Origin: Flavobacteriaceae bacterium S0862 | Lineage (GTDB): Bacteria; Bacteroidota; Bacteroidia; Flavobacteriales; Flavobacteriaceae | NCBI GenBank assembly: GCA_023015825.1 | Contig: JALKAW010000002.1 | Span: 124,001 to 188,000 of the forward strand | Reading direction: 5' to 3' | Length of the DNA stretch: 64,000 nucleotides | Part shown: positions 1 to 64,000 of the stretch, one piece after another | Numbering within the stretch: position 1 is the first letter of the stretch | Layout of the letters: every line of letters starts with the position of its first letter | Program-made: the position numbers and the translations under genes | Notes under the pieces: model-generated | Seen by the model: only the letters and a program-made list of their open reading frames with translations | What the model was told of the DNA's origin: nothing | The model's database searches: none

Positions 1-1
1 C

Positions 2-637
2 ATGGCATTATTTTCTTTTGCTCCAGAAACTATGAAACCAACAGCGTTGTTATTAAATGTCTTTGTTGCAGGTATTGCTTCGTATCATTACTACAAAGCT
101 GGTTTTTTCAATAAAAGATTGTTTTTATCTTTTGCAATTGCGTCCATTCCTATGGCATTTATTGGTGGCGCCATAGAAGTAGATGCTTCTATTTATAAAA
201 ATATTTTAGGTGTGCTTTTAATTTTTGCCATTCTAAAGATGCTTAATGTTTTTGGCAAAGAGAACAACACCGTTAATAAAATAAAAATTTGGCAAGGACT
301 TATTGTAGGTGGTATAATTGGTTTCTTCTCTGGATTAATTGGTATTGGAGGTGGTATTATTTTGACTCCTATAATTCTGCTATTGCATTGGGGAAAAATG
401 AAAGAAGCTGCCGCAGTATCGGCGTTATTTATTTTAGTAAATTCCGCTTCTGCTCTAGTAGGTCAAATAAGCAGTGGTGTCCATATAGCTTCAGACTCAT
501 TAATTTTAGCTGGAATTGCTTTAATTGGCGGCTTTTTAGGAAGTTATCATGGAAGTAGAAAGTTTAACAATGGGTTGTTGCGATATCTCTTAGCTTTTGT
601 ATTGATAATTGCATCTGTAAAACTAATTTTTGTTTAA
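2..637 (+). CDS. TauE/SafE-family membrane permease, 5' partial
   Basis: Polytopic inner-membrane protein of the TauE/SafE (sulfite exporter-like) family. The visible 211 residues are mostly hydrophobic helices. They contain the glycine-rich repeat typical of the second half of the family (FSGLIGIGGGIILTP, about residues 104-118). Family members are usually about 240-270 residues and carry a similar glycine motif near the N terminus. That motif is absent here, so the true start very probably lies left of the window and the ATG at base 2 is internal. The stop abuts the mobA ATG with no gap, so it is probably co-transcribed with the molybdenum-cofactor genes. A role in moving a sulfur or other oxyanion linked to cofactor synthesis is inference only; substrates in this family are poorly known. 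Confidence 0.85.
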   Translation: MALFSFAPETMKPTALLLNVFVAGIASYHYYKAGFFNKRLFLSFAIASIPMAFIGGAIEVDASIYKNILGVLLIFAILKMLNVFGKENNTVNKIKIWQGLIVGGIIGFFSGLIGIGGGIILTPIILLLHWGKMKEAAAVSALFILVNSASALVGQISSGVHIASDSLILAGIALIGGFLGSYHGSRKFNNGLLRYLLAFVLIIASVKLIFV

Positions 638-1210
638 ATGATTAGTAAAAATAACATAACAGGTATCATTTTAGCAGGGGGAAAAAGTTCTAGAATGGGA
701 ACTGATAAAGCCACATTATTGCTTAAAGAAAAAACCTTTATTCAACACATTATTGTGGCAATGAAGCCCTTAGTCAACTATATGATTATAGTTAGTGACA
801 ATCCTAATCATGAGGAATTTGAAATAGAAAGAATTGAAGATGTCATTAAAGATGCAGGTCCTTTAGCTGGGATTTATTCAGGATTACAGTATTCAAAAAC
901 AGATTATAATCTTGTAGTTAGTTGTGATGTGCCATTAATTACTTGTGAAGTTTTGAAGCAACTGAGTGACAATTATGAGGAAGGATTTGATGTTATTCAG
1001 TTAAAAAGCAATCAAAAAACAATGCCTTTAACTGCCATTTATAAGAAAACATGTAAGCAACTCATTAAAAAATTGTTAGACAAAGGCGAAAGAAGAGTGC
1101 GATTTGCAGTGTCTCAATTTAAAACAAAAACAATAACTCTTGATGACAATTTAGCTTCAGCTATAATAAACATTAATACTAAAGAAGAATTTGATGCAAT
1201 TACAAATTAA
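638..1210 (+). CDS. mobA: Molybdenum cofactor guanylyltransferase MobA
   Basis: Cytoplasmic nucleotidyltransferase that attaches GMP from GTP to Mo-molybdopterin to give the guanine dinucleotide form (MGD). The 190 residues show the signature LAGGKSSRMGTDKA at 12-25, the AGPLAG segment at 73-78 and the metal-binding Asp in SCDVP (D97). Length is normal for MobA. The ATG directly follows the upstream permease stop, and the 3' end overlaps moaD by 17 bases, so translation is probably coupled. MGD is needed by DMSO-reductase-type enzymes such as nitrate reductases. None is in the window, although the hydroxylase nearby would use a cytosine dinucleotide form instead. Confidence 0.93.
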   Translation: MISKNNITGIILAGGKSSRMGTDKATLLLKEKTFIQHIIVAMKPLVNYMIIVSDNPNHEEFEIERIEDVIKDAGPLAGIYSGLQYSKTDYNLVVSCDVPLITCEVLKQLSDNYEEGFDVIQLKSNQKTMPLTAIYKKTCKQLIKKLLDKGERRVRFAVSQFKTKTITLDDNLASAIININTKEEFDAITN

Positions 1211-1427
1211 ATATTTTGGTCTTATAGCAGAAATCACTAACTGTGAAAAAGAAACCATTGAGTTTTCAAAAACATTGGTATCAGAACTTTTAGAAGAACT
1301 TTTTGTTAAATATCCTTCGTTAAAACAAAAAGATTTTAAAGTAGCACAAAACCATGAAATTGTTTCTAATAGCAGTGAAATTACAAATCCAGAAATAGCT
1401 TTATTGCCACCATTTTCAGGTGGCTAA
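1194..1427 (+). CDS. moaD: Molybdopterin synthase small subunit MoaD
   Basis: Small ubiquitin-like sulfur carrier of 77 residues. It ends in the diagnostic Gly-Gly (PPFSGG), whose C terminus is adenylated by MoeB and then thiocarboxylated. I chose the ATG at 1194 over the TTG at 1191: the protein then starts MQLQIKYFGLIAE, a normal MoaD N terminus. The gene begins inside the 3' end of mobA, and moeB follows after four bases. It works with MoaE to insert two sulfurs into precursor Z (cPMP). Confidence 0.9.
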   Translation: MQLQIKYFGLIAEITNCEKETIEFSKTLVSELLEELFVKYPSLKQKDFKVAQNHEIVSNSSEITNPEIALLPPFSGG

Positions 1428-1431
1428 GATT

Positions 1432-2502
1432 ATGAGCAGATATAACAGACATATCATTTTATCAGATGTTGGTCCAGAAGGACAAAACAAAATATCAAAT
1501 GCTAAAGTATTAGTTATTGGTGCTGGAGGTTTGGGTTGTCCAATATTGCAATACTTAACCGCAGCAGGTATTGGGACTCTTGGTGTCATAGACTTTGATA
1601 TCGTTGAAGAATCAAACTTACAACGTCAAGTATTGTTTGGGACATCCTCTTTAGGAACCAATAAAGCTTTAGCGGCAAAAGAGCGTCTAGAGGACCTAAA
1701 CCCAACTATACAAATCAATACTTATCAAGAAGCTTTAACTCCTCAAAATGCTTTAGAGTTATTGAAAAATTACGATATCATTGTGGATGGGACTGATAAT
1801 TTTGAAACACGCTATCTAATTAATGATGCTGCAATAATAACCAATAAGCCTGTAGTTTATGGTGCTATTTATAAGTTTGAAGGCCAAGTGTCTGTTTTTA
1901 ATTATAATAATGGTCCAAGCTATAGATGCCTCTTCCCTATAACACCTAAAAAAGGGTCTGTTGCCAATTGCTCTGAGGTTGGAGTTCTTGGTGTGTTACC
2001 AGGAATTATTGGCACTATGCAAGCCAATGAAGTACTCAAAATAATTTTAGGGTTTGATGGTGTATTGTCTGAAAAACTATTCTGTTATAACTCAAAAACT
2101 AGCGAAACTTACACTTTAAAAGTTAAAAAATTAGATTCTGAAATTGAAAAAGTTTTGTCTGAAAAAGAGCATTTTAAAACACAACTATTCAACTTTAATT
2201 GTGTTTCAAAAAACGTGTCATTAAAGGATTTACATGAGTTTAAAAATATTCAGTTTATAGATGTTAGGGAGCTTCATGAAGAACCAAAAATCAAATTAGA
2301 TAATTGTATTCAGATTCCTTTAAACCAACTAAATAATAACCTTGATAAAATTTCAACAACTAAAACAATCATCTTTTTCTGTCAGGCAGGAATTAGAAGT
2401 AGGACAGCTGTTGAAATTCTTGAAAAACAAAATATAGCTAATTGCTTTAGTCTTGAAGAAGGTGCTGCGGCAATTATTGAACAACTAAAAATAAAAGCAT
2501 GA
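1432..2502 (+). CDS. moeB: MoaD-adenylating enzyme MoeB with C-terminal rhodanese domain
   Basis: E1-like enzyme that activates the MoaD C terminus with ATP. The C-terminal rhodanese domain probably supplies the sulfur, as in eukaryotic MOCS3. Residues 1-230 are the ThiF/HesA/MoeB fold, with nucleotide loop GAGGLG at 30-35 and VDGTDNF at 118-124. Residues 265-356 are rhodanese-like with active-site loop CQAGIRS starting at C317. The ATG at 1432 is preferred over the in-frame GTG at 1420, which would overlap moaD. Oddly, the structural zinc ligands look incomplete: the usual CxxC before LFP reads SYRC (only C166 present), and the second CPxC pair after the adenylation domain is absent. The stop overlaps moaE as ATGA. 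Confidence 0.9.
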   Translation: MSRYNRHIILSDVGPEGQNKISNAKVLVIGAGGLGCPILQYLTAAGIGTLGVIDFDIVEESNLQRQVLFGTSSLGTNKALAAKERLEDLNPTIQINTYQEALTPQNALELLKNYDIIVDGTDNFETRYLINDAAIITNKPVVYGAIYKFEGQVSVFNYNNGPSYRCLFPITPKKGSVANCSEVGVLGVLPGIIGTMQANEVLKIILGFDGVLSEKLFCYNSKTSETYTLKVKKLDSEIEKVLSEKEHFKTQLFNFNCVSKNVSLKDLHEFKNIQFIDVRELHEEPKIKLDNCIQIPLNQLNNNLDKISTTKTIIFFCQAGIRSRTAVEILEKQNIANCFSLEEGAAAIIEQLKIKA

Positions 2503-2945
2503 CAAAAGAAAGGAAACCAAAAAATGTATTTAAAGAAGGTGCTATTTCTTCAGAATTTATAGCCGAATCAATTGCAAAACATCAAAGTAAAACATCTATT
2601 GGTGCCCATAATATCTTTTTGGGACAAGTAAGAGCTGATGACATAGAAGGTAAAACGGTGTCTGCTATTGAATATACTGCTTACGAAGATATGGCAAATG
2701 CAAAATTTCATGAGATACGAGAAGCCACGTTCTCTAAATTTAATTTAACCTGTATGCATATTTACCATAGTTTAGGGACGGTTAAAATTGGAGAAATTTG
2801 CTTATTTGTTTTTGTATCATCCCTAAGAAGAAAAGAAGTTTTTAAAGCTTTGGAATATGTAGTTGAAGAAATTAAGGCAAAAGTACCTGTTTATGGTAAA
2901 GAGATTTTTGAAGATAGTACACATCAATGGAAAGTAAATAGTTAA
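2499..2945 (+). CDS. moaE: Molybdopterin synthase large subunit MoaE
   Basis: Catalytic subunit of molybdopterin synthase (148 residues, normal length). With thiocarboxylated MoaD it converts cPMP to molybdopterin in the cytoplasm. The sequence keeps the YHSLGTVKIGE segment (H90), an arginine pair at 110-111, and the catalytic lysine region KVPVYGKEIFED with K128 and K134. The start ATG shares four bases with the moeB stop. The last residues (THQWKVNS) match the family's usual W-containing tail. Confidence 0.93.
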   Translation: MTKERKPKNVFKEGAISSEFIAESIAKHQSKTSIGAHNIFLGQVRADDIEGKTVSAIEYTAYEDMANAKFHEIREATFSKFNLTCMHIYHSLGTVKIGEICLFVFVSSLRRKEVFKALEYVVEEIKAKVPVYGKEIFEDSTHQWKVNS

Positions 2946-2947
2946 AT

Positions 2948-3859
2948 ATGGTAGACATCACACATAAATCAAACACACTCCGTGAAGCTACTGCTCAAGC
3001 TATAGTTAAAGTGAGCAAAGAAGACACTATTGATGCTATTAACAACAATAGAGTGCCTAAAGGAAATGTATTTGCTATGAGTAAAGCGGCTGGTTTATTG
3101 GGAGTTAAAAAAACACCAGAGCTACTTCCAGATTGTCATCCTTTACCAATTGAATACACTGCGATTGACTATGACATAAACGGACTGGAAATCACCATCA
3201 CTTGCACTATTAAAACCATCTATAAAACAGGCGTTGAGGTAGAGGCTATGCATGGTACAAGCATTGTGGCTTTAAATATGTACGACATGCTTAAGCCTAT
3301 AGATAAAGGCGTGGAAATTCATCATATTAAACTATTAAAGAAAAAAGGTGGAAAATCCAGTTTTAAAAACCGCTTTAGAGACCAATTAAATGCCGCAGTT
3401 ATTGTGTGTTCTGATACCATTTCTGCTGGACAAAAAGAAGACAAAGCAGGTAAAGCAATTATTAAAAAGCTAGAAGAAAGCAATGTTGCAATTTCAGAAT
3501 ATCTTGTGATTCCGGATGAAAAAGAAGTAATTCAAGAGAAAACAAAAAACTATGTATCGCAGGGTATAGATATTGTTATTTTTACAGGTGGTACTGGCCT
3601 CTCAAAGCGCGATGTAACACCTGAAGCATTAGAGCCACTCATTGAAAGAACCATCCCAGGAATTGAAGAAGCAATTAGAAGTTATGGCCAAAACCGAACG
3701 CCATATTCAATGCTATCAAGAAGTGTGGCAGGAACAATAGAAAAAACATTAGTTTTGGCATTACCTGGCTCAACTAATGGTGCAAAAGAATCAATGGACG
3801 CTATATTTCCATCAGTGCTCCATGTATTCGGAATTTTAAAAGGAGCAAGACACGACTAA
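2948..3859 (+). CDS. moaC: Bifunctional MoaC-MogA/MoaB fusion
   Basis: Fusion of two molybdenum-cofactor enzymes in 303 residues. Residues 1-137 are MoaC (cyclic pyranopterin monophosphate synthase), with PDCHPLPI at 61-68 and the MHGTSIVALNMYDMLK segment at 101-116. Residues 147-303 are a MogA/MoaB-type molybdopterin adenylyltransferase, with SDTISAGQKEDKAG and the TGGTGLSKRD nucleotide loop. The domains therefore catalyse an early step (with MoaA) and a late step (adenylation before Mo insertion). Such MoaC-MoaB fusions are known in Bacteroidota. The gene starts two bases after moaE and its stop overlaps the moaA ATG (TAATG). Confidence 0.93.
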   Translation: MVDITHKSNTLREATAQAIVKVSKEDTIDAINNNRVPKGNVFAMSKAAGLLGVKKTPELLPDCHPLPIEYTAIDYDINGLEITITCTIKTIYKTGVEVEAMHGTSIVALNMYDMLKPIDKGVEIHHIKLLKKKGGKSSFKNRFRDQLNAAVIVCSDTISAGQKEDKAGKAIIKKLEESNVAISEYLVIPDEKEVIQEKTKNYVSQGIDIVIFTGGTGLSKRDVTPEALEPLIERTIPGIEEAIRSYGQNRTPYSMLSRSVAGTIEKTLVLALPGSTNGAKESMDAIFPSVLHVFGILKGARHD

Positions 3860-4866
3860 TGACAAACCCAAACAACATATTAACCGATTCATTTGGACGA
3901 GAACATACGTATTTACGTATTTCGCTAACCGAATTATGCAACTTACGATGTACCTATTGCATGCCAGTTGAAGGGATTCAATTATCACCAAGGTCTCACA
4001 TCATGAATTTTGATGAAGTTTATGCAATTGCCAAAACATTTGTTGATTATGGTGTGACTAAAATAAGACTAACTGGTGGGGAGCCATTAGTAAGGCGTGA
4101 TGTAGATGTTATTCTTAAAAAACTGGCATCTCTCCCTGTAGAACTTTCTATGACTACCAATGCTGTAATTGTAGATCGTTATATAGACTTACTGAAAGAA
4201 TGTAATATTATGAATCTTAACGTGAGTTTAGACTCTTTAGATGCTGTAAAATTTAAAGAGATTACACGTAGGAACGACTTTGAAAAGGTCATAAAAAATA
4301 TGCACTTACTTATACAAGAAGGCTTTAATATAAAACTAAATGCTGTATTAATTAAAGGTTTTAACGATAATGAAATTATAGATTTTATCAACCTCAGCAA
4401 AGACCTACCAATTTCAGTTCGTTTTATAGAGTTTATGCCTTTTGATGGTAATAAATGGGACAAAGGGAAAATGGTGTCGTATGCTGAAGTCATGGAAAAA
4501 GTAAATTCATCTTTTGATGTTTCCAAAGTAATTCGTTTACAAGATGCACCTAACGATACGTCTAAAAATTATAAAATCGAAGGCTATAAAGGATCGTTTG
4601 CTATTATTAGTTCGGTAACCAATCCGTTTTGCGATTCTTGTAACCGTATTAGATTAACTGCTAACGGTCGTTTAAAAAATTGCTTGTTTTCGGCAGGAGA
4701 ATCGGATTTATTAACACCACTTCGTCAGGGGAAAGACATTACTCCAATGATTCAAAAAGCTGTACACTCAAAACTTAAAATTCGTGGTGGTATGGATACT
4801 ATGGAGAAACTAGAAGCGCCTGATTTACACGGCAAAAATAGAAGTATGATTACTATTGGTGGTTAA
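3859..4866 (+). CDS. moaA: GTP 3',8-cyclase MoaA
   Basis: Radical SAM enzyme that starts cofactor synthesis by rearranging GTP to 3',8-cyclo-dihydro-GTP, the MoaC substrate. It is 335 residues long. The N-terminal cluster is C27-x3-C31-x2-C34 (CNLRCTYC) and the C-terminal second cluster begins NPFCDSCNRIR with a later Cys in LKNC. The protein ends in Gly-Gly, the conserved C-terminal pair needed for activity in MoaA. It is last in the operon. Its stop overlaps by four bases the stop of the convergent mocA-like gene, with no obvious terminator between them. Confidence 0.96.
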   Translation: MTNPNNILTDSFGREHTYLRISLTELCNLRCTYCMPVEGIQLSPRSHIMNFDEVYAIAKTFVDYGVTKIRLTGGEPLVRRDVDVILKKLASLPVELSMTTNAVIVDRYIDLLKECNIMNLNVSLDSLDAVKFKEITRRNDFEKVIKNMHLLIQEGFNIKLNAVLIKGFNDNEIIDFINLSKDLPISVRFIEFMPFDGNKWDKGKMVSYAEVMEKVNSSFDVSKVIRLQDAPNDTSKNYKIEGYKGSFAIISSVTNPFCDSCNRIRLTANGRLKNCLFSAGESDLLTPLRQGKDITPMIQKAVHSKLKIRGGMDTMEKLEAPDLHGKNRSMITIGG

Positions 4867-5462
4867 AGCTTTTTGAGTTTTTTATAATCTTCATCAGTAT
4901 CAATATCAAAGACATTAGTATCAATTTGTGTTGTTATTACTGAATTTGTATACTTTTCGAGTATTGATTTAGCACCTTTATCTCCATCAATATTAGACAG
5001 CTCTAGTAAATACGATTTATCAAATAACGCAGGAACTCCTAGTTTTCCATTTTGATATTTTGTTGCTATAATTTGGTTCTTATCAGTTTCAAATAAGTCT
5101 ATCATTACTTTTAAATAAGTAGCTTCTATTAATGGTTGGTCTGCTAATGTTACAAGTACACCATCTACATCATAGTTTTTTTTAATGTGATATATTCCAA
5201 ACGCTATAGAATTCCCCAAGCCTTTTTCCCATTCTATATTGTAAATAATTTCTATTGGGTATGATGCAATTTTTGGAACGATTTTATCTTCATTAGCACC
5301 AAGAACAACTATAGCTTTAAAAGTGTTTAAGTGCAGTAATTTAGTTATCACATCTTCAATTAGTGTAGCTTCTTTCCATGGTAATAATTGCTTTGCCTCT
5401 CCCATTCTAGATGAGTTTCCTGCGGCCATTATTAAAGTAACTATGTTTTTTGGTTTGCTCAA
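4863..5462 (-). CDS. mocA: MocA-like molybdenum cofactor cytidylyltransferase
   Basis: Nucleotidyltransferase of the MobA-like/MocA family, 199 residues, with the signature MAAGNSSRMGEAKQLLPW near the N terminus and LADQP in the core. MocA makes the molybdopterin cytosine dinucleotide used by xanthine-oxidase-type hydroxylases. The gene lies beside xdhC and such a hydroxylase, so MCD synthesis for that enzyme is the best reading. It has an exact -7 box just upstream (5482-5489), so it may be expressed separately from xdhC. A generic nucleotidyltransferase of the same fold cannot be excluded. Confidence 0.85.
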   Translation of the reverse strand: MSKPKNIVTLIMAAGNSSRMGEAKQLLPWKEATLIEDVITKLLHLNTFKAIVVLGANEDKIVPKIASYPIEIIYNIEWEKGLGNSIAFGIYHIKKNYDVDGVLVTLADQPLIEATYLKVMIDLFETDKNQIIATKYQNGKLGVPALFDKSYLLELSNIDGDKGAKSILEKYTNSVITTQIDTNVFDIDTDEDYKKLKKL

Positions 5463-5481
5463 AATAGAATACTTCTCGATA

Positions 5482-5489
5482 CAAAATTA
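5482..5489 (-). promoter_or_regulatory. -7 box of the mocA-like gene
   Basis: On the minus strand this reads TAATTTTG, an exact match to the Bacteroidota -7 consensus TAnnTTTG, about 20 bases before the mocA-like ATG. No clear -33 TTTG was seen. Confidence 0.4.
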
Positions 5490-5514
5490 TTTTAAAATTT
5501 TACTCGAAGTGACA

Positions 5515-6525
5515 TTAATTATGAATTCCTCCTACTTTTTCTTTTAGAGCCATAGGTGTTTGTGATCTAACTACAGATAGTATTTCCGAAAGTATTGAAA
5601 TAGCTATTTCCTGAGGTGTTTCAGCGCCAATATTTAATCCTGCTGGTCCATGAATAAGCTCTAGAAATTGTTCATCTACATCTGGACAATATTCCAAAAA
5701 CTGTGATAATAGTTTTTCCCTTCTATGTGAAGGCCCTAACATACCAATGTACACAGGTCTCGTGTCTTTAAGTTCTAAAAGATACTTTAAGTCGTTCGCA
5801 AAATTATGCGACATTAATACAACGGCTGTTTCGCTATCAATTGAGTTTAATTCCAAATCGTCTGGAGATATAGAATAAAACGCTGTAGCTCCCGGAAAAT
5901 TTTTGATTGTTTTAGATTCCAATGGGCCAGAAACAACAGTAACTTCCCAACCGTTAAAACTTGCTAGCTGACATAATTTTACCGCATCGTGTTCTGTTCC
6001 AAAAATCATAAGTTTAAAACAAGGAGGCATCTTTTGAGTAAACTGTAAAGTAATGCTTTCGGACATACCTATATTTGAAAGTGAGTATACTTGTCCTTCA
6101 ATTTCTACAGTAGTCCCAATCCCTTTTGTAATACCTTCTTTTTTTAGGTAATTAGACTGAATCACAAATTCTTGACGTGTTTCTAGACATTTTACAAATG
6201 CATCAAAAAAGTGTTCTTTAGGCTTAAACTCTTCTAAAAGAATATATAGAATGCCTTCACAACCTAATCGATAACGTCCGTCATAGGTCATCATTTTTGA
6301 TTGTCCATCTAGAAAAATCGACTGTGATTGTCTTAATATATCTTTCTCTACACATCCTCCACTGACGGCTCCTATCATCTCATTATTTTCAATAATAAGC
6401 ATGCGAACTCCAGGTTTTCTATAAGATGAGCCATCAACTGCCACGACAGATGCCAAGACTGTTTTAAACCCATCTTTTTTTGCTTTAAGATGGGCTTCTA
6501 CTATATCCTTAAATTCGTGAGTCAT
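5515..6525 (-). CDS. XdhC/CoxI-family molybdoenzyme maturation factor
   Basis: Cytoplasmic factor of 336 residues. The N-terminal XdhC/CoxI domain has SSYRKPGVRML and SGGCVE, about residues 32-60. A second, Rossmann-like XdhC domain lies at about 170-310 (MIFGTEHDAVKL). XdhC-type proteins bind the molybdenum cofactor, protect it, help sulfurate it and insert it into xanthine-dehydrogenase-like enzymes. The gene starts three bases after the stop of the large hydroxylase subunit, so they are one operon. Its presence supports the target being a genuine cyanolyzable-sulfur hydroxylase. Confidence 0.9.
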   Translation of the reverse strand: MTHEFKDIVEAHLKAKKDGFKTVLASVVAVDGSSYRKPGVRMLIIENNEMIGAVSGGCVEKDILRQSQSIFLDGQSKMMTYDGRYRLGCEGILYILLEEFKPKEHFFDAFVKCLETRQEFVIQSNYLKKEGITKGIGTTVEIEGQVYSLSNIGMSESITLQFTQKMPPCFKLMIFGTEHDAVKLCQLASFNGWEVTVVSGPLESKTIKNFPGATAFYSISPDDLELNSIDSETAVVLMSHNFANDLKYLLELKDTRPVYIGMLGPSHRREKLLSQFLEYCPDVDEQFLELIHGPAGLNIGAETPQEIAISILSEILSVVRSQTPMALKEKVGGIHN

Positions 6526-6528
6526 AAA

Positions 6529-8679
6529 TTATCCAACAACAGGTTCTACATCCATATTATTCATATATGGCATTTTTGTTAAACGTTTTCCAGTTGCTTT
6601 GTATATAGCATTGGCAACTGCACCTCCAACTGGTGGCAACGTTGGTTCTCCTAATCCTGTTGGTGCGATATCGTTCTCAATAAAATGCACATCAACCTGA
6701 GGTGTTTGTAGCATTCTAATTAATTGATACGAATCATAATTATTTGATTGTGGAGCACCATCATTAAAAGTGATTTCGCCATACATTGAATGTCCTATAC
6801 CATCTATGACACCACCAACCACTTGGTTTTTAGCTCCTAAAGGATTTACCACAATACCACAATCTACAGCAACTGTAACTTTTTTAACTACAGGAACACC
6901 ATTGTCCATAATAATATCGGCTACCTCTGCTACATGTGTGTTATGACAATAATACACAGCAAAGCCTTGATATACGTCCTTTTCTTTCCCATAGTTAGAC
7001 TCTTTTACTACTCTTTTAATCACGCCTTGTAGTCGTTCTGGGCTATATTGAATTCGCTCGTCTGTAGTTCTTTTAACGTTCTCTAACAAATCCATATGTA
7101 ATTTAATACGGTCAACTCCCATAGCCTCTGCTATTTCATCAAAGAAACTCTGCTCGCAACTTGCTAATACATTGGTATAGGGTGCTCTCCAAGCACCTGT
7201 AGTAATATTGCTTTTATAGTTTGCAGTATCTACTTGATAGTTTTCAATAGCTCCCGCTGGGAAAAAGTTAGGAATTAAACCATACATATTTCCATTAATG
7301 GCTGCCTCTTTTAAATGATAACCTGTAAGCTTCCCATCTTTAATGGATGCTGCAATTCTGTATTTAATAGCTGGTCGATAAATTCCAGCAGCCATATCAT
7401 CTTCTCTAGAGAATATAACTTTAACAGGTTTCTTTGCTAAGTGAGAAACCTCAGCGGCTTCCAACGCAAAATCACCATACAATCGCCTTCCAAATCCACC
7501 TCCCATTCTGGTCATCTCCAATGTCACTTCACTTGCATCTCTACCTAGCATTCTAGCTACTTGTCCTGCTGTTCCTGCTGGTGTTTGTATTGGTCCAACC
7601 AGCTCAATTTTATCAGTAGTGACATTTGCAAAAAAGTTCATGGGTTCCATGCAGTTATGAGGCACAAATGGTGTTTCATAAGTACGCTCTAAAACTTGAT
7701 CTGCTTCTGCAAAAGCTTTTATTACGTCACCATCTTTACGTCTTGTATCAAATTTGTCGCCATTAAGCAACCCTAATAGTGTTTCATCATGAAACGCAGT
7801 GCTTTCGGCTTTGGAATCCTGAGTCCAAGTGGCTTTTAAAGCTTTCTTCCCTTTCATTGCTGCCCAAGTAGAGTTAGCTAAAACAGCAATTTTATCGCCA
7901 AATTTAATGACATCATTTACACCATTAACAGTTCTTGCATTAGCATCGTCAAATGATTCCAGTTTTTGTCCAAAAGCTGGAGGTCTAAGCACAGATGCGT
8001 ATTGCATGCCCTCTTGTTTATAGTCAAGGCCAAACAATGGCTTTCCTGTAACAATTTCATCTATATCTACATTGCTAATATCTTGCCCTATAATATGAAA
8101 ATCTTTAGGGTCTTTTAAAGTTACATCTTCAGGAACTTCTAATGATGCAGCTTCTTTAACAACTTCGCCATACCCTAATTTATCGCCATTAGCATTTGTG
8201 ATAACACCTTTATTTGTTTTACATTCCGATGCTGAAACACCCCATTTTGCAGCAGCTGCATTCACTAACATCTGTCTTGCTGTTGCTCCAGTTTGACGCA
8301 ATGGAGTCCACCCTTGTCTTAACGATTGGCTCCCTCCTGCTACTTGTCGCGTATAATTTTTTGTGTCTAACTTACCCTGTACAACGTGTACATCTTCCCA
8401 AGCCACATCAAGCTCTTCGGCAATAAGCATTGGCATTGATGTTTTTACACCTTGACCGATTTCTGGGTTAGGTGCAAAAATAGTTACCTTACCTTCATCA
8501 GATATTTTAATAAAGGCATTAAAATCATTATAGTCTAAAAGACTTAAATCTACTGGAGGTTTTACATCCTCTTTACAAGCAGTAAACAAATTAAATCCTA
8601 CAAGCATACCTCCACTCGCAAGAGCTGAAGTTTGTAAGAACGATCGTCTACTAAAACTAATTTTATTTGAAGTTTTCAT
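6529..8679 (-). CDS. Molybdenum hydroxylase large subunit (IorB-like), Tat-exported
   Basis: Molybdopterin-binding subunit of the xanthine dehydrogenase/isoquinoline 1-oxidoreductase beta family, 716 residues. The N terminus carries a twin-arginine signal (SRRSFLQ, RR at 11-12). A nearby Cys (FTACKED) could make it a Tat lipoprotein, so activity is probably periplasmic. Mo-site motifs include GGFGRR in the middle and GEPTLPPVGGA near the C terminus, which holds the catalytic Glu. It pairs with the 2Fe-2S protein encoded just upstream. There is no FAD subunit, as in IorAB-type enzymes, where electrons pass to a cytochrome. The substrate (aldehyde, N-heterocycle or other) cannot be told from sequence. 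Confidence 0.92.
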   Translation of the reverse strand: MKTSNKISFSRRSFLQTSALASGGMLVGFNLFTACKEDVKPPVDLSLLDYNDFNAFIKISDEGKVTIFAPNPEIGQGVKTSMPMLIAEELDVAWEDVHVVQGKLDTKNYTRQVAGGSQSLRQGWTPLRQTGATARQMLVNAAAAKWGVSASECKTNKGVITNANGDKLGYGEVVKEAASLEVPEDVTLKDPKDFHIIGQDISNVDIDEIVTGKPLFGLDYKQEGMQYASVLRPPAFGQKLESFDDANARTVNGVNDVIKFGDKIAVLANSTWAAMKGKKALKATWTQDSKAESTAFHDETLLGLLNGDKFDTRRKDGDVIKAFAEADQVLERTYETPFVPHNCMEPMNFFANVTTDKIELVGPIQTPAGTAGQVARMLGRDASEVTLEMTRMGGGFGRRLYGDFALEAAEVSHLAKKPVKVIFSREDDMAAGIYRPAIKYRIAASIKDGKLTGYHLKEAAINGNMYGLIPNFFPAGAIENYQVDTANYKSNITTGAWRAPYTNVLASCEQSFFDEIAEAMGVDRIKLHMDLLENVKRTTDERIQYSPERLQGVIKRVVKESNYGKEKDVYQGFAVYYCHNTHVAEVADIIMDNGVPVVKKVTVAVDCGIVVNPLGAKNQVVGGVIDGIGHSMYGEITFNDGAPQSNNYDSYQLIRMLQTPQVDVHFIENDIAPTGLGEPTLPPVGGAVANAIYKATGKRLTKMPYMNNMDVEPVVG

Positions 8680-8698
8680 AATGTCTGTTCTTTTAGGA

Positions 8699-9160
8699 TT
8701 AATTCATTTTTTTTGCTGCAACCTCAACCGCTTTCTCAATACTATTGTATGAGGCACATCTACAAATATTTCCATGCATCGCACTTCTAATCTCTTCTCT
8801 ACTAGGGCTGGAATTATTTTCTAAGAACGCAGAAGCAGTCATAATTTGACCTGACTGACAATAACCACATTGTGGCACATCTATATCTTTCCAAGCTTCT
8901 TGAACTGGATGATCTCCATTTTCAGAGAGGCCTTCAATGGTTGTAATTTCCATTCCTTGGGCGTTAGCTACTGTTGTTGTACAACTTCGTGTTGCATTCC
9001 CATTCATATGAACTGTACATGCACCACATTGTGCAATTCCACAGCCATATTTGGTTCCGACAAGGTCTAGATTATCTCGTAAAACCCATAATAGTGGCGT
9101 ATCAGCATCAGCTTCAACTGAGTGAGATGCTCCGTTAATTTTTAATTGAAACGTTGGCAT
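8699..9160 (-). CDS. 2Fe-2S subunit of molybdenum hydroxylase (IorA-like)
   Basis: Small iron-sulfur subunit of 153 residues. The plant-type ferredoxin cluster uses C40, C45, C48 and C60 (CGIAQCGAC). The second cluster in the helical domain uses C98, C101, C133 and C135 (CGYCQSGQ and GNICRC). It relays electrons from the Mo site of the large subunit encoded 19 bases downstream. It has no signal peptide and is presumably carried out by the Tat signal of its partner. It is the first gene of the minus-strand operon; a 198-base intergenic region separates it from the divergent DUF5916 gene. Confidence 0.94.
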   Translation of the reverse strand: MPTFQLKINGASHSVEADADTPLLWVLRDNLDLVGTKYGCGIAQCGACTVHMNGNATRSCTTTVANAQGMEITTIEGLSENGDHPVQEAWKDIDVPQCGYCQSGQIMTASAFLENNSSPSREEIRSAMHGNICRCASYNSIEKAVEVAAKKMN

Positions 9161-9358
9161 ATTTTTGATTTTAATTAGTGTTTACCCTTTCATGAAGACA
9201 AAGGCATTTAAAGTTACTAAAAAATTAGCAAGCATTATTTCCTTTTAACAAAGAATTAAAAAAGTAGATGATTTCATTTGATGCAAATTACTTTTTGAAA
9301 CAGAATTAATTATATTGTAGTGCTTTTACGATTATTAGCTAACCAACCAACTAATTTC

Positions 9359-11575
9359 ATGAAACAAATTTACACCATTACTTGTGCTATAATCCTTCTA
9401 TTTTCATTTTCTACAAAGACCATAGCACAAACAAATCAGCAGCTAAATAGACCGTCATTTACAATCAGCTCTCTAAAAGAAAAACCAGCTATTGATGGTG
9501 ATGTTATTAACGAACCTTTATGGCAAACCATTAATCCTGTTAAGCAACTTACCCAAATAAAACCAAATTTCGGACTACCTGCTTCCGAAAAAACTGAAAT
9601 TAGAATGGCTTACACAAATAATATGCTCTATGTTGCTGTTGTTTGTTATGATTCGTCTCCAAATACAATTGTAGTTTCAGATTCTAGAAGAGATGCCGAT
9701 TTAAGCAATGAAGATAGTTTTCTTTTTATAATTGATACATATAATGATAGACAAAATGGATTTATGTTTGGAACAAATTCAAACGGAATGGAGTATGATG
9801 CACAAATTGATAATGAAGGTCAAGGGAATTTTAACTCTAACCGTCAACAAGGAGGGGTTATTGGTGGAACCAATATTAACTGGGATGCCTCGTGGGAAGT
9901 AAAAGCTCAAAAAAGCAGCTATGGCTGGAGCGCAGAATTCGCTATTCCTTTAAGATCATTACGCTTTAGCTCAGGTGACAATCAATCTTGGGGAATTAAT
10001 TTCCAACGTAATATCAGTAAAACTAACGAAACAGCTTTTTGGGCATCTTTGCCAATTGGTTTTGATATGAAACGATTATCTCTGGCAGGAAAAGTGAATG
10101 GGTTAAATCTAGAAAATCCTGGAAATTTAAAAGTAATGCCTTATGTTCTTGGGCAAGTAGTAAAAGACAAATCTATTGACCCATCTAAAACCAGTACAGA
10201 TTTTGAAGCTGGTTTAGATGTAAAATACAGTATCACACCAAGTCTTACTTTAGACCTTACTTATAATACCGATTTTGCACAAGTAGAAGTTGATGAACAA
10301 CAAGTAAATCTTGATAGATTTAATTTATTTTTTCCTGAAAAACGTCCATTTTTCTTAGAGAATGCAGGTCAGTTTTCTGTTGGTAGTCCAGGAGAAGTCG
10401 ATTTGTTTTTTAGTAGACGTATTGGTATTGGTAATAATGGCTCGTTAGTTCCAATTATTGGTGGCGCACGACTTTCGGGAAAAGTTAACCAAACCAATGT
10501 TGGTTTTTTAACCATGTTTACTGATGAAGTTCAGGATGCTAGTATTGAAAAAAATAATTTTACAGTAGCTAGAGTGAATCACGATTTTGGTGAAAGTCGT
10601 TCTTCTTTAGGAGGTGTTTTTATTAATCGTGCAGGTTTAGGCGACACTGAAGATGATTATAACCGTGTCTATGCTATTGATGGGAAATGGGGATTGGGTC
10701 AAAAAGCCGAAATAACAGGGTTTGCTGCAAAAAGTAGCACTATTGGAATCGACGAAAACGACCATGCCTTCAAACTATCTGCAAACTATAATTGGGATGG
10801 CTGGAATATTTTAGCTGGTTATACCGAAGTTGGTGAAGGGTTTAATCCGGAAGTTGGTTTTTTGCAACGTTCTGCCTTTAAAAAGCCTGAGTTTTTAATT
10901 TTTAAAGCGCACAGGCCTAAAAATTGGGGAAATATCCTAGAAATTAGACCTCATATATCTTATAGAAGTTATAAGGATTTTGATAATAATCTTATTACTA
11001 GTTTTCTACATATTGACAATCATTGGGAATGGAAAAGTGGCTTTGAAATCCATACAGGCATAAATTTTACAGAGGAAGGTGTACTACAGCCATTTAGCTT
11101 ATCTGGTGTCACTGTGGATGCTGGACGTTACAAGCATCAAGAACTGCAATTAGTCTATATGACTAATGCTAATAAAGATGTGTCTTACAGCGGAAGAAGT
11201 GTTATTGGTGGTTATTTTGGTGGACAAAGATTTACACATAGTGGTACTTTAAAAGTGCGCTTTGGTGATTTCAATTCGTCCTTTACATTAAGTCATAACA
11301 ATTTAAATCTACCAAATGGTGATGTCACTGCTATAGTATCTGGTGCGCGATTATCATATTCGTTTACACCTAGAATGTTTATTCAAAGTTTAATACAAAA
11401 TAATAATGTATCTAATATAACATCAGTAAACGCAAGGTTTGGATGGTTACAAAATGCTAATTCTGGATTGTTTGTAGTAGTAAATATTATTAAAGATGAT
11501 GACTATTTGGATGGCCTAAATAACCAAAGTATCACAGTTAAATACACACACCGATTTGATTTATTAAGTAAATAA
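9359..11575 (+). CDS. DUF5916 outer-membrane protein with N-terminal CBM9-like domain
   Basis: Exported protein of about 738 residues. I start it at the ATG at 9359 because this gives a clean signal peptide (MKQIYTITCAIILLFSFSTK); the in-frame GTG at 9320 would add 13 untypical residues. About residues 40-215 resemble a carbohydrate-binding family 9-like beta-sandwich. The rest is the DUF5916 region with alternating strands, ending in an aromatic/Arg-rich strand (KYTHRFDLLSK) expected of an outer-membrane beta-barrel. The NLFFPEKRPFFLENAG segment is characteristic of this family. Function is unknown; an outer-membrane role near the secreted hydrolase downstream (36-base gap) is inference. Confidence 0.85.
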   Translation: MKQIYTITCAIILLFSFSTKTIAQTNQQLNRPSFTISSLKEKPAIDGDVINEPLWQTINPVKQLTQIKPNFGLPASEKTEIRMAYTNNMLYVAVVCYDSSPNTIVVSDSRRDADLSNEDSFLFIIDTYNDRQNGFMFGTNSNGMEYDAQIDNEGQGNFNSNRQQGGVIGGTNINWDASWEVKAQKSSYGWSAEFAIPLRSLRFSSGDNQSWGINFQRNISKTNETAFWASLPIGFDMKRLSLAGKVNGLNLENPGNLKVMPYVLGQVVKDKSIDPSKTSTDFEAGLDVKYSITPSLTLDLTYNTDFAQVEVDEQQVNLDRFNLFFPEKRPFFLENAGQFSVGSPGEVDLFFSRRIGIGNNGSLVPIIGGARLSGKVNQTNVGFLTMFTDEVQDASIEKNNFTVARVNHDFGESRSSLGGVFINRAGLGDTEDDYNRVYAIDGKWGLGQKAEITGFAAKSSTIGIDENDHAFKLSANYNWDGWNILAGYTEVGEGFNPEVGFLQRSAFKKPEFLIFKAHRPKNWGNILEIRPHISYRSYKDFDNNLITSFLHIDNHWEWKSGFEIHTGINFTEEGVLQPFSLSGVTVDAGRYKHQELQLVYMTNANKDVSYSGRSVIGGYFGGQRFTHSGTLKVRFGDFNSSFTLSHNNLNLPNGDVTAIVSGARLSYSFTPRMFIQSLIQNNNVSNITSVNARFGWLQNANSGLFVVVNIIKDDDYLDGLNNQSITVKYTHRFDLLSK

Positions 11576-11611
11576 CAGCAATATATTATCTATACTAAAA
11601 CATTAATTATT

Positions 11612-14600
11612 ATGAAGCATTATAAGATCACTAAACCCCTTTTCGCTGTTCTAATATCATTATCATTTATGCTTTCTGCTCAAGAAACAAATGAAAAAAA
11701 AGCAGATTCAACCAAAAAAGCAACAAAAGAATTGCCTCTTGAACCTGAAAGAAAAGTCTCTTTTAAAACAACCCAAGGAACTTGGCTATCGTTAGACGTT
11801 CATCCTGATGGAAAAACCATCATTTTTGATATTATGGGAGATTTATACACCCTTCCTATTACAGGAGGAAAGGCTACTCGAATAACAAGTGGAATGCCTT
11901 ACGATGTACATCCTAGATATAGTCCAGATGGAAAGTCGATAGTATACATTTCTGACAAAAGTGGGTCGGATAATATCTGGACAATGGATTTAGAATCTAA
12001 AGAAGAAAATCAAGTAACTAAAGATAAAAATCAACATCACTTTTCAGCTGAATGGAGTCCAGATGGCGATTATATTGTTGGCACAAAAGGACGAAGAAAC
12101 ATCAAGCCTTATCTCTATCATAAAGATGGAGGTTCTGGTGCGCAATTAATTAAAACGCCAGCTAACTTAAAAACCATAGACCCTGCTTTTAGTCCTGATG
12201 GAACACATATTTATTTTTCTAGAAGAACTAATGCTTGGAATTATAACGCTTCACTTCCACAGTACCAAGTTATGACATTTGATAGAGAGGATGGAGACAC
12301 AGAAATTATTACTACCAGATATGGTTCAGCTTTTACACCTACTCTTTCTAACGATGGGAAATGGTTAGTTTATGGTAGTCGTTTTGAAGATAAAACTGGA
12401 TTGGTTTTACGAAATTTATCAAATGGTGAAGAACGCTGGTTAGCTTATCCTGTGCAAAGAGACGAGCAAGAATCTATTGCTGCACTTGGTGTGCTTCCTG
12501 CAATGTCGTTTACACCAGATAATCAAAATTTATTAGCATCGTATGGTGGAAAAATCTATTCAATTTCAATTAATTCTAATAAGGCAACAGAAATTCCTTT
12601 TGAGGTTGATGTTGAGCTAGATTTAGGACCAATGGTATCTTTTAAATATCCTATTAGCGATAACCCTGAAGCCTTGGTTACTCAAATTCGTGATGCTGTT
12701 CCATCGCCAGATGGTAGCAAGTTAGCATTCACAGCTTTAAACAAACTGTACGTAATGGATTTCCCTAACGGAACACCAAAACGACTTACAAAAAATGAAC
12801 TTACAGAAGCCCAACCATCATGGTCTCCGGATGGCACTCAAGTGGTGTTTACAACATGGAAGCAAGGAGGTGGGCATTTATATAAAGCTAATGTTTCTGG
12901 GAGAGCTAATATTGTACAACTTACAAATCAGGTTGGTATTTACAGTAATCCGTCGTGGTCTTACAATTCTAACCGCATTGCTTTTATGAAAGGTAGTGCA
13001 CAAACGTATGACGATGCCATTACACCAACATCTGGAAGAGCAACAGAAGAAATTGCATGGGTACCTAGTAATGGTGGAAATATTACCGTAATTGACAGAT
13101 CAAAAGGAAGAGGGCTTCCGCATTTTACTGAAATTAACGACCGTATTTATTTAAATCATGGTTCTAAAGGACTTATTTCTATTCGTTGGGATGGTACTGA
13201 TGAAAAAAGCCATCTAAAACTAACAGGTATTACCACGTATGGATCTTCTGATGTTTTTGGAGAAGAACATAGTGTAATGCCATCTAATGATGAGGGATGG
13301 AGAGAAAATCAAAGAGCTTCGCGTCCTACTGAAATTAGAATTTCTCCAAACGGAACTCATGCATTAGCGAAAATCAATAATGATATTTATACAGTAATCA
13401 TTCCTAAAATTGGTCAAACACCTCAAATATCATTAGCAAAAGCTGAAGGCGCTGCATTTCCAGCAAATAAACTAACGGTTATGGGTGGAGAATTTCCAGC
13501 TTGGGGTTCAAAAGGTAATAAAGTCCATTGGTCTTTAGGGTCAAGCCACTTTATATATAATCTTGCTGAAGGAAAAGCTTTTGCTGATAGTTTAGCCCTT
13601 GCTAAAAAGAATGAAAAAAAGGAAGAAACAAAAACTGATAGCACTAAGAAAAAAGAAGAAAAGAAAAAGGAAACACCAAAATTTAAAGCCAAAGAATATA
13701 AGATTAAAGTGAGCTTTAAAAAACATATTCCTGATGGAACTATTCTCCTAAAAGGCGGTCGTATTGTCACTATGAAAGGACAAGAAGTTATCGAAAATGG
13801 CGATGTGCTTATTGAAAACAACCGTATTAAAAAAGTTGGAGCTTCAGGAAGTTTTGAAGTTCCAAGAGGCGCTAAAACCATTAATGTTTCAGGAAAAACA
13901 TTAACTCCTGGATTTGTTGATACGCATGCACATATGTGGCCAAATTGGGGAATTCATAAAAGTCAAGCTTGGGTTTACGCTGCAAACTTAGCTTATGGTG
14001 TTACCACTACAAGAGACCCTCAAACGGCAACAACGGATGTGTTAACCTATTCTGACATGGTGGATGCAGGTATGATGCCTGGACCAAGAGTTTACAGTAC
14101 TGGACCAGGAGTGGGTTATTGGGGTTATAAAATTGAAAGCCTAGATCATGCTAAAGAAGTTCTTAAACAATATAGTGAGTACTATAACACGAAGAGCATC
14201 AAAATGTATTTGGTTGGAAATAGACAGCAACGTCAATGGGTAATTATGGCAGCAAAAGAGCTAAAACTCATGCCAACTACCGAAGGTGGATTAGACTTTA
14301 AACACAATATGAAAAATATCATGGATGGATATCCTGGACATGAGCATTCTTTCCCAATTTACCCATTATACAAAGATGTTATTCAGACTACAGCAGAGTC
14401 AAAAATGGCTGTGACACCAACTTTATTAGTGTCTTATGGAGGTCCTTGGGCAGAAAACTATTTTTACTCAAGAGAGAATCCATATCACGATAAAAAATTA
14501 CAATATTTTACACCTTACGAAGAGTTAGCTGGAAAATCTAGGCGACGTCCAGGGTGGTTCATGGATGAAGAGCATGTATTCAAGAAACATGCTGAGTTTA

Positions 14601-14992
14601 TGAAAGATTTAGTGGAAGCTGGTGGAATTGGTGGTGTTGGAAGTCACGGACAATTACAAGGACTTGGTTTTCATTGGGAATTATGGTCTGTGGCAAGTGG
14701 TGGCATGAAAAATTACGATGCTTTAAGAACTGCAACCATACTTGGAGCAGAGGCTATTGGGTTGGATACTGATTTAGGAAGTATAGAATCTGACAAAATT
14801 GCAGATATTATAATTATGGATAAAAATCCATTAGAGAATTTACGTAATACCAATACCATAACCCATGTTATTAAAAATGGGGTGGTATATGATGCCAATA
14901 CGCTGGACGAGGTTGCTCCAAAAGCAAAGAAAGCAGACGTATTTCATTGGCAAACAAAAAAACCTAGTGGTTTACCTGGAGTAAAAAATTAG
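11612..14992 (+). CDS. Secreted PD40 beta-propeller/amidohydrolase protein
   Basis: Large exported protein of 1126 residues. After a signal peptide (about 1-23) come TolB/PD40-type propeller repeats with recurring SPDG motifs over about residues 50-650. A Lys/Glu-rich linker spans about 665-705, and an amidohydrolase domain covers about 715-1110. The metal-binding HxH is DTHAH (H772 and H774), with further His-containing segments GHEHSF and SHGQ. This architecture is known in Bacteroidota and is annotated as imidazolonepropionase-like amidohydrolase; the substrate is unknown. The propeller may bind a peptide or partner. It follows the DUF5916 gene closely and ends in a strong bidirectional terminator. 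Confidence 0.9.
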   Translation: MKHYKITKPLFAVLISLSFMLSAQETNEKKADSTKKATKELPLEPERKVSFKTTQGTWLSLDVHPDGKTIIFDIMGDLYTLPITGGKATRITSGMPYDVHPRYSPDGKSIVYISDKSGSDNIWTMDLESKEENQVTKDKNQHHFSAEWSPDGDYIVGTKGRRNIKPYLYHKDGGSGAQLIKTPANLKTIDPAFSPDGTHIYFSRRTNAWNYNASLPQYQVMTFDREDGDTEIITTRYGSAFTPTLSNDGKWLVYGSRFEDKTGLVLRNLSNGEERWLAYPVQRDEQESIAALGVLPAMSFTPDNQNLLASYGGKIYSISINSNKATEIPFEVDVELDLGPMVSFKYPISDNPEALVTQIRDAVPSPDGSKLAFTALNKLYVMDFPNGTPKRLTKNELTEAQPSWSPDGTQVVFTTWKQGGGHLYKANVSGRANIVQLTNQVGIYSNPSWSYNSNRIAFMKGSAQTYDDAITPTSGRATEEIAWVPSNGGNITVIDRSKGRGLPHFTEINDRIYLNHGSKGLISIRWDGTDEKSHLKLTGITTYGSSDVFGEEHSVMPSNDEGWRENQRASRPTEIRISPNGTHALAKINNDIYTVIIPKIGQTPQISLAKAEGAAFPANKLTVMGGEFPAWGSKGNKVHWSLGSSHFIYNLAEGKAFADSLALAKKNEKKEETKTDSTKKKEEKKKETPKFKAKEYKIKVSFKKHIPDGTILLKGGRIVTMKGQEVIENGDVLIENNRIKKVGASGSFEVPRGAKTINVSGKTLTPGFVDTHAHMWPNWGIHKSQAWVYAANLAYGVTTTRDPQTATTDVLTYSDMVDAGMMPGPRVYSTGPGVGYWGYKIESLDHAKEVLKQYSEYYNTKSIKMYLVGNRQQRQWVIMAAKELKLMPTTEGGLDFKHNMKNIMDGYPGHEHSFPIYPLYKDVIQTTAESKMAVTPTLLVSYGGPWAENYFYSRENPYHDKKLQYFTPYEELAGKSRRRPGWFMDEEHVFKKHAEFMKDLVEAGGIGGVGSHGQLQGLGFHWELWSVASGGMKNYDALRTATILGAEAIGLDTDLGSIESDKIADIIIMDKNPLENLRNTNTITHVIKNGVVYDANTLDEVAPKAKKADVFHWQTKKPSGLPGVKN

Positions 14993-15006
14993 ATTTCTCT
15001 AAATAT

Positions 15007-15043
15007 AAAAAAGCCCAACCTTAAACCTTAGGTTGGGCTTTTT
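15007..15043. terminator. Bidirectional intrinsic terminator
   Basis: A perfect 10-bp stem (AAGCCCAACC at 15011-15020 with GGTTGGGCTT at 15031-15040) has an A-run on the left and a T-run on the right. It separates the convergent amidohydrolase and GH109-like genes and can serve both. Confidence 0.9.
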
Positions 15044-15046
15044 CTA

Positions 15047-16405
15047 TTAATAGGTGTCTTTGATCCAATTATAAGGTTTCCTTTTTACCCACATGCCTCT
15101 TGTAAAATCTGGGAAATCTTGTGGTTCACCATTGTTTTCAATAGATAACTCAGAAAGTGGTGTAATCGCACTCCAAGCTGCTGCATCATAAGCATCTAAA
15201 GGAGGTGCTATGTTTCGCTTTGCAGATTCTATAAAGGCATGAATAACAAAAAAGTCCATCCCTCCGTGTCCTGCTCCTGTAGCGTGTTCGCCATATTTCT
15301 TCCATAATGGATGATCATACTTTTTCAACCATTCTTTCGACGAATCCCAACGATGAGGTTCAGATTGTCCTTCAATATATATTCTATCACCATCTTTTTC
15401 CCATAAGCCATTAGCCCCTTGAACTCTAAACCCTAAAGAATATGGTCTTGGTAAATTACAATCGTGCGTAACAATAATGGTTTCGCCATTAGTAGTTTCT
15501 ATCGTGCTTGTAATGACATCGCCTTGTTTAAATTTCAATTTCGCATTTGGATGTTCTTTGCCTCCATGTTTTACAATATAATTATGTAATCCTATTGCTT
15601 TAGTTGCATTTGAGGTTATTGATGAAAAACGATTTCCACGATTAATATCACACATAGTTGCAATAGGACCAACACCATGAGTTGGATATACATCGGCATT
15701 TCTAAGTAAAGAATGTTGTGTTCTCCATGCAGATTCCGAAATACCTTTATCCCCAAACTCTACACCTTTTCCATAAGCTGATTTCCCATCATTTAATTTT
15801 ACAAAACGTAAATCGTGCTGATAACCACATCTAAAATGCACTAACTCTCCAAATATATTTTGCTTAACCATATTTAGCACAGCTAAAATATCTCGACGAT
15901 AATTGACATTTTCAAGAATCATCATGTGTGTTCCTGTTTGTTCATGCGTGTTTACCAAATCCCAACATTCTTCCATAGTATTTGCTGCCGATACTTCTAA
16001 ACCTGTATATTTTCCAGCCAACATTGCATCTTTTGCCATTCGCGTATGCCATAACCAAGGCGTTGAAATAATAACTGCATCAACTTCCTCAAGTTCTAAT
16101 AGGTTTCGGTAATCGTATTCGTCTTTACTAAAAACCGTAGGTTTCTTTTTTCCAACTTTAGAAATTCTATCTAAAGCAATAGTTATTCTATTAGGGTCTA
16201 TATCGCAAATAGCAGTGACGCTCACATCGTCTCTGTTCAACACATTGTTTAAATGATTCGTTCCTCGTAAGCCAACACCTATAAGTCCAACTTTTAATAT
16301 GTCTTTTTGTGTATTAGTTACCATACCAAAAGTGGTATTCGGGATCATTGATAATCCTGCTCCTGTAATTGCAGATTGCTTAATAAAATGTCGTCTTGAA
16401 CTCAT
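15047..16405 (-). CDS. Exported Gfo/Idh/MocA-fold protein, GH109-like
   Basis: NAD-binding oxidoreductase-fold protein of 452 residues. The N terminus (MSSRRHFIKQSAITGAG) is a twin-arginine-type signal. The Rossmann motif GLIGVGLRGTNHL follows at about residues 40-52. The C-terminal segments GHGGMDFF and DAYDAAAWSAITPLSELS resemble glycoside hydrolase family 109 (NAD-dependent alpha-N-acetylgalactosaminidase), so a periplasmic glycosidase or sugar-modifying role is likely. An exact -7 box lies about 47 bases upstream. Whether it has GH109 activity rather than plain dehydrogenase activity cannot be decided here. Confidence 0.85.
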   Translation of the reverse strand: MSSRRHFIKQSAITGAGLSMIPNTTFGMVTNTQKDILKVGLIGVGLRGTNHLNNVLNRDDVSVTAICDIDPNRITIALDRISKVGKKKPTVFSKDEYDYRNLLELEEVDAVIISTPWLWHTRMAKDAMLAGKYTGLEVSAANTMEECWDLVNTHEQTGTHMMILENVNYRRDILAVLNMVKQNIFGELVHFRCGYQHDLRFVKLNDGKSAYGKGVEFGDKGISESAWRTQHSLLRNADVYPTHGVGPIATMCDINRGNRFSSITSNATKAIGLHNYIVKHGGKEHPNAKLKFKQGDVITSTIETTNGETIIVTHDCNLPRPYSLGFRVQGANGLWEKDGDRIYIEGQSEPHRWDSSKEWLKKYDHPLWKKYGEHATGAGHGGMDFFVIHAFIESAKRNIAPPLDAYDAAAWSAITPLSELSIENNGEPQDFPDFTRGMWVKRKPYNWIKDTY

Positions 16406-16451
16406 AATTAGATGCTATTTTTTGGTTGTATAAATAAAGTCACTTGATTAA

Positions 16452-16459
16452 CAAATATA
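16452..16459 (-). promoter_or_regulatory. -7 box of the GH109-like gene
   Basis: Reads TATATTTG on the minus strand, an exact TAnnTTTG match, about 47 bases before the start codon. The -33 element is not clear. Confidence 0.4.
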
Positions 16460-16661
16460 AAAATTAGTTCATACAGATATGCCTAAAAAGCTATAATCTC
16501 AAAAAATGTAACTTTTTAAAAAATCTTGTGTCTAATAAGTATAGAGCGAAGAGTTCGAATAGCTAATGAAACATAAAGTAAGTCCTTAAAGGCGGACCTC
16601 TAAAAAGAAACATTAATAAATCAATACTCCTAAAAACTAAATTGCAAATAGTTTATATAAC

Positions 16662-16692
16662 ATAAGAGCCACATATAACATGTAGCTCTTAT
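16662..16692. other. Stem-loop of unknown role
   Basis: An 8-bp outer stem (ATAAGAGC with GCTCTTAT) is followed by one C-A mismatch and a 4-bp inner stem (ACAT/ATGT) around a 5-base loop. No long T-run follows on either strand, so it is at best a weak terminator. It could also be the structured end of a small transcript. Confidence 0.4.
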
Positions 16693-16824
16693 TCGTTTCA
16701 CATTTATTGAATGTAATCAAATAGGCTACTCTTAAACTTTTTCCTTTACATCTCATAACTAGCCAACTTTAGTGTGAACTTCCTTTTAAGATTAATTTCT
16801 ACTTTTTCAATATAAGATATTGAT

Positions 16825-16832
16825 TATATTTG
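16825..16832 (+). promoter_or_regulatory. -7 box of pyrH
   Basis: TATATTTG matches TAnnTTTG exactly and lies 21 bases before the chosen pyrH ATG. The expected start of transcription is about 16838. Confidence 0.5.
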
Positions 16833-16852
16833 CTAAACATTCAAACAAACTA

Positions 16853-17560
16853 ATGAAATACAAAAGAATCCTACTAAAATTATCTGGTGAAGCATTAATG
16901 GGAAATAGACAATATGGCATTGATCCAGATCGTCTATCTGAGTATGCCCAAGACATAAAACAAATTACTAATCTTGGCGTAGAGGTTGCCATAGTTATTG
17001 GTGGAGGAAACATTTTTAGAGGTGTTGCAGGTGCTAGTAACGGTATGGATCGTGTACAGGCAGATCACATGGGAATGCTTGCAACCGTAATAAATGGATT
17101 AGCATTACAAAGCGCTTTAGAAGATGCCAGTGTCCCTACAAGATTACAATCGGCCATTAAAATAAATGAAGTTGCAGAGCCTTTTATACGACGTAAAGCC
17201 ATGAGACATCTTGAAAAAGGACGTGTAGTCATTTTTGGTGGAGGTACAGGAAATCCTTATTTCACAACAGATTCGGCAGCAGTTTTAAGGGCTATTGAGA
17301 TTGAAGCAGATGTAATTTTAAAAGGTACTCGTGTTGATGGTATTTATAATGTCGATCCTGAAAAAGATTCGGCTGCAATAAAATTCGACAATATTAGTTT
17401 TGATGACGTCTTGAGAAAAGGATTAAAAGTTATGGATACCACAGCTTTTACGTTAAGTCAAGAAAACAAATTACCCATTATAGTTTTTGATATGAACAAA
17501 AAAGGGAACTTATTAAAAGTGGTTTCTGGAGAAAATATTGGTACAACGGTCAATTTATAA
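16853..17560 (+). CDS. pyrH: UMP kinase PyrH
   Basis: Cytoplasmic amino-acid-kinase-fold enzyme that phosphorylates UMP to UDP in pyrimidine synthesis. With the ATG at 16853 it has 235 residues, the usual length, and starts [17 protein letters not shown], the conserved N terminus. The in-frame TTG at 16820 would place the -7 box inside the gene, so it is rejected. The motifs [10 protein letters not shown] and [15 protein letters not shown] are present. frr follows after 58 bases, a common arrangement. Confidence 0.97.
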
Positions 17561-17573
17561 TCACGTTATTGTT

Positions 17574-17581
17574 TATTTTTG
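17574..17581 (+). promoter_or_regulatory. -7 box of frr
   Basis: TATTTTTG, an exact TAnnTTTG match, lies 37 bases before the frr ATG in the pyrH-frr gap. It suggests an extra promoter for frr. Confidence 0.4.
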
Positions 17582-17618
17582 GCTTAGTTTTTGAAATAAT
17601 TACATTAAAATTTTAGAA

Positions 17619-18176
17619 ATGAACGAAGACATTCAATTTATTTTAGATACAGCAAAAGAAGCAATGGATGCTGCTATTAAGCATCTTGAAAAACAATTTG
17701 TAAATATTAGAGCAGGAAAAGCTAGTCCTGCAATGTTAGGCAGCGTCATGGTAGATTATTATGGGTCACAAACACCATTAAACCAAGTTGCCAATGTTAA
17801 CACACCAGATGGTAGGACTATTACAGTACAACCGTGGGAAAAAAGTATGCTTCAGGAAATTGAACGTAGTATTATGGTTGCTAATCTTGGTTTTAATCCA
17901 ATGAATAATGGCGAAAGTATTATAATTAATGTACCTGCGTTAACCGAAGAACGTCGCCGTGAATTGTCAAAACAAGCAAAAGCTGAAGCTGAAGATGCTA
18001 AAATAGGTATAAGAAATGCTCGAAAAGACGCAAATCATGATATTAAAAAAGTAGATGATGCCTCTGAGGATTTACAGAACAATGCAGAAATGGATATACA
18101 AGAAATGACTGACAGCTATGTAAAGAAAGTCGATGATATTTTCCATGTAAAAGAAAAAGAGATTATGACGGTTTAA
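17619..18176 (+). CDS. frr: Ribosome recycling factor
   Basis: The 185-residue RRF releases ribosomes from mRNA after termination together with EF-G. The sequence shows the family's IRAGKASPAML start of domain I, the TPLNQVANVNTPDGRT segment of domain II and the helical C terminus with RRELSKQAK. Length is standard. It lies downstream of pyrH as in many bacteria, with its own -7 box and a strong terminator directly after the stop. Confidence 0.97.
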   Translation: MNEDIQFILDTAKEAMDAAIKHLEKQFVNIRAGKASPAMLGSVMVDYYGSQTPLNQVANVNTPDGRTITVQPWEKSMLQEIERSIMVANLGFNPMNNGESIIINVPALTEERRRELSKQAKAEAEDAKIGIRNARKDANHDIKKVDDASEDLQNNAEMDIQEMTDSYVKKVDDIFHVKEKEIMTV

Positions 18177-18179
18177 TTG

Positions 18180-18206
18180 AAAGCGACACTAAAGTCGCTT
18201 TTTTTG
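18180..18206 (+). terminator. Intrinsic terminator after frr
   Basis: The stem AAGCGAC (18181-18187) with GTCGCTT (18194-18200), a 6-base loop and a following T-run begins four bases after the frr stop. Confidence 0.88.
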
Positions 18207-18233
18207 TGTTATATACTTACTTTAATTCCCTAT

Positions 18234-19511
18234 ATGAAGTATTTTTTGCCCTTACTATTTATTCTCCTTTTCTCAAATAAAGGATTATCTCAAGTAGATA
18301 GCACTTCTGTTAAGACAAGTCAACAAGATTCTATCAAAAAAGCAGAGTTCTTAAGGAGTATTGGCAATGGTTACTTTCCTACTAAATACATAAATATTGA
18401 TTTAAGGTATTTAATAAAATATAACCAATATGAAGGATTTAGAACTGGTTTGGGAGGTGTCACAAATACTGAGTTTTCATCTAATTTTAGATTGCAAGGT
18501 TATACCGTTTATGGTTTTCTAGACCACAATTTTAAATATAGTTTTGGTGGTGGCTTTAAAGTAGCAAAAAAGACAAACACCTGGATTAACCTAACATACA
18601 CCAGTGATTTACAAGAAACAGGAAGCTCAAATTTTTTAACAGATAAGCGTTTCTTTCAATTTTTTGAGCCTCGATTAATTAATATCGATTTGTTTCATAA
18701 ATATGTTTCTAAAACAATATCTATTGAGCACCAATTACTTCCAAAAGTCATAACCGAAACTGAACTTGGCGTGAGTAAAATAACTCCAACCTATAATTAT
18801 ACTTTTAACCTAGGCTCTCAAGGAAGTTTTAATAGTTACGATTTAACCTTGTTTAAAACCTCATGGCAATGGAATCCTTTTAGTGATTTTGAATATACCG
18901 ATAATGGTATTGACGAAACTACTATAGGTTATCCAAAATTTACGCTTCAGTACACCAAAAGTTTAGCAAATGTATTAGGTGGTGATTTAAGTTTTTCGAA
19001 ATTAGATTTTAGAACCATTCAAAAATTCAATTACAAAAATAATGCCTCTACCGAATTAGTTTTAACCACAGGCATAACAAGTGAAAACACACCACTTACC
19101 CACATGTACCATGCATATCCCAATAATGTGAATAAAGAAACAATATGGAATAGATTTTCTGTAGCAGGTACCAATAGTTTTGAAACCATGTATTTTAATG
19201 AGTTCTTTTCAGATTCGTTTGCTACCTTTCAAATAAAACATGCTTTTGCGCCATTCAATATCTCACCATGGTTTAAACCTCAGCTCGTTTTAATTTCTCG
19301 ATTGGCCCTTGGAACCATGAAAGATACATATAGACATGAAGGTATTGATTTTAACACACTTGATAAAGGGTTTACAGAGTCTGGACTAGAAATAAACAAA
19401 TTGTTTTTTGGTTTTGGCTTAAGTTTCGCTTATCGTTATGGTGCTTATCATTTACCAAATCTTGAAGATAACATCGCCATTAAATTTACTTTTAATATTA
19501 GTCTAGATTAA
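18234..19511 (+). CDS. Short DUF5686-like outer-membrane barrel
   Basis: Predicted outer-membrane protein of 425 residues from the ATG at 18234. That start gives a signal peptide (MKYFLPLLFILLFSNKGLSQ); the TTG at 18177 would run through the frr terminator. The body is alternating hydrophobic strands, and the region around NTLDKGFTESGLEINKLFF resembles the C-terminal barrel of DUF5686 proteins. Those are usually about 800 residues with a carboxypeptidase-regulatory-like domain in front, which is missing here. Assignment to the family is by eye. No specific function can be given. Confidence 0.65.
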   Translation: MKYFLPLLFILLFSNKGLSQVDSTSVKTSQQDSIKKAEFLRSIGNGYFPTKYINIDLRYLIKYNQYEGFRTGLGGVTNTEFSSNFRLQGYTVYGFLDHNFKYSFGGGFKVAKKTNTWINLTYTSDLQETGSSNFLTDKRFFQFFEPRLINIDLFHKYVSKTISIEHQLLPKVITETELGVSKITPTYNYTFNLGSQGSFNSYDLTLFKTSWQWNPFSDFEYTDNGIDETTIGYPKFTLQYTKSLANVLGGDLSFSKLDFRTIQKFNYKNNASTELVLTTGITSENTPLTHMYHAYPNNVNKETIWNRFSVAGTNSFETMYFNEFFSDSFATFQIKHAFAPFNISPWFKPQLVLISRLALGTMKDTYRHEGIDFNTLDKGFTESGLEINKLFFGFGLSFAYRYGAYHLPNLEDNIAIKFTFNISLD

Positions 19512-19558
19512 TACTATTAAATCCTTGTATTTTAGGAGAAGAATCTATTCATTTTATC

Positions 19559-19566
19559 TACCTTTG
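19559..19566 (+). promoter_or_regulatory. -7 box of the MMPL transporter gene
   Basis: TACCTTTG matches TAnnTTTG exactly, 17 bases before the ATG. Confidence 0.45.
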
Positions 19567-19583
19567 CAGCCATTAATTTTGCT

Positions 19584-21980
19584 ATGACAAAACTTTTTTC
19601 AGTTGGTTTTTGGGAGGCTATTGCTAGATTAATTCTTAGAAATAGAATTGGAATTATTCTAGTTGTAATTTCTGCAACAGTCTTTTTTAGTTTACAATGG
19701 GGAAAAATGCGCTTTACCTATACCGAAGCAAATTTATTGCCTGATGAACATAGTGTAAACTTAGAGTATAATTCATTTTTAGAAACTTTTGGTGAAGAAG
19801 GTAATTTAATAGTTCTTGGTATTAAGGATTCTTCTCTTTTTACTGTTGAGAACTTAAATGCATGGAATAAACTATCAACTAGCTTTAAATCTAACAAAGA
19901 AGTCGAAACAGTTATTTCTATTTACGATCTTCAAAAATTAGTGAAGAACACTCAAAAAGAGCAGTTTGATCTTGAACCGTTTATAAAGGATTCCATTAGC
20001 AATGTTAATGAACTTAAAGAGTTGCAAGAGCAGCTCTTTGAGCAGTATCCTTTTTATGATAATTTCTTGTTTAACAAAGACACCAAAACCATTAGGTCTG
20101 CTATATATCTTGAAAAATCAATTGTCAATACTCCTGTAAGAAAAGATTTTATAACTAAGATTCTTATACCAAAAATTGAAGCATTTGAGACTACCTATAA
20201 TCTCGATGTTCGTGTATCTGGGATGCCATACATACGCACATTAAATTCTCAAAATATTATAGACGAAATAAGTCTATTTATTGGTGCAGCTTTATTAGTG
20301 ACTTCCTGCATTTTCTTTTTCTTTTTTAGGTCTTTTAGAGCCACCTTTATTTCAATGTTTGTAGTGCTTATTGGCGTAATGTGGACCTTTGGTATTATTG
20401 GTTTATTAGAATATGAAATTACTGTACTTACAGCTTTAATTCCGCCTTTGATTATCGTTATTGGTATACCTAACTGTATATTTTTAATTAATAAATATCA
20501 GCATGAAGTAAACAAACATGGTAACAAGGCAAAGTCTTTACAGCGTGTAATTACTAAAATTGGAAATGCCACTTTAATGACCAACGTAACTACTGCGTCT
20601 GGTTTTGCAACCTTTATTATTACCGAAAGTAAATTGCTAAAAGAGTTTGGTACCGTTGCTTCACTTAGTATTCTTGGTATTTTTCTGCTATGTCTTCTTA
20701 TTATTCCTATTATTTATAGTTATATGCCAATGCCAAAAGACAAGCATTTAGAGCATTTAAATAAGCGTTGGATAAATGGGTTTGTTGATTGGATGGAAAA
20801 CATGGTAAGGCATAGAAAAATTACTATTTATGTAACTGCATTAATCTTGTTAATTGCTAGTATTATTGGTATTTATCAAATAAAAATATCTGGTAGTTTA
20901 ATTGAAGATATGCCAAAAAAGGCTGCGTTTTTTGAGGATATTCGCTTTTTTGAAGAAGAATTTAATGGCATTATGCCATTAGAAATTATGGTAAATACCA
21001 ATCGCAAAAAGGGAGTTATGAAACTCTCTACATTAAAACGAATGAACGATCTTGAAGAGCTCATTATTGAAACGCCTGAACTTTCAAAACCCATTTCTGT
21101 TGTTAGTTTGGTAAAATACTCGAAGCAAGCTTATTATAATGGCAACCTAAAATATTATCAGTTACCTACATCTCAGGAAAATAGCTTTATTCTATCCTAT
21201 GCAAAAAATTCTTCAAGTGATGTAGATCTGCTTAAAAACTTTGTAGATTCTACTGGACAATATGCTAGAATTACCACGTTTATGAAAGATACTGGTATAG
21301 ATAAGATGGAACGAATTGAAGACAATCTTCGCACAAAAATTGATAAAATATTTCCTAAAGATAGATACGATGTTATTATTACTGGAAAAGCGTATTTATT
21401 TCAAAAGGGAACCAAGTATCTAGTAAATAACCTCATCTTATCCTTATCGTTAGCCATTTTCTTAATTTCACTTTTTATGGCTTATATGTTTAGGTCATTT
21501 AGAATGATAATTGTGTCGTTAATTCCTAACTTATTACCATTGCTTATTACAGCTGGTTTAATGGGTTATTTGGGCGTACCTATAAAACCTTCCACAATCT
21601 TAGTGTTTAGTATTGCGTTCGGTATTTCTGTAGACGATACTATCCATTTCCTAGCAAAATACAGACAAGAATTGCAAGCAAATCATTGGAGAATTAAAAA
21701 ATCGGTATACGCAGCATTAAGAGAAACTGGTGTCAGTATGTTCTATACCTCTATTGTATTATTCTTTGGGTTTTCAGTATTTATAATATCAAATTTTGGT
21801 GGCACAGTAGCACTTGGTGCTTTGGTATCTGGAACATTATTATTCGCTATGTTAGCCAATTTATTATTGTTACCATCTCTTTTATTATCATTAGAAAGAA
21901 GTATTGCCAACAAAGAGGTTTTAAAAGAACCTCATTTTAGAATTATTCCAGATGAAGAAGATAAAAATGCCGATAAATAA
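19584..21980 (+). CDS. MMPL/RND-superfamily transporter
   Basis: Inner-membrane transporter of 798 residues with two repeated halves. Each half has one N-terminal helix (about 15-35 and 405-425), a large extracytoplasmic domain, and a cluster of five helices (about 225-375 and 615-775). This is the 12-helix MMPL/SSD-like plan. The second cluster holds AFGISVDDTIHFLAKYR, with the acidic pair typical of proton-driven RND relatives. It appears to be alone, without a membrane-fusion protein. Lipid or hydrophobic substrate export is likely for the family, but the substrate is unknown. Confidence 0.88.
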   Translation: MTKLFSVGFWEAIARLILRNRIGIILVVISATVFFSLQWGKMRFTYTEANLLPDEHSVNLEYNSFLETFGEEGNLIVLGIKDSSLFTVENLNAWNKLSTSFKSNKEVETVISIYDLQKLVKNTQKEQFDLEPFIKDSISNVNELKELQEQLFEQYPFYDNFLFNKDTKTIRSAIYLEKSIVNTPVRKDFITKILIPKIEAFETTYNLDVRVSGMPYIRTLNSQNIIDEISLFIGAALLVTSCIFFFFFRSFRATFISMFVVLIGVMWTFGIIGLLEYEITVLTALIPPLIIVIGIPNCIFLINKYQHEVNKHGNKAKSLQRVITKIGNATLMTNVTTASGFATFIITESKLLKEFGTVASLSILGIFLLCLLIIPIIYSYMPMPKDKHLEHLNKRWINGFVDWMENMVRHRKITIYVTALILLIASIIGIYQIKISGSLIEDMPKKAAFFEDIRFFEEEFNGIMPLEIMVNTNRKKGVMKLSTLKRMNDLEELIIETPELSKPISVVSLVKYSKQAYYNGNLKYYQLPTSQENSFILSYAKNSSSDVDLLKNFVDSTGQYARITTFMKDTGIDKMERIEDNLRTKIDKIFPKDRYDVIITGKAYLFQKGTKYLVNNLILSLSLAIFLISLFMAYMFRSFRMIIVSLIPNLLPLLITAGLMGYLGVPIKPSTILVFSIAFGISVDDTIHFLAKYRQELQANHWRIKKSVYAALRETGVSMFYTSIVLFFGFSVFIISNFGGTVALGALVSGTLLFAMLANLLLLPSLLLSLERSIANKEVLKEPHFRIIPDEEDKNADK

Positions 21981-21995
21981 TTTAGAGGAATGCCT

Positions 21996-22003
21996 TATCT
22001 TTG
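21996..22003 (+). promoter_or_regulatory. -7 box of asnS
   Basis: TATCTTTG matches TAnnTTTG exactly, 20 bases before the asnS ATG. Confidence 0.45.
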
Positions 22004-22023
22004 CAGCTTAAATTAAATAAACC

Positions 22024-23457
22024 ATGAAATTAAGTACCGTTTCAGAATTACTATCGCAAGAAACCACATTAATAGATGTAGAAGTTAAAGGTTGGGTTAG
22101 AACCTTTAGAGCCAATCGTTTTATCGCTCTAAATGATGGATCTACTATCAATAATATTCAATGTGTAGTAGATTTTGAAAATACTGATGAAGCTATTCTT
22201 AAAAGAATTACTACTGGAGCAGCGGTCTACATTAAAGGCTTATTAGTTGAAAGTCAAGGTAAAGGTCAAAATGTCGAAGTTCAAGCAACATCGATAGAGA
22301 TTTTAGGAGATTCAGACCCAGAAACATATCCTATTCAACCTAAAAAACACTCACTAGAGTTTTTACGTGAAAATGCTCATTTGCGCACCAGAACAAATAC
22401 ATTTAGTGCGGTAATGCGTTTGCGTTCATCATTATCATTTGCAGTTCATAAGTATTTTACTGAGAATGGATTTTATAATATGCATACACCAATTATAACT
22501 GGTAGTGATGCCGAAGGTGCTGGTGAAATGTTTCGAGTGAGTACACTCGATGCTAAAAGCCCACCACTTACTGAAGATGGAAAAGTAGACTATTCCCAAG
22601 ACTTCTTTGGTAAAGAAGCTAATCTTACCGTTTCTGGTCAATTAGAAGCTGAAACCTATGCCATGTCTCTTGGTAAAGTATATACATTTGGACCAACGTT
22701 TAGAGCAGAAAACTCGAATACGTCTCGTCACTTATCAGAGTTTTGGATGATAGAGCCTGAAGTAGCTTTTATGGATTTAGATGGTAATATGGATTTAGCT
22801 GAAGATTTCATGAAATCTGTATTAAATTATGTACTGGAAAACAACAAAGAAGACTTAGCCTTTTTAGAGCAACGTCAAATACAAGAAGATAAATCGAAAC
22901 CTCAAATTGAGCGAAATGAAATGACGCTTACAGACAAGCTAAGGTTTGTTGTAGATAATAACTTTAAAAGAGTTAGCTATACTGAAGCTATTGATATATT
23001 AAGAAATTCTAAACCAAACAAGAAAAAGAAATTTCAATATTTAATTGATGAATGGGGAGCAGATTTACAAAGTGAGCATGAACGGTTTTTAGTTGAAAAA
23101 CACTTTAAATGTCCCGTAATCTTATTTGATTATCCCGCGAACATCAAAGCATTCTATATGCGCTTGAATGAGGATGAAAAAACAGTTCGCGCTATGGATA
23201 TTTTATTCCCTGGGATTGGTGAAATAGTAGGTGGAAGTCAGCGTGAAGAACGACTAGAAGTTCTTAAAGAAAAAATGTCAGCTCTAGATATTCCTGAAGA
23301 GGAACTTTGGTGGTATCTAGATTTAAGAAAATTTGGAACAGCTGTGCATTCAGGATTTGGACTAGGTTTTGAGCGTTTAGTAATGTTTGTTACTGGTATG
23401 GGTAACATTAGAGATGTAATTCCTTATCCAAGAACACCACAAAATGCTGAGTTCTAA
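22024..23457 (+). CDS. asnS: Asparaginyl-tRNA synthetase
   Basis: Class IIb aminoacyl-tRNA synthetase of 477 residues that charges tRNA-Asn, whose gene is also in this window. An OB-fold anticodon-binding domain covers about 1-110. The catalytic domain has motif 2 around [12 protein letters not shown] and motif 3 at [15 protein letters not shown], followed by [10 protein letters not shown] at the C terminus. The absence of a long insertion and the AsnRS-type [11 protein letters not shown] segment favour AsnRS over AspRS. It has its own -7 box and a terminator downstream. Confidence 0.96.
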
Positions 23458-23481
23458 TTTTTAATAAAATATATTTAAATA

Positions 23482-23522
23482 AAACAATCTTCGTTCTAAC
23501 ATAATGTAGATTGTTTTTTTTA
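23482..23522 (+). terminator. Intrinsic terminator after asnS
   Basis: The 9-bp stem AAACAATCT (23482-23490) with AGATTGTTT (23508-23516) and a T-run lies 24 bases after the asnS stop. The 17-base loop makes it weaker than the other terminators here. Confidence 0.7.
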
Positions 23523-23548
23523 TTTTTACTCTAAACCCAAATAACACA

Positions 23549-25003
23549 ATGCTTAAGCAGTATTTACAATTTAAATTATCTCAAAAATTATCGCCTCAGC
23601 AAATCCAGCTGATGAAATTAATTCAGTTACCTACACAAGCTTTTGAACAGAGATTAAAACAAGAATTGGAAGAAAACCCTGCTCTTGAAAGTGGCAAAGA
23701 TAAAACAGATGAACTTGATGATGATTTCGACAATACAGAAGATTATAACGATAGTGAATCAATAAATGCTGAAGACATCAACGTTGATGAATATTTAAGC
23801 GATGATGAGATTCCTGATTATAGAATGCAGGCAAACAATTATAGCATTGATGATGAAGACAAAAGTGTGCCTTATGCTTCAGGAACATCTTTTACGCAGC
23901 ATTTAAAATCACAATTAAACACATTTAGACTCGACGATGAAGAGGAGCAAATCGCTTTGTTCTTAGTAGGCAGTGTGGATGAAAGTGGCTATATAAGACG
24001 CGAGCTTTCAGATATTATGGACGATTTGGCTTTTACGCAAAATGTTTATACTACCGAAGATAAAATTGAAAATGTACTTTCCATAGTACAACAATTAGAT
24101 CCAGCTGGTGTTGCCGCAAGAGATTTACAAGAATGTTTAAGCATACAATTACACCGTAAAACGCCTACGCCAAACATTGAATTGGCTCAAAAAATTATAG
24201 ACAAAGCGTTTGAACAGTTTACAAAAAAACATTACAAAAAGCTACTACATAAGTTTGATATTACCGAAGAACAACTAAAAGATGCCATTCATGAAATTGA
24301 ACGCTTAAACCCTAAACCTGGTGGTTCTTTTTCGGGGAACACTAGAATTGTTGAGCATGTGGTACCCGATTTTACCATCAAAATTGTTGATGGCGAATTA
24401 GAGTTGACGCTCAATGGGAGAAATGCTCCAGAACTCCATGTATCTAGAGAATATAATAATATGCTTAAAGGTTATAAAGAGTCTAAAGACAAATCTAAAT
24501 CTCAAAAAGATGCAGTACTCTTTATAAAACAAAAACTGGATGCTGCAAAATGGTTTATTGATGCCATTAGGCAACGACAGCAAACGCTCTTTATTACTAT
24601 GAGTGCTATTATGCATTATCAAAAAGAGTATTTTTTAACTGGTGATGAACGTAAGTTAAAACCAATGATTTTAAAAGATATAGCAGACGAAATTGAGATG
24701 GATGTGTCTACAGTTTCGAGAGTGGCCAATAGTAAATATGTCGATACACCCTATGGTACAAAATTGATTAAAGAGTTCTTTAGTGAGTCCATGAAGAACG
24801 ATCAAGGAGAAGATGTTTCCACTAGAGAGATTAAAAAAATATTGGAAACTGTTATTGAAGAGGAAAACAAAAAGAAACCTCTAACTGATGAAAAACTTGC
24901 TGCAATTTTAAAAGAAAAAGGTTATCCAATCGCAAGACGTACAGTAGCCAAATACCGTGAACAATTGGACATTCCAGTGGCTAGATTAAGAAAAGAAATT
25001 TAA
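23549..25003 (+). CDS. rpoN: RNA polymerase sigma-54 factor RpoN
   Basis: Alternative sigma factor of 484 residues that directs polymerase to -24/-12 promoters and needs AAA+ activators. The Gln-rich activator-contact region is at the N terminus (KLSPQQIQLMKLIQLPT). An acidic stretch at about 50-105 is typical of region II. The core-binding domain is central, and the RpoN box ARRTVAKYRE sits at 462-471 near the C terminus. A near -7 box (TATTTTTA at 23521) lies before the start. The PAP2-like gene begins one base after the stop. Confidence 0.96.
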   Translation: MLKQYLQFKLSQKLSPQQIQLMKLIQLPTQAFEQRLKQELEENPALESGKDKTDELDDDFDNTEDYNDSESINAEDINVDEYLSDDEIPDYRMQANNYSIDDEDKSVPYASGTSFTQHLKSQLNTFRLDDEEEQIALFLVGSVDESGYIRRELSDIMDDLAFTQNVYTTEDKIENVLSIVQQLDPAGVAARDLQECLSIQLHRKTPTPNIELAQKIIDKAFEQFTKKHYKKLLHKFDITEEQLKDAIHEIERLNPKPGGSFSGNTRIVEHVVPDFTIKIVDGELELTLNGRNAPELHVSREYNNMLKGYKESKDKSKSQKDAVLFIKQKLDAAKWFIDAIRQRQQTLFITMSAIMHYQKEYFLTGDERKLKPMILKDIADEIEMDVSTVSRVANSKYVDTPYGTKLIKEFFSESMKNDQGEDVSTREIKKILETVIEEENKKKPLTDEKLAAILKEKGYPIARRTVAKYREQLDIPVARLRKEI

Positions 25004-25004
25004 A

Positions 25005-25610
25005 ATGAGTGGGTTTTTAAAAAGTATATCTTATATTTTTCATCCTTTATTTATGCCGCTTCTAGGTACCGCTTTCTTTTTCTCTAAGTCGCCTAGATAT
25101 CTCCCTATTGAAATAATTAAAGCAAAACTATTTTCTATAGGAATATTAACTATTGTTTTGCCTATTTTACTTTATTTACTTTTAAAAACTTTGAAAAAAG
25201 TTGAAACAGTAAACCTTCCAACAACAAAAGAGCGTATTTTACCCTTGGCTCTTAACTGCATTATCATTTTTTTAGTTTTACAACGTGTGTTACCTCAAAA
25301 TGAACTTATAGAATTATACTGTTTTTTTATAGGAATATTGTTATCTACCCTAGCTTGTTTAATGTTGGCAATATTAAAGTTTAAGCCAAGTATCCATATG
25401 GTAGCAGCTGGTGGAGTAATTTTGTTTTTTATTGGAATTAGTATTCATTACCATATAAATATAAATGGGTCAATAATACTTATGTGTGTTATTGCTGGAG
25501 CCATAGGAACGTCTAGATTGCATTTAAATGCACATAATAATATAGAGCTATTAATTGGATTATTTATTGGAATGATTCCTCAAATAATTATGCTTAACTA
25601 CTGGTTATAA
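25005..25610 (+). CDS. PAP2-like membrane protein
   Basis: Small polytopic membrane protein of 201 residues with about six hydrophobic segments. Its polar residues fit a divergent phosphatidic-acid-phosphatase type 2 active site. KERILP at about 80-85 stands for the K-R-P motif, PSIH for PSGH, and SRLHLNAHNNIE for SRxxxxxHxxxD. This suggests a lipid or isoprenoid phosphate phosphatase relative, but Gly is replaced by Ile in PSGH and Asp by Glu in the last motif. Activity may be altered. It is co-transcribed with rpoN and overlaps the stop of the convergent PorT-like gene through the palindrome TTATAA. Confidence 0.6.
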   Translation: MSGFLKSISYIFHPLFMPLLGTAFFFSKSPRYLPIEIIKAKLFSIGILTIVLPILLYLLLKTLKKVETVNLPTTKERILPLALNCIIIFLVLQRVLPQNELIELYCFFIGILLSTLACLMLAILKFKPSIHMVAAGGVILFFIGISIHYHININGSIILMCVIAGAIGTSRLHLNAHNNIELLIGLFIGMIPQIIMLNYWL

Positions 25611-26306
25611 AATATATAACATAATGCCAATTTTTAGCATTTTAACATCCAAGTTGTCATCATCGATTTGAGCTTTAGAATCAAATATTGAATTTAAGGT
25701 ATAGTGTAAATACGCATTCCAGGAGTCGTATCCAATGGCAAAAGTAAGTCCGTATTGTAATTGGTTAAAGTCCGTAATATTGTTGTTCTTTATTTGCTCT
25801 GATGCATTTTTAAATTTTGTATTTGAAGCAAATACATATCCCAATTTTATACCTGAATAAATTCTCCAAAATTTATAGGTACTTGCCGTAGACGTACGCC
25901 AACGAAATTCTAAAGGAATCTCTACAAGATGTTGTACAAACTTATTTTTAGTGAATTCCGAGTTATCTAAAATCGCATACGTATAAGTATCATTTTGCGC
26001 TTTTGATATTAATAGATTATGGTTTATAGAGTTTGTAGAATAACCCAACCCAATACCAATAGCTACATTGCGTCGCTTATTAATTGGCATATCTTTCATT
26101 AATCCTACGTGAAAACCACTTGAAAAACCGTTTTGACGCATCCCATTTGGCATACTCGTCAAAGTATTATATGTAACCCCAAAATAGTATTGATCTTCTT
26201 TATACTTGTGATCTAAGCTGTCAATAACTTGTACATTGTTTACCTCTTGAGCAAAAACAAGTTGCATACAGAATAATGCCAAAACAAAAAATAACAATCG
26301 TTTCAT
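25605..26306 (-). CDS. PorT-family outer-membrane beta-barrel protein
   Basis: Exported barrel protein of 233 residues from the ATG at 26306, which gives a signal peptide (MKRLLFFVLALFCMQLVFAQ). Ten further upstream codons are possible but would overlap the promoter. The rest has short amphipathic strands and resembles PorT-like proteins found beside ExbB/ExbD clusters in flavobacteria. PorT of Porphyromonas is linked to type IX secretion, but this family is broad and the role here is uncertain. A -7 box at 26323-26330 and the terminator at 26340-26366 suggest it is transcribed apart from the exbD genes. Confidence 0.75.
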   Translation of the reverse strand: MKRLLFFVLALFCMQLVFAQEVNNVQVIDSLDHKYKEDQYYFGVTYNTLTSMPNGMRQNGFSSGFHVGLMKDMPINKRRNVAIGIGLGYSTNSINHNLLISKAQNDTYTYAILDNSEFTKNKFVQHLVEIPLEFRWRTSTASTYKFWRIYSGIKLGYVFASNTKFKNASEQIKNNNITDFNQLQYGLTFAIGYDSWNAYLHYTLNSIFDSKAQIDDDNLDVKMLKIGIMLYIL

Positions 26307-26322
26307 AATAGATACAATAATA

Positions 26323-26330
26323 CAAATATA
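26323..26330 (-). promoter_or_regulatory. -7 box of the PorT-like gene
   Basis: Reads TATATTTG on the minus strand, an exact match, 17 bases before the start. It lies just downstream of the exbD terminator. Confidence 0.5.
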
Positions 26331-26339
26331 ACGCAAAAG

Positions 26340-26366
26340 AAAAGCACTCTAGTTTAGAGTGCTTTT
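26340..26366 (-). terminator. Intrinsic terminator of the exbB-exbD operon
   Basis: The 11-bp perfect stem AAAGCACTCTA with TAGAGTGCTTT and a 3-base loop is followed on the minus strand by a T-rich run. It lies 35 bases past the exbD stop. Confidence 0.88.
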
Positions 26367-26400
26367 CAATATTATCTAACAAATTAAGATTATTTTCTAA

Positions 26401-26880
26401 TTAATTATTATTAGAAACATCTCCTTGAGTTGTGGTATAATTAAGTTTTAAAGCATTTGCTTTTCTAAGTTCCTGCTTGATATCACCAACAATTCCCATA
26501 TTTGCTTCTTTATCAACTCTCAAAGAGGTTGTTAAATAAGGGATTTCCTCTTCTCTTTTAGAAGCACGTTCTGCTGCAATAAATGCTTGAATATCAGTCA
26601 CTTGAGCAAATTTGTCGTTTAATTGAATTCTAGCTTCATCACCATATTTTGCTTTATAGGAGCTACTTGGTTTACCAACATAGATATACATTACCAAATT
26701 TTTCTTTTCAAGTTTTTCAATTTGATCAGCGCTTGGTAATCTATTTTCAATCATAAGCGTATCTTCTCTCATTACAGTAGCTACCATAAAAAAGAATAAT
26801 AGCATAAATACAATATCTGGCAATGATGCTGTATTTACCGCTGGTAAATCGCCTCCTTTTTTCTTTTTAAACTTAGACAT
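26401..26880 (-). CDS. exbD: ExbD/TolR-family transport protein (second copy)
   Basis: Single-pass inner-membrane protein of 159 residues. The N terminus is Lys-rich and cytoplasmic. One helix spans about 19-38 (LPDIVFMLLFFFMVATVM), with the Asp needed for proton coupling at its start. A periplasmic domain follows. ExbD/TolR works with the ExbB/TolQ proton channel to energise outer-membrane processes. Two different exbD genes in a row are common in flavobacteria. It is the last gene of the cluster, 29 bases after the first exbD. Confidence 0.9.
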   Translation of the reverse strand: MSKFKKKKGGDLPAVNTASLPDIVFMLLFFFMVATVMREDTLMIENRLPSADQIEKLEKKNLVMYIYVGKPSSSYKAKYGDEARIQLNDKFAQVTDIQAFIAAERASKREEEIPYLTTSLRVDKEANMGIVGDIKQELRKANALKLNYTTTQGDVSNNN

Positions 26881-26909
26881 ATTATTATGTTGTATTAAGT
26901 TTTATATTA

Positions 26910-27533
26910 TTATTTTAGTACTTCAGAAAGTTTTTGAGGGTATTCCTTTTTTATTTGATCTATTACCTCTTCTAACTTTTTCCTATTTCCAGGCCAATTC
27001 ACGTCTTTATAGTTTTTTTGCATTTCTATAAAGTTCATGTCTCTAAAACCTTGTTGAGGCCCTATTTCTAAAGCTCTTCTATTTCTTAACTCATTATAAG
27101 CACCTACCAATTCGTTTTGAACTGAGATGTAAGCCTTATAAGATGTTTCTCTATTATTTGCTAAGGAAATAATTGCTTTGTCTGGATGATCTGATGAGTT
27201 TGGGTCTCTTTTCCCTTTGCAGTAATCACATTTTTGACCATCTGCATTTTCACCTCCACCATTGTCTAAAAACTCAACAGCTGCTGCTCTTAAGTCTTTA
27301 AGCTCCATCAACTCATCTTCAACAAGCAACTGATCCTTACCATTTAACAATACTGTAAATATATTTTTCTGCTTAATAACTACATCCTCTTCAGATTCTT
27401 CCATTGGAGGTAGCTTTCTGCTAATTCCAGAATCTTTTTCCATGGTAGTAGTTACTAAGAAAAATATTAACAGTAAGAAAGCAATGTCGGCCATAGAGCC
27501 TGCATTAACTTCTGGTGCTGATCTTTTTGCCAT
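26910..27533 (-). CDS. exbD: ExbD/TolR-family transport protein with periplasmic CxxC
   Basis: ExbD/TolR homologue of 207 residues. The transmembrane helix is at about 16-33 (MADIAFLLLIFFLVTTTM), with the conserved Asp at its start. The periplasmic part is longer than usual and includes a stretch with KCDYCKGKRD at about residues 101-110. This CxxC could form a disulfide or bind metal. The related downstream ExbD lacks it. It starts five bases after the small membrane protein's stop and is probably in one complex with that protein and ExbB. Confidence 0.9.
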   Translation of the reverse strand: MAKRSAPEVNAGSMADIAFLLLIFFLVTTTMEKDSGISRKLPPMEESEEDVVIKQKNIFTVLLNGKDQLLVEDELMELKDLRAAAVEFLDNGGGENADGQKCDYCKGKRDPNSSDHPDKAIISLANNRETSYKAYISVQNELVGAYNELRNRRALEIGPQQGFRDMNFIEMQKNYKDVNWPGNRKKLEEVIDQIKKEYPQKLSEVLK

Positions 27534-27537
27534 AATA

Positions 27538-27984
27538 TTACTTAATCATTTTTTTAATTCCTGTGAACAGCATAATTCCAACTGCTATAAATACTAAAAA
27601 GTAGAATAGGTACAATCCTGCCCCTACTAATTGCGAATTACCTGCTGTTAAAACTTCACCATCTCTTAAAGGTGTTTCTACACCATTAGCAAATCCAAAA
27701 TATGCTACTAAAGCTAAAGCTACAAAAGCTCCAACATTAGTTAAGGTCTTTTTTAATGTTGCTGGATTAGAAAACATTTGTTTTACTGAAAACACTACAA
27801 CTAAAAATACCATTATTCCTAATATAAGGTACGCTATGTACATAAAAGGTGATACTATGCTATCTTGTAAATCAGGCGTAGTTTCAAGAGCTTCATCTCC
27901 TGCTCCAATAATTCTTATAAGAAAGAATATTGAAATAACTCCAACTATTGCTGCAACAAGTTTTATTATTTTTTGCAAATTCAT
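27538..27984 (-). CDS. Four-helix membrane protein of the Exb cluster
   Basis: Hypothetical inner-membrane protein of 148 residues with four predicted helices (about 8-24, 47-66, 82-100 and 122-142). I do not recognise a named domain. It always needs to be read with its neighbours: exbB lies 27 bases upstream and exbD begins five bases downstream. It is therefore likely a subunit or assembly factor of this flavobacterial energy-transducing complex. That role is inferred from position only. Confidence 0.75.
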   Translation of the reverse strand: MNLQKIIKLVAAIVGVISIFFLIRIIGAGDEALETTPDLQDSIVSPFMYIAYLILGIMVFLVVVFSVKQMFSNPATLKKTLTNVGAFVALALVAYFGFANGVETPLRDGEVLTAGNSQLVGAGLYLFYFLVFIAVGIMLFTGIKKMIK

Positions 27985-28011
27985 AATCTATAAAGATTTT
28001 AGTTGTTGTTA

Positions 28012-28785
28012 TTACTTCTTATGTTTTACCAATAAATCCATCAACGAAATTGATGCATCTTCCATATCGTTTACAATTGCATCAATTTTTGAAATGATGT
28101 AGTTATAGAATATCTGTAATATAATAGCAACAATTAGACCAAACACGGTTGTTAGAAGTGCAACTTTAATACCTCCTGCAACTAAAGATGGTTGCATGTC
28201 ACCAGCAGCTTCAATTTTATCGAATGCTTGAATCATACCAATTACCGTTCCCATGAACCCTAACATTGGTGCTAATGCTATAAATAAAGATATCCAAGAT
28301 ACATTTTTTTCTAATTGTCCCATTTGTACACCACCATAAGCTACAACAGCTTTTTCAGCAGCATCAATATCTTCGTCTGCACGATCTAATCCTTGATAGA
28401 AAATAGATGCAACAGGTCCTTTTGTGTTTCTACAAACTTCTTTTGCTGCTTCAACACCTCCTGATGCAAGTGCGTCCTCAACATTTTGAGTTAATTTTTT
28501 AGAATTTGATGTAGATAAGTTTAAAAAGATAATTCTCTCTATAGCAATTGCTAATCCAAGAATTAAACATAACAATACAATTCCCATAAATCCTGGGCCT
28601 CCTTCAATAAATCTCTTTTTTAATTCCTGATGAAATCCTAGGTCTTCTTCAGCAGCAGCTCCATCTTCTTGGGCTGAAACAACCGTATTAACAATTGTTG
28701 TAGTAGTTTTCGCATTTGTACTAGCATTTACAGTTCCGAATGCCATTATACATGCGATGGCTAGAATAGAAAATAATCTTTTCAT
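28012..28785 (-). CDS. exbB: MotA/TolQ/ExbB proton-channel protein
   Basis: Inner-membrane proton-channel subunit of 257 residues. It begins with a signal-peptide-like helix (MKRLFSILAIACIMAFGTVNA) and a short acidic periplasmic stretch. Three channel helices follow at about 60-80, 160-185 and 200-225. The conserved APMLGFMGTVIGMIQAF and LLTTVFGLIVAI segments are present. It works with the ExbD proteins to transmit proton-motive force to the envelope. It is first in the operon; a near -7 box (TATCTTTA on the minus strand, about 28818-28825) may drive it. Confidence 0.93.
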   Translation of the reverse strand: MKRLFSILAIACIMAFGTVNASTNAKTTTTIVNTVVSAQEDGAAAEEDLGFHQELKKRFIEGGPGFMGIVLLCLILGLAIAIERIIFLNLSTSNSKKLTQNVEDALASGGVEAAKEVCRNTKGPVASIFYQGLDRADEDIDAAEKAVVAYGGVQMGQLEKNVSWISLFIALAPMLGFMGTVIGMIQAFDKIEAAGDMQPSLVAGGIKVALLTTVFGLIVAIILQIFYNYIISKIDAIVNDMEDASISLMDLLVKHKK

Positions 28786-28906
28786 TGTTCTTGATCTTAA
28801 TTTTATTAGTTAAAGCGTTAAAGATATAAAAAAATTGTAATTAAAAAATTAAAATTTATTTAGAGATTCGCCATTTCTATTAGGAAAATCGTAATTATCT
28901 CTTTTG

Positions 28907-28994
28907 CAGAGAGGAAGGGATTCGAACCCTCGATACGCTTTTGACGTATACACACTTTCCAGGCGTGCGCCTTCGACCACTCGGCCACCTCTCT
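28907..28994 (-). tRNA. tRNA-Ser (GGA)
   Basis: The minus strand folds as a class II tRNA. The acceptor AGAGAGG pairs with CCTCTCT, discriminator G follows, and there is a long variable arm. The anticodon loop CTGGAAA has GGA as its anticodon. The T loop is TTCGAAT. The 3' CCA is not encoded. It lies between asparaginase and exbB on the same strand. Confidence 0.96.
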
Positions 28995-29068
28995 ATAACT
29001 CTATTTTTTAGTTACAGCGGCTCAAATAACAAAAAAAAGTTTAAACGTTAAAATTTTGGTTGTTAATT

Positions 29069-30094
29069 TTAAGATATCTCTCCGCGTAATGAGTTTTCGA
29101 AGTGTTCCTTAAATTTTAATCTAGATAAATTTTTGCCTAACAAATACATGAGTTTAGCTATTGCTGCTTCGGTTGTCATATCACCTCCAGAAATTACACC
29201 TATGTCTTTTAGTTGTGTACTTGTTTCATATTGACCCATCATAACACTACCTCCAGAACATTGCGTAACGTTAATTATATGTATTCCTTTATCAATATAC
29301 TCCTTTAACATATCAATAAACCAAGTTCTATTGGTTGTATTTCCTGCCCCATAAGTTTCTAGAATTACGCCTTCTAGATTTGGAGTGGAAAAAATTGAAC
29401 GCATTATGTTCTCAGAAATCCCAGGAAACAATTTAATTATCGCAATATTATTATTAAGTGTATTATGCACTTTTAATTTTTTTCCTGTTTTTGGTATAAG
29501 CAAATATTCTTTGTTTACTTTGAGATGAACTCCTGATTCAGCCAAATCGGGATAGTTTAAAGATGCAAAAGCTTCAAAATGTTCGGCATTAATTTTTGTA
29601 GTTCTATTGCCACGATATAATTTATACTCAAAATAAAGACATACCTCCTTAATAATTGGTTGCTCTTTTTCTTGTAGTGAAGCTATTTGAATAGAGGTAA
29701 TTAAATTTTCTTTAGCGTCGGTACGTAAATCACCTATTGGTAATTGCGACCCTGTAAATATTACAGGTTTTGCTAAATTTTCCAACATAAAGCTTAATGC
29801 TGAAGCTGTATAACTCATTGTATCGCTACCATGTAAAATGACAAACCCATCAAATGCAGAATAGTTTTGTTCAATTATTTCAGCTATTTGAATCCAATAA
29901 TTAGGATTCATGTTGGAGGAATCTATAGGTTCATCAAAAGAAATAGTTTCTATAGAACATGTCAAAAGTTTTAGCTCTGGTATTTTATATAACAAGTTAT
30001 CAAAATCAAAAGAACGTAACACGCCAGTTTCTGGGTCTTTAATCATTCCAATAGTGCCGCCTGTATATATTAATAATATGTTTGGTATCTTCAT
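29069..30094 (-). CDS. ansA: Type I L-asparaginase
   Basis: Cytoplasmic asparaginase of 341 residues that hydrolyses L-asparagine to aspartate and ammonia. The first catalytic Thr is in YTGGTIGM near residue 12. The second motif is LHGSDTMSYTASALSFM (about 85-101). TGSQLP and DAKEN follow as in bacterial type I enzymes. There is no signal peptide, supporting the cytoplasmic form. The start lies two bases from the stop of tatD upstream, so the two genes are an operon. Confidence 0.93.
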   Translation of the reverse strand: MKIPNILLIYTGGTIGMIKDPETGVLRSFDFDNLLYKIPELKLLTCSIETISFDEPIDSSNMNPNYWIQIAEIIEQNYSAFDGFVILHGSDTMSYTASALSFMLENLAKPVIFTGSQLPIGDLRTDAKENLITSIQIASLQEKEQPIIKEVCLYFEYKLYRGNRTTKINAEHFEAFASLNYPDLAESGVHLKVNKEYLLIPKTGKKLKVHNTLNNNIAIIKLFPGISENIMRSIFSTPNLEGVILETYGAGNTTNRTWFIDMLKEYIDKGIHIINVTQCSGGSVMMGQYETSTQLKDIGVISGGDMTTEAAIAKLMYLLGKNLSRLKFKEHFENSLRGEIS

Positions 30095-30096
30095 TT

Positions 30097-30864
30097 CTAA
30101 ACTTTAAAAACTTCTTTTGAATTAGCTGTGGTAATGTTGGCAATTTCAGTTATACTTATACCATATATATATGACAACTTATCTAGTACATTAATTATGT
30201 AACTACTTTCATTACGTTTTCCACGATATGGAGTAGGAGCTAAATAAGGTGAATCTGTCTCTAAAACTATATGCTTTAAATCTATTTGATTTAGGAATTG
30301 ATCTATCTTTCCATTTTTAAATGTCACTACACCACCAATGCCTAATTTCATATTATATGAAATTGCTCTTTGAGCTTGCTCTAATGTTCCAGTAAAGCAG
30401 TGAAAAATTCCAAATAAATCGTCTCCTTTTTCTTCTTCTAAAATTTCAAAAATCTCATCGAACGATTCTCTACAATGAATCACTATTGGTAATTTATAAT
30501 TCTTGGATAATTTAATTTGATGCCTAAATGCTTCCTGTTGTATACTTAATGTTGATTTGTCCCAATACAAGTCAATACCAATCTCACCAACGGCAATAAA
30601 TGGTCTTTTCGATAATAGCTTTTCAACGTGAGCTAGTTCTTCTTTATAATTTTCTTTAACAGATGTTGGGTGTAAACCCATCATTAAAAACACACTTTCT
30701 GGGTAATTTCTTTCAAGCTCAAACATCGCCTTGGTGTAAGTTGAGTCTATTGCTGGAATAAAAAAGCGCGTAATTCCTTTATTGAAGGCACGCTGCATCA
30801 TCTTGTCACGATCCTCATCAAAAGCTTCACTATATAAATGAGTGTGTGTGTCTGTAATTATCAT
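30097..30864 (-). CDS. tatD: TatD-family hydrolase
   Basis: Metal-dependent DNase/deoxyribonuclease-like TIM-barrel enzyme of 255 residues, normal length. Metal-binding and catalytic motifs are THTHLY at the N terminus, GEIGID in the middle, then HCRES, HCFTG and ETDSPYLAP. TatD enzymes have 3'-5' exonuclease or D-aminoacyl-tRNA-related activities in different species. The gene leads the operon with asparaginase. A near -7 box (TACTTTTA) lies just upstream. Confidence 0.93.
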   Translation of the reverse strand: MIITDTHTHLYSEAFDEDRDKMMQRAFNKGITRFFIPAIDSTYTKAMFELERNYPESVFLMMGLHPTSVKENYKEELAHVEKLLSKRPFIAVGEIGIDLYWDKSTLSIQQEAFRHQIKLSKNYKLPIVIHCRESFDEIFEILEEEKGDDLFGIFHCFTGTLEQAQRAISYNMKLGIGGVVTFKNGKIDQFLNQIDLKHIVLETDSPYLAPTPYRGKRNESSYIINVLDKLSYIYGISITEIANITTANSKEVFKV

Positions 30865-30992
30865 TTTGTAAAAGTAAAAAAGTCATTAGTAAACATGATG
30901 CTTTTTTATTGGTAATTTAAAATACTTCCTCTTTATTTTTTTCTAGTTTGTAGTTTGGGTTACTTTTACAGCTTTCAATTTTAAACATAAAA

Positions 30993-31436
30993 ATGAACAA
31001 AAAGCTTAAAGACTTTCTATTTGATAAAGGCTACACTAAAGTGAAGTTAAAACTAACTAAAACCAATCATTTTGAGCTTAAAGCATCTATAAATGGAATA
31101 GAAGGACGCTTTATTTTGGACACTGGAGCCTCTAACTCATGTGTTGATTTTGAATATGCCGACATGTTTGGTTTAGAAGTTGAAGACTCCGATGTAAAAG
31201 CAGCTGGTGCTGGAGCAATAGATATGCTTACTCAGGTTTCAAAAAAAAACACCCTTAAAATAGGAAAATGTAAATCAAAAAAAACTTCAATCATTCTATT
31301 TGATTTAACACATGTAAATACTGCGCTTATAAGCCATAAATCAAAGCCTATACATGGAATTATTGGGGCAGATATTCTAAAAAAAACCAAAGCAATAATT
31401 GATTACAATAAGAAATATTTATATCTTAACTATTAA
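30993..31436 (+). CDS. Retropepsin-like aspartic protease
   Basis: Small protein of 147 residues with one retropepsin-type motif, FILDTGASNSCVDF (about residues 41-54), and a later IHGIIGADIL. Together these are the core of a single aspartic-protease half that would act as a dimer. There is no signal peptide or membrane helix, so it is probably cytoplasmic. The family (clan AA, often labelled clp-protease-like or retropepsin-like) is common in Bacteroidota but its substrates are unknown. The response regulator gene follows 27 bases later. Confidence 0.8.
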   Translation: MNKKLKDFLFDKGYTKVKLKLTKTNHFELKASINGIEGRFILDTGASNSCVDFEYADMFGLEVEDSDVKAAGAGAIDMLTQVSKKNTLKIGKCKSKKTSIILFDLTHVNTALISHKSKPIHGIIGADILKKTKAIIDYNKKYLYLNY

Positions 31437-31463
31437 TTAATAGCAACTCGACTAACCTCTAAT

Positions 31464-32087
31464 ATGAATCCTTCAATTATAATTGCTGATGACCATCCTT
31501 TAGTCCTAAAAGGGTTGCAAGATTTTCTAATTGAAAAAAACTACAACATTATTAATAGTGCTACCAATGGAAAAGAGGCTTATAAATTAATATTAAAGCA
31601 CGAGCCAGATATTGCTATTCTGGACATAAAAATGCCACACTTATCTGGCTTAGAAATAGCAAAACTATGTCATGATAAATTGGATACTAGAATTGTACTT
31701 ATAACTTTTGAAAAAAACATTACATTCTACCATCAAGCCAAACAACTTAATATTTATGGCTACTTATTAAAAGAGTTTGCTTTAGTAGAAATTGAAAATT
31801 GTTTAAATGCAGTAGCTAAAGGCATGCCATATTTTAGCAAAGAAATAGAAGATCAATTCTCTGGTGAAACTGTGCCTGTAAATATCGATGATTTAACACC
31901 TTCAGAAAAACGTATTCTAAAACTAATTGCTGAAAATAAAACTGCCATAGAAATTGCTTGCCTACTCGAGATCTCAAAAAGAACAGTTGAGAAACACAAA
32001 AGCCATATTATTAAAAAACTAAAATTAGAATCAAAACACAACGGCCTTTTGCTGTTTGCGAAGGGAAACGAGAGCCTATTTTTGTAA
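31464..32087 (+). CDS. Orphan NarL/FixJ-type response regulator
   Basis: Two-domain response regulator of 207 residues. The receiver has acidic residues D9 and D10, the phospho-acceptor D54 (ILDIKMP), T81 and K103. The C-terminal LuxR-type helix-turn-helix spans about 138-195 (LTPSEKRILKLIAENK and ISKRTVEKHKSHI). No histidine kinase gene is adjacent. A NarL-like palindrome lies 64 bases after its stop, so the region downstream is a plausible direct target. The aspartic-protease gene just upstream may share its transcript. Confidence 0.9.
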   Translation: MNPSIIIADDHPLVLKGLQDFLIEKNYNIINSATNGKEAYKLILKHEPDIAILDIKMPHLSGLEIAKLCHDKLDTRIVLITFEKNITFYHQAKQLNIYGYLLKEFALVEIENCLNAVAKGMPYFSKEIEDQFSGETVPVNIDDLTPSEKRILKLIAENKTAIEIACLLEISKRTVEKHKSHIIKKLKLESKHNGLLLFAKGNESLFL

Positions 32088-32150
32088 AATTTGATTTTTT
32101 TTAATTTTTAATTTTCTGGTTTTTAGCAATTTACCCTCAAAAAACTGCAT

Positions 32151-32168
32151 ATACGTATATATACGTAT
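32151..32168. promoter_or_regulatory. NarL-like 7-2-7 palindrome
   Basis: An 18-base perfect palindrome, ATACGTAT-AT-ATACGTAT, contains TACGTAT and its inverse spaced by two bases. This is the geometry of NarL/NarP sites (TACYYMT-N2-AKRRGTA). It lies just downstream of a NarL-family regulator gene and upstream of the hairpin and small ORF. Binding is inferred. Confidence 0.45.
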
Positions 32169-32232
32169 TGTTTGGTATTACTTTATTTTGCAAATTTACA
32201 GTGCTATTAATTAGTTCTTAGGGAGAATTATG

Positions 32233-32271
32233 GAAGGCTCTAGGTTTAATTGCTTGGAGCTTTCATTTTTT
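32233..32271 (+). ncRNA. Candidate structured small RNA or leader hairpin
   Basis: On the plus strand 32233-32244 pairs with 32253-32264 in a 12-bp stem with three G-U pairs and an 8-base loop, followed by six Ts. G-U pairs are stable only in RNA and only on this strand, which suggests a transcribed structure. It could end a short RNA or act as an attenuator before the small ORF. No promoter was found with an exact -7 box; TATTTTGC at 32184 is the nearest. Confidence 0.4.
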
Positions 32272-32306
32272 AAATAAGAATCTACCCCAAATACTTATGA
32301 GTGATA

Positions 32307-32408
32307 ATGAATAAAGATGATACTCTTTGGCGTAAAATTTTATTTATTGGATTAGTTATTATTATAGTTATGGTAATTTCTGTTAATTTATTAGTTAGTT
32401 TAATATGA
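32307..32408 (+). CDS. Candidate 33-residue membrane microprotein
   Basis: This short ORF encodes a polar start (MNKDDTLWRKI) followed by about 20 hydrophobic residues (FIGLVIIIVMVISVNLLVSL), a clear single membrane helix. A five-codon ORF (MSDNE) overlaps its start in another frame and might tune translation. The stop codon lies inside a 20-bp terminator stem. Placement between a structured leader and a terminator supports a real transcript. There is no homology evidence, and chance occurrence is possible at this length. Confidence 0.42.
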   Translation: MNKDDTLWRKILFIGLVIIIVMVISVNLLVSLI

Positions 32409-32448
32409 ACAAAAAGGGTGCTTATTTTTAAGCACCCTTTTTGTTCAT
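32405..32448. terminator. Long bidirectional terminator
   Basis: The stem is a perfect 20-bp inverted repeat (32405-32424 with 32429-32448) around a TTTT loop. A-runs and T-runs on both arms allow termination in either direction. It serves the small ORF on the plus strand and odhB on the minus strand. Confidence 0.9.
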
Positions 32449-32465
32449 AAAATAAATTATTAACG

Positions 32466-33677
32466 CTACAGCTCTAAAGCTTTCTTAACGTCATTATTCA
32501 TTAATAATTCAATAGGATTTTCTAATGCTTCTTTAACCGCTACCAAGAAACCTACAGATTCTTTACCATCAATAATTCTATGGTCATACGATAATGCAAC
32601 AAACATTATTGGTCTAATTTCAACTTTTCCATTAATAGCTACTGGACGCTCAACAATATTATGCATTCCTAAAATTCCACTTTGTGGAGGGTTAATAATT
32701 GGTGTAGATAACATACTCCCAAATACTCCACCGTTAGAAATTGTGAATGTTCCACCTGTCATTTCATCAACAGTAATCTGTCCGTCACGAGCACGAATTG
32801 CTAATCTTTTAACTTCAGATTCAATACCTCTAAAAGATAATTTTTCAGCATTTCTTATAACAGGAACCATCAATCCTTTTGGACCAGAAACTGCAATAGA
32901 AATATCTACAAAATCATAACTCAGCATTTCTTTTCCATCAATCATAGAATTTACAGCTGGATACATTTGCAACGCCCTAACAACTGCTAATGAGAAAAAA
33001 CTCATGAAGCCTAAACTTACACCGTGTTTTTCTTTAAATTCTTCTTTGTATTGCTTGCGTAAATCAAAAATTGGTGACATATCTACTTCGTTAAAAGTAG
33101 TTAGCATTGCTGTTGTATTTTTTGCTTCTACCAAACGTTCGGCAACTTTACGACGAAGCATGGACATTTTACTTCTAGAAGTACCTCGACCCTCTACATT
33201 TACCTCTTGACCCATAGAAGGTACAGCTTTTACAGCATCTTCTTTAGTCACACGACCATCTCTTCCTGTGCCTTTAACCTGTGATGCTTCCATTCCTTTT
33301 TCTGCTAATATTTTATTTGCAGCTGGACTTGGTGTACCTGTAGCATAAGTATCTTTTGAAGATGATGATGTTTTTGATTCCTGCTGAGTTGTTTCAGTCT
33401 TTTCAACTTTCTTTACTGGCTCAGTTCCCTCAGGTTTTTTTGCGTTAGTATCAATTAAACAAACCACTTGCCCAACAGCAACTGCATCTCCCTCTTCTGC
33501 TTTTAATATAATCGTTCCACTGGCTTCAGCTGGTAACTCAAGTGTTGCTTTGTCACTATCTACTTCTGCAATGGCTTGGTCTTTTTCTACATAATCTCCA
33601 TCTTCTACCAACCACTCTGCTATTTCAACTTCGGTGATTGATTCTCCAGGTGATGGAACTTTCATTTCTAAAATCAT
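32466..33677 (-). CDS. odhB: Dihydrolipoyl succinyltransferase, E2 of 2-oxoglutarate dehydrogenase
   Basis: E2 core of the 2-oxoglutarate dehydrogenase complex, 403 residues. It transfers the succinyl group from the lipoyl arm to CoA in the TCA cycle. The single lipoyl domain (1-77) carries the lipoylated Lys at K43 (DSDKATLE). A flexible charged linker, the peripheral-subunit-binding domain (about 112-148, [18 protein letters not shown]) and the catalytic domain follow. The active-site HRIIDG is at 366-371. It lies 26 bases after sucA in the same operon; E3 is not in the window. Confidence 0.96.
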
Positions 33678-33703
33678 TCTATATATATTTTAGTTGTATA
33701 TTA

Positions 33704-36463
33704 TTATCTACGTTGGTTATTTTTTGTTTTATCAAAGACATAATCAATTACTTGTTGATGTCGTCTTTTACTTCTTGTTGAACTTCCTGCAGCTGGTGCA
33801 CTATAAGTTCTTCTTGTAGCAGCTCTCCATGCCCTAGCTTCATCAATATGCATCATGATGTGACTATAAGCTCCCATGTTTCTTGGTTCTTCTTGTGCCC
33901 AAACTACGTCTTTAGCATTTTTATATTTACTTAATACTTTACGAATATCTTCTATTGGCAATGGGAATAATTGTTCTATTCTTATTAAAGCTACATCTTT
34001 TCTTTTAAGATTTTCTTGCTCTTCTAATAAATCATAATAAAACTTTCCTGCTACAAAAACTAATGTTTTTACTTGGTCTGCTTTTGCTTTTTTATCGTCA
34101 ATTAACATTTGAAAACATCCATTAGTAAATTCATCAACAGTAGAAACTACTAGTGGATGACGTAATAAGCTTTTAGGTGTAAATACAATTAATGGTTTTC
34201 TAAATTTAGCTTTCATTTGTTTTCGCAACAAATGGTACATATTTGCAGGCGTTGTACAGTCTACTACAAACATATTGTCTTTTGCACACATTTGAAGATA
34301 ACGCTCCATACGTGCTGAAGAGTGTTCTGCTCCTTGACCCTCGTAACCATGTGGTAATAACATAACTAAACCGTTTTGCAGTTTCCATTTATCTTCTGCA
34401 GCTGTTATATATTGGTCTATCATTATTTGTGCTCCATTACTAAAATCACCAAACTGAGCTTCCCAAATTGTTAGTGTTTTTGGGCTAGCCATAGCATAAC
34501 CGTAATCAAAACCAACCACACCATATTCCGATAATAATGAGTTATAAATAAAGAATCTTCCTTGTGTATCGCTTATGTTGTTGTGCAGTATAATTTCTTC
34601 TTCACTGTCTTCTACTTTTACAACAGCATGACGATGTGAGAATGTACCTCGCTCTACATCTTGACCAGAGATACGTACATCGTAACCTTCTTCTAATAAT
34701 GTTCCGTATGCCAAATGCTCTGCCATTGCCCAATCCAGTTTGTCTTCGTCAAACATGGTTTGTCTTGACTCTATAAGGCGTGATATTTTACGGATGAATT
34801 TTTTATCCTTTGGAAGATTAGAAAGTACTTTAGTAATTTTTGCTAGTTCTTCTCTATCATAAGAAGTATCTACAGCTTTCATCATTTTATCCTCTTCTGC
34901 TGTAATATAGTTTTCCCATTCATTACTCATAAATGGAGTGATTTCTGTTTTCTTAATCTTTCTAGAATCTTCTAGTTTTTCTTCTAAAGAATTTTTATAA
35001 TCTTTCTCTAATTTGGAAACATATTTAGAATCAATAACTCCTTCTGCAATTAATTTTTCAGCATAAATATCTCTTGGATTTTTATGCTTTGCAATTGCTT
35101 TATATAGTAGTGGTTGTGTAAATTTAGGTTCATCGCCTTCATTATGTCCATATTTTCGGTAACCCAGTAAATCTATAAATACATCGCGCCTAAACTTCAT
35201 TCTAAAATGTAACGCAAACAAAACAGCATGTACTACAGCCTCAGCATCGTCGGCATTAACGTGTAGCACAGGAGAAAGCGTAACTTTAGCGACATCTGTA
35301 CAATATGTGCTTGAACGTGCATCTCGATAATTAGTAGTAAACCCAATTTGGTTATTTACAACAATGTGAATAGTTCCATTGGTTTTATAGCCTTCTAACT
35401 TTGCCATTTGTATCACTTCGTATACCAATCCTTGTCCGGCAATTGCTGCATCACCATGCACAATAATAGGCAGTACTTGCGATGGGTTTTCTGGATATTT
35501 ATCGTCTTGTTTTGCTCTAGCTATACCCTCTACTACAGCTCCAACGGTTTCTAAATGCGATGGATTTGGTGCAATATTTAAATTTATTTTTTTTCCAGCA
35601 TCTGTAATTCGGTCACTAGTCCAACCTAAATGGTATTTTACATCCCCATCAAAAACTTCTTGTTCATAATCTTTACCATCAAATTCACTAAAAATGTCTT
35701 TAGCTGATTTACCAAAGATATTAGTAAGAGTACTTAAGCGACCACGATGAGCCATTCCCATCACAAATTCTTTTACATCATATTCTGAAGCTTTTTCAAT
35801 TAGAGCATCTAAAGCTGGAATTAAAGATTCTCCACCCTCTAAAGAAAATCGCTTTTGACCAACGTATTTGGTATGTAAAAAGTTCTCGAAAGAAACTGCT
35901 TCATTTAGTTTTTTAAGGATATGTTTCTTTTCTACAGTAGAAAATTTTGGCAGATTATCGTTTATATTTAACTTACTCTGAATCCACTCAATTTCATCTG
36001 GCTTACGTATATACATATACTCTACACCAATAGAATTACAGTAAATAGCCTCAAGATGTGTTCTAATTTCTCTGAGTGTTTGCTTACCCAATCCTAAAAT
36101 ATCTCCAGCATTAAAAACGGTATCTAAATCGCTTTGAGACAGACCGAAATTTTCGATTTCCAATGTAGGTGCATATTTACGTCTAGCACGAACTGGATTT
36201 GTTTTTGTAAATAAATGACCTCTATTTCTGTAACTATCAATTAGTTTAACTACTTGAAATTCTTTTTGAACATGCTCTGGTATTTGTGTTGAAACACCTT
36301 CAATAATTTCGCCTTCTAAACCATAGCTCTCACTTCCAAAATCATAACCTTGAAAAAAGGCCCTCCAACTTGGTTCTAAAGAGTCTGGGTTTTGTAAATA
36401 TTGGTCGTATAAGTCAGCAAAGTATGCTGTATGTGCTGCATTTAAAAAGGAATACTTGTCCAT
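33704..36463 (-). CDS. sucA: 2-oxoglutarate dehydrogenase E1 component
   Basis: Thiamine-diphosphate enzyme of 919 residues that decarboxylates 2-oxoglutarate and passes the succinyl group to E2. It has the normal E1o N-terminal extension with FLNAAHTAYFADLYDQYL. The conserved AHRGRLSTL and GDAAIAGQG segments are present, as is the transketolase-like C-terminal half with LLPHGYEGQGAEHSSAR. It leads the sucA-odhB operon. An exact -7 box (36503-36510) lies 39 bases upstream of the start. A short dyad (GACTT-N4-AAGTC, 36476-36489) lies in the presumed leader. Confidence 0.97.
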   Translation of the reverse strand: MDKYSFLNAAHTAYFADLYDQYLQNPDSLEPSWRAFFQGYDFGSESYGLEGEIIEGVSTQIPEHVQKEFQVVKLIDSYRNRGHLFTKTNPVRARRKYAPTLEIENFGLSQSDLDTVFNAGDILGLGKQTLREIRTHLEAIYCNSIGVEYMYIRKPDEIEWIQSKLNINDNLPKFSTVEKKHILKKLNEAVSFENFLHTKYVGQKRFSLEGGESLIPALDALIEKASEYDVKEFVMGMAHRGRLSTLTNIFGKSAKDIFSEFDGKDYEQEVFDGDVKYHLGWTSDRITDAGKKINLNIAPNPSHLETVGAVVEGIARAKQDDKYPENPSQVLPIIVHGDAAIAGQGLVYEVIQMAKLEGYKTNGTIHIVVNNQIGFTTNYRDARSSTYCTDVAKVTLSPVLHVNADDAEAVVHAVLFALHFRMKFRRDVFIDLLGYRKYGHNEGDEPKFTQPLLYKAIAKHKNPRDIYAEKLIAEGVIDSKYVSKLEKDYKNSLEEKLEDSRKIKKTEITPFMSNEWENYITAEEDKMMKAVDTSYDREELAKITKVLSNLPKDKKFIRKISRLIESRQTMFDEDKLDWAMAEHLAYGTLLEEGYDVRISGQDVERGTFSHRHAVVKVEDSEEEIILHNNISDTQGRFFIYNSLLSEYGVVGFDYGYAMASPKTLTIWEAQFGDFSNGAQIMIDQYITAAEDKWKLQNGLVMLLPHGYEGQGAEHSSARMERYLQMCAKDNMFVVDCTTPANMYHLLRKQMKAKFRKPLIVFTPKSLLRHPLVVSTVDEFTNGCFQMLIDDKKAKADQVKTLVFVAGKFYYDLLEEQENLKRKDVALIRIEQLFPLPIEDIRKVLSKYKNAKDVVWAQEEPRNMGAYSHIMMHIDEARAWRAATRRTYSAPAAGSSTRSKRRHQQVIDYVFDKTKNNQRR

Positions 36464-36502
36464 TATTTTTTTTAAGACTTTCTTAAGTCAAGAAAATTTT
36501 TT

Positions 36503-36510
36503 CAAAAATA
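36503..36510 (-). promoter_or_regulatory. -7 box of sucA
   Basis: Reads TATTTTTG on the minus strand, an exact TAnnTTTG match upstream of the sucA-odhB operon. Confidence 0.45.
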
Positions 36511-36559
36511 CAACTTTTAGTAAAATGTGATGTCTTTTTTTCTATTAAAAACACATCTT

Positions 36560-36991
36560 TTACAATGGCAAGAAAACCTTGCCTTGTTCTATTTGTGTAG
36601 AAAATTCATCGATAGTATTTTGATTGAGACTTTGAATGAATTTTGACCTACTTGGGCTTGCTAAATCATGTAAAGGACAAGGCTTATCTGCATTACACTT
36701 TTCTAAACTTAACAAACAAGAATTAAACTTATCATTACCATCAATTACATTAACAACATCCATAAGGGTATGCAGTGCGTTTTCTTTACTTAAAAAAAAC
36801 CCTCCTTTAGGTCCTTTCTTTGAAGATATTATGCCACCTCTTGATAATTCTTGTAATAATTTGGCTAAATATGCTTGCGGCACATTAATTGGGGCTGCTA
36901 AATCTTTGCCCATTATTCTATGATTCTCGCTAGAGTTAACAGCCAGAAACAGCACTGCTTTAATAGCATATTTTGATGAGTTTGAAAACAT
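36560..36991 (-). CDS. Rrf2-family regulator, NsrR/IscR-like
   Basis: Winged-helix transcription factor of 143 residues from the ATG at 36991. This start gives the family N terminus MFSNSSKYAIKAVLFLA; the longer reading would cross the promoter. Three cysteines, C92, C99 and C105 (CX6CX5C), match the cluster-binding pattern of Rrf2 proteins such as NsrR and IscR. An NO- or redox-sensing Fe-S cluster is therefore likely. It is divergent from the nitrous-oxide reductase cluster, so control of nos genes in response to NO is the natural inference. It is not a standard isc-linked IscR, since no isc genes are nearby. Confidence 0.88.
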   Translation of the reverse strand: MFSNSSKYAIKAVLFLAVNSSENHRIMGKDLAAPINVPQAYLAKLLQELSRGGIISSKKGPKGGFFLSKENALHTLMDVVNVIDGNDKFNSCLLSLEKCNADKPCPLHDLASPSRSKFIQSLNQNTIDEFSTQIEQGKVFLPL

Positions 36992-37015
36992 TGTGTAAGT
37001 ATACTTAATTCTTAA

Positions 37016-37023
37016 CAAAGATA
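37016..37023 (-). promoter_or_regulatory. -7 box of the Rrf2 regulator gene
   Basis: Reads TATCTTTG on the minus strand, an exact match, 24 bases before the chosen ATG. The inverted repeat at 37043-37064 is centred about 44 bases before the expected start of transcription. Confidence 0.55.
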
Positions 37024-37042
37024 AAAAAGAGTTTTTTGTCTT

Positions 37043-37064
37043 AAATATGACTTTTGTCATATTT
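37043..37064. promoter_or_regulatory. Operator-like inverted repeat between Rrf2 gene and nos cluster
   Basis: AAATATGAC (37043-37051) and GTCATATTT (37056-37064) form a perfect 9-bp inverted repeat with a TTTT spacer. It is almost equidistant from the two divergent -7 boxes, near -43 for each. The core ATGAC-N4-GTCAT also resembles Crp/Fnr-type sites at activator position. The binder may thus be the Rrf2 protein or an Fnr/Dnr-like regulator. Confidence 0.6.
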
Positions 37065-37082
37065 TAATGGTGATTTAGGTTT

Positions 37083-37090
37083 TATTTTTG
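37083..37090 (+). promoter_or_regulatory. -7 box of the nos cluster
   Basis: TATTTTTG matches TAnnTTTG exactly, 62 bases before the cytochrome ATG. No TTTG is found at the usual -33 spacing, which fits an activator-dependent promoter. Confidence 0.5.
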
Positions 37091-37152
37091 CCCAATAAAA
37101 TTATTTTAACATTTTTTTATATAGTTCATAAATCGAATAAATCTAAAACAAA

Positions 37153-37659
37153 ATGAAATCAACACTAAAAATTTTAACACTAGTAATTACTCTATTAGCA
37201 TTGAGTTGTGGTGGTGGGGAAGAAAAGAAAGAAGAAAAGACAAAAGTACAACTTAAAAGACAGCCTACAACTAAGAAAGTAGAATCAAAATCAAATGATA
37301 CCAAGCCCTCAGAAACTATTGATTTAACCAATAAAGGAGTTGGGCCTATTACATCTTTAGATATTACTGCTGATGTAGACCAAGCGATGGCTACCAAAGG
37401 TAAAGACGTATACGACAAAATGTGTACTGCTTGTCATAGAATTGGGAAAAAGTTTATTGGTCCTGCACCAAATGGAATCCTCGAAAGACGTACCCCAGAA
37501 TGGGTAATGAACATGATTTTAGACCCCGAAGGAATGACACAAAAAGACCCTTTGGCTAAAGCTTTATTAATGGAGTTTAACGGTTCGCCTATGGCTAATC
37601 AAAACTTAACAGAAGATGAAGCTAGGGCTGTATTAGAATACTTTAGAACATTAAAATAA
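37153..37659 (+). CDS. Cytochrome c lipoprotein of the nos cluster
   Basis: Periplasmic, lipid-anchored monoheme cytochrome c of 168 residues. The lipobox is LALSC with C19. A charged linker follows to about residue 55. The heme motif is C91-T-A-C94-H95, and the likely axial Met is M147 (NGSPMANQN). As the first gene of the nos cluster it is a good candidate electron donor to NosZ, since no nosR, nosG or nosH homologue is present in the cluster. The donor role is inferred from position. Confidence 0.9.
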   Translation: MKSTLKILTLVITLLALSCGGGEEKKEEKTKVQLKRQPTTKKVESKSNDTKPSETIDLTNKGVGPITSLDITADVDQAMATKGKDVYDKMCTACHRIGKKFIGPAPNGILERRTPEWVMNMILDPEGMTQKDPLAKALLMEFNGSPMANQNLTEDEARAVLEYFRTLK

Positions 37660-37665
37660 ACAGAT

Positions 37666-38247
37666 ATGAAACTAATTAAACATCTATTTTTTGTTTTTGC
37701 TTTAGTAGCTTTGGTTTGCTCATGTAAAAACGAAAACAAAAAAGCCTCAACGACCTCAACAGTAGATAATGCTGGCACAAATACAACTGAACGATCTGGT
37801 CAAGCCTTTATTGAAGATGATGAAGGAACTCCAAATTGTTTACAAATAGCTATTGGATCACCTGATCATAAAACACTTGTTGCTGCAGTACAAGCTGCTC
37901 AAGTTGAAAATGCATTAGTTAATGTAGGACCTCTTACAGTTTTTGCTCCAACAGACGAAGCTTTTGCTGCTTTACCTGAAGGTACTGTTGAGAATTTAGT
38001 AAAACCAGAAAATAAAGCTACGTTGTCAGATATTTTAAAATATCATGTTACACCCGGAAATTTGAGTACTTCTATTTTAACTAAACTACCAAAATTGGGA
38101 CAAGCAAACAACCAAGATGTACAAATTGAGGTTATTGATGGAAAACCTGTAATTGGAGGAGCAAACATAATTGCTAGTGTAAAAGCTGGGAATGGTATTG
38201 TTCATGTTATTGACAAAGTACTTTTACCACCTGCAAAAGATGAATAA
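37666..38247 (+). CDS. Fasciclin-domain lipoprotein of the nos cluster
   Basis: Exported lipoprotein-like protein of 193 residues. The signal ends in LVCSC, so C20 is probably lipidated. After a Thr/Ser-rich linker, one fasciclin (FAS1) domain covers about 60-190, with the hallmarks LTVFAPTDEAFAAL and NGIVHVIDKVLLP. FAS1 domains usually mediate adhesion or protein binding. Its position six bases after the cytochrome gene and just before nosZ implies a role in the nos system. It may be a periplasmic scaffold or assembly partner, but this is unproven. Confidence 0.9.
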   Translation: MKLIKHLFFVFALVALVCSCKNENKKASTTSTVDNAGTNTTERSGQAFIEDDEGTPNCLQIAIGSPDHKTLVAAVQAAQVENALVNVGPLTVFAPTDEAFAALPEGTVENLVKPENKATLSDILKYHVTPGNLSTSILTKLPKLGQANNQDVQIEVIDGKPVIGGANIIASVKAGNGIVHVIDKVLLPPAKDE

Positions 38248-38275
38248 CCAAACACTAATCAAATATAATTTAACA

Positions 38276-40246
38276 ATGAAGAATTTATTAAAATCAATAG
38301 TTGCAATAGTAAGTGTGTCTGTTGCATTTACAAGTTGTAATAATGCGACATCATCAGATAGTAAATCTGGAGCTTTAGCTGGAAATGTTGCTGAAAAAGT
38401 ATATGTGGCTCCAGGAGAACACGACGAATTTTATGCGTTTGTTTCCGGTGGATTTAGTGGGCAATTAGCAGTTTACGGATTACCATCAGGACGTTTATTT
38501 AAAGTAATTCCTGTATTCTCTCAAGATGCAGAAAAAGCTTATGGTTACAATGAAGAAACAAAACCTATGTTAAACACATCTCATGGATTTGTGCCTTGGG
38601 ATGATAGTCACCATCCAGATATTTCACAAACGGAAGGAGTAATTGATGGTCGTTGGGTATTTATTAATGGTAATAACACACCACGTATAGCTAAAATTGA
38701 CTTATCAACTTTTGAGACTACTGAAATTATTGAAGTACCAAATAGTGCAGGTAATCACAGTTCATCTTTTGTAACTGAAAATACTGAATATGTAGTTGCA
38801 GGAACACGTTTCTCTGTGCCAGTTCCACAAAGAGATATGCCAATTAAGGATTACAAAGGAAACTTTAAAGGTGCATTAACTTTTATTTCAGTTGAGCCAG
38901 AGCATGGTAATATGGACATTAAATTTCAATTGATTATGCCAGGTTTTGATTACGATTTATCGCATCCAGGTCGTGGAAAATCTCATGGATGGTTCTTCTT
39001 CTCAACATATAATACCGAAGAAGCTAGCACACTTATGGAAGTGAACGCTTCGCAAAACGATAAAGATTTTATTGCTGCGGTAAACTGGAAAAAAATCGAA
39101 GAATACGTTAATAATGGAGGAGGAACTATGATGCCTGCGAATTATGCACATAATGTTTATGATGAAGCAACTCATTCAGCAACTTCTACAATGAAAAAAG
39201 AAGTGCTTACTGTTAATCCATTAGACGTACCGGGAGCAGTATATTTAATGCCAACTCCAAAATCACCTCATGGTTGTGATGTGGATCCAACAGGTGAGTA
39301 CATTGTTGGTAGTGGGAAACTTTCTGCTAACTTAACAATACATTCATTTACCAAAATGTTAGATGCTATTGAAAATGAAAAATTTGCAGGGGATGCTTAT
39401 GGGATTCCAATTATTGAATTTGAAGCTTCATTAGCTGGAGTAGTAGAACAACCAGGATTAGGTCCTTTACATACAGAATTTGATGATAAAGGAAACGCTT
39501 ATACTACCTTCTTTATTTCATCAGAGGTTGTAAAATGGAAAGTTGGTACATGGGAAGTTATTGACAGACAGCCAACTTATTATTCTGTTGGCCACTTAAT
39601 GATTCCAGGAGGAAACTCAAGAAAACCTTTTGGGAAATATGTGCTTGCTATGAATAAAATTACTAAAGACCGTTATTTGCCAACAGGTCCAGAAGTTACT
39701 CAATCTGCTCAATTGTATGACATTTCAGGTGAAAAAATGCAATTGTTATTAGATTTTCCAACAGTTGGTGAACCTCACTATGCGGCTGGTGCTCCTGCAG
39801 ATATAATAAAACCACGTTCTAAAAAATTGTTCAACCTTGAAGATAATGAGCATCCTTATGCAGCAAAAACTGAAGCTGACACTAAAGTTGTAAGAGATGG
39901 GAAAACAGTTCATATTTACATGACAACTATTCGTAGTCACTTTTCACCAGATAATATTGAAGGCATCAAAGTAGGAGACAAAGTTTACTTCCATGTAACT
40001 AATTTAGAGCAAGATTATGATGTACCACATGGTATAAGTATCATTGGTGCTAATACTTCAGAGTTACTTATCATGCCTGGACAAACTGAGACATTTGCTT
40101 GGGAACCAAAACAAGAAGGTGTGTGGCCTTTCTATTGTACAGATTTCTGTTCTGCACTGCACCAAGAAATGCAAGGATATGTTAGAGTATCTGCAGCTAA
40201 TTCTAATACACCGCTTAGATGGTCACTTGGTGAAGACATTGAATAA
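38276..40246 (+). CDS. nosZ: Nitrous-oxide reductase NosZ, clade II
   Basis: Periplasmic copper enzyme reducing N2O to N2, 656 residues from the ATG at 38276. The signal is Sec-type with a Cys at 21 (AFTSC), not twin-arginine, which marks clade II (atypical) NosZ. The N-terminal propeller supplies CuZ ligands in segments such as DDSHHPD, GNHSSSF, SHPGRGKSHGW and PHGCD. The C-terminal cupredoxin domain has the CuA site: H585, C621-x3-C625, H629 and M632 (FYCTDFCSALHQEM). An earlier in-frame start would overlap the fasciclin gene and lacks a signal. A strong terminator-like hairpin follows. Confidence 0.97.
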   Translation: MKNLLKSIVAIVSVSVAFTSCNNATSSDSKSGALAGNVAEKVYVAPGEHDEFYAFVSGGFSGQLAVYGLPSGRLFKVIPVFSQDAEKAYGYNEETKPMLNTSHGFVPWDDSHHPDISQTEGVIDGRWVFINGNNTPRIAKIDLSTFETTEIIEVPNSAGNHSSSFVTENTEYVVAGTRFSVPVPQRDMPIKDYKGNFKGALTFISVEPEHGNMDIKFQLIMPGFDYDLSHPGRGKSHGWFFFSTYNTEEASTLMEVNASQNDKDFIAAVNWKKIEEYVNNGGGTMMPANYAHNVYDEATHSATSTMKKEVLTVNPLDVPGAVYLMPTPKSPHGCDVDPTGEYIVGSGKLSANLTIHSFTKMLDAIENEKFAGDAYGIPIIEFEASLAGVVEQPGLGPLHTEFDDKGNAYTTFFISSEVVKWKVGTWEVIDRQPTYYSVGHLMIPGGNSRKPFGKYVLAMNKITKDRYLPTGPEVTQSAQLYDISGEKMQLLLDFPTVGEPHYAAGAPADIIKPRSKKLFNLEDNEHPYAAKTEADTKVVRDGKTVHIYMTTIRSHFSPDNIEGIKVGDKVYFHVTNLEQDYDVPHGISIIGANTSELLIMPGQTETFAWEPKQEGVWPFYCTDFCSALHQEMQGYVRVSAANSNTPLRWSLGEDIE

Positions 40247-40288
40247 TAAAAATTAGGAGAATTTTGTTTTAGTGTTTATTTTCCTATC

Positions 40289-40325
40289 AAGGCGAGAGCT
40301 GTCTTTTCGCTCTCGCCTTTCTTTT
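40289..40325 (+). terminator. GC-rich hairpin after nosZ
   Basis: The 11-bp stem AAGGCGAGAGC (40289-40299) with GCTCTCGCCTT (40309-40319) is followed by T-rich sequence. It lies inside the nos cluster, so it may partly stop transcription or protect the upstream mRNA. Confidence 0.85.
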
Positions 40326-40357
40326 TAAAACACTATTTTAAACCTCAAAAAAATGTC

Positions 40358-40963
40358 ATGAAGAAGTCAAATATCATTATGTTTATTGCAGCAATATTAC
40401 CTTTAGGTCTATTCTTATTTCCGCTTTGGAAAATCACCCTAGAAGCACCACAGTACCCAACACCTCTGGGAATGTATATCCATATTAATGATTTTTCGGA
40501 CGCAAATCCGCATGATATAAAAAATATCAACCTAATGAACCATTATGTTGGTATGAAATATATTCCTGAAGCTATTCCTGAATTTAAAATATTTCCAGCT
40601 GGGATATTAATTACCACAGTAATAGGGTTAATCATTGCTTTTAAAGGCAACTACAAAAGGTTTCTGTTTTGGTTTATTTTAATGATGGCATTAAGTAGTG
40701 CTGGACTGTATGATTTTTATATTTGGGAACATGATTATGGACACAACTTAGACCCAAAAGCAATCATGAAATTTACAAACCCTGATGGTTCACAAATGGG
40801 TTTTCAACCACCTCTATTTGGTAGTAAAGACATCTTGAACTTTAGAGCGCATTCATATCCTCGACTAGGTGCTCTATTTTTAGGGCTAGGTATCGCAGTC
40901 TCATTTGTTGCTTATTTTGTTGGAAAGAAAAAGAAAAAAAACAACTTAAATATGCAGACATAA
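40358..40963 (+). CDS. Nos-cluster membrane protein (possible NosB)
   Basis: Polytopic membrane protein of 201 residues. Hydrophobic helices lie at about 7-25, 79-95, 102-120 and 168-190. An extracytoplasmic loop between the first two contains NHYVGMKY. The C terminus is Lys-rich. Clade II nos clusters commonly carry a membrane protein gene directly after nosZ, called nosB in some epsilonproteobacteria. This protein is in that position, but I cannot confirm homology. A role in NosZ maturation or electron supply is possible. Confidence 0.7.
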   Translation: MKKSNIIMFIAAILPLGLFLFPLWKITLEAPQYPTPLGMYIHINDFSDANPHDIKNINLMNHYVGMKYIPEAIPEFKIFPAGILITTVIGLIIAFKGNYKRFLFWFILMMALSSAGLYDFYIWEHDYGHNLDPKAIMKFTNPDGSQMGFQPPLFGSKDILNFRAHSYPRLGALFLGLGIAVSFVAYFVGKKKKKNNLNMQT

Positions 40964-40997
40964 GAAGAAAAGACAAAACATATTAAAACACTAAAAA

Positions 40998-41435
40998 ATG
41001 CAAACACTAAAACACTATTTATTTGCTGCATTATTGCTAATTCTTTTTAGCTGTAACGTATCACCTAAAGCTATAGAATATGGTAGCGATGGTTGTCACT
41101 TTTGTAAAATGACCATTGTAGATAAAGTCCATGCGGCCGAAATTGTTACCAAGAAAGGCAAAGTCTATAAATTTGATGCTACAGAATGCATGGTCAATTT
41201 TATGGATGACTTTGACACCAATGAAATAGAATTATACTTATCTAATAACTATACAGAGGCAGAATCTCTAATAGATGCAACTCAAGCAACTTTTTTAATT
41301 AGTGAGAATATCCCAAGTCCAATGGGAGCTTTTTTATCTGCTTTTAAAAATAAAGCAGATGCTAAGAAAATGCAAGCTGATAAAGGGGGTGAGTTATACA
41401 CTTGGAACGAACTACTAGCTCATTTAAACAATTAA
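40998..41435 (+). CDS. nosL: NosL copper-chaperone lipoprotein
   Basis: Lipoprotein of 145 residues (lipobox ILFSC, C19). The conserved NosL motif CHFCKM is at C33, C36 and M38, and a further Cys lies in ATECMVNF. NosL delivers copper to apo-NosZ for CuZ assembly in the periplasm. It is four bases upstream of nosD, consistent with the nosL-D-F-Y maturation module. Confidence 0.93.
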   Translation: MQTLKHYLFAALLLILFSCNVSPKAIEYGSDGCHFCKMTIVDKVHAAEIVTKKGKVYKFDATECMVNFMDDFDTNEIELYLSNNYTEAESLIDATQATFLISENIPSPMGAFLSAFKNKADAKKMQADKGGELYTWNELLAHLNN

Positions 41436-41439
41436 TTTC

Positions 41440-42675
41440 ATGAATAAATTATTTGTTTTTTTAGCAGTCATTTTATTGGTTCAAACAAGTTATGCTCAAA
41501 ACATAGAGGTGTGCAATACATGTCCAACTTCATCGTTGAAAGATGCCATTATTCAAGCTAAAGACTTTGATACAATTACAGTAAAAAAAGGCACTTATAA
41601 AGAGTATGATATTATTATTGACAAACCACTAACCATTATTGGTGAAGACTACCCTGTTATTGATGGTGAACTAAAAGGTGAAATAATTACCATAATATCG
41701 GATAATGTAACTGTTGACGGTTTATTTATTATCAATGTTGGCACAAGTTACACTGAGGATTATGCTGCAATTCGAGTGAGAAAAAGTAAAAATTTTGTGA
41801 TTCAGAATTTAGTATTAGAAAAACTTTTTTTTGGTATATACATTGAAAAATCAAGTTACGGAAAAGTATATCATAACAAAATAATAGGCGATGCCGTTGA
41901 AGAATACAATTCTGGCAATGGTATACAACTTTGGTATAGTAATCATATAAAAATAGAGCATAATTACGTCGAGCATGTTCGCGATGGTATTTATTTAGAA
42001 TTTTCGGATGATTGTTTAATTAAAAACAATGTGAGTGCCGAAAATCTTAGATATGGTTTGCATTTTATGTTCTCTAACGACGATGTCTATCAAGACAACA
42101 CTTTTGAAAATAATGGTGCTGGAGTAGCAGTGATGTTTTCAAAAAAAATAAAAATGCTTAACAATATATTTAAAGAAAATTGGGGAACTGCATCCTATGG
42201 TATGCTTTTAAAAGAAATTAATGATGCCGAAATTATTGGAAACACGTTTGAAGAAAATACCATAGCAATTAACATTGAAGGTTCAAATAGAATTGTATAT
42301 AAAAATAATAATTTTGTAAATAATGGTTGGGCAATTAAAGTTCGAGGTGCCTGCTATACCAATAGCTTTGTTGAGAATAATTTTTTATACAATTCTTTTG
42401 ATATTTCATATAATAGTAAAATAAATGACAATGTGTTCGATAGAAATTATTGGAGCAATTATACTGGCTATGATTTAGACAAAGACGGTGTTGGAGATGT
42501 GCCTTACAGACCTGTAAAATTATTCTCATACATTGTAAACCGTACACCTGAAACCATTATTTTATTACGTAGTATGTTTATAGATATTATCGATTTCTCA
42601 GAAAAAGTATCTCCTGTTTTTACACCAGATAATTTAATGGATAACAACCCTTCAATTAAAAAAATAACATGGTAA
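41440..42675 (+). CDS. nosD: NosD periplasmic copper-site assembly protein
   Basis: Periplasmic right-handed beta-helix protein of 411 residues. The signal peptide ends near SYAQ (residue 20). Parallel beta-helix (CASH/PbH1) repeats rich in Asn run through about 60-330, with recurring N-x-F/I-x-N patterns. NosD works with the NosFY transporter in CuZ assembly, possibly by handling sulfur or copper. The start follows nosL by four bases and the end overlaps nosF by seven bases. Confidence 0.94.
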   Translation: MNKLFVFLAVILLVQTSYAQNIEVCNTCPTSSLKDAIIQAKDFDTITVKKGTYKEYDIIIDKPLTIIGEDYPVIDGELKGEIITIISDNVTVDGLFIINVGTSYTEDYAAIRVRKSKNFVIQNLVLEKLFFGIYIEKSSYGKVYHNKIIGDAVEEYNSGNGIQLWYSNHIKIEHNYVEHVRDGIYLEFSDDCLIKNNVSAENLRYGLHFMFSNDDVYQDNTFENNGAGVAVMFSKKIKMLNNIFKENWGTASYGMLLKEINDAEIIGNTFEENTIAINIEGSNRIVYKNNNFVNNGWAIKVRGACYTNSFVENNFLYNSFDISYNSKINDNVFDRNYWSNYTGYDLDKDGVGDVPYRPVKLFSYIVNRTPETIILLRSMFIDIIDFSEKVSPVFTPDNLMDNNPSIKKITW

Positions 42676-43376
42676 GCATTAAAAATTTACATAAAAAATT
42701 TGGCAAAAACCAAGTGCTTAAAGGCGTTGACCTACATATTAGTGATGGTGGGATTTTTGCTGTACTTGGTCCAAATGGTTCAGGTAAAACAACGTTAATT
42801 AAGTCTATTCTAGGAATGGTAATCCCCAATAAAGGGAATATAGAAGTGTTAGGGAATAACATCAAAAAAAACTCAGACTATAGACATAAGATTGATTATT
42901 TACCGCAAATTGCCAATTTCCCAAGTAATTTAAAGGTTAAGGAGTTAATCAAAATGATTAAGGATTTACGTAAAGATACTAATGAAGATGAGCGTTTAAT
43001 AAAGCTTTTTAAATTAGAACCTTTTTTAGATAAAAAACTTGGAAACCTATCTGGAGGTACAAAGCAAAAAGTAAACCTTGTGCTAACTTTTATGTTCGAT
43101 AGCCCACTAATAATTTTAGACGAACCAACTACAGGCTTAGACCCTATTTCGCTTATTAGATTAAAAGATTTAATTCAAACCGAAAAAGGAAAAGGAAAAA
43201 CCATATTAATTACATCACATATTATGAGTTTTGTCGAAGAAGTGTCAGATGAGATTGTATTTATATTAGAAGGTAAAATATACTTTAAGGGTACCATCCA
43301 AGATTTAAAAACCAAGACCAAGCAGCCAGATTTTGAGCATGCTATTGCGTCTATATTAACCGAGAATCATGCTTAA
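42669..43376 (+). CDS. nosF: NosF ABC-transporter ATPase
   Basis: Cytoplasmic ABC ATPase of 235 residues that powers the NosFY transporter for CuZ maturation. Walker A is GPNGSGKTTL (about 34-43), the signature is LSGGTKQKV, and Walker B is LIILDEP followed by an H-loop (TSHIMS). It overlaps nosD upstream and nosY downstream (8 bases), so all three are translationally coupled. Confidence 0.94.
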   Translation: MVSIKNLHKKFGKNQVLKGVDLHISDGGIFAVLGPNGSGKTTLIKSILGMVIPNKGNIEVLGNNIKKNSDYRHKIDYLPQIANFPSNLKVKELIKMIKDLRKDTNEDERLIKLFKLEPFLDKKLGNLSGGTKQKVNLVLTFMFDSPLIILDEPTTGLDPISLIRLKDLIQTEKGKGKTILITSHIMSFVEEVSDEIVFILEGKIYFKGTIQDLKTKTKQPDFEHAIASILTENHA

Positions 43377-44151
43377 AATATTAAAATATAGTTTTTACGA
43401 TTTAATTCGAAGTCGCTGGAGTTATGTGTACTTTGCGTTTTACTTATTGCTTGGTATTGTGCTCTTATTTTTAAATAACGATTTATCAAAAGCAGTCATC
43501 ACCTTAATGAATGTTATTATTGTGCTCGTTCCTTTAATAGGAACCATTTTTGGTGTGATGTATTACTATAATTCCAAAGAATTTACTGAGTTATTATTGG
43601 CTCAACCCTTAAAACGTTCCTCTATTTTTCTGGGACAGTATTTAGGTGTTGCTTTATCGCTTTCTATGAGTTTAATACTAGGTTTAGGTATTCCATTCGT
43701 GTTTTATGGTTTATTTGAAAGTAGTGCCATTTGGGATTTTTCACTATTACTTATTACTGGAACATTTCTCACACTAATATTTACAGCTTTAGCTTTTAAT
43801 ATTGCACTATCTAACGAAAATAAAATAAAAGGCTTTGGGTACGCTATTTTGCTATGGCTGTTTTTAGCAGTTATTTATGATGGTTTGTTTTTAATGACCT
43901 TAATTATGTTTGAAGACTATCCACTTGACAAAGTGTCTCTTGTTGGTACTATGCTGAACCCAATAGATTTATCACGAACACTTATTTTACTAAAGTTGGA
44001 TATATCTGCATTATTAGGTTATACAGGAGCTGTATTTAAAGAGTTTTTTGGTACCAACTTTGGACTTATAGTGTCTTTTACTATGCTTATAGTTTGGGTA
44101 ATTTTACCTGTACTTCGGATTGTTTTTAAATCGAAAAGAAAAGATTTTTAA
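43369..44151 (+). CDS. nosY: NosY ABC-transporter permease
   Basis: Inner-membrane permease of 260 residues with six hydrophobic helices (about 18-35, 43-65, 92-115, 123-150, 157-178 and 227-248). It is the partner of NosF. It is the last gene of the cluster. Its stop lies five bases from that of a convergent minus-strand gene, with no clear terminator between. Confidence 0.93.
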   Translation: MLKILKYSFYDLIRSRWSYVYFAFYLLLGIVLLFLNNDLSKAVITLMNVIIVLVPLIGTIFGVMYYYNSKEFTELLLAQPLKRSSIFLGQYLGVALSLSMSLILGLGIPFVFYGLFESSAIWDFSLLLITGTFLTLIFTALAFNIALSNENKIKGFGYAILLWLFLAVIYDGLFLMTLIMFEDYPLDKVSLVGTMLNPIDLSRTLILLKLDISALLGYTGAVFKEFFGTNFGLIVSFTMLIVWVILPVLRIVFKSKRKDF

Positions 44152-44156
44152 ACACT

Positions 44157-44507
44157 TTATTTGTACTGTTGCTTATACCACACTTTTTGCCAATCTCTTA
44201 GTAGTATTAAAAATGTGACTTGTTCTGAAAGTGATACAATATCACTACCATCCAATTGCTTTATTTTATGCTCTGGAACATCGATAATGTATAGTACATT
44301 TAAATACTCTGCGAACTTTTCTTGAATTAATTTAAAAATTGTTTCGTGAAGTAAAAACTTAAGGCTAGTAGGTAAAATGTCTTCATCAAAATCCAAATCA
44401 ATATTTGCTAGTAAAAAATCTTTATTAAGTTGTTTTACCAGCTTATTATATAATTTAACTTGGTTGGCTTGAGTTATTAGCTCTTCAAAATTTTTGGGTT
44501 GTAGCAT
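44157..44507 (-). CDS. Hypothetical protein downstream of the polyprenyl synthetase
   Basis: Predicted cytoplasmic protein of 116 residues that I do not recognise. It is mostly helical and rich in Leu, Lys and Gln, with no signal peptide or membrane segment. The ATG at 44507 is preferred over the GTG at 44516, because it lies one base after the stop of the polyprenyl synthetase and so looks translationally coupled. Being co-transcribed with an isoprenoid enzyme gives no clear function. Confidence 0.7.
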   Translation of the reverse strand: MLQPKNFEELITQANQVKLYNKLVKQLNKDFLLANIDLDFDEDILPTSLKFLLHETIFKLIQEKFAEYLNVLYIIDVPEHKIKQLDGSDIVSLSEQVTFLILLRDWQKVWYKQQYK

Positions 44508-44508
44508 T

Positions 44509-45483
44509 TTATACACTTCTATTCATTAACGCTGTTCCAAACTCTTTAAGGAGCGTTTTCTTTTCTGCTGAAATAGTTATGGAATTTAAAACACTAAATG
44601 CCTTTTGTGTATAACTTTCAATAACATCCCTTGTTGCTTTTGAAGCTCCACTTTCATCAAAAATTTGCTTAACCTTTTTAATTTTTTCATCATTATTTGA
44701 TAACGAGTCATCATAAAATTGTAATAATTCATTCTTCTGATTATCAAATGATAATTCTAGTGCCTTTAAAAACAAGTAGGTTTTTTTGTTTTCAATAATA
44801 TCACCTCCAACTTGTTTACCAAAGGCTTCAGGGTTTCCAAAAGCATCCAAATAATCATCTTGTAATTGAAATGCTATTCCCAAATTTTTTCCAAAATCAT
44901 AAATGCTATTTTGGTCTTCAATCGAAGCATTAGCAACAATAGCTCCCATTTTCATTGCAGCACCTACTAAAACAGCTGTTTTGTATTCAATCATTTTTAA
45001 ATACTCAGGGATGGTCACATTGTATCTGGTTTCAAAATCAATGTCATATTGCTGACCTTCGCAAACTTCTATGGCTGTTTTACTAAATAATTTGGCTAAA
45101 TCTTTAAAAGTGTCACCCTCATAATTTTCAAACAATTGATACGCTAAAATCAACATGGCATCGCCAGATAAAATACCTGTGTTTAAATCCCATTTTTCAT
45201 GAACAGTTTGCTTCCCTCTACGCAAGGGTGCATCGTCCATAATATCATCATGAATTAATGAAAAATTATGAAATACCTCAACTGCTAATGCAGCGTCTAG
45301 AGATTTTTGGTAATTATCGTCAAAAATCTCTGTAGTCATTAATGTAAGTACTGGACGTAAACGTTTTCCGCCCAACCCTAAAATATACTCTATAGGTTCG
45401 TACAAGTTATTTGGCGCTTTAGGTGTTGCAAAATCATTTAAATAATTTACAAACACCTTTTGATATTTTTCTATGGATAACAT
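44509..45483 (-). CDS. Polyprenyl diphosphate synthase
   Basis: Trans-isoprenyl diphosphate synthase of 324 residues that condenses isopentenyl diphosphate onto an allylic primer. Motifs are GGKRLRP (about 37-43), the first Asp-rich motif DDIMD with RRG after it, and the second DDYLD. These residues fit a farnesyl/geranylgeranyl-type synthase; chain length cannot be read safely. The ATG at 45483 is only four bases from a -7 box, so the mRNA may have almost no leader. It is divergent from the tetR-efflux operon. Confidence 0.92.
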   Translation of the reverse strand: MLSIEKYQKVFVNYLNDFATPKAPNNLYEPIEYILGLGGKRLRPVLTLMTTEIFDDNYQKSLDAALAVEVFHNFSLIHDDIMDDAPLRRGKQTVHEKWDLNTGILSGDAMLILAYQLFENYEGDTFKDLAKLFSKTAIEVCEGQQYDIDFETRYNVTIPEYLKMIEYKTAVLVGAAMKMGAIVANASIEDQNSIYDFGKNLGIAFQLQDDYLDAFGNPEAFGKQVGGDIIENKKTYLFLKALELSFDNQKNELLQFYDDSLSNNDEKIKKVKQIFDESGASKATRDVIESYTQKAFSVLNSITISAEKKTLLKEFGTALMNRSV

Positions 45484-45487
45484 TTCG

Positions 45488-45495
45488 CAAAAATA
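45488..45495 (-). promoter_or_regulatory. -7 box of the polyprenyl synthetase gene
   Basis: Reads TATTTTTG on the minus strand, an exact match, but only four bases before the ATG. If used, the transcript would be leaderless. No -33 TTTG was found, so this is uncertain. Confidence 0.35.
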
Positions 45496-45559
45496 AAGCA
45501 ATTCCCAATAATAAATAGCACCTATAAACAATCCAATGTTAAATAATTATTAAAACTTT

Positions 45560-45587
45560 GGAAACTTCTTTGGTTTTTAAAGTTTCC
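45560..45587. promoter_or_regulatory. Operator-like dyad over the tetR promoter
   Basis: GGAAACTT (45560-45567) and AAGTTTCC (45580-45587) form an 8-bp inverted repeat with a 12-base spacer. The -33 TTTG of the tetR promoter lies in that spacer, so binding would block polymerase. Autoregulation by the adjacent TetR protein is the likely explanation. Confidence 0.55.
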
Positions 45588-45600
45588 GCTCGTACTTTTG
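45569..45600 (+). promoter_or_regulatory. tetR-efflux operon promoter
   Basis: TTTG (45569-45572), a 20-base spacer and TACTTTTG (45593-45600) match the full Bacteroidota promoter consensus. The expected transcript would start only a few bases before the tetR ATG at 45610. Confidence 0.7.
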
Positions 45601-45609
45601 CACTCCATT

Positions 45610-46215
45610 ATGAGAGAAAAAATTATACATAAATCGGCTGATTTGTTTTTGAGCTACGGCTTCAAAAGTGTTACAATGGATGATATTGCTAATGCTTTAG
45701 GTATTTCAAAAAAAACCATTTATCTACACTTCGACAATAAGACAAAACTGGTAGAGGCTACAACATTGTACATGTTTAACATAATTTCACATGGTATTGA
45801 TTGTATTTGTGCTTTAGAAAAAAATCCTATTGAAGAGATTTACGATATAAAACGATTTGTTTCGGAACACTTAAAAGACGAAAAATCATCACCTCAGTAT
45901 CAATTACAAAAGTATTATCCAAAAATTTTTAATTCACTTAAAAACAAGCAATTTGAAGTGATGTATCAATGCGTTAATACCAACCTCAACCGAGGTATTA
46001 AATTAGGCATTTATAGAGATACCATTAATGTGGATTTTATAACAAGAATCTATTTCAACTGTATGCTAGCAATAAAAGATGATAATTTATTTCCAAATAA
46101 TACATTTTCAAAAAATATGCTGATGGAAAATTATATTGAATATCACTTACGAGGTATTTGTACTATAAAAGGCATAGAAATTTTAAACGAAATCATTCAA
46201 AAAAATCAATCATAA
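45610..46215 (+). CDS. TetR/AcrR-family repressor
   Basis: Regulator of 201 residues. The N-terminal helix-turn-helix is MDDIANALGISKKTIYLHF (about 21-39), followed by a helical ligand-binding domain. The ATG at 45610 is chosen over a TTG at 45598, which lies in the -7 box. It is the first gene of an operon with tolC-like, membrane-fusion and RND genes, so it most likely represses that efflux system. A dyad overlaps its promoter. The inducer is unknown. Confidence 0.9.
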   Translation: MREKIIHKSADLFLSYGFKSVTMDDIANALGISKKTIYLHFDNKTKLVEATTLYMFNIISHGIDCICALEKNPIEEIYDIKRFVSEHLKDEKSSPQYQLQKYYPKIFNSLKNKQFEVMYQCVNTNLNRGIKLGIYRDTINVDFITRIYFNCMLAIKDDNLFPNNTFSKNMLMENYIEYHLRGICTIKGIEILNEIIQKNQS

Positions 46216-46220
46216 AACAC

Positions 46221-47567
46221 ATGAAAAAAACAATTTTAACTGTTTTTAGCATTACTATTTATGCTTTTGGATTTTCTCAGGAAATACCAGAAACATTAAA
46301 TCTACAGGAAGCCATAGATTTTGCTTTAGAAAACAATCGAACTGCTAAAAATGCGCAACGAAATATTGAAGCAGCCGAAAACCAAAAATGGGAAACTATT
46401 GCTTCTGGACTGCCACAAATAAGTGCTTCAATAGATTATAATCATTGGTTAAAACAACAAGTATCATTAATTCCAGCTGAATTTTTTGGAGGAAATCCAG
46501 GAGACTTTGCCGAGGTAGCTTTTGGAACCAAAAAAACAATGAATGCCACAGCAACTCTAAATCAAAAGATCTTCGATGGCTCTTATCTTGTTGGACTACA
46601 ATCGGCAAAGGTATTTCTTGAAATCTCAATAAATGCCAAAGAAAAAACAGACTTAGAAGTTAGAAAAGCTGTAATTAATGCCTACGGGAATGTTCTTCTA
46701 TCGGAAGAAAGCGTAAAAATATTGGAAAGAAATATTGCAGTACTAGAAAAGAATCTAGATGAAACCACAAAAATTTACGAAAACGGCCTTGGCGAAGAAG
46801 AAAGTGTCGAACAATTACAAATAACACTTTCAAGCATTAAAAGTAATATGGCTAATACCGAGCGTTTAAAAACCTTAGCTTATAAAATGCTAAATATTAC
46901 ATTAGGTGTTGATTTAGATTCAAATATTAAACTTACAGACGACCTAAATAGTTTGACAACAGAAAATATGGTTGTTAGTTTATTGGATGCCGACGAAAAT
47001 ATTGAACAAACCATTGATTATAAAATTGCCGAGAACGATAAGGTATCTAAAGAGTTGTTATTAAAATTAGAAAAAAGCAAAGCACTTCCAACGCTCAATG
47101 CTTTCATTAATGGAGGTTATGTTGGTAATAACAATCAATTTAAGTTTTTGCAAAGCTCTCAAAAATGGTTTGGAACATCGTTACTAGGTATAAGTATGGA
47201 CATTCCAATTTTTAGCTCTGGAATGCGCTCTGCAGCTACTCAGAGAGCAAAAATAAATCTAGAAAAAGCTAAAGATGATTTAACCGAAACCCAACAACAA
47301 TTAAAATTTCAAATTGAAGCTGCTAAAAGCGAATACAAATTTGCCATTGAAGATTACCAAAACAAAAAAGACAATTTAAGTTTAGCCGAACGTATTGAGA
47401 GAAAAAATCAAGTAAAGTTCTTTGAAGGAATAAGCTCAAGTTTTGATTTACGTCAAGCGCAAACTCAATTATACACAGCTCAACAAGAATTATTACAAGC
47501 TATGCTAGATGTAATCAACAAAAAAGCAGCCCTAGAAACTGTACTTAATGAAATACCAAAAAACTAA
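46221..47567 (+). CDS. TolC-family outer-membrane efflux protein
   Basis: Outer-membrane channel of 448 residues from the ATG at 46221, which gives a signal peptide (MKKTILTVFSITIYAFGFSQ). Two outer-membrane-efflux repeats form the protein (about 25-235 and 255-445). Long heptad-like helices run at about 150-215 and 355-430. It starts six bases after the tetR stop and would form the exit duct for the RND pump. The downstream fusion-protein gene follows after 22 bases. Confidence 0.92.
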   Translation: MKKTILTVFSITIYAFGFSQEIPETLNLQEAIDFALENNRTAKNAQRNIEAAENQKWETIASGLPQISASIDYNHWLKQQVSLIPAEFFGGNPGDFAEVAFGTKKTMNATATLNQKIFDGSYLVGLQSAKVFLEISINAKEKTDLEVRKAVINAYGNVLLSEESVKILERNIAVLEKNLDETTKIYENGLGEEESVEQLQITLSSIKSNMANTERLKTLAYKMLNITLGVDLDSNIKLTDDLNSLTTENMVVSLLDADENIEQTIDYKIAENDKVSKELLLKLEKSKALPTLNAFINGGYVGNNNQFKFLQSSQKWFGTSLLGISMDIPIFSSGMRSAATQRAKINLEKAKDDLTETQQQLKFQIEAAKSEYKFAIEDYQNKKDNLSLAERIERKNQVKFFEGISSSFDLRQAQTQLYTAQQELLQAMLDVINKKAALETVLNEIPKN

Positions 47568-47589
47568 TCAATCAAAACAACACTATAAA

Positions 47590-48753
47590 ATGAAATATAT
47601 ATTCACATTACTAATTACAATGGCTATTCTAGCTTCTTGTGGAGGTGACAAGAAAAAAAACTCTGTTGAGGCAGTTATTGAAGAGGGCGACCTTATCAAC
47701 ATGAAATTGAAAAGAGATGAAGTTTTAAAATCTTATGATAGCATTGGAAAAATTTTAGGCTCTCTAGAGGTTGCCATTTCAGAAAAAGACACACTTAAAC
47801 GTTTGCCATTAGTAACCTCTTTTACTGTAAAAGACACCTTGTTTAACCATTTTATAGATATTCAAGGAGACGTTGACACTAAAGAAAATTTAATTATTTA
47901 TCCAGAATTTGCTGGTACTTTAACCAATGTCTATGTTAAAGAAGGACAACGTGTTTCCAAAGGACAGCTTCTAGCACGTATTGATGATGGTGGTTTATCA
48001 AGTCAGTTAGCACAAATGCAAACCCAATACGAATTGGCTAAAACCACTTTCGAAAGACAAAAACGCCTTTGGGAGCAAAAAATAGGTAGCGAAATCCAGT
48101 ATCTACAGGCCAAAGCAAATATGGAAGGTCTTGAAAATTCTGTAAAGCAAATGCAAGCACAAGTTGGTAAAACAGCTGTAAGGGCTCCTTTTTCAGGAAC
48201 AATTGATGAAATCATCACAGACCAAGGTCAAGTGGTCGCTCCAGGTGGAAGTCAATTAATGCGTATAGTAAGTTTAAAGAATATGTATGTTAAAGCATCT
48301 ATTCCTGAAAACTATTTAGGTACAATTAATAAAGGAACAGTTGTAAATGTGGAGTTTCCATCAATAGGAAAAGCCATTGAAGGTAAAATAAGACAGGTTG
48401 GTAACTTTATCAATCCAAATAACCGAACCTTTGAAGTTGAAATAGCCATTCCAAACAAGGATCTAAAAATCAAACCAAACTTGGTGGCTAATTTAGAAAT
48501 CAACGACTATACAAACAAGAATGCTATAATTATTCCGAATAATGTGATTCAAGAAAATGCTAAAGGCGACAAATTTATTTATATCATTAACAATATTGAT
48601 AATAATGAAGCCAAAGTAATTAAAACAAAAATAAATACTGGAAAGTCTTATGAGGGCTTTATTGAAGTTTTAAGCGGGCTTAAAGCTGGACAAACTATTG
48701 TGAAAGATGGAGCTATAAGTATGAGAGATGGTCTAAACGTTAAAATACAATAA
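47590..48753 (+). CDS. RND efflux membrane-fusion lipoprotein
   Basis: Periplasmic adaptor (HlyD/AcrA family) of 387 residues. The lipobox is ILASC (C18 or so), so it is lipid-anchored. A coiled-coil hairpin at about 25-60 and 145-200 flanks a biotinyl-lipoyl-like domain (YVKEGQRVSKGQLLARIDDGG and VRAPFSGTID). The barrel and proximal domains follow. It links the inner-membrane pump to the TolC-like protein. The start at 47590 is chosen for the lipoprotein signal. Confidence 0.93.
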   Translation: MKYIFTLLITMAILASCGGDKKKNSVEAVIEEGDLINMKLKRDEVLKSYDSIGKILGSLEVAISEKDTLKRLPLVTSFTVKDTLFNHFIDIQGDVDTKENLIIYPEFAGTLTNVYVKEGQRVSKGQLLARIDDGGLSSQLAQMQTQYELAKTTFERQKRLWEQKIGSEIQYLQAKANMEGLENSVKQMQAQVGKTAVRAPFSGTIDEIITDQGQVVAPGGSQLMRIVSLKNMYVKASIPENYLGTINKGTVVNVEFPSIGKAIEGKIRQVGNFINPNNRTFEVEIAIPNKDLKIKPNLVANLEINDYTNKNAIIIPNNVIQENAKGDKFIYIINNIDNNEAKVIKTKINTGKSYEGFIEVLSGLKAGQTIVKDGAISMRDGLNVKIQ

Positions 48754-48771
48754 GCTTAACTAACCAATATT

Positions 48772-51700
48772 ATGGAAAATAAAAAAGTTAAATATTTCGG
48801 ACTTTCTTCTTGGTCAATCGATAACAGGAAGACTGTTTTTGTCATCATAGCAATTATTTTGATTGGTGGTTTAATGAGTTATTCTGGTTTACCACGAGAA
48901 TCATTTCCTGAGATTATAGAATCAAAAATTTACGTGAGTTCAGTAAATCCTGGAAACTCAGCAGAAGATATTGAAAAGCTCATTACAAAACCGCTTGAAG
49001 AAGCTTTTGATGGTATTACAGGCGTTACAAAAATCACCTCAACTTCATTACAAGATTTTTCAACTATTCAGGTTGAGTTTCAAGAAGACATAACACCTGA
49101 TGAAGCAAAAGTTAAAATAAAAGACAAAATCGATAATGTTAAGGCACAACAGGATTGGCCAACAATAGATGGAGGTGTGAAGGTTGAACCAAATGCATTC
49201 GATTTGAATATGTCAGAAATGATGCCAATTGCCAACATAAATTTAACTGGTGATTTTACATCTGAACAATTGAAAAAGTTTGCTGAATTATTACAAGATG
49301 AAATTGAAGAACTTCAGGAAATAAAAGAAGCACAAATTTTAGGCGCCGAAGATAAAGAGGTTGAAGTTGCAGTAGATATTTTTAAAATGAATGCTTCCAA
49401 TCTTAGTTTTGGAGATATCATTGGTGCCATTCAAAGCGAAAATGTAACTATCTCTGGTGGTAATGTGCTGCAAAATGGTATGCAACGAAACATTCGTGTA
49501 CTAGGTGAGATAGAAGATCCTCAGGAGTTGCAAAACATAGTCGTAAAAAATGATGGAGGACGTATCCTACTGCGTGACGTTGCCAAGATAAATTTTAGAG
49601 AAAAAGATAGAACTACCTTTGCGAGGGAATATGCAAAGCCTGTTGTTATGCTAAGCATCATGAAAAAAAGTGGTGAAAACATGATTGCAGCAATCGATAA
49701 AATCAAAGTCATCCTAGATGAATCTGTAGGAAATTATGTGCCAGATAACTTAAATATTTCCATTACAAACGACCAATCAACTAGAACAGAAGCTCAGGTA
49801 TCAGAGCTAGAAAATAGTATCATCTTTGGTGTGCTTTTAGTAGTAGGTGTTTTAATGTTCTTTTTAGGGTTTAGAAATGCCATTTTTGTTGGGATTGCTA
49901 TTCCTTTATCCATAATGATGTCTTTCTTGGTGCTACCTATTTTTGGCGATTTTATGGGAATGAACATTACCCTAAACACCATGGTGCTTTTCGCAACAGT
50001 AATGGGATTAGGTATGTTAGTAGATAATGGAATTGTGGTTGTAGAAAACGTGTATCGCTTAATGGATGAAGGTGTTCCACGTTTAGAAGCCGCAAAACAA
50101 GGTGTTGGCGAAATTGCATGGCCAATTATTGCATCTACCGCAACAACATTGGCGGCATTTTTACCATTAGGATTTTGGCCAGGGATTATGGGTAAATTTA
50201 TGATTTATTTTCCATTAACATTAGCGACTGTTTTAGGATCCTCGTTATTTGTTGCTCTTATTATCAATTCTATGTTAACGTCTGTTTTTATGAAAACGGA
50301 AGAAGAGCATATTAAAAGAAAATCATTAATACGTATCAGTCTATCTTTATTGGTTTTTGGAATACTATTAGTTATTTCAGGTGTTTTTGAAACTCATATT
50401 ATATTTCAAATTCTTGGGCCAATTGCCGCATTAGTTGGGATTGTAATGAGTTTTTGGGGGTGGTTAAAAAGAGACAAAACAGAATTATTAAAAAATGGAC
50501 TGGCTTTATTGAGTGTTGGAATCCTTTTTTCAATCCTTGGTTTTATTGGAGGTCCAAAAGCATTATTTGGTTTTGGTAATTTGTTTATTGTTTTAGCTGG
50601 TTTACTTTGGTTACATAAATATTTCTTGTTACCGCTATCAGAAAAATTTCAATATAAATGGCTTCCTAAATTAGAGAATAGCTACAAAAAGTTTTTAGAC
50701 TACGCACTTCGTGGAAGTAATGCATATAAATTTTTCTTTGGAACATTTTCTTTACTCATTTTATCTTTCATTGTATTTGGGCTAAAACAACCTAACGTAT
50801 TATTTTTCCCAGAGAATGAAGCAAATCAAGCTATTGTTTATATTGAGTATCCTGAAGGAACTGACATTGCAAAAACAAATGCTATAACCGAGGATATTGA
50901 AGCCAAAGTAATTGAAACCTTAGAACATTTCTCTTATCAAAAAAATGGAGAGCCTTATAACTATATGGCCGAATCTATTATCTCACAAGTTGGTGAAGGT
51001 GCAGGAAATCCACAAACTGATGGAGGTGCTCAAAACGAAATGCCTCATAAAGGAAAAGTAACCGTTTTATTTAGAGAGTTTAAGTATCGTGTGGATGAAA
51101 ATGGTAATGCTATTAGTAGTAACGACGTACTTACTGCTATGAGAAATGCCGTTCAGGGATATCCTGGAGTATCTGTAATTGTAGATAAAAATGAAGATGG
51201 TCCACCAGCTGGTTATGCAATTAATATGGAGGTAAAAGGAGATGATTATAATGAGTTATTAGCAGAAGCTGAAAACATTCAACGCTATATTAACGAAAAC
51301 AATATTCCTGGAATTGAAGAATTAAAGCTGGACGTGAACCAAAACAAGCCAGAAATGGAAGTGTTTGTTGATAGAAAAAAAGCCGGAGAACTTGGCGTAA
51401 GTACAGCTATGGTTGGGCAAACATTGAGGCAAGCTATTTATGGTTTTGATGCTTCAACTTACAAAGAAGGAGAAGATGATTACGATATTTATGTAAGATT
51501 CAATAATGAAAACAGATATAACGAAAGTGCGTTATTTAATCAATCGGTCACTTTTAGAGACAACAATGGAAAACTTAAGAAAATTCCTATTTCATCTGTT
51601 GTTAATAAGCGAAATATAGCCACGTTTAGCTCTATCAAGCGAAAAGATTTAAAACGAGTCATAACAGTATATTCAAATGCACTTGAAGGCTACAACGCTA

Positions 51701-52413
51701 CAGAAATTGTTGGAAAGATAGAGGCGTTAATGGCTAACTATAAATTACCTCAAGGTGTGTCCTATCAATTTACCGGTGAGCAAGAAGAGCAAGCAAAAAA
51801 CATGGCCTTTTTAAGTAAAGCCTTAGGTATTGCTTTAGCTCTTATACTGTTGGTCATTGTTGCTCAGTTTAATTCAATTAGTAAACCTATTATCATTTTT
51901 GGCGCCATAATTTTGAGTTTTATTGGCGTACTTTTTGGGATGGTGATTTTTGGGAATGATTTTGTTGTTATTATGACAATGATGGGAATTATTGCACTTG
52001 CTGGAATTGTGGTAAATAATGCTATTGTGCTTATTGATTATACCCAATTATTAATAGACAGAAAGAAAATAGAGTTAGGTCAAGATGAAGAAAGTCTACT
52101 AACCAGAGAGCAATACAGGGATGCTATTGTCGAAGGAGGTCGTGCACGTTTACGTCCAGTTATGTTAACAGCAATTACAACAATTCTTGGATTATTCCCA
52201 TTAGCGGTTGGTTTAAACATTGATTTTTTCTCTCTATTTACAGAGTTTGATCCAAAAATTTACATAGGTGGAGATAATACTATTTTCTGGAAACCAATGT
52301 CGTTAACAATTATTTATGGATTAACATTTGCTACGTTTTTAACATTGGTTATTGTTCCAGTAATGTTTTATTTACTAAACAGAGCAAAGATTAGGTTTGC
52401 ATCTTCTAATTAA
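48772..52413 (+). CDS. RND efflux pump permease, enlarged
   Basis: Inner-membrane proton-driven pump of the AcrB/HAE1 superfamily, 1213 residues against the usual 1030-1060. The N-terminal helix, the two large periplasmic loops and the 12 family helices are visible. TM4 carries the motif MLVDNGIVVVENV with the proton-relay Asp. The extra length lies at about residues 505-625, between the halves. There, four additional hydrophobic segments replace the normal cytoplasmic linker. The drug or metabolite exported is unknown. Confidence 0.93.
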   Translation: MENKKVKYFGLSSWSIDNRKTVFVIIAIILIGGLMSYSGLPRESFPEIIESKIYVSSVNPGNSAEDIEKLITKPLEEAFDGITGVTKITSTSLQDFSTIQVEFQEDITPDEAKVKIKDKIDNVKAQQDWPTIDGGVKVEPNAFDLNMSEMMPIANINLTGDFTSEQLKKFAELLQDEIEELQEIKEAQILGAEDKEVEVAVDIFKMNASNLSFGDIIGAIQSENVTISGGNVLQNGMQRNIRVLGEIEDPQELQNIVVKNDGGRILLRDVAKINFREKDRTTFAREYAKPVVMLSIMKKSGENMIAAIDKIKVILDESVGNYVPDNLNISITNDQSTRTEAQVSELENSIIFGVLLVVGVLMFFLGFRNAIFVGIAIPLSIMMSFLVLPIFGDFMGMNITLNTMVLFATVMGLGMLVDNGIVVVENVYRLMDEGVPRLEAAKQGVGEIAWPIIASTATTLAAFLPLGFWPGIMGKFMIYFPLTLATVLGSSLFVALIINSMLTSVFMKTEEEHIKRKSLIRISLSLLVFGILLVISGVFETHIIFQILGPIAALVGIVMSFWGWLKRDKTELLKNGLALLSVGILFSILGFIGGPKALFGFGNLFIVLAGLLWLHKYFLLPLSEKFQYKWLPKLENSYKKFLDYALRGSNAYKFFFGTFSLLILSFIVFGLKQPNVLFFPENEANQAIVYIEYPEGTDIAKTNAITEDIEAKVIETLEHFSYQKNGEPYNYMAESIISQVGEGAGNPQTDGGAQNEMPHKGKVTVLFREFKYRVDENGNAISSNDVLTAMRNAVQGYPGVSVIVDKNEDGPPAGYAINMEVKGDDYNELLAEAENIQRYINENNIPGIEELKLDVNQNKPEMEVFVDRKKAGELGVSTAMVGQTLRQAIYGFDASTYKEGEDDYDIYVRFNNENRYNESALFNQSVTFRDNNGKLKKIPISSVVNKRNIATFSSIKRKDLKRVITVYSNALEGYNATEIVGKIEALMANYKLPQGVSYQFTGEQEEQAKNMAFLSKALGIALALILLVIVAQFNSISKPIIIFGAIILSFIGVLFGMVIFGNDFVVIMTMMGIIALAGIVVNNAIVLIDYTQLLIDRKKIELGQDEESLLTREQYRDAIVEGGRARLRPVMLTAITTILGLFPLAVGLNIDFFSLFTEFDPKIYIGGDNTIFWKPMSLTIIYGLTFATFLTLVIVPVMFYLLNRAKIRFASSN

Positions 52414-52455
52414 TGTTAGTTTAAAGCTACCTGTGGGTTATAATTAAAAAATGAA

Positions 52456-52480
52456 AACCCTTAATAATTACTAAAGGGTT
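52456..52480 (+). terminator. Weak hairpin after the efflux operon
   Basis: AACCCTT (52456-52462) pairs with AAGGGTT (52474-52480) about 43 bases after the RND stop. It may act with the stronger hairpin just downstream. Confidence 0.5.
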
Positions 52481-52496
52481 ATTATAGAATTAAGTC

Positions 52497-52530
52497 AAAC
52501 CGCTAAAATCATCTTAGCGGTTTTTTTGTG
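52497..52530 (+). terminator. Strong terminator of the efflux operon
   Basis: The 10-bp stem AAACCGCTAA (52497-52506) with TTAGCGGTTT (52514-52523) has a 7-base loop and is followed by a T-run. Confidence 0.88.
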
Positions 52531-52594
52531 CTTTACAAAAATGATTTCATTAGTTTGAATATAGGACAATGTTCTTTTTTTTAATGTAATCTAT

Positions 52595-54211
52595 TTATTC
52601 TTCATTAATTTTTTTTAAAGTAGGATAAGTAATTCCTAACTGTTCCAGATAGGTTTTATACTTTGCCTCATCATAGTAAAACTTTTCCAGCTGACTTCTA
52701 AATTGATTTTGCTTATCCTCATTCAGATAAATAGGTGGTACATCATCGGCTGAAATCATTGGTTGGTATTTAGTTTTTTTGCTTTGCTCATTATTAAAAT
52801 AGTCCCAGGCTTGTTTTACTAAATCTGGCTTCGTTAAAAAGTCAATAATTGTCATTGCCTCTACTTTAGCTCCTGCAGTTACACCTTTATGAGCTATTGG
52901 TGTAGCCATAGCTATGGCATTGCTCCAATGGTGACCTTGTAACCCAGGAATATTAGATGGAAATCTTAAAGTAACCGTAGGGACTTTCCAAGATACGTCA
53001 CCAATATCATCCGATCCTCCACTAACAGGTGTTTTAATTGGAAGCCCTAATTTACTCAGTTCTTTACTTAATCCTTCTTTTCTATTAGAATTAACTTCAG
53101 TTTGCACAGCTATTGCAAGTGTCTGGTCTTTTTCGGACCATTCTGGTAAACCTACAGTTTTTATATTTTCATACATGGTTTCGGCAATGGTTTTATTAAA
53201 ATGTCTAGGCCATGCTGTACCCAAAATTTTTGAACTCATTGTGGTTTTCGTCATAAGTGCAGCGCCTTTTGCTATATCGTTGGCTTCATTGTACATTTCC
53301 ATAATGCCTTCATACGTTACATCTCTAAAATAATACCAAATTGACGCTTTTGATGGTACAACATTTGGTTGATCGCCAGCATCTGTAAATATGGAGTGCG
53401 ATCTTTTTAATGGATGCAAATGTTCGCGTTTATAGTTCCAGCCAACATTCATAAGTTCTGCAGCGTCTAAAGCACTTCTTCCACGCCATGGCGATCCAGC
53501 AGAATGTGCAGCTTCTCCTTCAAAAGTATACTCAACCGAAATTAATCCTGTACCTCTCGCCGCACCATAGGATACTGATAAATTACTACTCACATGTGTA
53601 AAAATGCACATGTCAATATTGTCAAAAAGACCATCTCGCGTGTACCAAGCCTTTGCAGCCACAAGTTCTTCGGCAATTCCTGGCCAAAGTATGAGTGTCC
53701 CTCCAATATTTTCGCGTTCCATAATTTGTTTCACTGCTAGTGCTGCTGTGATATTTAATGGAATCCCTGAATTATGACCTTCGCCATGTCCTGGTGCACC
53801 TTCAATTATTGGTTTATGGTATGCCACTCCAGGATATTGAGAGGCTTTTGGAATACAATCGACATCGCTTCCAAGTGCTATTACAGGTCCTTCGCCATTG
53901 CTCCAAGTGGCAAACCATGCAGTTGGAATTCCAGAAACTGCCTTTTCAATTTCAAAACCATTATCTTTAAGTATGCTTGTTAAATATTTAGACGATTCGA
54001 TTTCCTGAAAGCCTAATTCAGAAAAGCTAAAAACTTTATCAACCATAATTTGAGATTGCTTATGGTTAGATTCTACAATTTGAGCTACTTCAGTTTTAAG
54101 TGCTTCAATTTTTTTCTTAGATAATTTTTTTTGAGAAATTGCAGTAGGAGAAAACCCTAAACATATAATACTCAAAATAAGTACTGTGATTTTTTTGTGG
54201 TTGGTTGACAT
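52595..54211 (-). CDS. Exported M20-family amidohydrolase (AbgB-like)
   Basis: Zinc-type peptidase/amidohydrolase of 538 residues from the ATG at 54211. That start yields a signal peptide (ILSIICLGFSPTAISQ), so the enzyme is probably periplasmic. Metal-binding segments of the M20D/AbgB type are seen: GHGEGHNSG, EELVAAKAW and SGGSDDIGDVSW. AbgB cleaves p-aminobenzoyl-glutamate, and relatives cleave other N-acyl amino acids. It stands alone on the minus strand. Confidence 0.88.
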   Translation of the reverse strand: MSTNHKKITVLILSIICLGFSPTAISQKKLSKKKIEALKTEVAQIVESNHKQSQIMVDKVFSFSELGFQEIESSKYLTSILKDNGFEIEKAVSGIPTAWFATWSNGEGPVIALGSDVDCIPKASQYPGVAYHKPIIEGAPGHGEGHNSGIPLNITAALAVKQIMERENIGGTLILWPGIAEELVAAKAWYTRDGLFDNIDMCIFTHVSSNLSVSYGAARGTGLISVEYTFEGEAAHSAGSPWRGRSALDAAELMNVGWNYKREHLHPLKRSHSIFTDAGDQPNVVPSKASIWYYFRDVTYEGIMEMYNEANDIAKGAALMTKTTMSSKILGTAWPRHFNKTIAETMYENIKTVGLPEWSEKDQTLAIAVQTEVNSNRKEGLSKELSKLGLPIKTPVSGGSDDIGDVSWKVPTVTLRFPSNIPGLQGHHWSNAIAMATPIAHKGVTAGAKVEAMTIIDFLTKPDLVKQAWDYFNNEQSKKTKYQPMISADDVPPIYLNEDKQNQFRSQLEKFYYDEAKYKTYLEQLGITYPTLKKINEE

Positions 54212-54281
54212 TGTTTGGTTGTTTAAATTATTAGTATGATTTATAAAGATAAGAAGAATAACCAAACAATGTTAAAAACAA

Positions 54282-54309
54282 AAAAGTCCAACATTTCTGT
54301 TGGACTTTT
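54282..54309 (-). terminator. Terminator of the DUF2202 gene
   Basis: The 12-bp stem AAAAGTCCAACA with TGTTGGACTTTT surrounds a TTTC loop, which is GAAA (a GNRA tetraloop) on the minus strand. This fits its use by the minus-strand gene ending at 54352. Confidence 0.88.
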
Positions 54310-54351
54310 CAATATTTTCTCTGGCGTAAATAACATTAACCTATAAGTTTT

Positions 54352-54963
54352 CTATATACCACCACATCTTTCTTTATCAGATTCAATTATCTCATTATAC
54401 TCTTCATTAGATATGAACTGTGGACTATAACTAATTGAATTTAAATCTAGTTCTAAAACAAAACTCCTTAAATGATTTCTTGAGCCACACTTTAAACCAC
54501 TATAAACATTTAAAATATCTAGGCTTTGTGTGTTTAATTCAAATTCATCAATATCTTTTATATCTAAATCTTCAATAGTAGCGCCAACTTTTAACGCCTC
54601 AATTATTGATATATCTACTTGTGCTGTTAGTTGATTATAGAGTTGTTGTAAATCTTGATTTGAAAATACTCCTAATGCCTCTATTATTGGATCTTCTAAA
54701 TTGTATTTGTTCAACAAATATAAAACACTATTCATGTGTTGCTGTTCACTTTGTGATATATTATAAAATATTTGCTCATGGTATTTCTCAAAAGCATATA
54801 AATATACATCTCTTGCTAATTTTTCTTCTTCTCTCAAAAAGATAAGATCTTGTTTTTCAAGATTAGATAATTCTAAAGTTATTTCGTTAATTTCATCATT
54901 TTTAGAACAGCTTGTTACTGTTACACTCAATATTGATAAAAAGGCTATTATAATTGTTTTCAT
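54352..54963 (-). CDS. DUF2202 ferritin-like lipoprotein
   Basis: Exported protein of 203 residues with a lipobox-like VTSCSKN at about 16-22. The DUF2202 domain is a predicted ferritin-like four-helix bundle; FLREEEKLARDVYLYAF (about 43-59) and SEQQHMNSVLYLL hold candidate di-metal ligands (E and H). Function is unknown for the family. The gene lies between two near-identical terminator hairpins, about 800 bases apart. Confidence 0.85.
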   Translation of the reverse strand: MKTIIIAFLSILSVTVTSCSKNDEINEITLELSNLEKQDLIFLREEEKLARDVYLYAFEKYHEQIFYNISQSEQQHMNSVLYLLNKYNLEDPIIEALGVFSNQDLQQLYNQLTAQVDISIIEALKVGATIEDLDIKDIDEFELNTQSLDILNVYSGLKCGSRNHLRSFVLELDLNSISYSPQFISNEEYNEIIESDKERCGGI

Positions 54964-55080
54964 GATTAAAAATTTAAATTAAACTATACATGTTAGACTT
55001 TATAAACTAGTATTATGTTTAATAAAAATTTTGTAACAAAAGTTACTTAATTAACAGGCCAATAAAAAAATTAGATAAGA

Positions 55081-55133
55081 TTTAGGATAAAAAAAGTCCA
55101 ACATTTCTGTTAGACTTTTAGTTTTATCCTAAA
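55081..55133 (-). terminator. Extended hairpin downstream of a small membrane gene
   Basis: A 53-base hairpin has a 12-bp outer stem (TTTAGGATAAAA with TTTTATCCTAAA). Its inner stem has one mismatch around a TTTC loop. The inner part nearly repeats the 54282-54309 terminator (one base differs in the arm). It follows the minus-strand gene ending at 55140. Confidence 0.8.
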
Positions 55134-55139
55134 CAAAAT

Positions 55140-55328
55140 TTAAGCGGTTTTCTTTTCAATTGACATTTTAATTAAAATAGCCATGAGAACCCAGATTATC
55201 CAAGTTTCACCATGAGTCATTTCATAATCAGCACCCGCTAAACGAGCTACGGTAAGAATAATGTAAATAATAATTGGTGACAGAATAAGAGACACTAAAA
55301 GATTGATGATGGTTTTTTTGATATCCAT
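55140..55328 (-). CDS. Small two-helix membrane protein
   Basis: Hypothetical protein of 62 residues with two hydrophobic helices (about 7-28 and 44-58) separated by a short acidic loop (ADYEMTHGE). No family is recognised. It has a strong terminator right after its stop, which supports real transcription. It sits among other minus-strand membrane genes in the accessory stretch. Confidence 0.6.
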   Translation of the reverse strand: MDIKKTIINLLVSLILSPIIIYIILTVARLAGADYEMTHGETWIIWVLMAILIKMSIEKKTA

Positions 55329-55408
55329 TGTGTTAAAAATTAGTTAGTTAATTAGCAAAAGGTAATAAATTATTTTTAAATGATAAATATGAAGCTCCGC
55401 ATTATAGT

Positions 55409-55681
55409 TTAACCTAAATTTAAATACACTAAGAATAATGCCACATAAATAAAAATATAAAAACGATAAAAGTTTCGCTGTTTTAAATAATCTATATTAT
55501 TTGGATAAAGATTCCCAAGTAAACCGTTTACTTCCTTAATAAATAAGGGTTTAATATTGATGACCCAACTATCTGTTTGATAAACTATTTTCCGAAACTT
55601 ACTTCGGTAGTAGGTTAAAGGGAGTCCCCAAAACACAAAAAGTATTAACCAAATATTTTCTTTGAAATAGTTAAGCATCAT
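55409..55681 (-). CDS. Small membrane protein coupled to DUF1295
   Basis: Hypothetical protein of 90 residues with hydrophobic segments at both ends (about 10-27 and 72-88) and a basic aromatic middle. Its ATG directly follows the stop of the DUF1295 gene with no gap (TAAATG), so translation is probably coupled. A partner or accessory role to that enzyme is inferred. No domain is recognised. Confidence 0.65.
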   Translation of the reverse strand: MMLNYFKENIWLILFVFWGLPLTYYRSKFRKIVYQTDSWVINIKPLFIKEVNGLLGNLYPNNIDYLKQRNFYRFYIFIYVALFLVYLNLG

Positions 55682-56458
55682 TTATTTTTTTGGAAACCAT
55701 GGAAAAAAAGAATTTGTTTTTTTTATGTACTCTTGATATTCTGGCCTACGATCTGATATGGACTCTTCCAAAAGAGCAACTCCGGAAACCTTTATAATCA
55801 AAAAGGTCATAATAACAGAACCTAATATTGGCCAATATTTTCCTGCGGAAATACAAAATATAGCATAAGACCACCATACCATGGTATCTCCAAAATAATT
55901 AGGGTGCCGTGTATATTTCCAAAATCCTGTGTTTAAAACCTTTACTTTGTTTTTAGGATTCTTTTTGAATTTAGCCAATTGATAATCTCCGCCAGATTCA
56001 AAGATAAAACCTATTAACCATATGGTCATGGCTAAATAATCTAAGCTGGTTAATTGATCGTTTTCTGTGAAATAATGAATCCCTAACAGTGACAAAGAAA
56101 CTATTATAATCAAGACTCCTTGCAGTAAAAACACCTGAAAAAAACTAAACCACCAATAACGATGTGCACCATACCGTTTCCTAAATTCCTGATATCGAAA
56201 ATCTTCCCCTTTACCAGCATTACGAAGTCCTAAATAAATAGACAGTCGTAATCCCCAAATGCTAACTAAAAATAACACTATAATGGATCTTATATAATTA
56301 GCCTCGGATAAATAGAAGTATATTCCATTTACAATTACGAACCCCATACCCCAAAAAATATCAATTATGCTAACATTTTTAATAAAAACACTAATAACCC
56401 ATAGGGCAGTAATACATAGGAGAATAATAAGAGCCCCGATAATTAAAAATGAAAACAT
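55682..56458 (-). CDS. DUF1295 membrane protein, steroid-5-alpha-reductase-like
   Basis: Polytopic membrane protein of 258 residues with about six helices. The C-terminal part has the family motif RHPNYFGD (about 190-197), with a second group near the end (RRPEYQEYIKKT). These are shared by DUF1295, steroid 5-alpha reductases and isoprenylcysteine methyltransferases, which bind NADPH or SAM. Reduction of a lipid or sterol-like double bond is possible but not shown. It forms a two-gene unit with the small protein downstream. Confidence 0.85.
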   Translation of the reverse strand: MFSFLIIGALIILLCITALWVISVFIKNVSIIDIFWGMGFVIVNGIYFYLSEANYIRSIIVLFLVSIWGLRLSIYLGLRNAGKGEDFRYQEFRKRYGAHRYWWFSFFQVFLLQGVLIIIVSLSLLGIHYFTENDQLTSLDYLAMTIWLIGFIFESGGDYQLAKFKKNPKNKVKVLNTGFWKYTRHPNYFGDTMVWWSYAIFCISAGKYWPILGSVIMTFLIIKVSGVALLEESISDRRPEYQEYIKKTNSFFPWFPKK

Positions 56459-56560
56459 TCTGTTGCTTATTTAGTTAAAAGAAAGATAAAAAATTTATAC
56501 AAAGAACGATTATTAGAGTTTATGCATTAAACTTATCCGACCAAATATATTTATTCCCAT

Positions 56561-56626
56561 TAAAAAAACCCTACTATTTCTAGTAAGGTTTTCTCTATTT
56601 TGCTCCCCCTCTTGGACTCGAACCAA
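56561..56626 (-). repeat. tRNA 3'-end fragment with terminator, copy A
   Basis: Bases 56602-56626 match 24 of 25 bases of the 3' end of the intact tRNA-Asn at 58558 (acceptor strand and T arm). The rest of the tRNA is missing. On its downstream side (56561-56601) lies a terminator hairpin that is nearly identical to that in copy B. It looks like an attachment-site remnant or a decayed tRNA. Confidence 0.75.
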
Positions 56627-56669
56627 TTCAATGAGGAATTAATCAGGTTTGCATTACTGAATGATACAT

Positions 56670-57596
56670 TTAATCTATAGCTCCAGATAACCAATGCAAA
56701 AGGTTTAGAACAAATTGAAGGTTTTGATTATTGTTTTGAAAATTAATCCCTACCGGATTTTTATCCTTTCCAACTAGCTGAGCTGAAAACAAACTAGCTT
56801 CACCTATTAATGCCACTCTTCCTTTTCCTCTCTTCATAACTGCAGCCTGAAAAAGTACGTCAGACGGTATAACAGGTGTATTGCTATCCATTTTCCATGC
56901 CTCCTGAGTTTGGTAGGACACCTCATCTTTGTTGTTAAAAGAAAATAATCCAGTTATAGTACTGTCTGTCAATTTAAATCCACTACCATAATAGGTCGCT
57001 ATCCAATTCACTTTTTCATTCTTATTTCGTCCATTTACTAATGGATGTTTAGCTAATGTTCCGTCTCTTTTTGAAAAAGTCGACATCCCCCAATTAACAG
57101 AATCTAGAACAAATCCATTAAACCATTCTACTCCTAAATTAGAAGATAATTTTTTTATAGCTCCCGGAAATGGCATATGGTCCGCTACTAGTAATAAACT
57201 TCCTCCATCTTTTATCCACTGTAATAGTTCACGAATTTCTAAATCATTAAATGCTTCAGGTGTTGGCAATTTCCAATTATCTACATTTGATTTATGTAAA
57301 GCGCTAATAATGACAAGAATATCTGCCTTATTAATTGATGATTTACTTATTGGTTCTTTGAGTTTCTTGACCTGATATCCATCTTCTTTTAAAACCTTAA
57401 TAAGAGGAAACATTCTATTGTCAATAGACATATCATTATTGTGATATTCGTCAATGAAAATAATTGGTCCTTTATTTAAAGAGTAAACCGGATTAGTAAC
57501 ATTATAAATAAATGAGGAATCTATAACTTGCTGAGCATTTAATTGAGTGCTAGAAATAAAAAAAATAATTACGAGAAGACAGGTAATTCTAAACAT
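56670..57596 (-). CDS. Exported DUF4350-like protein
   Basis: Predicted periplasmic protein of 308 residues with a signal peptide ending near LNAQ (residue 21). The fold looks like a class I glutamine-amidotransferase-like/DUF4350 domain. GPIIFIDEYHNN lies at about 44-55, WIKDGGSLLLVADHMPFPGA at about 125-144, and GRVALIGEASLFSAQ near the C terminus. The usual catalytic Cys of amidotransferases is not seen. The gene lies between the two tRNA-fragment repeats, so it may have arrived with a mobile element. Function is unknown. Confidence 0.75.
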   Translation of the reverse strand: MFRITCLLVIIFFISSTQLNAQQVIDSSFIYNVTNPVYSLNKGPIIFIDEYHNNDMSIDNRMFPLIKVLKEDGYQVKKLKEPISKSSINKADILVIISALHKSNVDNWKLPTPEAFNDLEIRELLQWIKDGGSLLLVADHMPFPGAIKKLSSNLGVEWFNGFVLDSVNWGMSTFSKRDGTLAKHPLVNGRNKNEKVNWIATYYGSGFKLTDSTITGLFSFNNKDEVSYQTQEAWKMDSNTPVIPSDVLFQAAVMKRGKGRVALIGEASLFSAQLVGKDKNPVGINFQNNNQNLQFVLNLLHWLSGAID

Positions 57597-57652
57597 ATTG
57601 CATTGGTAACTCTTTTAAAGATACTGAAATTCTAAAAGATAGATTTAAGGCA

Positions 57653-57722
57653 TAAAAAAACCTACTATTTCTAGTAAGGTTTTCTATATTTTGCTCCCCC
57701 TAATATTGTTTTGTCGAACCAT
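57653..57722 (-). repeat. tRNA 3'-end fragment with terminator, copy B
   Basis: Bases 57653-57701 match 56561-56610 at about 48 of 50 positions (one base gap, one substitution), covering the terminator and the acceptor-strand end GCTCCCCCT. The following T-arm region is more decayed, keeping TCGAACC. Together the copies flank the DUF4350-like gene as direct repeats about 1.1 kb apart. Confidence 0.75.
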
Positions 57723-57806
57723 TTTAACGAAGAACTTATGAAAGCTTTTGAGGTAATTGAATTAAGCATTAAGTAATTTCTAATCTGAAGACTATTGTCT
57801 TTATTA

Positions 57807-58328
57807 TTAATTACTTAATCTTACACCAATTTGAAATGTTTCAAGGGTATTTCCTTTATCGAATCCTATTTGAGTCCATGTACCTCCTTCTTTTTTATCT
57901 AAATTTAAAGATGCATAACTAGCTACAATTGTATATCGTTCTCCAATCATAAATCCTATTACAGGTCTGTAATAAAATCCACTACTCCCACCACCAGCAG
58001 AAACTCCACCGTAACCTAAGTCTGCTCCTATAAAAAAATCAGATAAATCATATCTGTTCGCAGCACTTATTGTATATCCAAAAGAATCATCCAAAATAGC
58101 ACCTCCAGATTCTTCCTTTGAGAAAATCCATGAAAGTCCAACTAATGGTCCTAGCGAATATCGAGGTGTAACTTCCCATAAATAGGCGACTTTTGTATTA
58201 ACTTCCAATCCTAATTCATCTTTTAAATCCCCCGTTGTAAAACCTAAATTAAGCTCACTGTCTATGCCTTGCGCTGATGCATAAATGGTGATAAAACCCA
58301 ACAAAATAATGAATACTGTTTTTTTCAT
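57807..58328 (-). CDS. Small outer-membrane beta-barrel protein
   Basis: Exported protein of 173 residues with a signal peptide (MKKTVFIILLGFITIYASAQ). Its alternating Gly- and aromatic-rich strands (such as YRPVIGFMIGERY) end in IGVRLSN, consistent with an eight-stranded OmpA/OmpW-like barrel. No specific function can be given. It lies between tRNA-Asn and tRNA-fragment copy B, with about 230 bases of non-coding DNA upstream in which only the tRNA terminator was noted. Confidence 0.7.
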   Translation of the reverse strand: MKKTVFIILLGFITIYASAQGIDSELNLGFTTGDLKDELGLEVNTKVAYLWEVTPRYSLGPLVGLSWIFSKEESGGAILDDSFGYTISAANRYDLSDFFIGADLGYGGVSAGGGSSGFYYRPVIGFMIGERYTIVASYASLNLDKKEGGTWTQIGFDKGNTLETFQIGVRLSN

Positions 58329-58518
58329 GTTAATTAGTTTAAGCTTACTTATATAATTTCATTTGTATGAGTAAATATTAGTATAAGGTAGGTTGTAAAA
58401 TCTCATACCAAATATATGAAACTAGATTAAAACATGAGAATGGCAAATAAATAGTTAGAAGACGAGAGGTAATAATATGTAAGTTAAGGAATAATAATTA
58501 AAATCAATTTTAAGCATT

Positions 58519-58550
58519 AAAAAACCACTCAAGAATTTGAGTGGTTTTTT
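58519..58550 (-). terminator. Terminator of tRNA-Asn
   Basis: A hairpin with AAAAACCACTCAA and TGAGTGGTTTTT arms lies just after the tRNA 3' end on the minus strand, with a T-run. It differs from the hairpins of the two tRNA fragments. Confidence 0.85.
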
Positions 58551-58558
58551 ATAGGTTG

Positions 58559-58632
58559 CTCCCCTTCTTGGACTCGAACCAAGGACCCTCTGATTAACAG
58601 TCAGATGCTCTAACCAACTGAGCTAAAGAGGA
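58559..58632 (-). tRNA. tRNA-Asn (GTT)
   Basis: The 74-base minus-strand gene folds as a normal tRNA. Acceptor TCCTCTT pairs with AAGGGGA, discriminator G follows, and the D arm is AGCTCAGTTGGTTAGAGC. The anticodon loop CTGTTAA has GTT. The T arm is TTGGTTCGAGTCCAAG. CCA is not encoded. Two partial copies of its 3' end lie downstream. Confidence 0.96.
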
Positions 58633-58705
58633 GTGTTTTTTCCGCTTTTGCGAGCGCAAATATATATTATTTTTTATATACTACAAATATAATATTCAAA
58701 AAACT

Positions 58706-60046
58706 TTAATTAGTAAAAGCCTTGAAAATATCATTCCCATTGGCAAAAAGCACCAAAGCTATTAATATAAAGAATCCTATCATTTGGGCATACTCCATAA
58801 ACTTATCGCTAGGCTTTCTTCCTGACACCATTTCGTATAGCAAAAACATAACGTGACCTCCATCTAGTGCAGGAATTGGAAGTAAGTTTAGCACGCCCAA
58901 CATGATTGATAAAAAGGCTGTAATATTCCAAAAAGACTCCCAGCTCCAATTATCTGGAAATATATCAAAAATAGCTTTAAAACCTCCTACACCTTTATAT
59001 GCTCCTGTACTTGGAGTGAAAATTAGTTTTAACTGCATCCAATATGAACTAATTTGATCTTTAAATCTAGTTAACCCAACTCCTATGCTTTCTCCAAAAT
59101 TATACTCTTTTCTAATAAAATCGTAATAGCCTAACTTTTCAATGTCACTATATGTTCCTCCAGAAATAATTCCTAATCTTCCATTTTCATCAACATTTAA
59201 AGTTCGGGTAATTGTATTTCCATCTCTTAAAAGTTCAGCTTCTACTGTCTTACCATTTAAATCGGTTAACCTATCTTCCAACTGGTCAAAATACTTAAGT
59301 TCTTTTCCATTCAATGACACAAATGTATCGCCTTTCTGTAGGTCTTTATCATTATTTGCTAAAGTATCTACAATCTTACTAATAATAAACGGAGTTCTTA
59401 ACTCGAAAAATCCTCTTTCATTGCTTGAACTTAATCTTCCCAAAAAGTCTTCAGGTAAAGCTATCTTCTTTTCAACACCATTGCGTTCAACAGTAATTAC
59501 TTGAGCTTCTAAAAAATATTTTCTTAAATCTGAATAATTTACAATCTCATTGTCATTAATTGCTTTAACATTATCGCCTGTTTGTAATCCAAAATCTCTA
59601 AGCAACGTATTTTCAACTAAATAACCATCTTTAATACTATTTGCTGCAATATCAGATTCCCCATAGCCATAAGCCATAAAAATATAAACAATTGCTGCCA
59701 AAATAAAGTTAACTGTTACACCACCAAGCATAATAATTAAACGTTGCCAACTTGGTTTAGAACGAAACTCCCAAGGCTTGGGTTCTTCGGCCATTTGCTC
59801 TTTGTCCATGCTCTCATCAATCATTCCAGATATTTTCACATATCCTCCTAGAGGCAACCATCCAATTCCGTAAACTGTTTCGCCTATTTTCTTTTTAAAT
59901 AGTGAATACTTTATATCGAAAAACAAGTAGAATTTTTCTACTCTGGTTTTAAATAATTTTGCTGGTATAAAATGTCCTAATTCGTGTAAAACGATTAGTA
60001 ATGAAAGGCTCAATAAAAATTGAGATATTTTAATAACAAACTCCAT
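58706..60046 (-). CDS. rseP: Site-2 protease RseP
   Basis: Intramembrane zinc metalloprotease of 446 residues that cleaves membrane anchors such as anti-sigma factors and signal-peptide remnants. The zinc motif HELGH is in the first helix (about residues 21-25). Two PDZ-like regions lie at about 125-300 in the periplasm. The second metal site is LLPIPALDGGHV near residue 395, with helices after it. Length matches bacterial RseP. A -7 box is present 29 bases before the start. Confidence 0.95.
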   Translation of the reverse strand: MEFVIKISQFLLSLSLLIVLHELGHFIPAKLFKTRVEKFYLFFDIKYSLFKKKIGETVYGIGWLPLGGYVKISGMIDESMDKEQMAEEPKPWEFRSKPSWQRLIIMLGGVTVNFILAAIVYIFMAYGYGESDIAANSIKDGYLVENTLLRDFGLQTGDNVKAINDNEIVNYSDLRKYFLEAQVITVERNGVEKKIALPEDFLGRLSSSNERGFFELRTPFIISKIVDTLANNDKDLQKGDTFVSLNGKELKYFDQLEDRLTDLNGKTVEAELLRDGNTITRTLNVDENGRLGIISGGTYSDIEKLGYYDFIRKEYNFGESIGVGLTRFKDQISSYWMQLKLIFTPSTGAYKGVGGFKAIFDIFPDNWSWESFWNITAFLSIMLGVLNLLPIPALDGGHVMFLLYEMVSGRKPSDKFMEYAQMIGFFILIALVLFANGNDIFKAFTN

Positions 60047-60074
60047 TTAGTCTTCGTCAAAATTTATAAACGCA

Positions 60075-60082
60075 CAAAAGTA
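60075..60082 (-). promoter_or_regulatory. -7 box of rseP
   Basis: Reads TACTTTTG on the minus strand, an exact TAnnTTTG match, 28 bases before the ATG. Confidence 0.45.
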
Positions 60083-60178
60083 AAACTTTAAAGCTACATT
60101 ATAAAACATAATAGACTATCATTAACGTTTCTTTATCTTTTTGGGTATAAATTAATAGCATTTTTTAGGGTTTGTCCG

Positions 60179-60186
60179 TATTTTTG
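60179..60186 (+). promoter_or_regulatory. -7 box of the SCO-family gene
   Basis: TATTTTTG, an exact match, lies 38 bases before the ATG at 60225. Confidence 0.45.
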
Positions 60187-60224
60187 CACTCAATCTCAAA
60201 TTGATAATCAAAAAGAAGCTCAAA

Positions 60225-60899
60225 ATGTTAGATTTTTTTAAAAAGTTTAAATTCTTTGGAATAAGTCTTCTTATTCTTTCTATAATTATTATTTCCATAT
60301 TCTATTCGATATTGAAACCAAAGAAAGTACTTCCAATATATCAACCTGCACAGGTAAGCTCAGAATTGGTTGATACTACCATTCAATATCAAAAAAAATA
60401 TCATAAAATAGGTGATTTTAGTCTAACCAATCAAAACGGAAAGATCATCACACAAGATGATTATAAAAACAAGATTTATGTGGCAGACTTCTTTTTTACT
60501 ACGTGCCAAACTATATGTCCAATCATGACAAAAAATATGCACGAATTACAAAAACAGTTTATTACAGATGATGAAGTTATGATTCTATCACATACTGTAA
60601 CTCCTGATATTGATACAGTAGCCCAACTAAAACGTTATGCCAAAGTAAAAGGTGTAAACGCATCTAAATGGAACTTGGTTACCGGCGATAAAAAACAGAT
60701 TTATGAGCTTGCTCGAAAATCGTATCTAGCAGTAAAAGATGATGGCGATGGTGGCCCTTTTGATATGATACATACCGAAAATTTTATGCTAATTGATAAA
60801 GAACGTCAAATAAGAGGGTTTTACGATGGTACAGACATGAAAGAAGTTGAACGTTTAATTGATGATATAAAAATCTTAAAAGCTTCCTATAAAGAATAA
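60225..60899 (+). CDS. SCO1/SenC-family copper chaperone
   Basis: Membrane-anchored thioredoxin-like protein of 224 residues. An N-terminal helix (about 10-28) anchors it; the SCO domain faces the periplasm. Copper ligands are the CxxxC in TTCQTICPIM and the His in MIHTENFML. SCO proteins help assemble CuA of cytochrome oxidase and, in some bacteria, of NosZ. The ATG at 60225 is chosen over a TTG at 60201. It is followed by feoA after 43 bases, with a separate -7 box. Confidence 0.93.
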   Translation: MLDFFKKFKFFGISLLILSIIIISIFYSILKPKKVLPIYQPAQVSSELVDTTIQYQKKYHKIGDFSLTNQNGKIITQDDYKNKIYVADFFFTTCQTICPIMTKNMHELQKQFITDDEVMILSHTVTPDIDTVAQLKRYAKVKGVNASKWNLVTGDKKQIYELARKSYLAVKDDGDGGPFDMIHTENFMLIDKERQIRGFYDGTDMKEVERLIDDIKILKASYKE

Positions 60900-60908
60900 T
60901 CTTTTTAT

Positions 60909-60916
60909 TACTTTTG
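60909..60916 (+). promoter_or_regulatory. -7 box of feoA-feoB
   Basis: TACTTTTG, an exact match, lies 26 bases before the feoA ATG. No Fur-box was recognised around it. Confidence 0.45.
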
Positions 60917-60942
60917 CTTCTTTAAAATGAATCTAAATAAGG

Positions 60943-61176
60943 ATGTCCTTAACTATTGCCGACTTAAAAAAAGGTGAAAAAGCTATTATCGTTGATAGCT
61001 CTTCTGAAGATATCCCACTAAAACTTCTAGAAATGGGTTGTTTACCAGGAAATATTGTAGAACTTCTACAAGTTGCACCATTTCATGATCCTATTTATCT
61101 CAATATAAATGATAGTTATTTAGCCATTAGAAAAGAAACAGCAGCATTAATTTTAATAGATATTATTAATGAGTAA
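60943..61176 (+). CDS. feoA: Ferrous iron transport protein FeoA
   Basis: Small SH3-like cytoplasmic protein of 77 residues that assists FeoB in Fe(II) uptake. It has the family features LLEMGCLPGNIVELLQVAP and a closing DPIYLNINDSYLAIRKETA. The stop overlaps the feoB start by eight bases, so the two are translationally coupled. Confidence 0.92.
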   Translation: MSLTIADLKKGEKAIIVDSSSEDIPLKLLEMGCLPGNIVELLQVAPFHDPIYLNINDSYLAIRKETAALILIDIINE

Positions 61177-63268
61177 ACAAATAAATGTTGCATTAATAGG
61201 AAATCCAAATACAGGAAAAACATCTGTTTTTAATGCGCTTACTGGATTAAATCAAAAAGTTGGAAATTACCCTGGTATTACAGTCGATAAAAAAGAAGGT
61301 ATTTGTAAACTATCTCGCGGCGTAAAAGCACATATTTTAGATCTTCCTGGAACTTACAGCTTGAATGCATCTTCATTAGATGAAAATGTTGTTATTGAAT
61401 TACTGTTAAATAAAAATGACAAAAATTATCCTGATGTTGCAGTTATTGTAAGCGATGTTGAGAATTTAAAACGCAATCTTCTTCTTTTTACACAAATAAA
61501 AGATTTAAAAATCCCTACAATTCTAGCTATTAATATGGCTGATAGAATGTCTAGAAAAGGGATTTCATTAGATATTGAATTATTAGAGAAAGAACTTAAA
61601 ACAAAAATCACATTAGTCAGTACTCGAAAAAATGAGGGTATTACAGACTTAAAAGCTTTAATTGAAAACTATAAAACTTTATCAACCGAGCCTTGTCTAG
61701 ACACTTCGACTATTGATACAGAATATTTTAATAGCCTTAAACAAGCGTTCCCAAATCAAGATTTATATAAACTTTGGGTGGTTATTAGTCAAGATGCAAA
61801 TTTTGGAAAAATTGATAGAAATGAACTGGATTTTTCGAAATTTAAAACCAAATCCAAAAGCGAACTAAAACGTTTACAGCAAAAAGAGACTATAAAGCGC
61901 TATCAATTTATTAATGGTGTTTTAAAAGAAGGACAAACAATTGATGTCACTAAAGCTAAAGGATTAAGAGCTCAATTCGATAGAGTTCTCACACATAAAG
62001 TTTGGGGTTATGTTATCTTCTTTGTGATTCTATTAACCATTTTTCAAGCTATTTACGATTGGGCGACTGTACCAATGGATTTTATAGATAGCTCCTTTGC
62101 ATCTTTAGCAGACTGGATAAAAGTGACCTTTTCTGGAGGTGGAAAATTAACCAATTTAATCGCTGAAGGTGTTGTAGCTGGAATTGGTGGCATTGTCATT
62201 TTTATTCCACAAATAGCCTTTTTGTTCCTGTTTATTGCCGTATTGGAAGAAAGTGGATACATGAGTCGTGTAGTGTTTTTAATGGACAGGATTATGCGTC
62301 GTTTTGGTCTAAGTGGTAAAAGTATAGTGCCATTAATTTCTGGTACTGCTTGTGCGATTCCAGCTATCATGGCAACCAGAAACATTGAGAACTGGAAAGA
62401 ACGATTAATCACTATTCTAGTAACCCCTTTTACAACGTGTTCAGCACGACTACCTGTATATTTAATTATTATAGCTTTGGTTATACCTGAAGGGCGATTT
62501 CTTGGGCTAAGTTACCAAGCATTAACACTAATGTTACTCTATTTAATAGGCTTTGGAATGGCAGTTTTTTCGGCATATATTTTAGATAAAATTCTAAAAA
62601 CCAATCGAAAAACATTTTTCGTCATTGAGATGCCAAGTTATAAAGTCCCTCTGCTTAAAAATGTAATATTAACAGTTATAGAAAAAACAAAAACATTTGT
62701 GTTTGAAGCTGGTAGAATAATTTTAGCTATCTCTATTGTGCTTTGGATTTTAGCATCGTATGGCCCTGGGAAAGAATTTAATAATGCCGAAACTATTGTT
62801 GAACAAACTTACCCAGAATTGCAAGGTGAACAACTGGAAAACAAAGTTGCTTCTTATAAATTAGAGCATTCATTTATTGGTATTGTTGGTAAAACCATTG
62901 AGCCAGCAATTCGCCCGTTGGGCTATGATTGGAAAATTGGGATTGGGCTTGTAACATCGTTTGCTGCTCGTGAAGTTTTTGTAGGAACATTGGCAACTAT
63001 TTATAGCGTTGGAAGCGCTTTAGATGATGACGATAAAACCATAAAAAATAGAATGGCCAACGAGGTTCATGATAATGGTAAAAAAGTATTCACATTGGCT
63101 TCTGGTATTTCCCTCTTACTTTTTTATGCCTTCGCAATGCAGTGTATGAGTACTTTGGCAATTGTAAAGCGCGAAACTAATAGTTGGAAGTGGCCAATGA
63201 TTCAATTGTTTGGAATGTCATTAATAGCTTATATTGTCGCACTTATAGCTTTTCAAATTTTAAAGTAA
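61169..63268 (+). CDS. feoB: Ferrous iron transporter FeoB
   Basis: Inner-membrane Fe(II) permease of 699 residues. The N-terminal G domain has G1 GNPNTGKTS (about 10-18), G3 DLPGTYSL and G4 NMAD. The C-terminal membrane part has two Gate-type segments (SGTACAIPAIMATRN and TSFAAREVFVGTLATIY) and conserved Cys (CSARLPVYL). It is the middle gene of feoA-feoB-Cys-rich protein, overlapping both neighbours. Confidence 0.96.
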   Translation: MSKQINVALIGNPNTGKTSVFNALTGLNQKVGNYPGITVDKKEGICKLSRGVKAHILDLPGTYSLNASSLDENVVIELLLNKNDKNYPDVAVIVSDVENLKRNLLLFTQIKDLKIPTILAINMADRMSRKGISLDIELLEKELKTKITLVSTRKNEGITDLKALIENYKTLSTEPCLDTSTIDTEYFNSLKQAFPNQDLYKLWVVISQDANFGKIDRNELDFSKFKTKSKSELKRLQQKETIKRYQFINGVLKEGQTIDVTKAKGLRAQFDRVLTHKVWGYVIFFVILLTIFQAIYDWATVPMDFIDSSFASLADWIKVTFSGGGKLTNLIAEGVVAGIGGIVIFIPQIAFLFLFIAVLEESGYMSRVVFLMDRIMRRFGLSGKSIVPLISGTACAIPAIMATRNIENWKERLITILVTPFTTCSARLPVYLIIIALVIPEGRFLGLSYQALTLMLLYLIGFGMAVFSAYILDKILKTNRKTFFVIEMPSYKVPLLKNVILTVIEKTKTFVFEAGRIILAISIVLWILASYGPGKEFNNAETIVEQTYPELQGEQLENKVASYKLEHSFIGIVGKTIEPAIRPLGYDWKIGIGLVTSFAAREVFVGTLATIYSVGSALDDDDKTIKNRMANEVHDNGKKVFTLASGISLLLFYAFAMQCMSTLAIVKRETNSWKWPMIQLFGMSLIAYIVALIAFQILK

Positions 63269-63402
63269 TGAGTGAGGTCTTTCAAAATATCATTATTACA
63301 GTAATTGGATTGATTGCTATTGCATTTTTGATAAGAAAATATGTTTGGTCACCTAAAAAAAAGAGTTCCAAATCATGTGGCAGCGATGGTTGTGGTTGCT
63401 AA
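63268..63402 (+). CDS. FeoB-associated Cys-rich membrane protein
   Basis: Tiny protein of 44 residues: one N-terminal helix (about 6-23) followed by a basic stretch and the tail KSCGSDGCGC. This matches the FeoB-associated Cys-rich proteins found in Bacteroidota feo operons. The ATG at 63268 overlaps the feoB stop (TAATG); an earlier in-frame start would lie within feoB. The cysteines may bind iron or keep the FeoB pore in order; neither is proven. Confidence 0.85.
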   Translation: MSEVFQNIIITVIGLIAIAFLIRKYVWSPKKKSSKSCGSDGCGC

Positions 63403-63411
63403 AGAATTAAC

Positions 63412-64000
63412 TTATTTATATTTTCTAAACCAAGCTAAAGTATGAGCTACCTTACTAATAAGATTACTTGGTTTACTTGCAATACCATGAGAAGCTCCAG
63501 GAATCTCAACCAAAACAGTTTCAATTTTTCGCAGTTTAAGTGCGTGGTAAAGTTGTTTCGCTTCACTTGGAGGTGTGCGTAAATCGTCCATACCAACCAT
63601 CACCATTGTTGGCGTTTCTATATTACCAACTAATGAGATAGGTGAGAATTTCCAATAAGTTTCAAAATTTTCCCAAGGTTGTCCAGGATAACGTGAATTG
63701 GCATAACCATAATAATTATCGGCTACCAAAGTTTTACTTATCCAATTCATTACTGGTTTTGCAACAACAGCAGCTTTAAATCTATTGTTTTTTCCAATCA
63801 TCCAAGCAGTCATAATACCTCCTGCACTACCTCCAGTAACATATAGTTTATTATTGTCAACAACACCTTTTTCAACTAAATAATCCACTCCATCCATAAC
63901 ATCGTTATAGTCGTCACCTGGATAATTGTTATATAATAAGTTGCCAAATTCTTCTCCATAACTTGTACTTCCTCTCGGGTTGGGGTAAAACACAACATAA
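63412..64000 (-). CDS. Prolyl-oligopeptidase-family S9 peptidase, 5' partial
   Basis: C-terminal catalytic part (about 195 residues) of an alpha/beta-hydrolase peptidase of family S9. The nucleophile Ser is in GGSAGG, the Asp in VGMDDLRTP and the His in PGASHGI, in the family's order. FYPNPRGSTSYG is a further family motif. The reading frame continues past the right edge, so the N-terminal propeller and start are outside the window; the GTG at 63993 is internal. It is convergent with the feo operon and only nine bases away. Confidence 0.88.
   Translation of the reverse strand, partial: YVVFYPNPRGSTSYGEEFGNLLYNNYPGDDYNDVMDGVDYLVEKGVVDNNKLYVTGGSAGGIMTAWMIGKNNRFKAAVVAKPVMNWISKTLVADNYYGYANSRYPGQPWENFETYWKFSPISLVGNIETPTMVMVGMDDLRTPPSEAKQLYHALKLRKIETVLVEIPGASHGIASKPSNLISKVAHTLAWFRKYK

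Follow-up and report, generated by a model that had tools for sequence, protein, structure and literature searches.

The rseP/tRNA-Asn locus and its repeats

The window, that is, the whole 64-kb stretch of DNA that was analysed, carries an intact tRNA-Asn gene adjoining an rseP-like gene, and it carries, downstream of this tRNA, two incomplete repeats (A and B) of a tRNA 3' end, with one gene in each interval (Table 1). ARAGORN identified this tRNA-Asn as the sole tRNA of the region. Likewise, an Rfam search of positions 54000-60200 returned the tRNA only, since seven further listed matches were below their own gathering scores, and no Rfam family was found at copy A or B. Alignment of the repeat pair (56563-56610 and 57654-57701) upheld what a preliminary description of this DNA had reported, namely a pair of truncated tRNA 3' ends that have a terminator in common, both on the same strand and downstream of tRNA-Asn. 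The copies are 1091 bases apart, as compared to the 1.1 kb given there, and are identical at 46 of 48 positions; the repeat as such therefore stands, and its claimed identity of about 48 of 50 bases is replaced by the measured figure. The start-to-start spacings are 1091 and 865 bases. The reported match of copy A to the 3' end of tRNA-Asn at 24 of 25 bases was found exactly, as was the presence of one gene per interval.

Table 1. Features of the rseP/tRNA-Asn locus in the window.
Feature	Coordinates	Strand	Basis or remark
Terminator after copy A; presumed original tRNA-Asn terminator	56562..56592	-	Same core after intact tRNA-Asn in G005, G094, G116 and G168
Copy A (attR-like): R left half joined, within the T loop, to the tRNA-Asn 3' end	56588..56667	-	Match to tRNA-Asn at 56602-56626; HMM made without this genome
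Unit 2, putative cargo: 308-aa DUF4350/GATase-like protein	56670..57596	-	Weak Pfam matches below cut-off
Terminator after copy B (putative left end of unit 2)	57653..57684	-	46 of 48 bases of the repeat shared with copy A
Copy B: conserved right end R, core TGGTTCGACAAAACAATATTAGGGGGAGC	57681..57759	-	HMM made without this genome; same sequence in other genera
Unit 1, putative cargo: barrel-like protein of 173 aa, secreted or in the outer membrane	57807..58328	-	ORF; no Pfam, NCBIfam or PADLOC family
Terminator of intact tRNA-Asn; taken as the left end of the newest unit	58519..58550	-	Differs from the copy A/B terminators; identity with G002 ends two bases past the tRNA
Intact tRNA-Asn(GTT), putative insertion target	58558..58632	-	ARAGORN; Rfam tRNA, 70 bits
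rseP-like gene for an M50 protease; conserved neighbour on the upstream side of tRNA-Asn	58706..60046	-	Pfam Peptidase_M50; adjoins tRNA-Asn in related loci

If bases are treated as independent, a simple estimate gives 5e-7 chance occurrences of a 24/25 match per genome and 9e-19 of a 46/48 match; chance does not explain the repeats. When 86 bases of copy A were used as a query against the own genome (G000; 3.35 Mb in 38 contigs), copy A, copy B and tRNA-Asn were recovered. The remaining six places matched over 24 bases or fewer, the best of them, on contig C34, being inside a protein gene. No other tRNA was present among these own-genome matches, as judged by inspection of five of the six weaker loci. 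An origin of the fragments from a different, deleted tRNA was not borne out, in that the own-genome matches include no tRNA closer to them than tRNA-Asn.

The two copies differ in their relation to the tRNA. Copy B retains only the blocks GGTTCGA and AGGGGGAGCA (acceptor strand), separated by a spacer five bases longer than that of the tRNA. The earlier reading of copy B as a tRNA remnant needs correction: copy B is better regarded as an element end that is like the tRNA in these two short blocks. Upstream of copy A, only 2 bases match the 5' part of the tRNA, and there is no tRNA 5' half upstream of either copy. The T arm of the intact tRNA-Asn reads CTTGG-TTCGAGT-CCAAG, with inverted half-sites flanking a seven-base loop. 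Its acceptor stem contains a T-G pair (5' TCCTCTT, 3' AAGGGGA); such wobble pairs also recur among relatives and may be a mark of element-borne 3' ends.

The putative cargo genes

The 308-aa protein matches DUF4350 only weakly, at 23.4 bits where the cut-off is 30.4. Within the genus, this protein has no relative in G001, G002, G004 and G005, and one with 22% identity in G003. In the family it was found in 12 of 199 genomes, the best relative beyond this genome having 66% identity (G110). Relatives of the barrel-like protein are distant within the genus (34-35% identity, in three of the five other members); across the family they occur in 72 of the 199 genomes, with identities mostly of 24-37%. 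A PADLOC search for defence genes gave no match. The codon-bias check that had been suggested gave no support for foreign cargo, since codon use is ordinary, and nothing unusual was seen in GC content either. The designation of both genes as cargo is retained.

Variation at the locus among relatives

Comparison of the tRNA-Asn locus in related strains, which had been recommended as a check, revealed differing content. The sister species G002 is identical to the window over 165 bases that include tRNA-Asn and two bases beyond it, and of the next 100 bases 38 agree. The distance from tRNA-Asn to a conserved M20 peptidase gene ranges from 0.9 to 18.1 kb across five genomes of the same genus: 0.9 kb in G005, 3.3 kb in G002, 4.4 kb in this genome, 11.6 kb in G001 and 18.1 kb in G003 (G004, in which the tRNA piece is at a contig end, was left out). 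The identity of rseP to that of the window is 98.9% in G002, 88.8% in G003, 69.5% in G005 and 69.4% in G001. An arrangement fixed in distant genera was not encountered: it recurs in other genera, where it encloses different genes.

All 60 relatives that were searched gave a match, mostly the tRNA itself. The A/B-type terminator directly follows the intact tRNA-Asn in G005, and a terminator pattern search placed it after an intact tRNA-Asn in three genera (the G094, G116 and G168 loci); the pattern was one N short, for which reason the own genome is not included in this count. Because this terminator core directly follows an intact tRNA in these four genomes, copy A appears to be the earlier, native end of tRNA-Asn.

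In our survey of tRNA-Asn loci, intact tRNA-Asn copies in tandem or nearby were found in G007, G008, G012, G026, G038 and G048; the threshold used misses B-type copies, so the survey counts are low, and locus L111, which lacks tRNA-Asn and had been included for its DUF4350 relative, was left out. In L094 (G007) and L104 (G026) the second intact tRNA-Asn lies 9.6 kb and 3.7 kb away, respectively, and the terminator stem is the same at each copy. In L106 (G030), at position 192 from the tRNA-Asn start, and in L096 (G012), at position 271, 3' fragments with terminators were seen; they lie only about 75 to 120 bases past the intact tRNA-Asn, with no intervening gene.

A conserved right-end motif

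The sequence upstream of copy B, with the core TGGTTCGACAAAACAATATTA-GGGGGAGC, recurs in other genera and is here called R. An HMM made from eight R copies outside this genome recognised copy B with an E-value of 7.1e-16 and copy A with 3.2e-9 in a test sequence of 401 kb, and gave no match in the window read backwards. This result supersedes an early comparison of the right ends of A and B (p about 0.004). We scanned 397 genomes of the family with a sequence-only model of ten copies. At E <= 0.01, matches were obtained in 49 of the 397 genomes, most of them weak; at E <= 1e-4, there were 18 matches in 12 genomes belonging to 11 genera. The backwards-read control of the R pattern gave none in 397 genomes. 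Eleven of the 18 matches are downstream of a tRNA-Asn on the same strand (two each in G062, G094 and this genome, and one each in G246, G173, G197, G382 and G003), and rseP adjoins the tRNA in every one of these loci. Among the eight matches that had not been used for the model, five are placed in this way, with a chance of about 4e-11 if two tRNA-Asn genes are assumed per genome and the two matches of G094 are counted separately. For the remaining seven of the 18, the DNA examined shows no tRNA-Asn upstream on the same strand, and one of the seven is located 5 kb after a tRNA-Met. In other genera, R is thus found for the most part behind the same rseP/tRNA-Asn locus. Of the checks proposed earlier, the majority favoured the proposed integration.

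The intervals ending in R hold none to four genes, which are different in each genome, and arrays are present in G062, G246, G094, G173, G197 and G382. When the R-flanked intervals elsewhere were compared to the window genes, the sole relative found was one of the barrel-like protein (32% identity), and this was not within a unit adjoining tRNA-Asn. R was not found in IMG/VR, plasmids or phages. A G110 match of the R pattern falls in an apparent protein-coding gene, and we discounted it as chance. In G183, the loop that holds the R core belongs to an extended stem resembling a terminator (TCTTTAGGACT ... AGTCCTAAAGA; L187, 7268-7351), remote from any tRNA seen in 37 kb.

The complementary strand of R resembles a protein C-terminus (APPNIVLSNHFNEELMKFASFYD), and many of the changes between copies fall on third codon positions. 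This peptide-like pattern was observed in the window (57681-57759 and 56588-56667), in L224 (8305-8346 and 16989-17037) and in L226 (9623-9672), the peptide in L224 comprising about 43 aa and ending in RSLHPTL-stop. Neither a longer gene nor a family was found for it.

Integrases and intact elements at the same tRNA

No integrase match was found in the 64-kb window. The preliminary description had assumed that the integrase was lost and had advised a search for nearby tyrosine integrases; the window holds none, and an intact one is present at this tRNA in G003, a member of the same genus. This stop-free tyrosine integrase gene directly follows tRNA-Asn (C18:117326-118492), its product has the domains Arm-DNA-bind_5, SAM_5 and Phage_integrase, and it is 68% identical to the integrase at the rseP/tRNA-Asn locus of Jejuia sp. 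UBA6058. An R-type junction followed by a terminator is located 11.4 kb downstream in G003; taken alone, this junction is weak (E 4.1e-5 per genome, 0.016 in the 401 kb HMM test). A C-terminal integrase remnant of 38 residues lies between the integrase and this junction, because of which the G003 locus may itself be stacked.

An integrase of the same class, with these three domains, occurs at rseP/tRNA-Asn in Allomuricauda zhangzhouensis as it does in Jejuia, and one of that class lies 1.2 kb from a tRNA-Asn in Aestuariibaculum sp. M13. Judging by the named relatives, the window is taken to belong to the Flavobacteriaceae. Other relatives are located by tRNA-Met, tRNA-Asp or tRNA-Arg, and some have no tRNA in the stretch examined. 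In G010, an N-terminal integrase remnant comes right after tRNA-Asn and is followed by two 3' fragments, past which there is a gene with a start like that of the gene directly after tRNA-Asn in G013. A whole element of the same layout is seen in an IMG/VR contig of 16.8 kb, which carries an intact tRNA-Asn, a terminator and an integrase at one of its ends; the opposite end holds a 3' fragment whose terminator is near-identical. The R HMM gave no match in the Jejuia and IMG/VR elements (L150 and L132), on which account R marks one lineage of right ends and not all of them. The own genome encodes a stop-free integrase of the same family on contig C32 and another with a single stop on C34. Arm-type repeats were not recognisable at the left ends of the G000 units, nor, by the same test, in four of five integrase-bearing left ends.

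By eye, the identity to tRNA-Asn in the virus-like IMG/VR contigs L121, L133, L138 and L139 begins only around the anticodon arm, and a full-length integrase-like ORF is close by in L121, L133 and L139. These four contigs may represent a second crossover class at tRNA-Asn.

Probable serial insertion and alternative explanations

The junctions, the recurrence of R across genera, the G003 integrase at the same tRNA and the variable content within the genus support the earlier proposal that elements integrated repeatedly at a tRNA 3' end and that their integrase was lost. The locus is very probably the result of serial insertion of tyrosine-integrase elements at the 3' end of the rseP-linked tRNA-Asn, the units being now without an integrase. 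The left end of such an element would bear its own tRNA 3' end and terminator, leaving the tRNA intact after insertion, and the right end would in this lineage consist of R. A crossover in the T loop would yield a tRNA with an element-derived 3' end and terminator, and every new insertion would displace the prior 3' end and terminator downstream. At least two stacked insertions would account for the order tRNA-Asn, barrel gene, junction B, DUF4350-like gene, junction A. In that case copy A would be an attR with its left half from the element and its right half, with the terminator, from the older tRNA end, and in copy B the left end of the older unit would come directly after R, the right end of the newer one. 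The likeness of the A and B terminators would follow from this, since a terminator would travel with the left end of the element. The five extra bases of copy B indicate that this junction is not a plain T-loop product. The order of insertion, the crossover position and the idea that the units formerly had an integrase and lost it are inferred.

Several observations do not sit easily with serial insertion: the lack of an integrase match in the window, the ordinary codon use of the cargo, the seven R matches without tRNA-Asn in the DNA examined, the unclean tRNA likeness of copy B, the weak G003 junction, the Jejuia and IMG/VR elements devoid of R, and the peptide-like complement of R, for which this reading has no need. 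The last of these would be accommodated if R were the end of a conserved gene or RNA that resembles a tRNA 3' end by chance, the repeats being segmental duplications. We regard this as extremely unlikely, because apart from the peptide-like pattern and its third-position changes, the peptides have no Pfam or NCBIfam match above cut-off, the one peptide tested had no match on plasmids or phages, the copies share no start codon, and neither copy has an Rfam family; the position after tRNA-Asn and the tRNA fusion of copy A would moreover be left unexplained. It is also very improbable that tRNA-Asn was duplicated in tandem and that the extra copies are dying tRNA genes with native genes between them. 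The six genomes with tandem or nearby intact copies would fit such a course, as would one of the G010 fragments, in which a D-arm-like stretch is fused to the acceptor 3' strand as if by an internal deletion. However, R rather than a tRNA 5' half is found upstream of A and B, the intervening genes vary by genome, and an integrase occupies the same spot in G003.

A variant of serial insertion assumes the same insertions but other units: each unit, consisting of one to four genes plus R, would be a small non-autonomous mobile cassette, likened to those of integrons, that is placed in trans by an integrase encoded elsewhere. The same R ends units in several genera, many of which hold one to four whole genes and no integrase, and same-family integrases are encoded on C32 and C34. 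We nonetheless consider this variant unlikely. We observed none of the units in two states, the arm-type repeats were not recognisable at the unit left ends (which applies equally to most integrase-bearing ones), and the G003 integrase scores 26.8 bits against an integron-integrase cut-off of 265, so that, by the integrase model alone, an integron integrase with attC, as in integron cassette arrays, is not what was found. The more specific notion that the rseP-side tRNA-Asn anchors arrays of small R-ended cassettes of one to few genes, added serially in trans, is unlikely; if true, such arrays would be a tRNA-anchored analogue of the integron, built with phage-type tyrosine integrases.

Returning to serial insertion of integrase elements, the locus illustrates that single genes of unknown function can sit beside a tRNA without an integrase to flag them, and island finders that demand an integrase or a length of at least 2 kb would miss such units. 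R offers a handle for finding scars of this sort. With its help, insertions at this locus were recognised in several genera, and the integrase-less units described here were connected to the integrase-bearing element of a species in the same genus (G003).

Comparison with known systems

A literature search for the rseP/tRNA-Asn locus or R found no description, most subscription papers being outside its coverage. In kind, the locus belongs with stacked tRNA islands or with remnants similar to cis-mobilizable elements (CIMEs). Its more unusual features are that the units, about 1 kb in length, hold a single gene each and that R occurs in 11 genera. Of the organisms compared below, Riemerella anatipestifer belongs to the same bacterial order as the genome studied, and Methylopumilus to another phylum.

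According to the cited parts of PMC5704250, CIMEs are decayed elements without integration or transfer genes that keep attL and attR and become stacked in tandem at the end of a target gene by later site-specific insertions. The units described here resemble such accretions in lacking integration and transfer genes, each having a single ORF and no integrase. Their junctions, as putative att sites, are recognisable by sequence. They differ in that there is one gene per unit and the source is not shown to be conjugative, and any mobilization together with a neighbouring element would be hypothetical. The ssrA islands of Dehalococcoides (PMC3146451, cited parts) are similar in that direct repeats of a 3' end follow an RNA gene in series, in their insertion in the T loop, as is proposed here, and in a conserved motif just upstream of every repeat, which is comparable to R; 15 of these islands lack an integration module. 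They involve a serine recombinase and tmRNA, whereas a tyrosine integrase and tRNA-Asn are concerned here. In the 10K island at tRNA-Arg of Riemerella anatipestifer, for which integration and excision were demonstrated experimentally, the tyrosine integrase adjoins the tRNA as in G003, and the 53-bp direct repeat as printed ends, by eye, in a terminator-like hairpin reminiscent of copies A and B; this is, however, a single intact island of 10 kb at a different tRNA (PMC6764341, cited parts).

The islands defined by Islander (PMC4383910, cited parts) consist of an intact tDNA and a displaced fragment in the same orientation, with 'T loop/junction' as one crossover class. An intact tDNA with a downstream 3' fragment in the same orientation is also what we found in the window, and the integrase that Islander demands within the interval is present at the same tRNA in G003, though not in the window. 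The spacings of 1091 and 865 bases fall short of its length range of 2 to 200 kb, and units like these are therefore filtered out. Finally, the additive island of Methylopumilus (PMC10872708, cited parts) is located at tRNA-Lys instead of tRNA-Asn, and its recurring 20-bp tRNA-Lys 3' ends mark serial additions, just as the tRNA ends do here.
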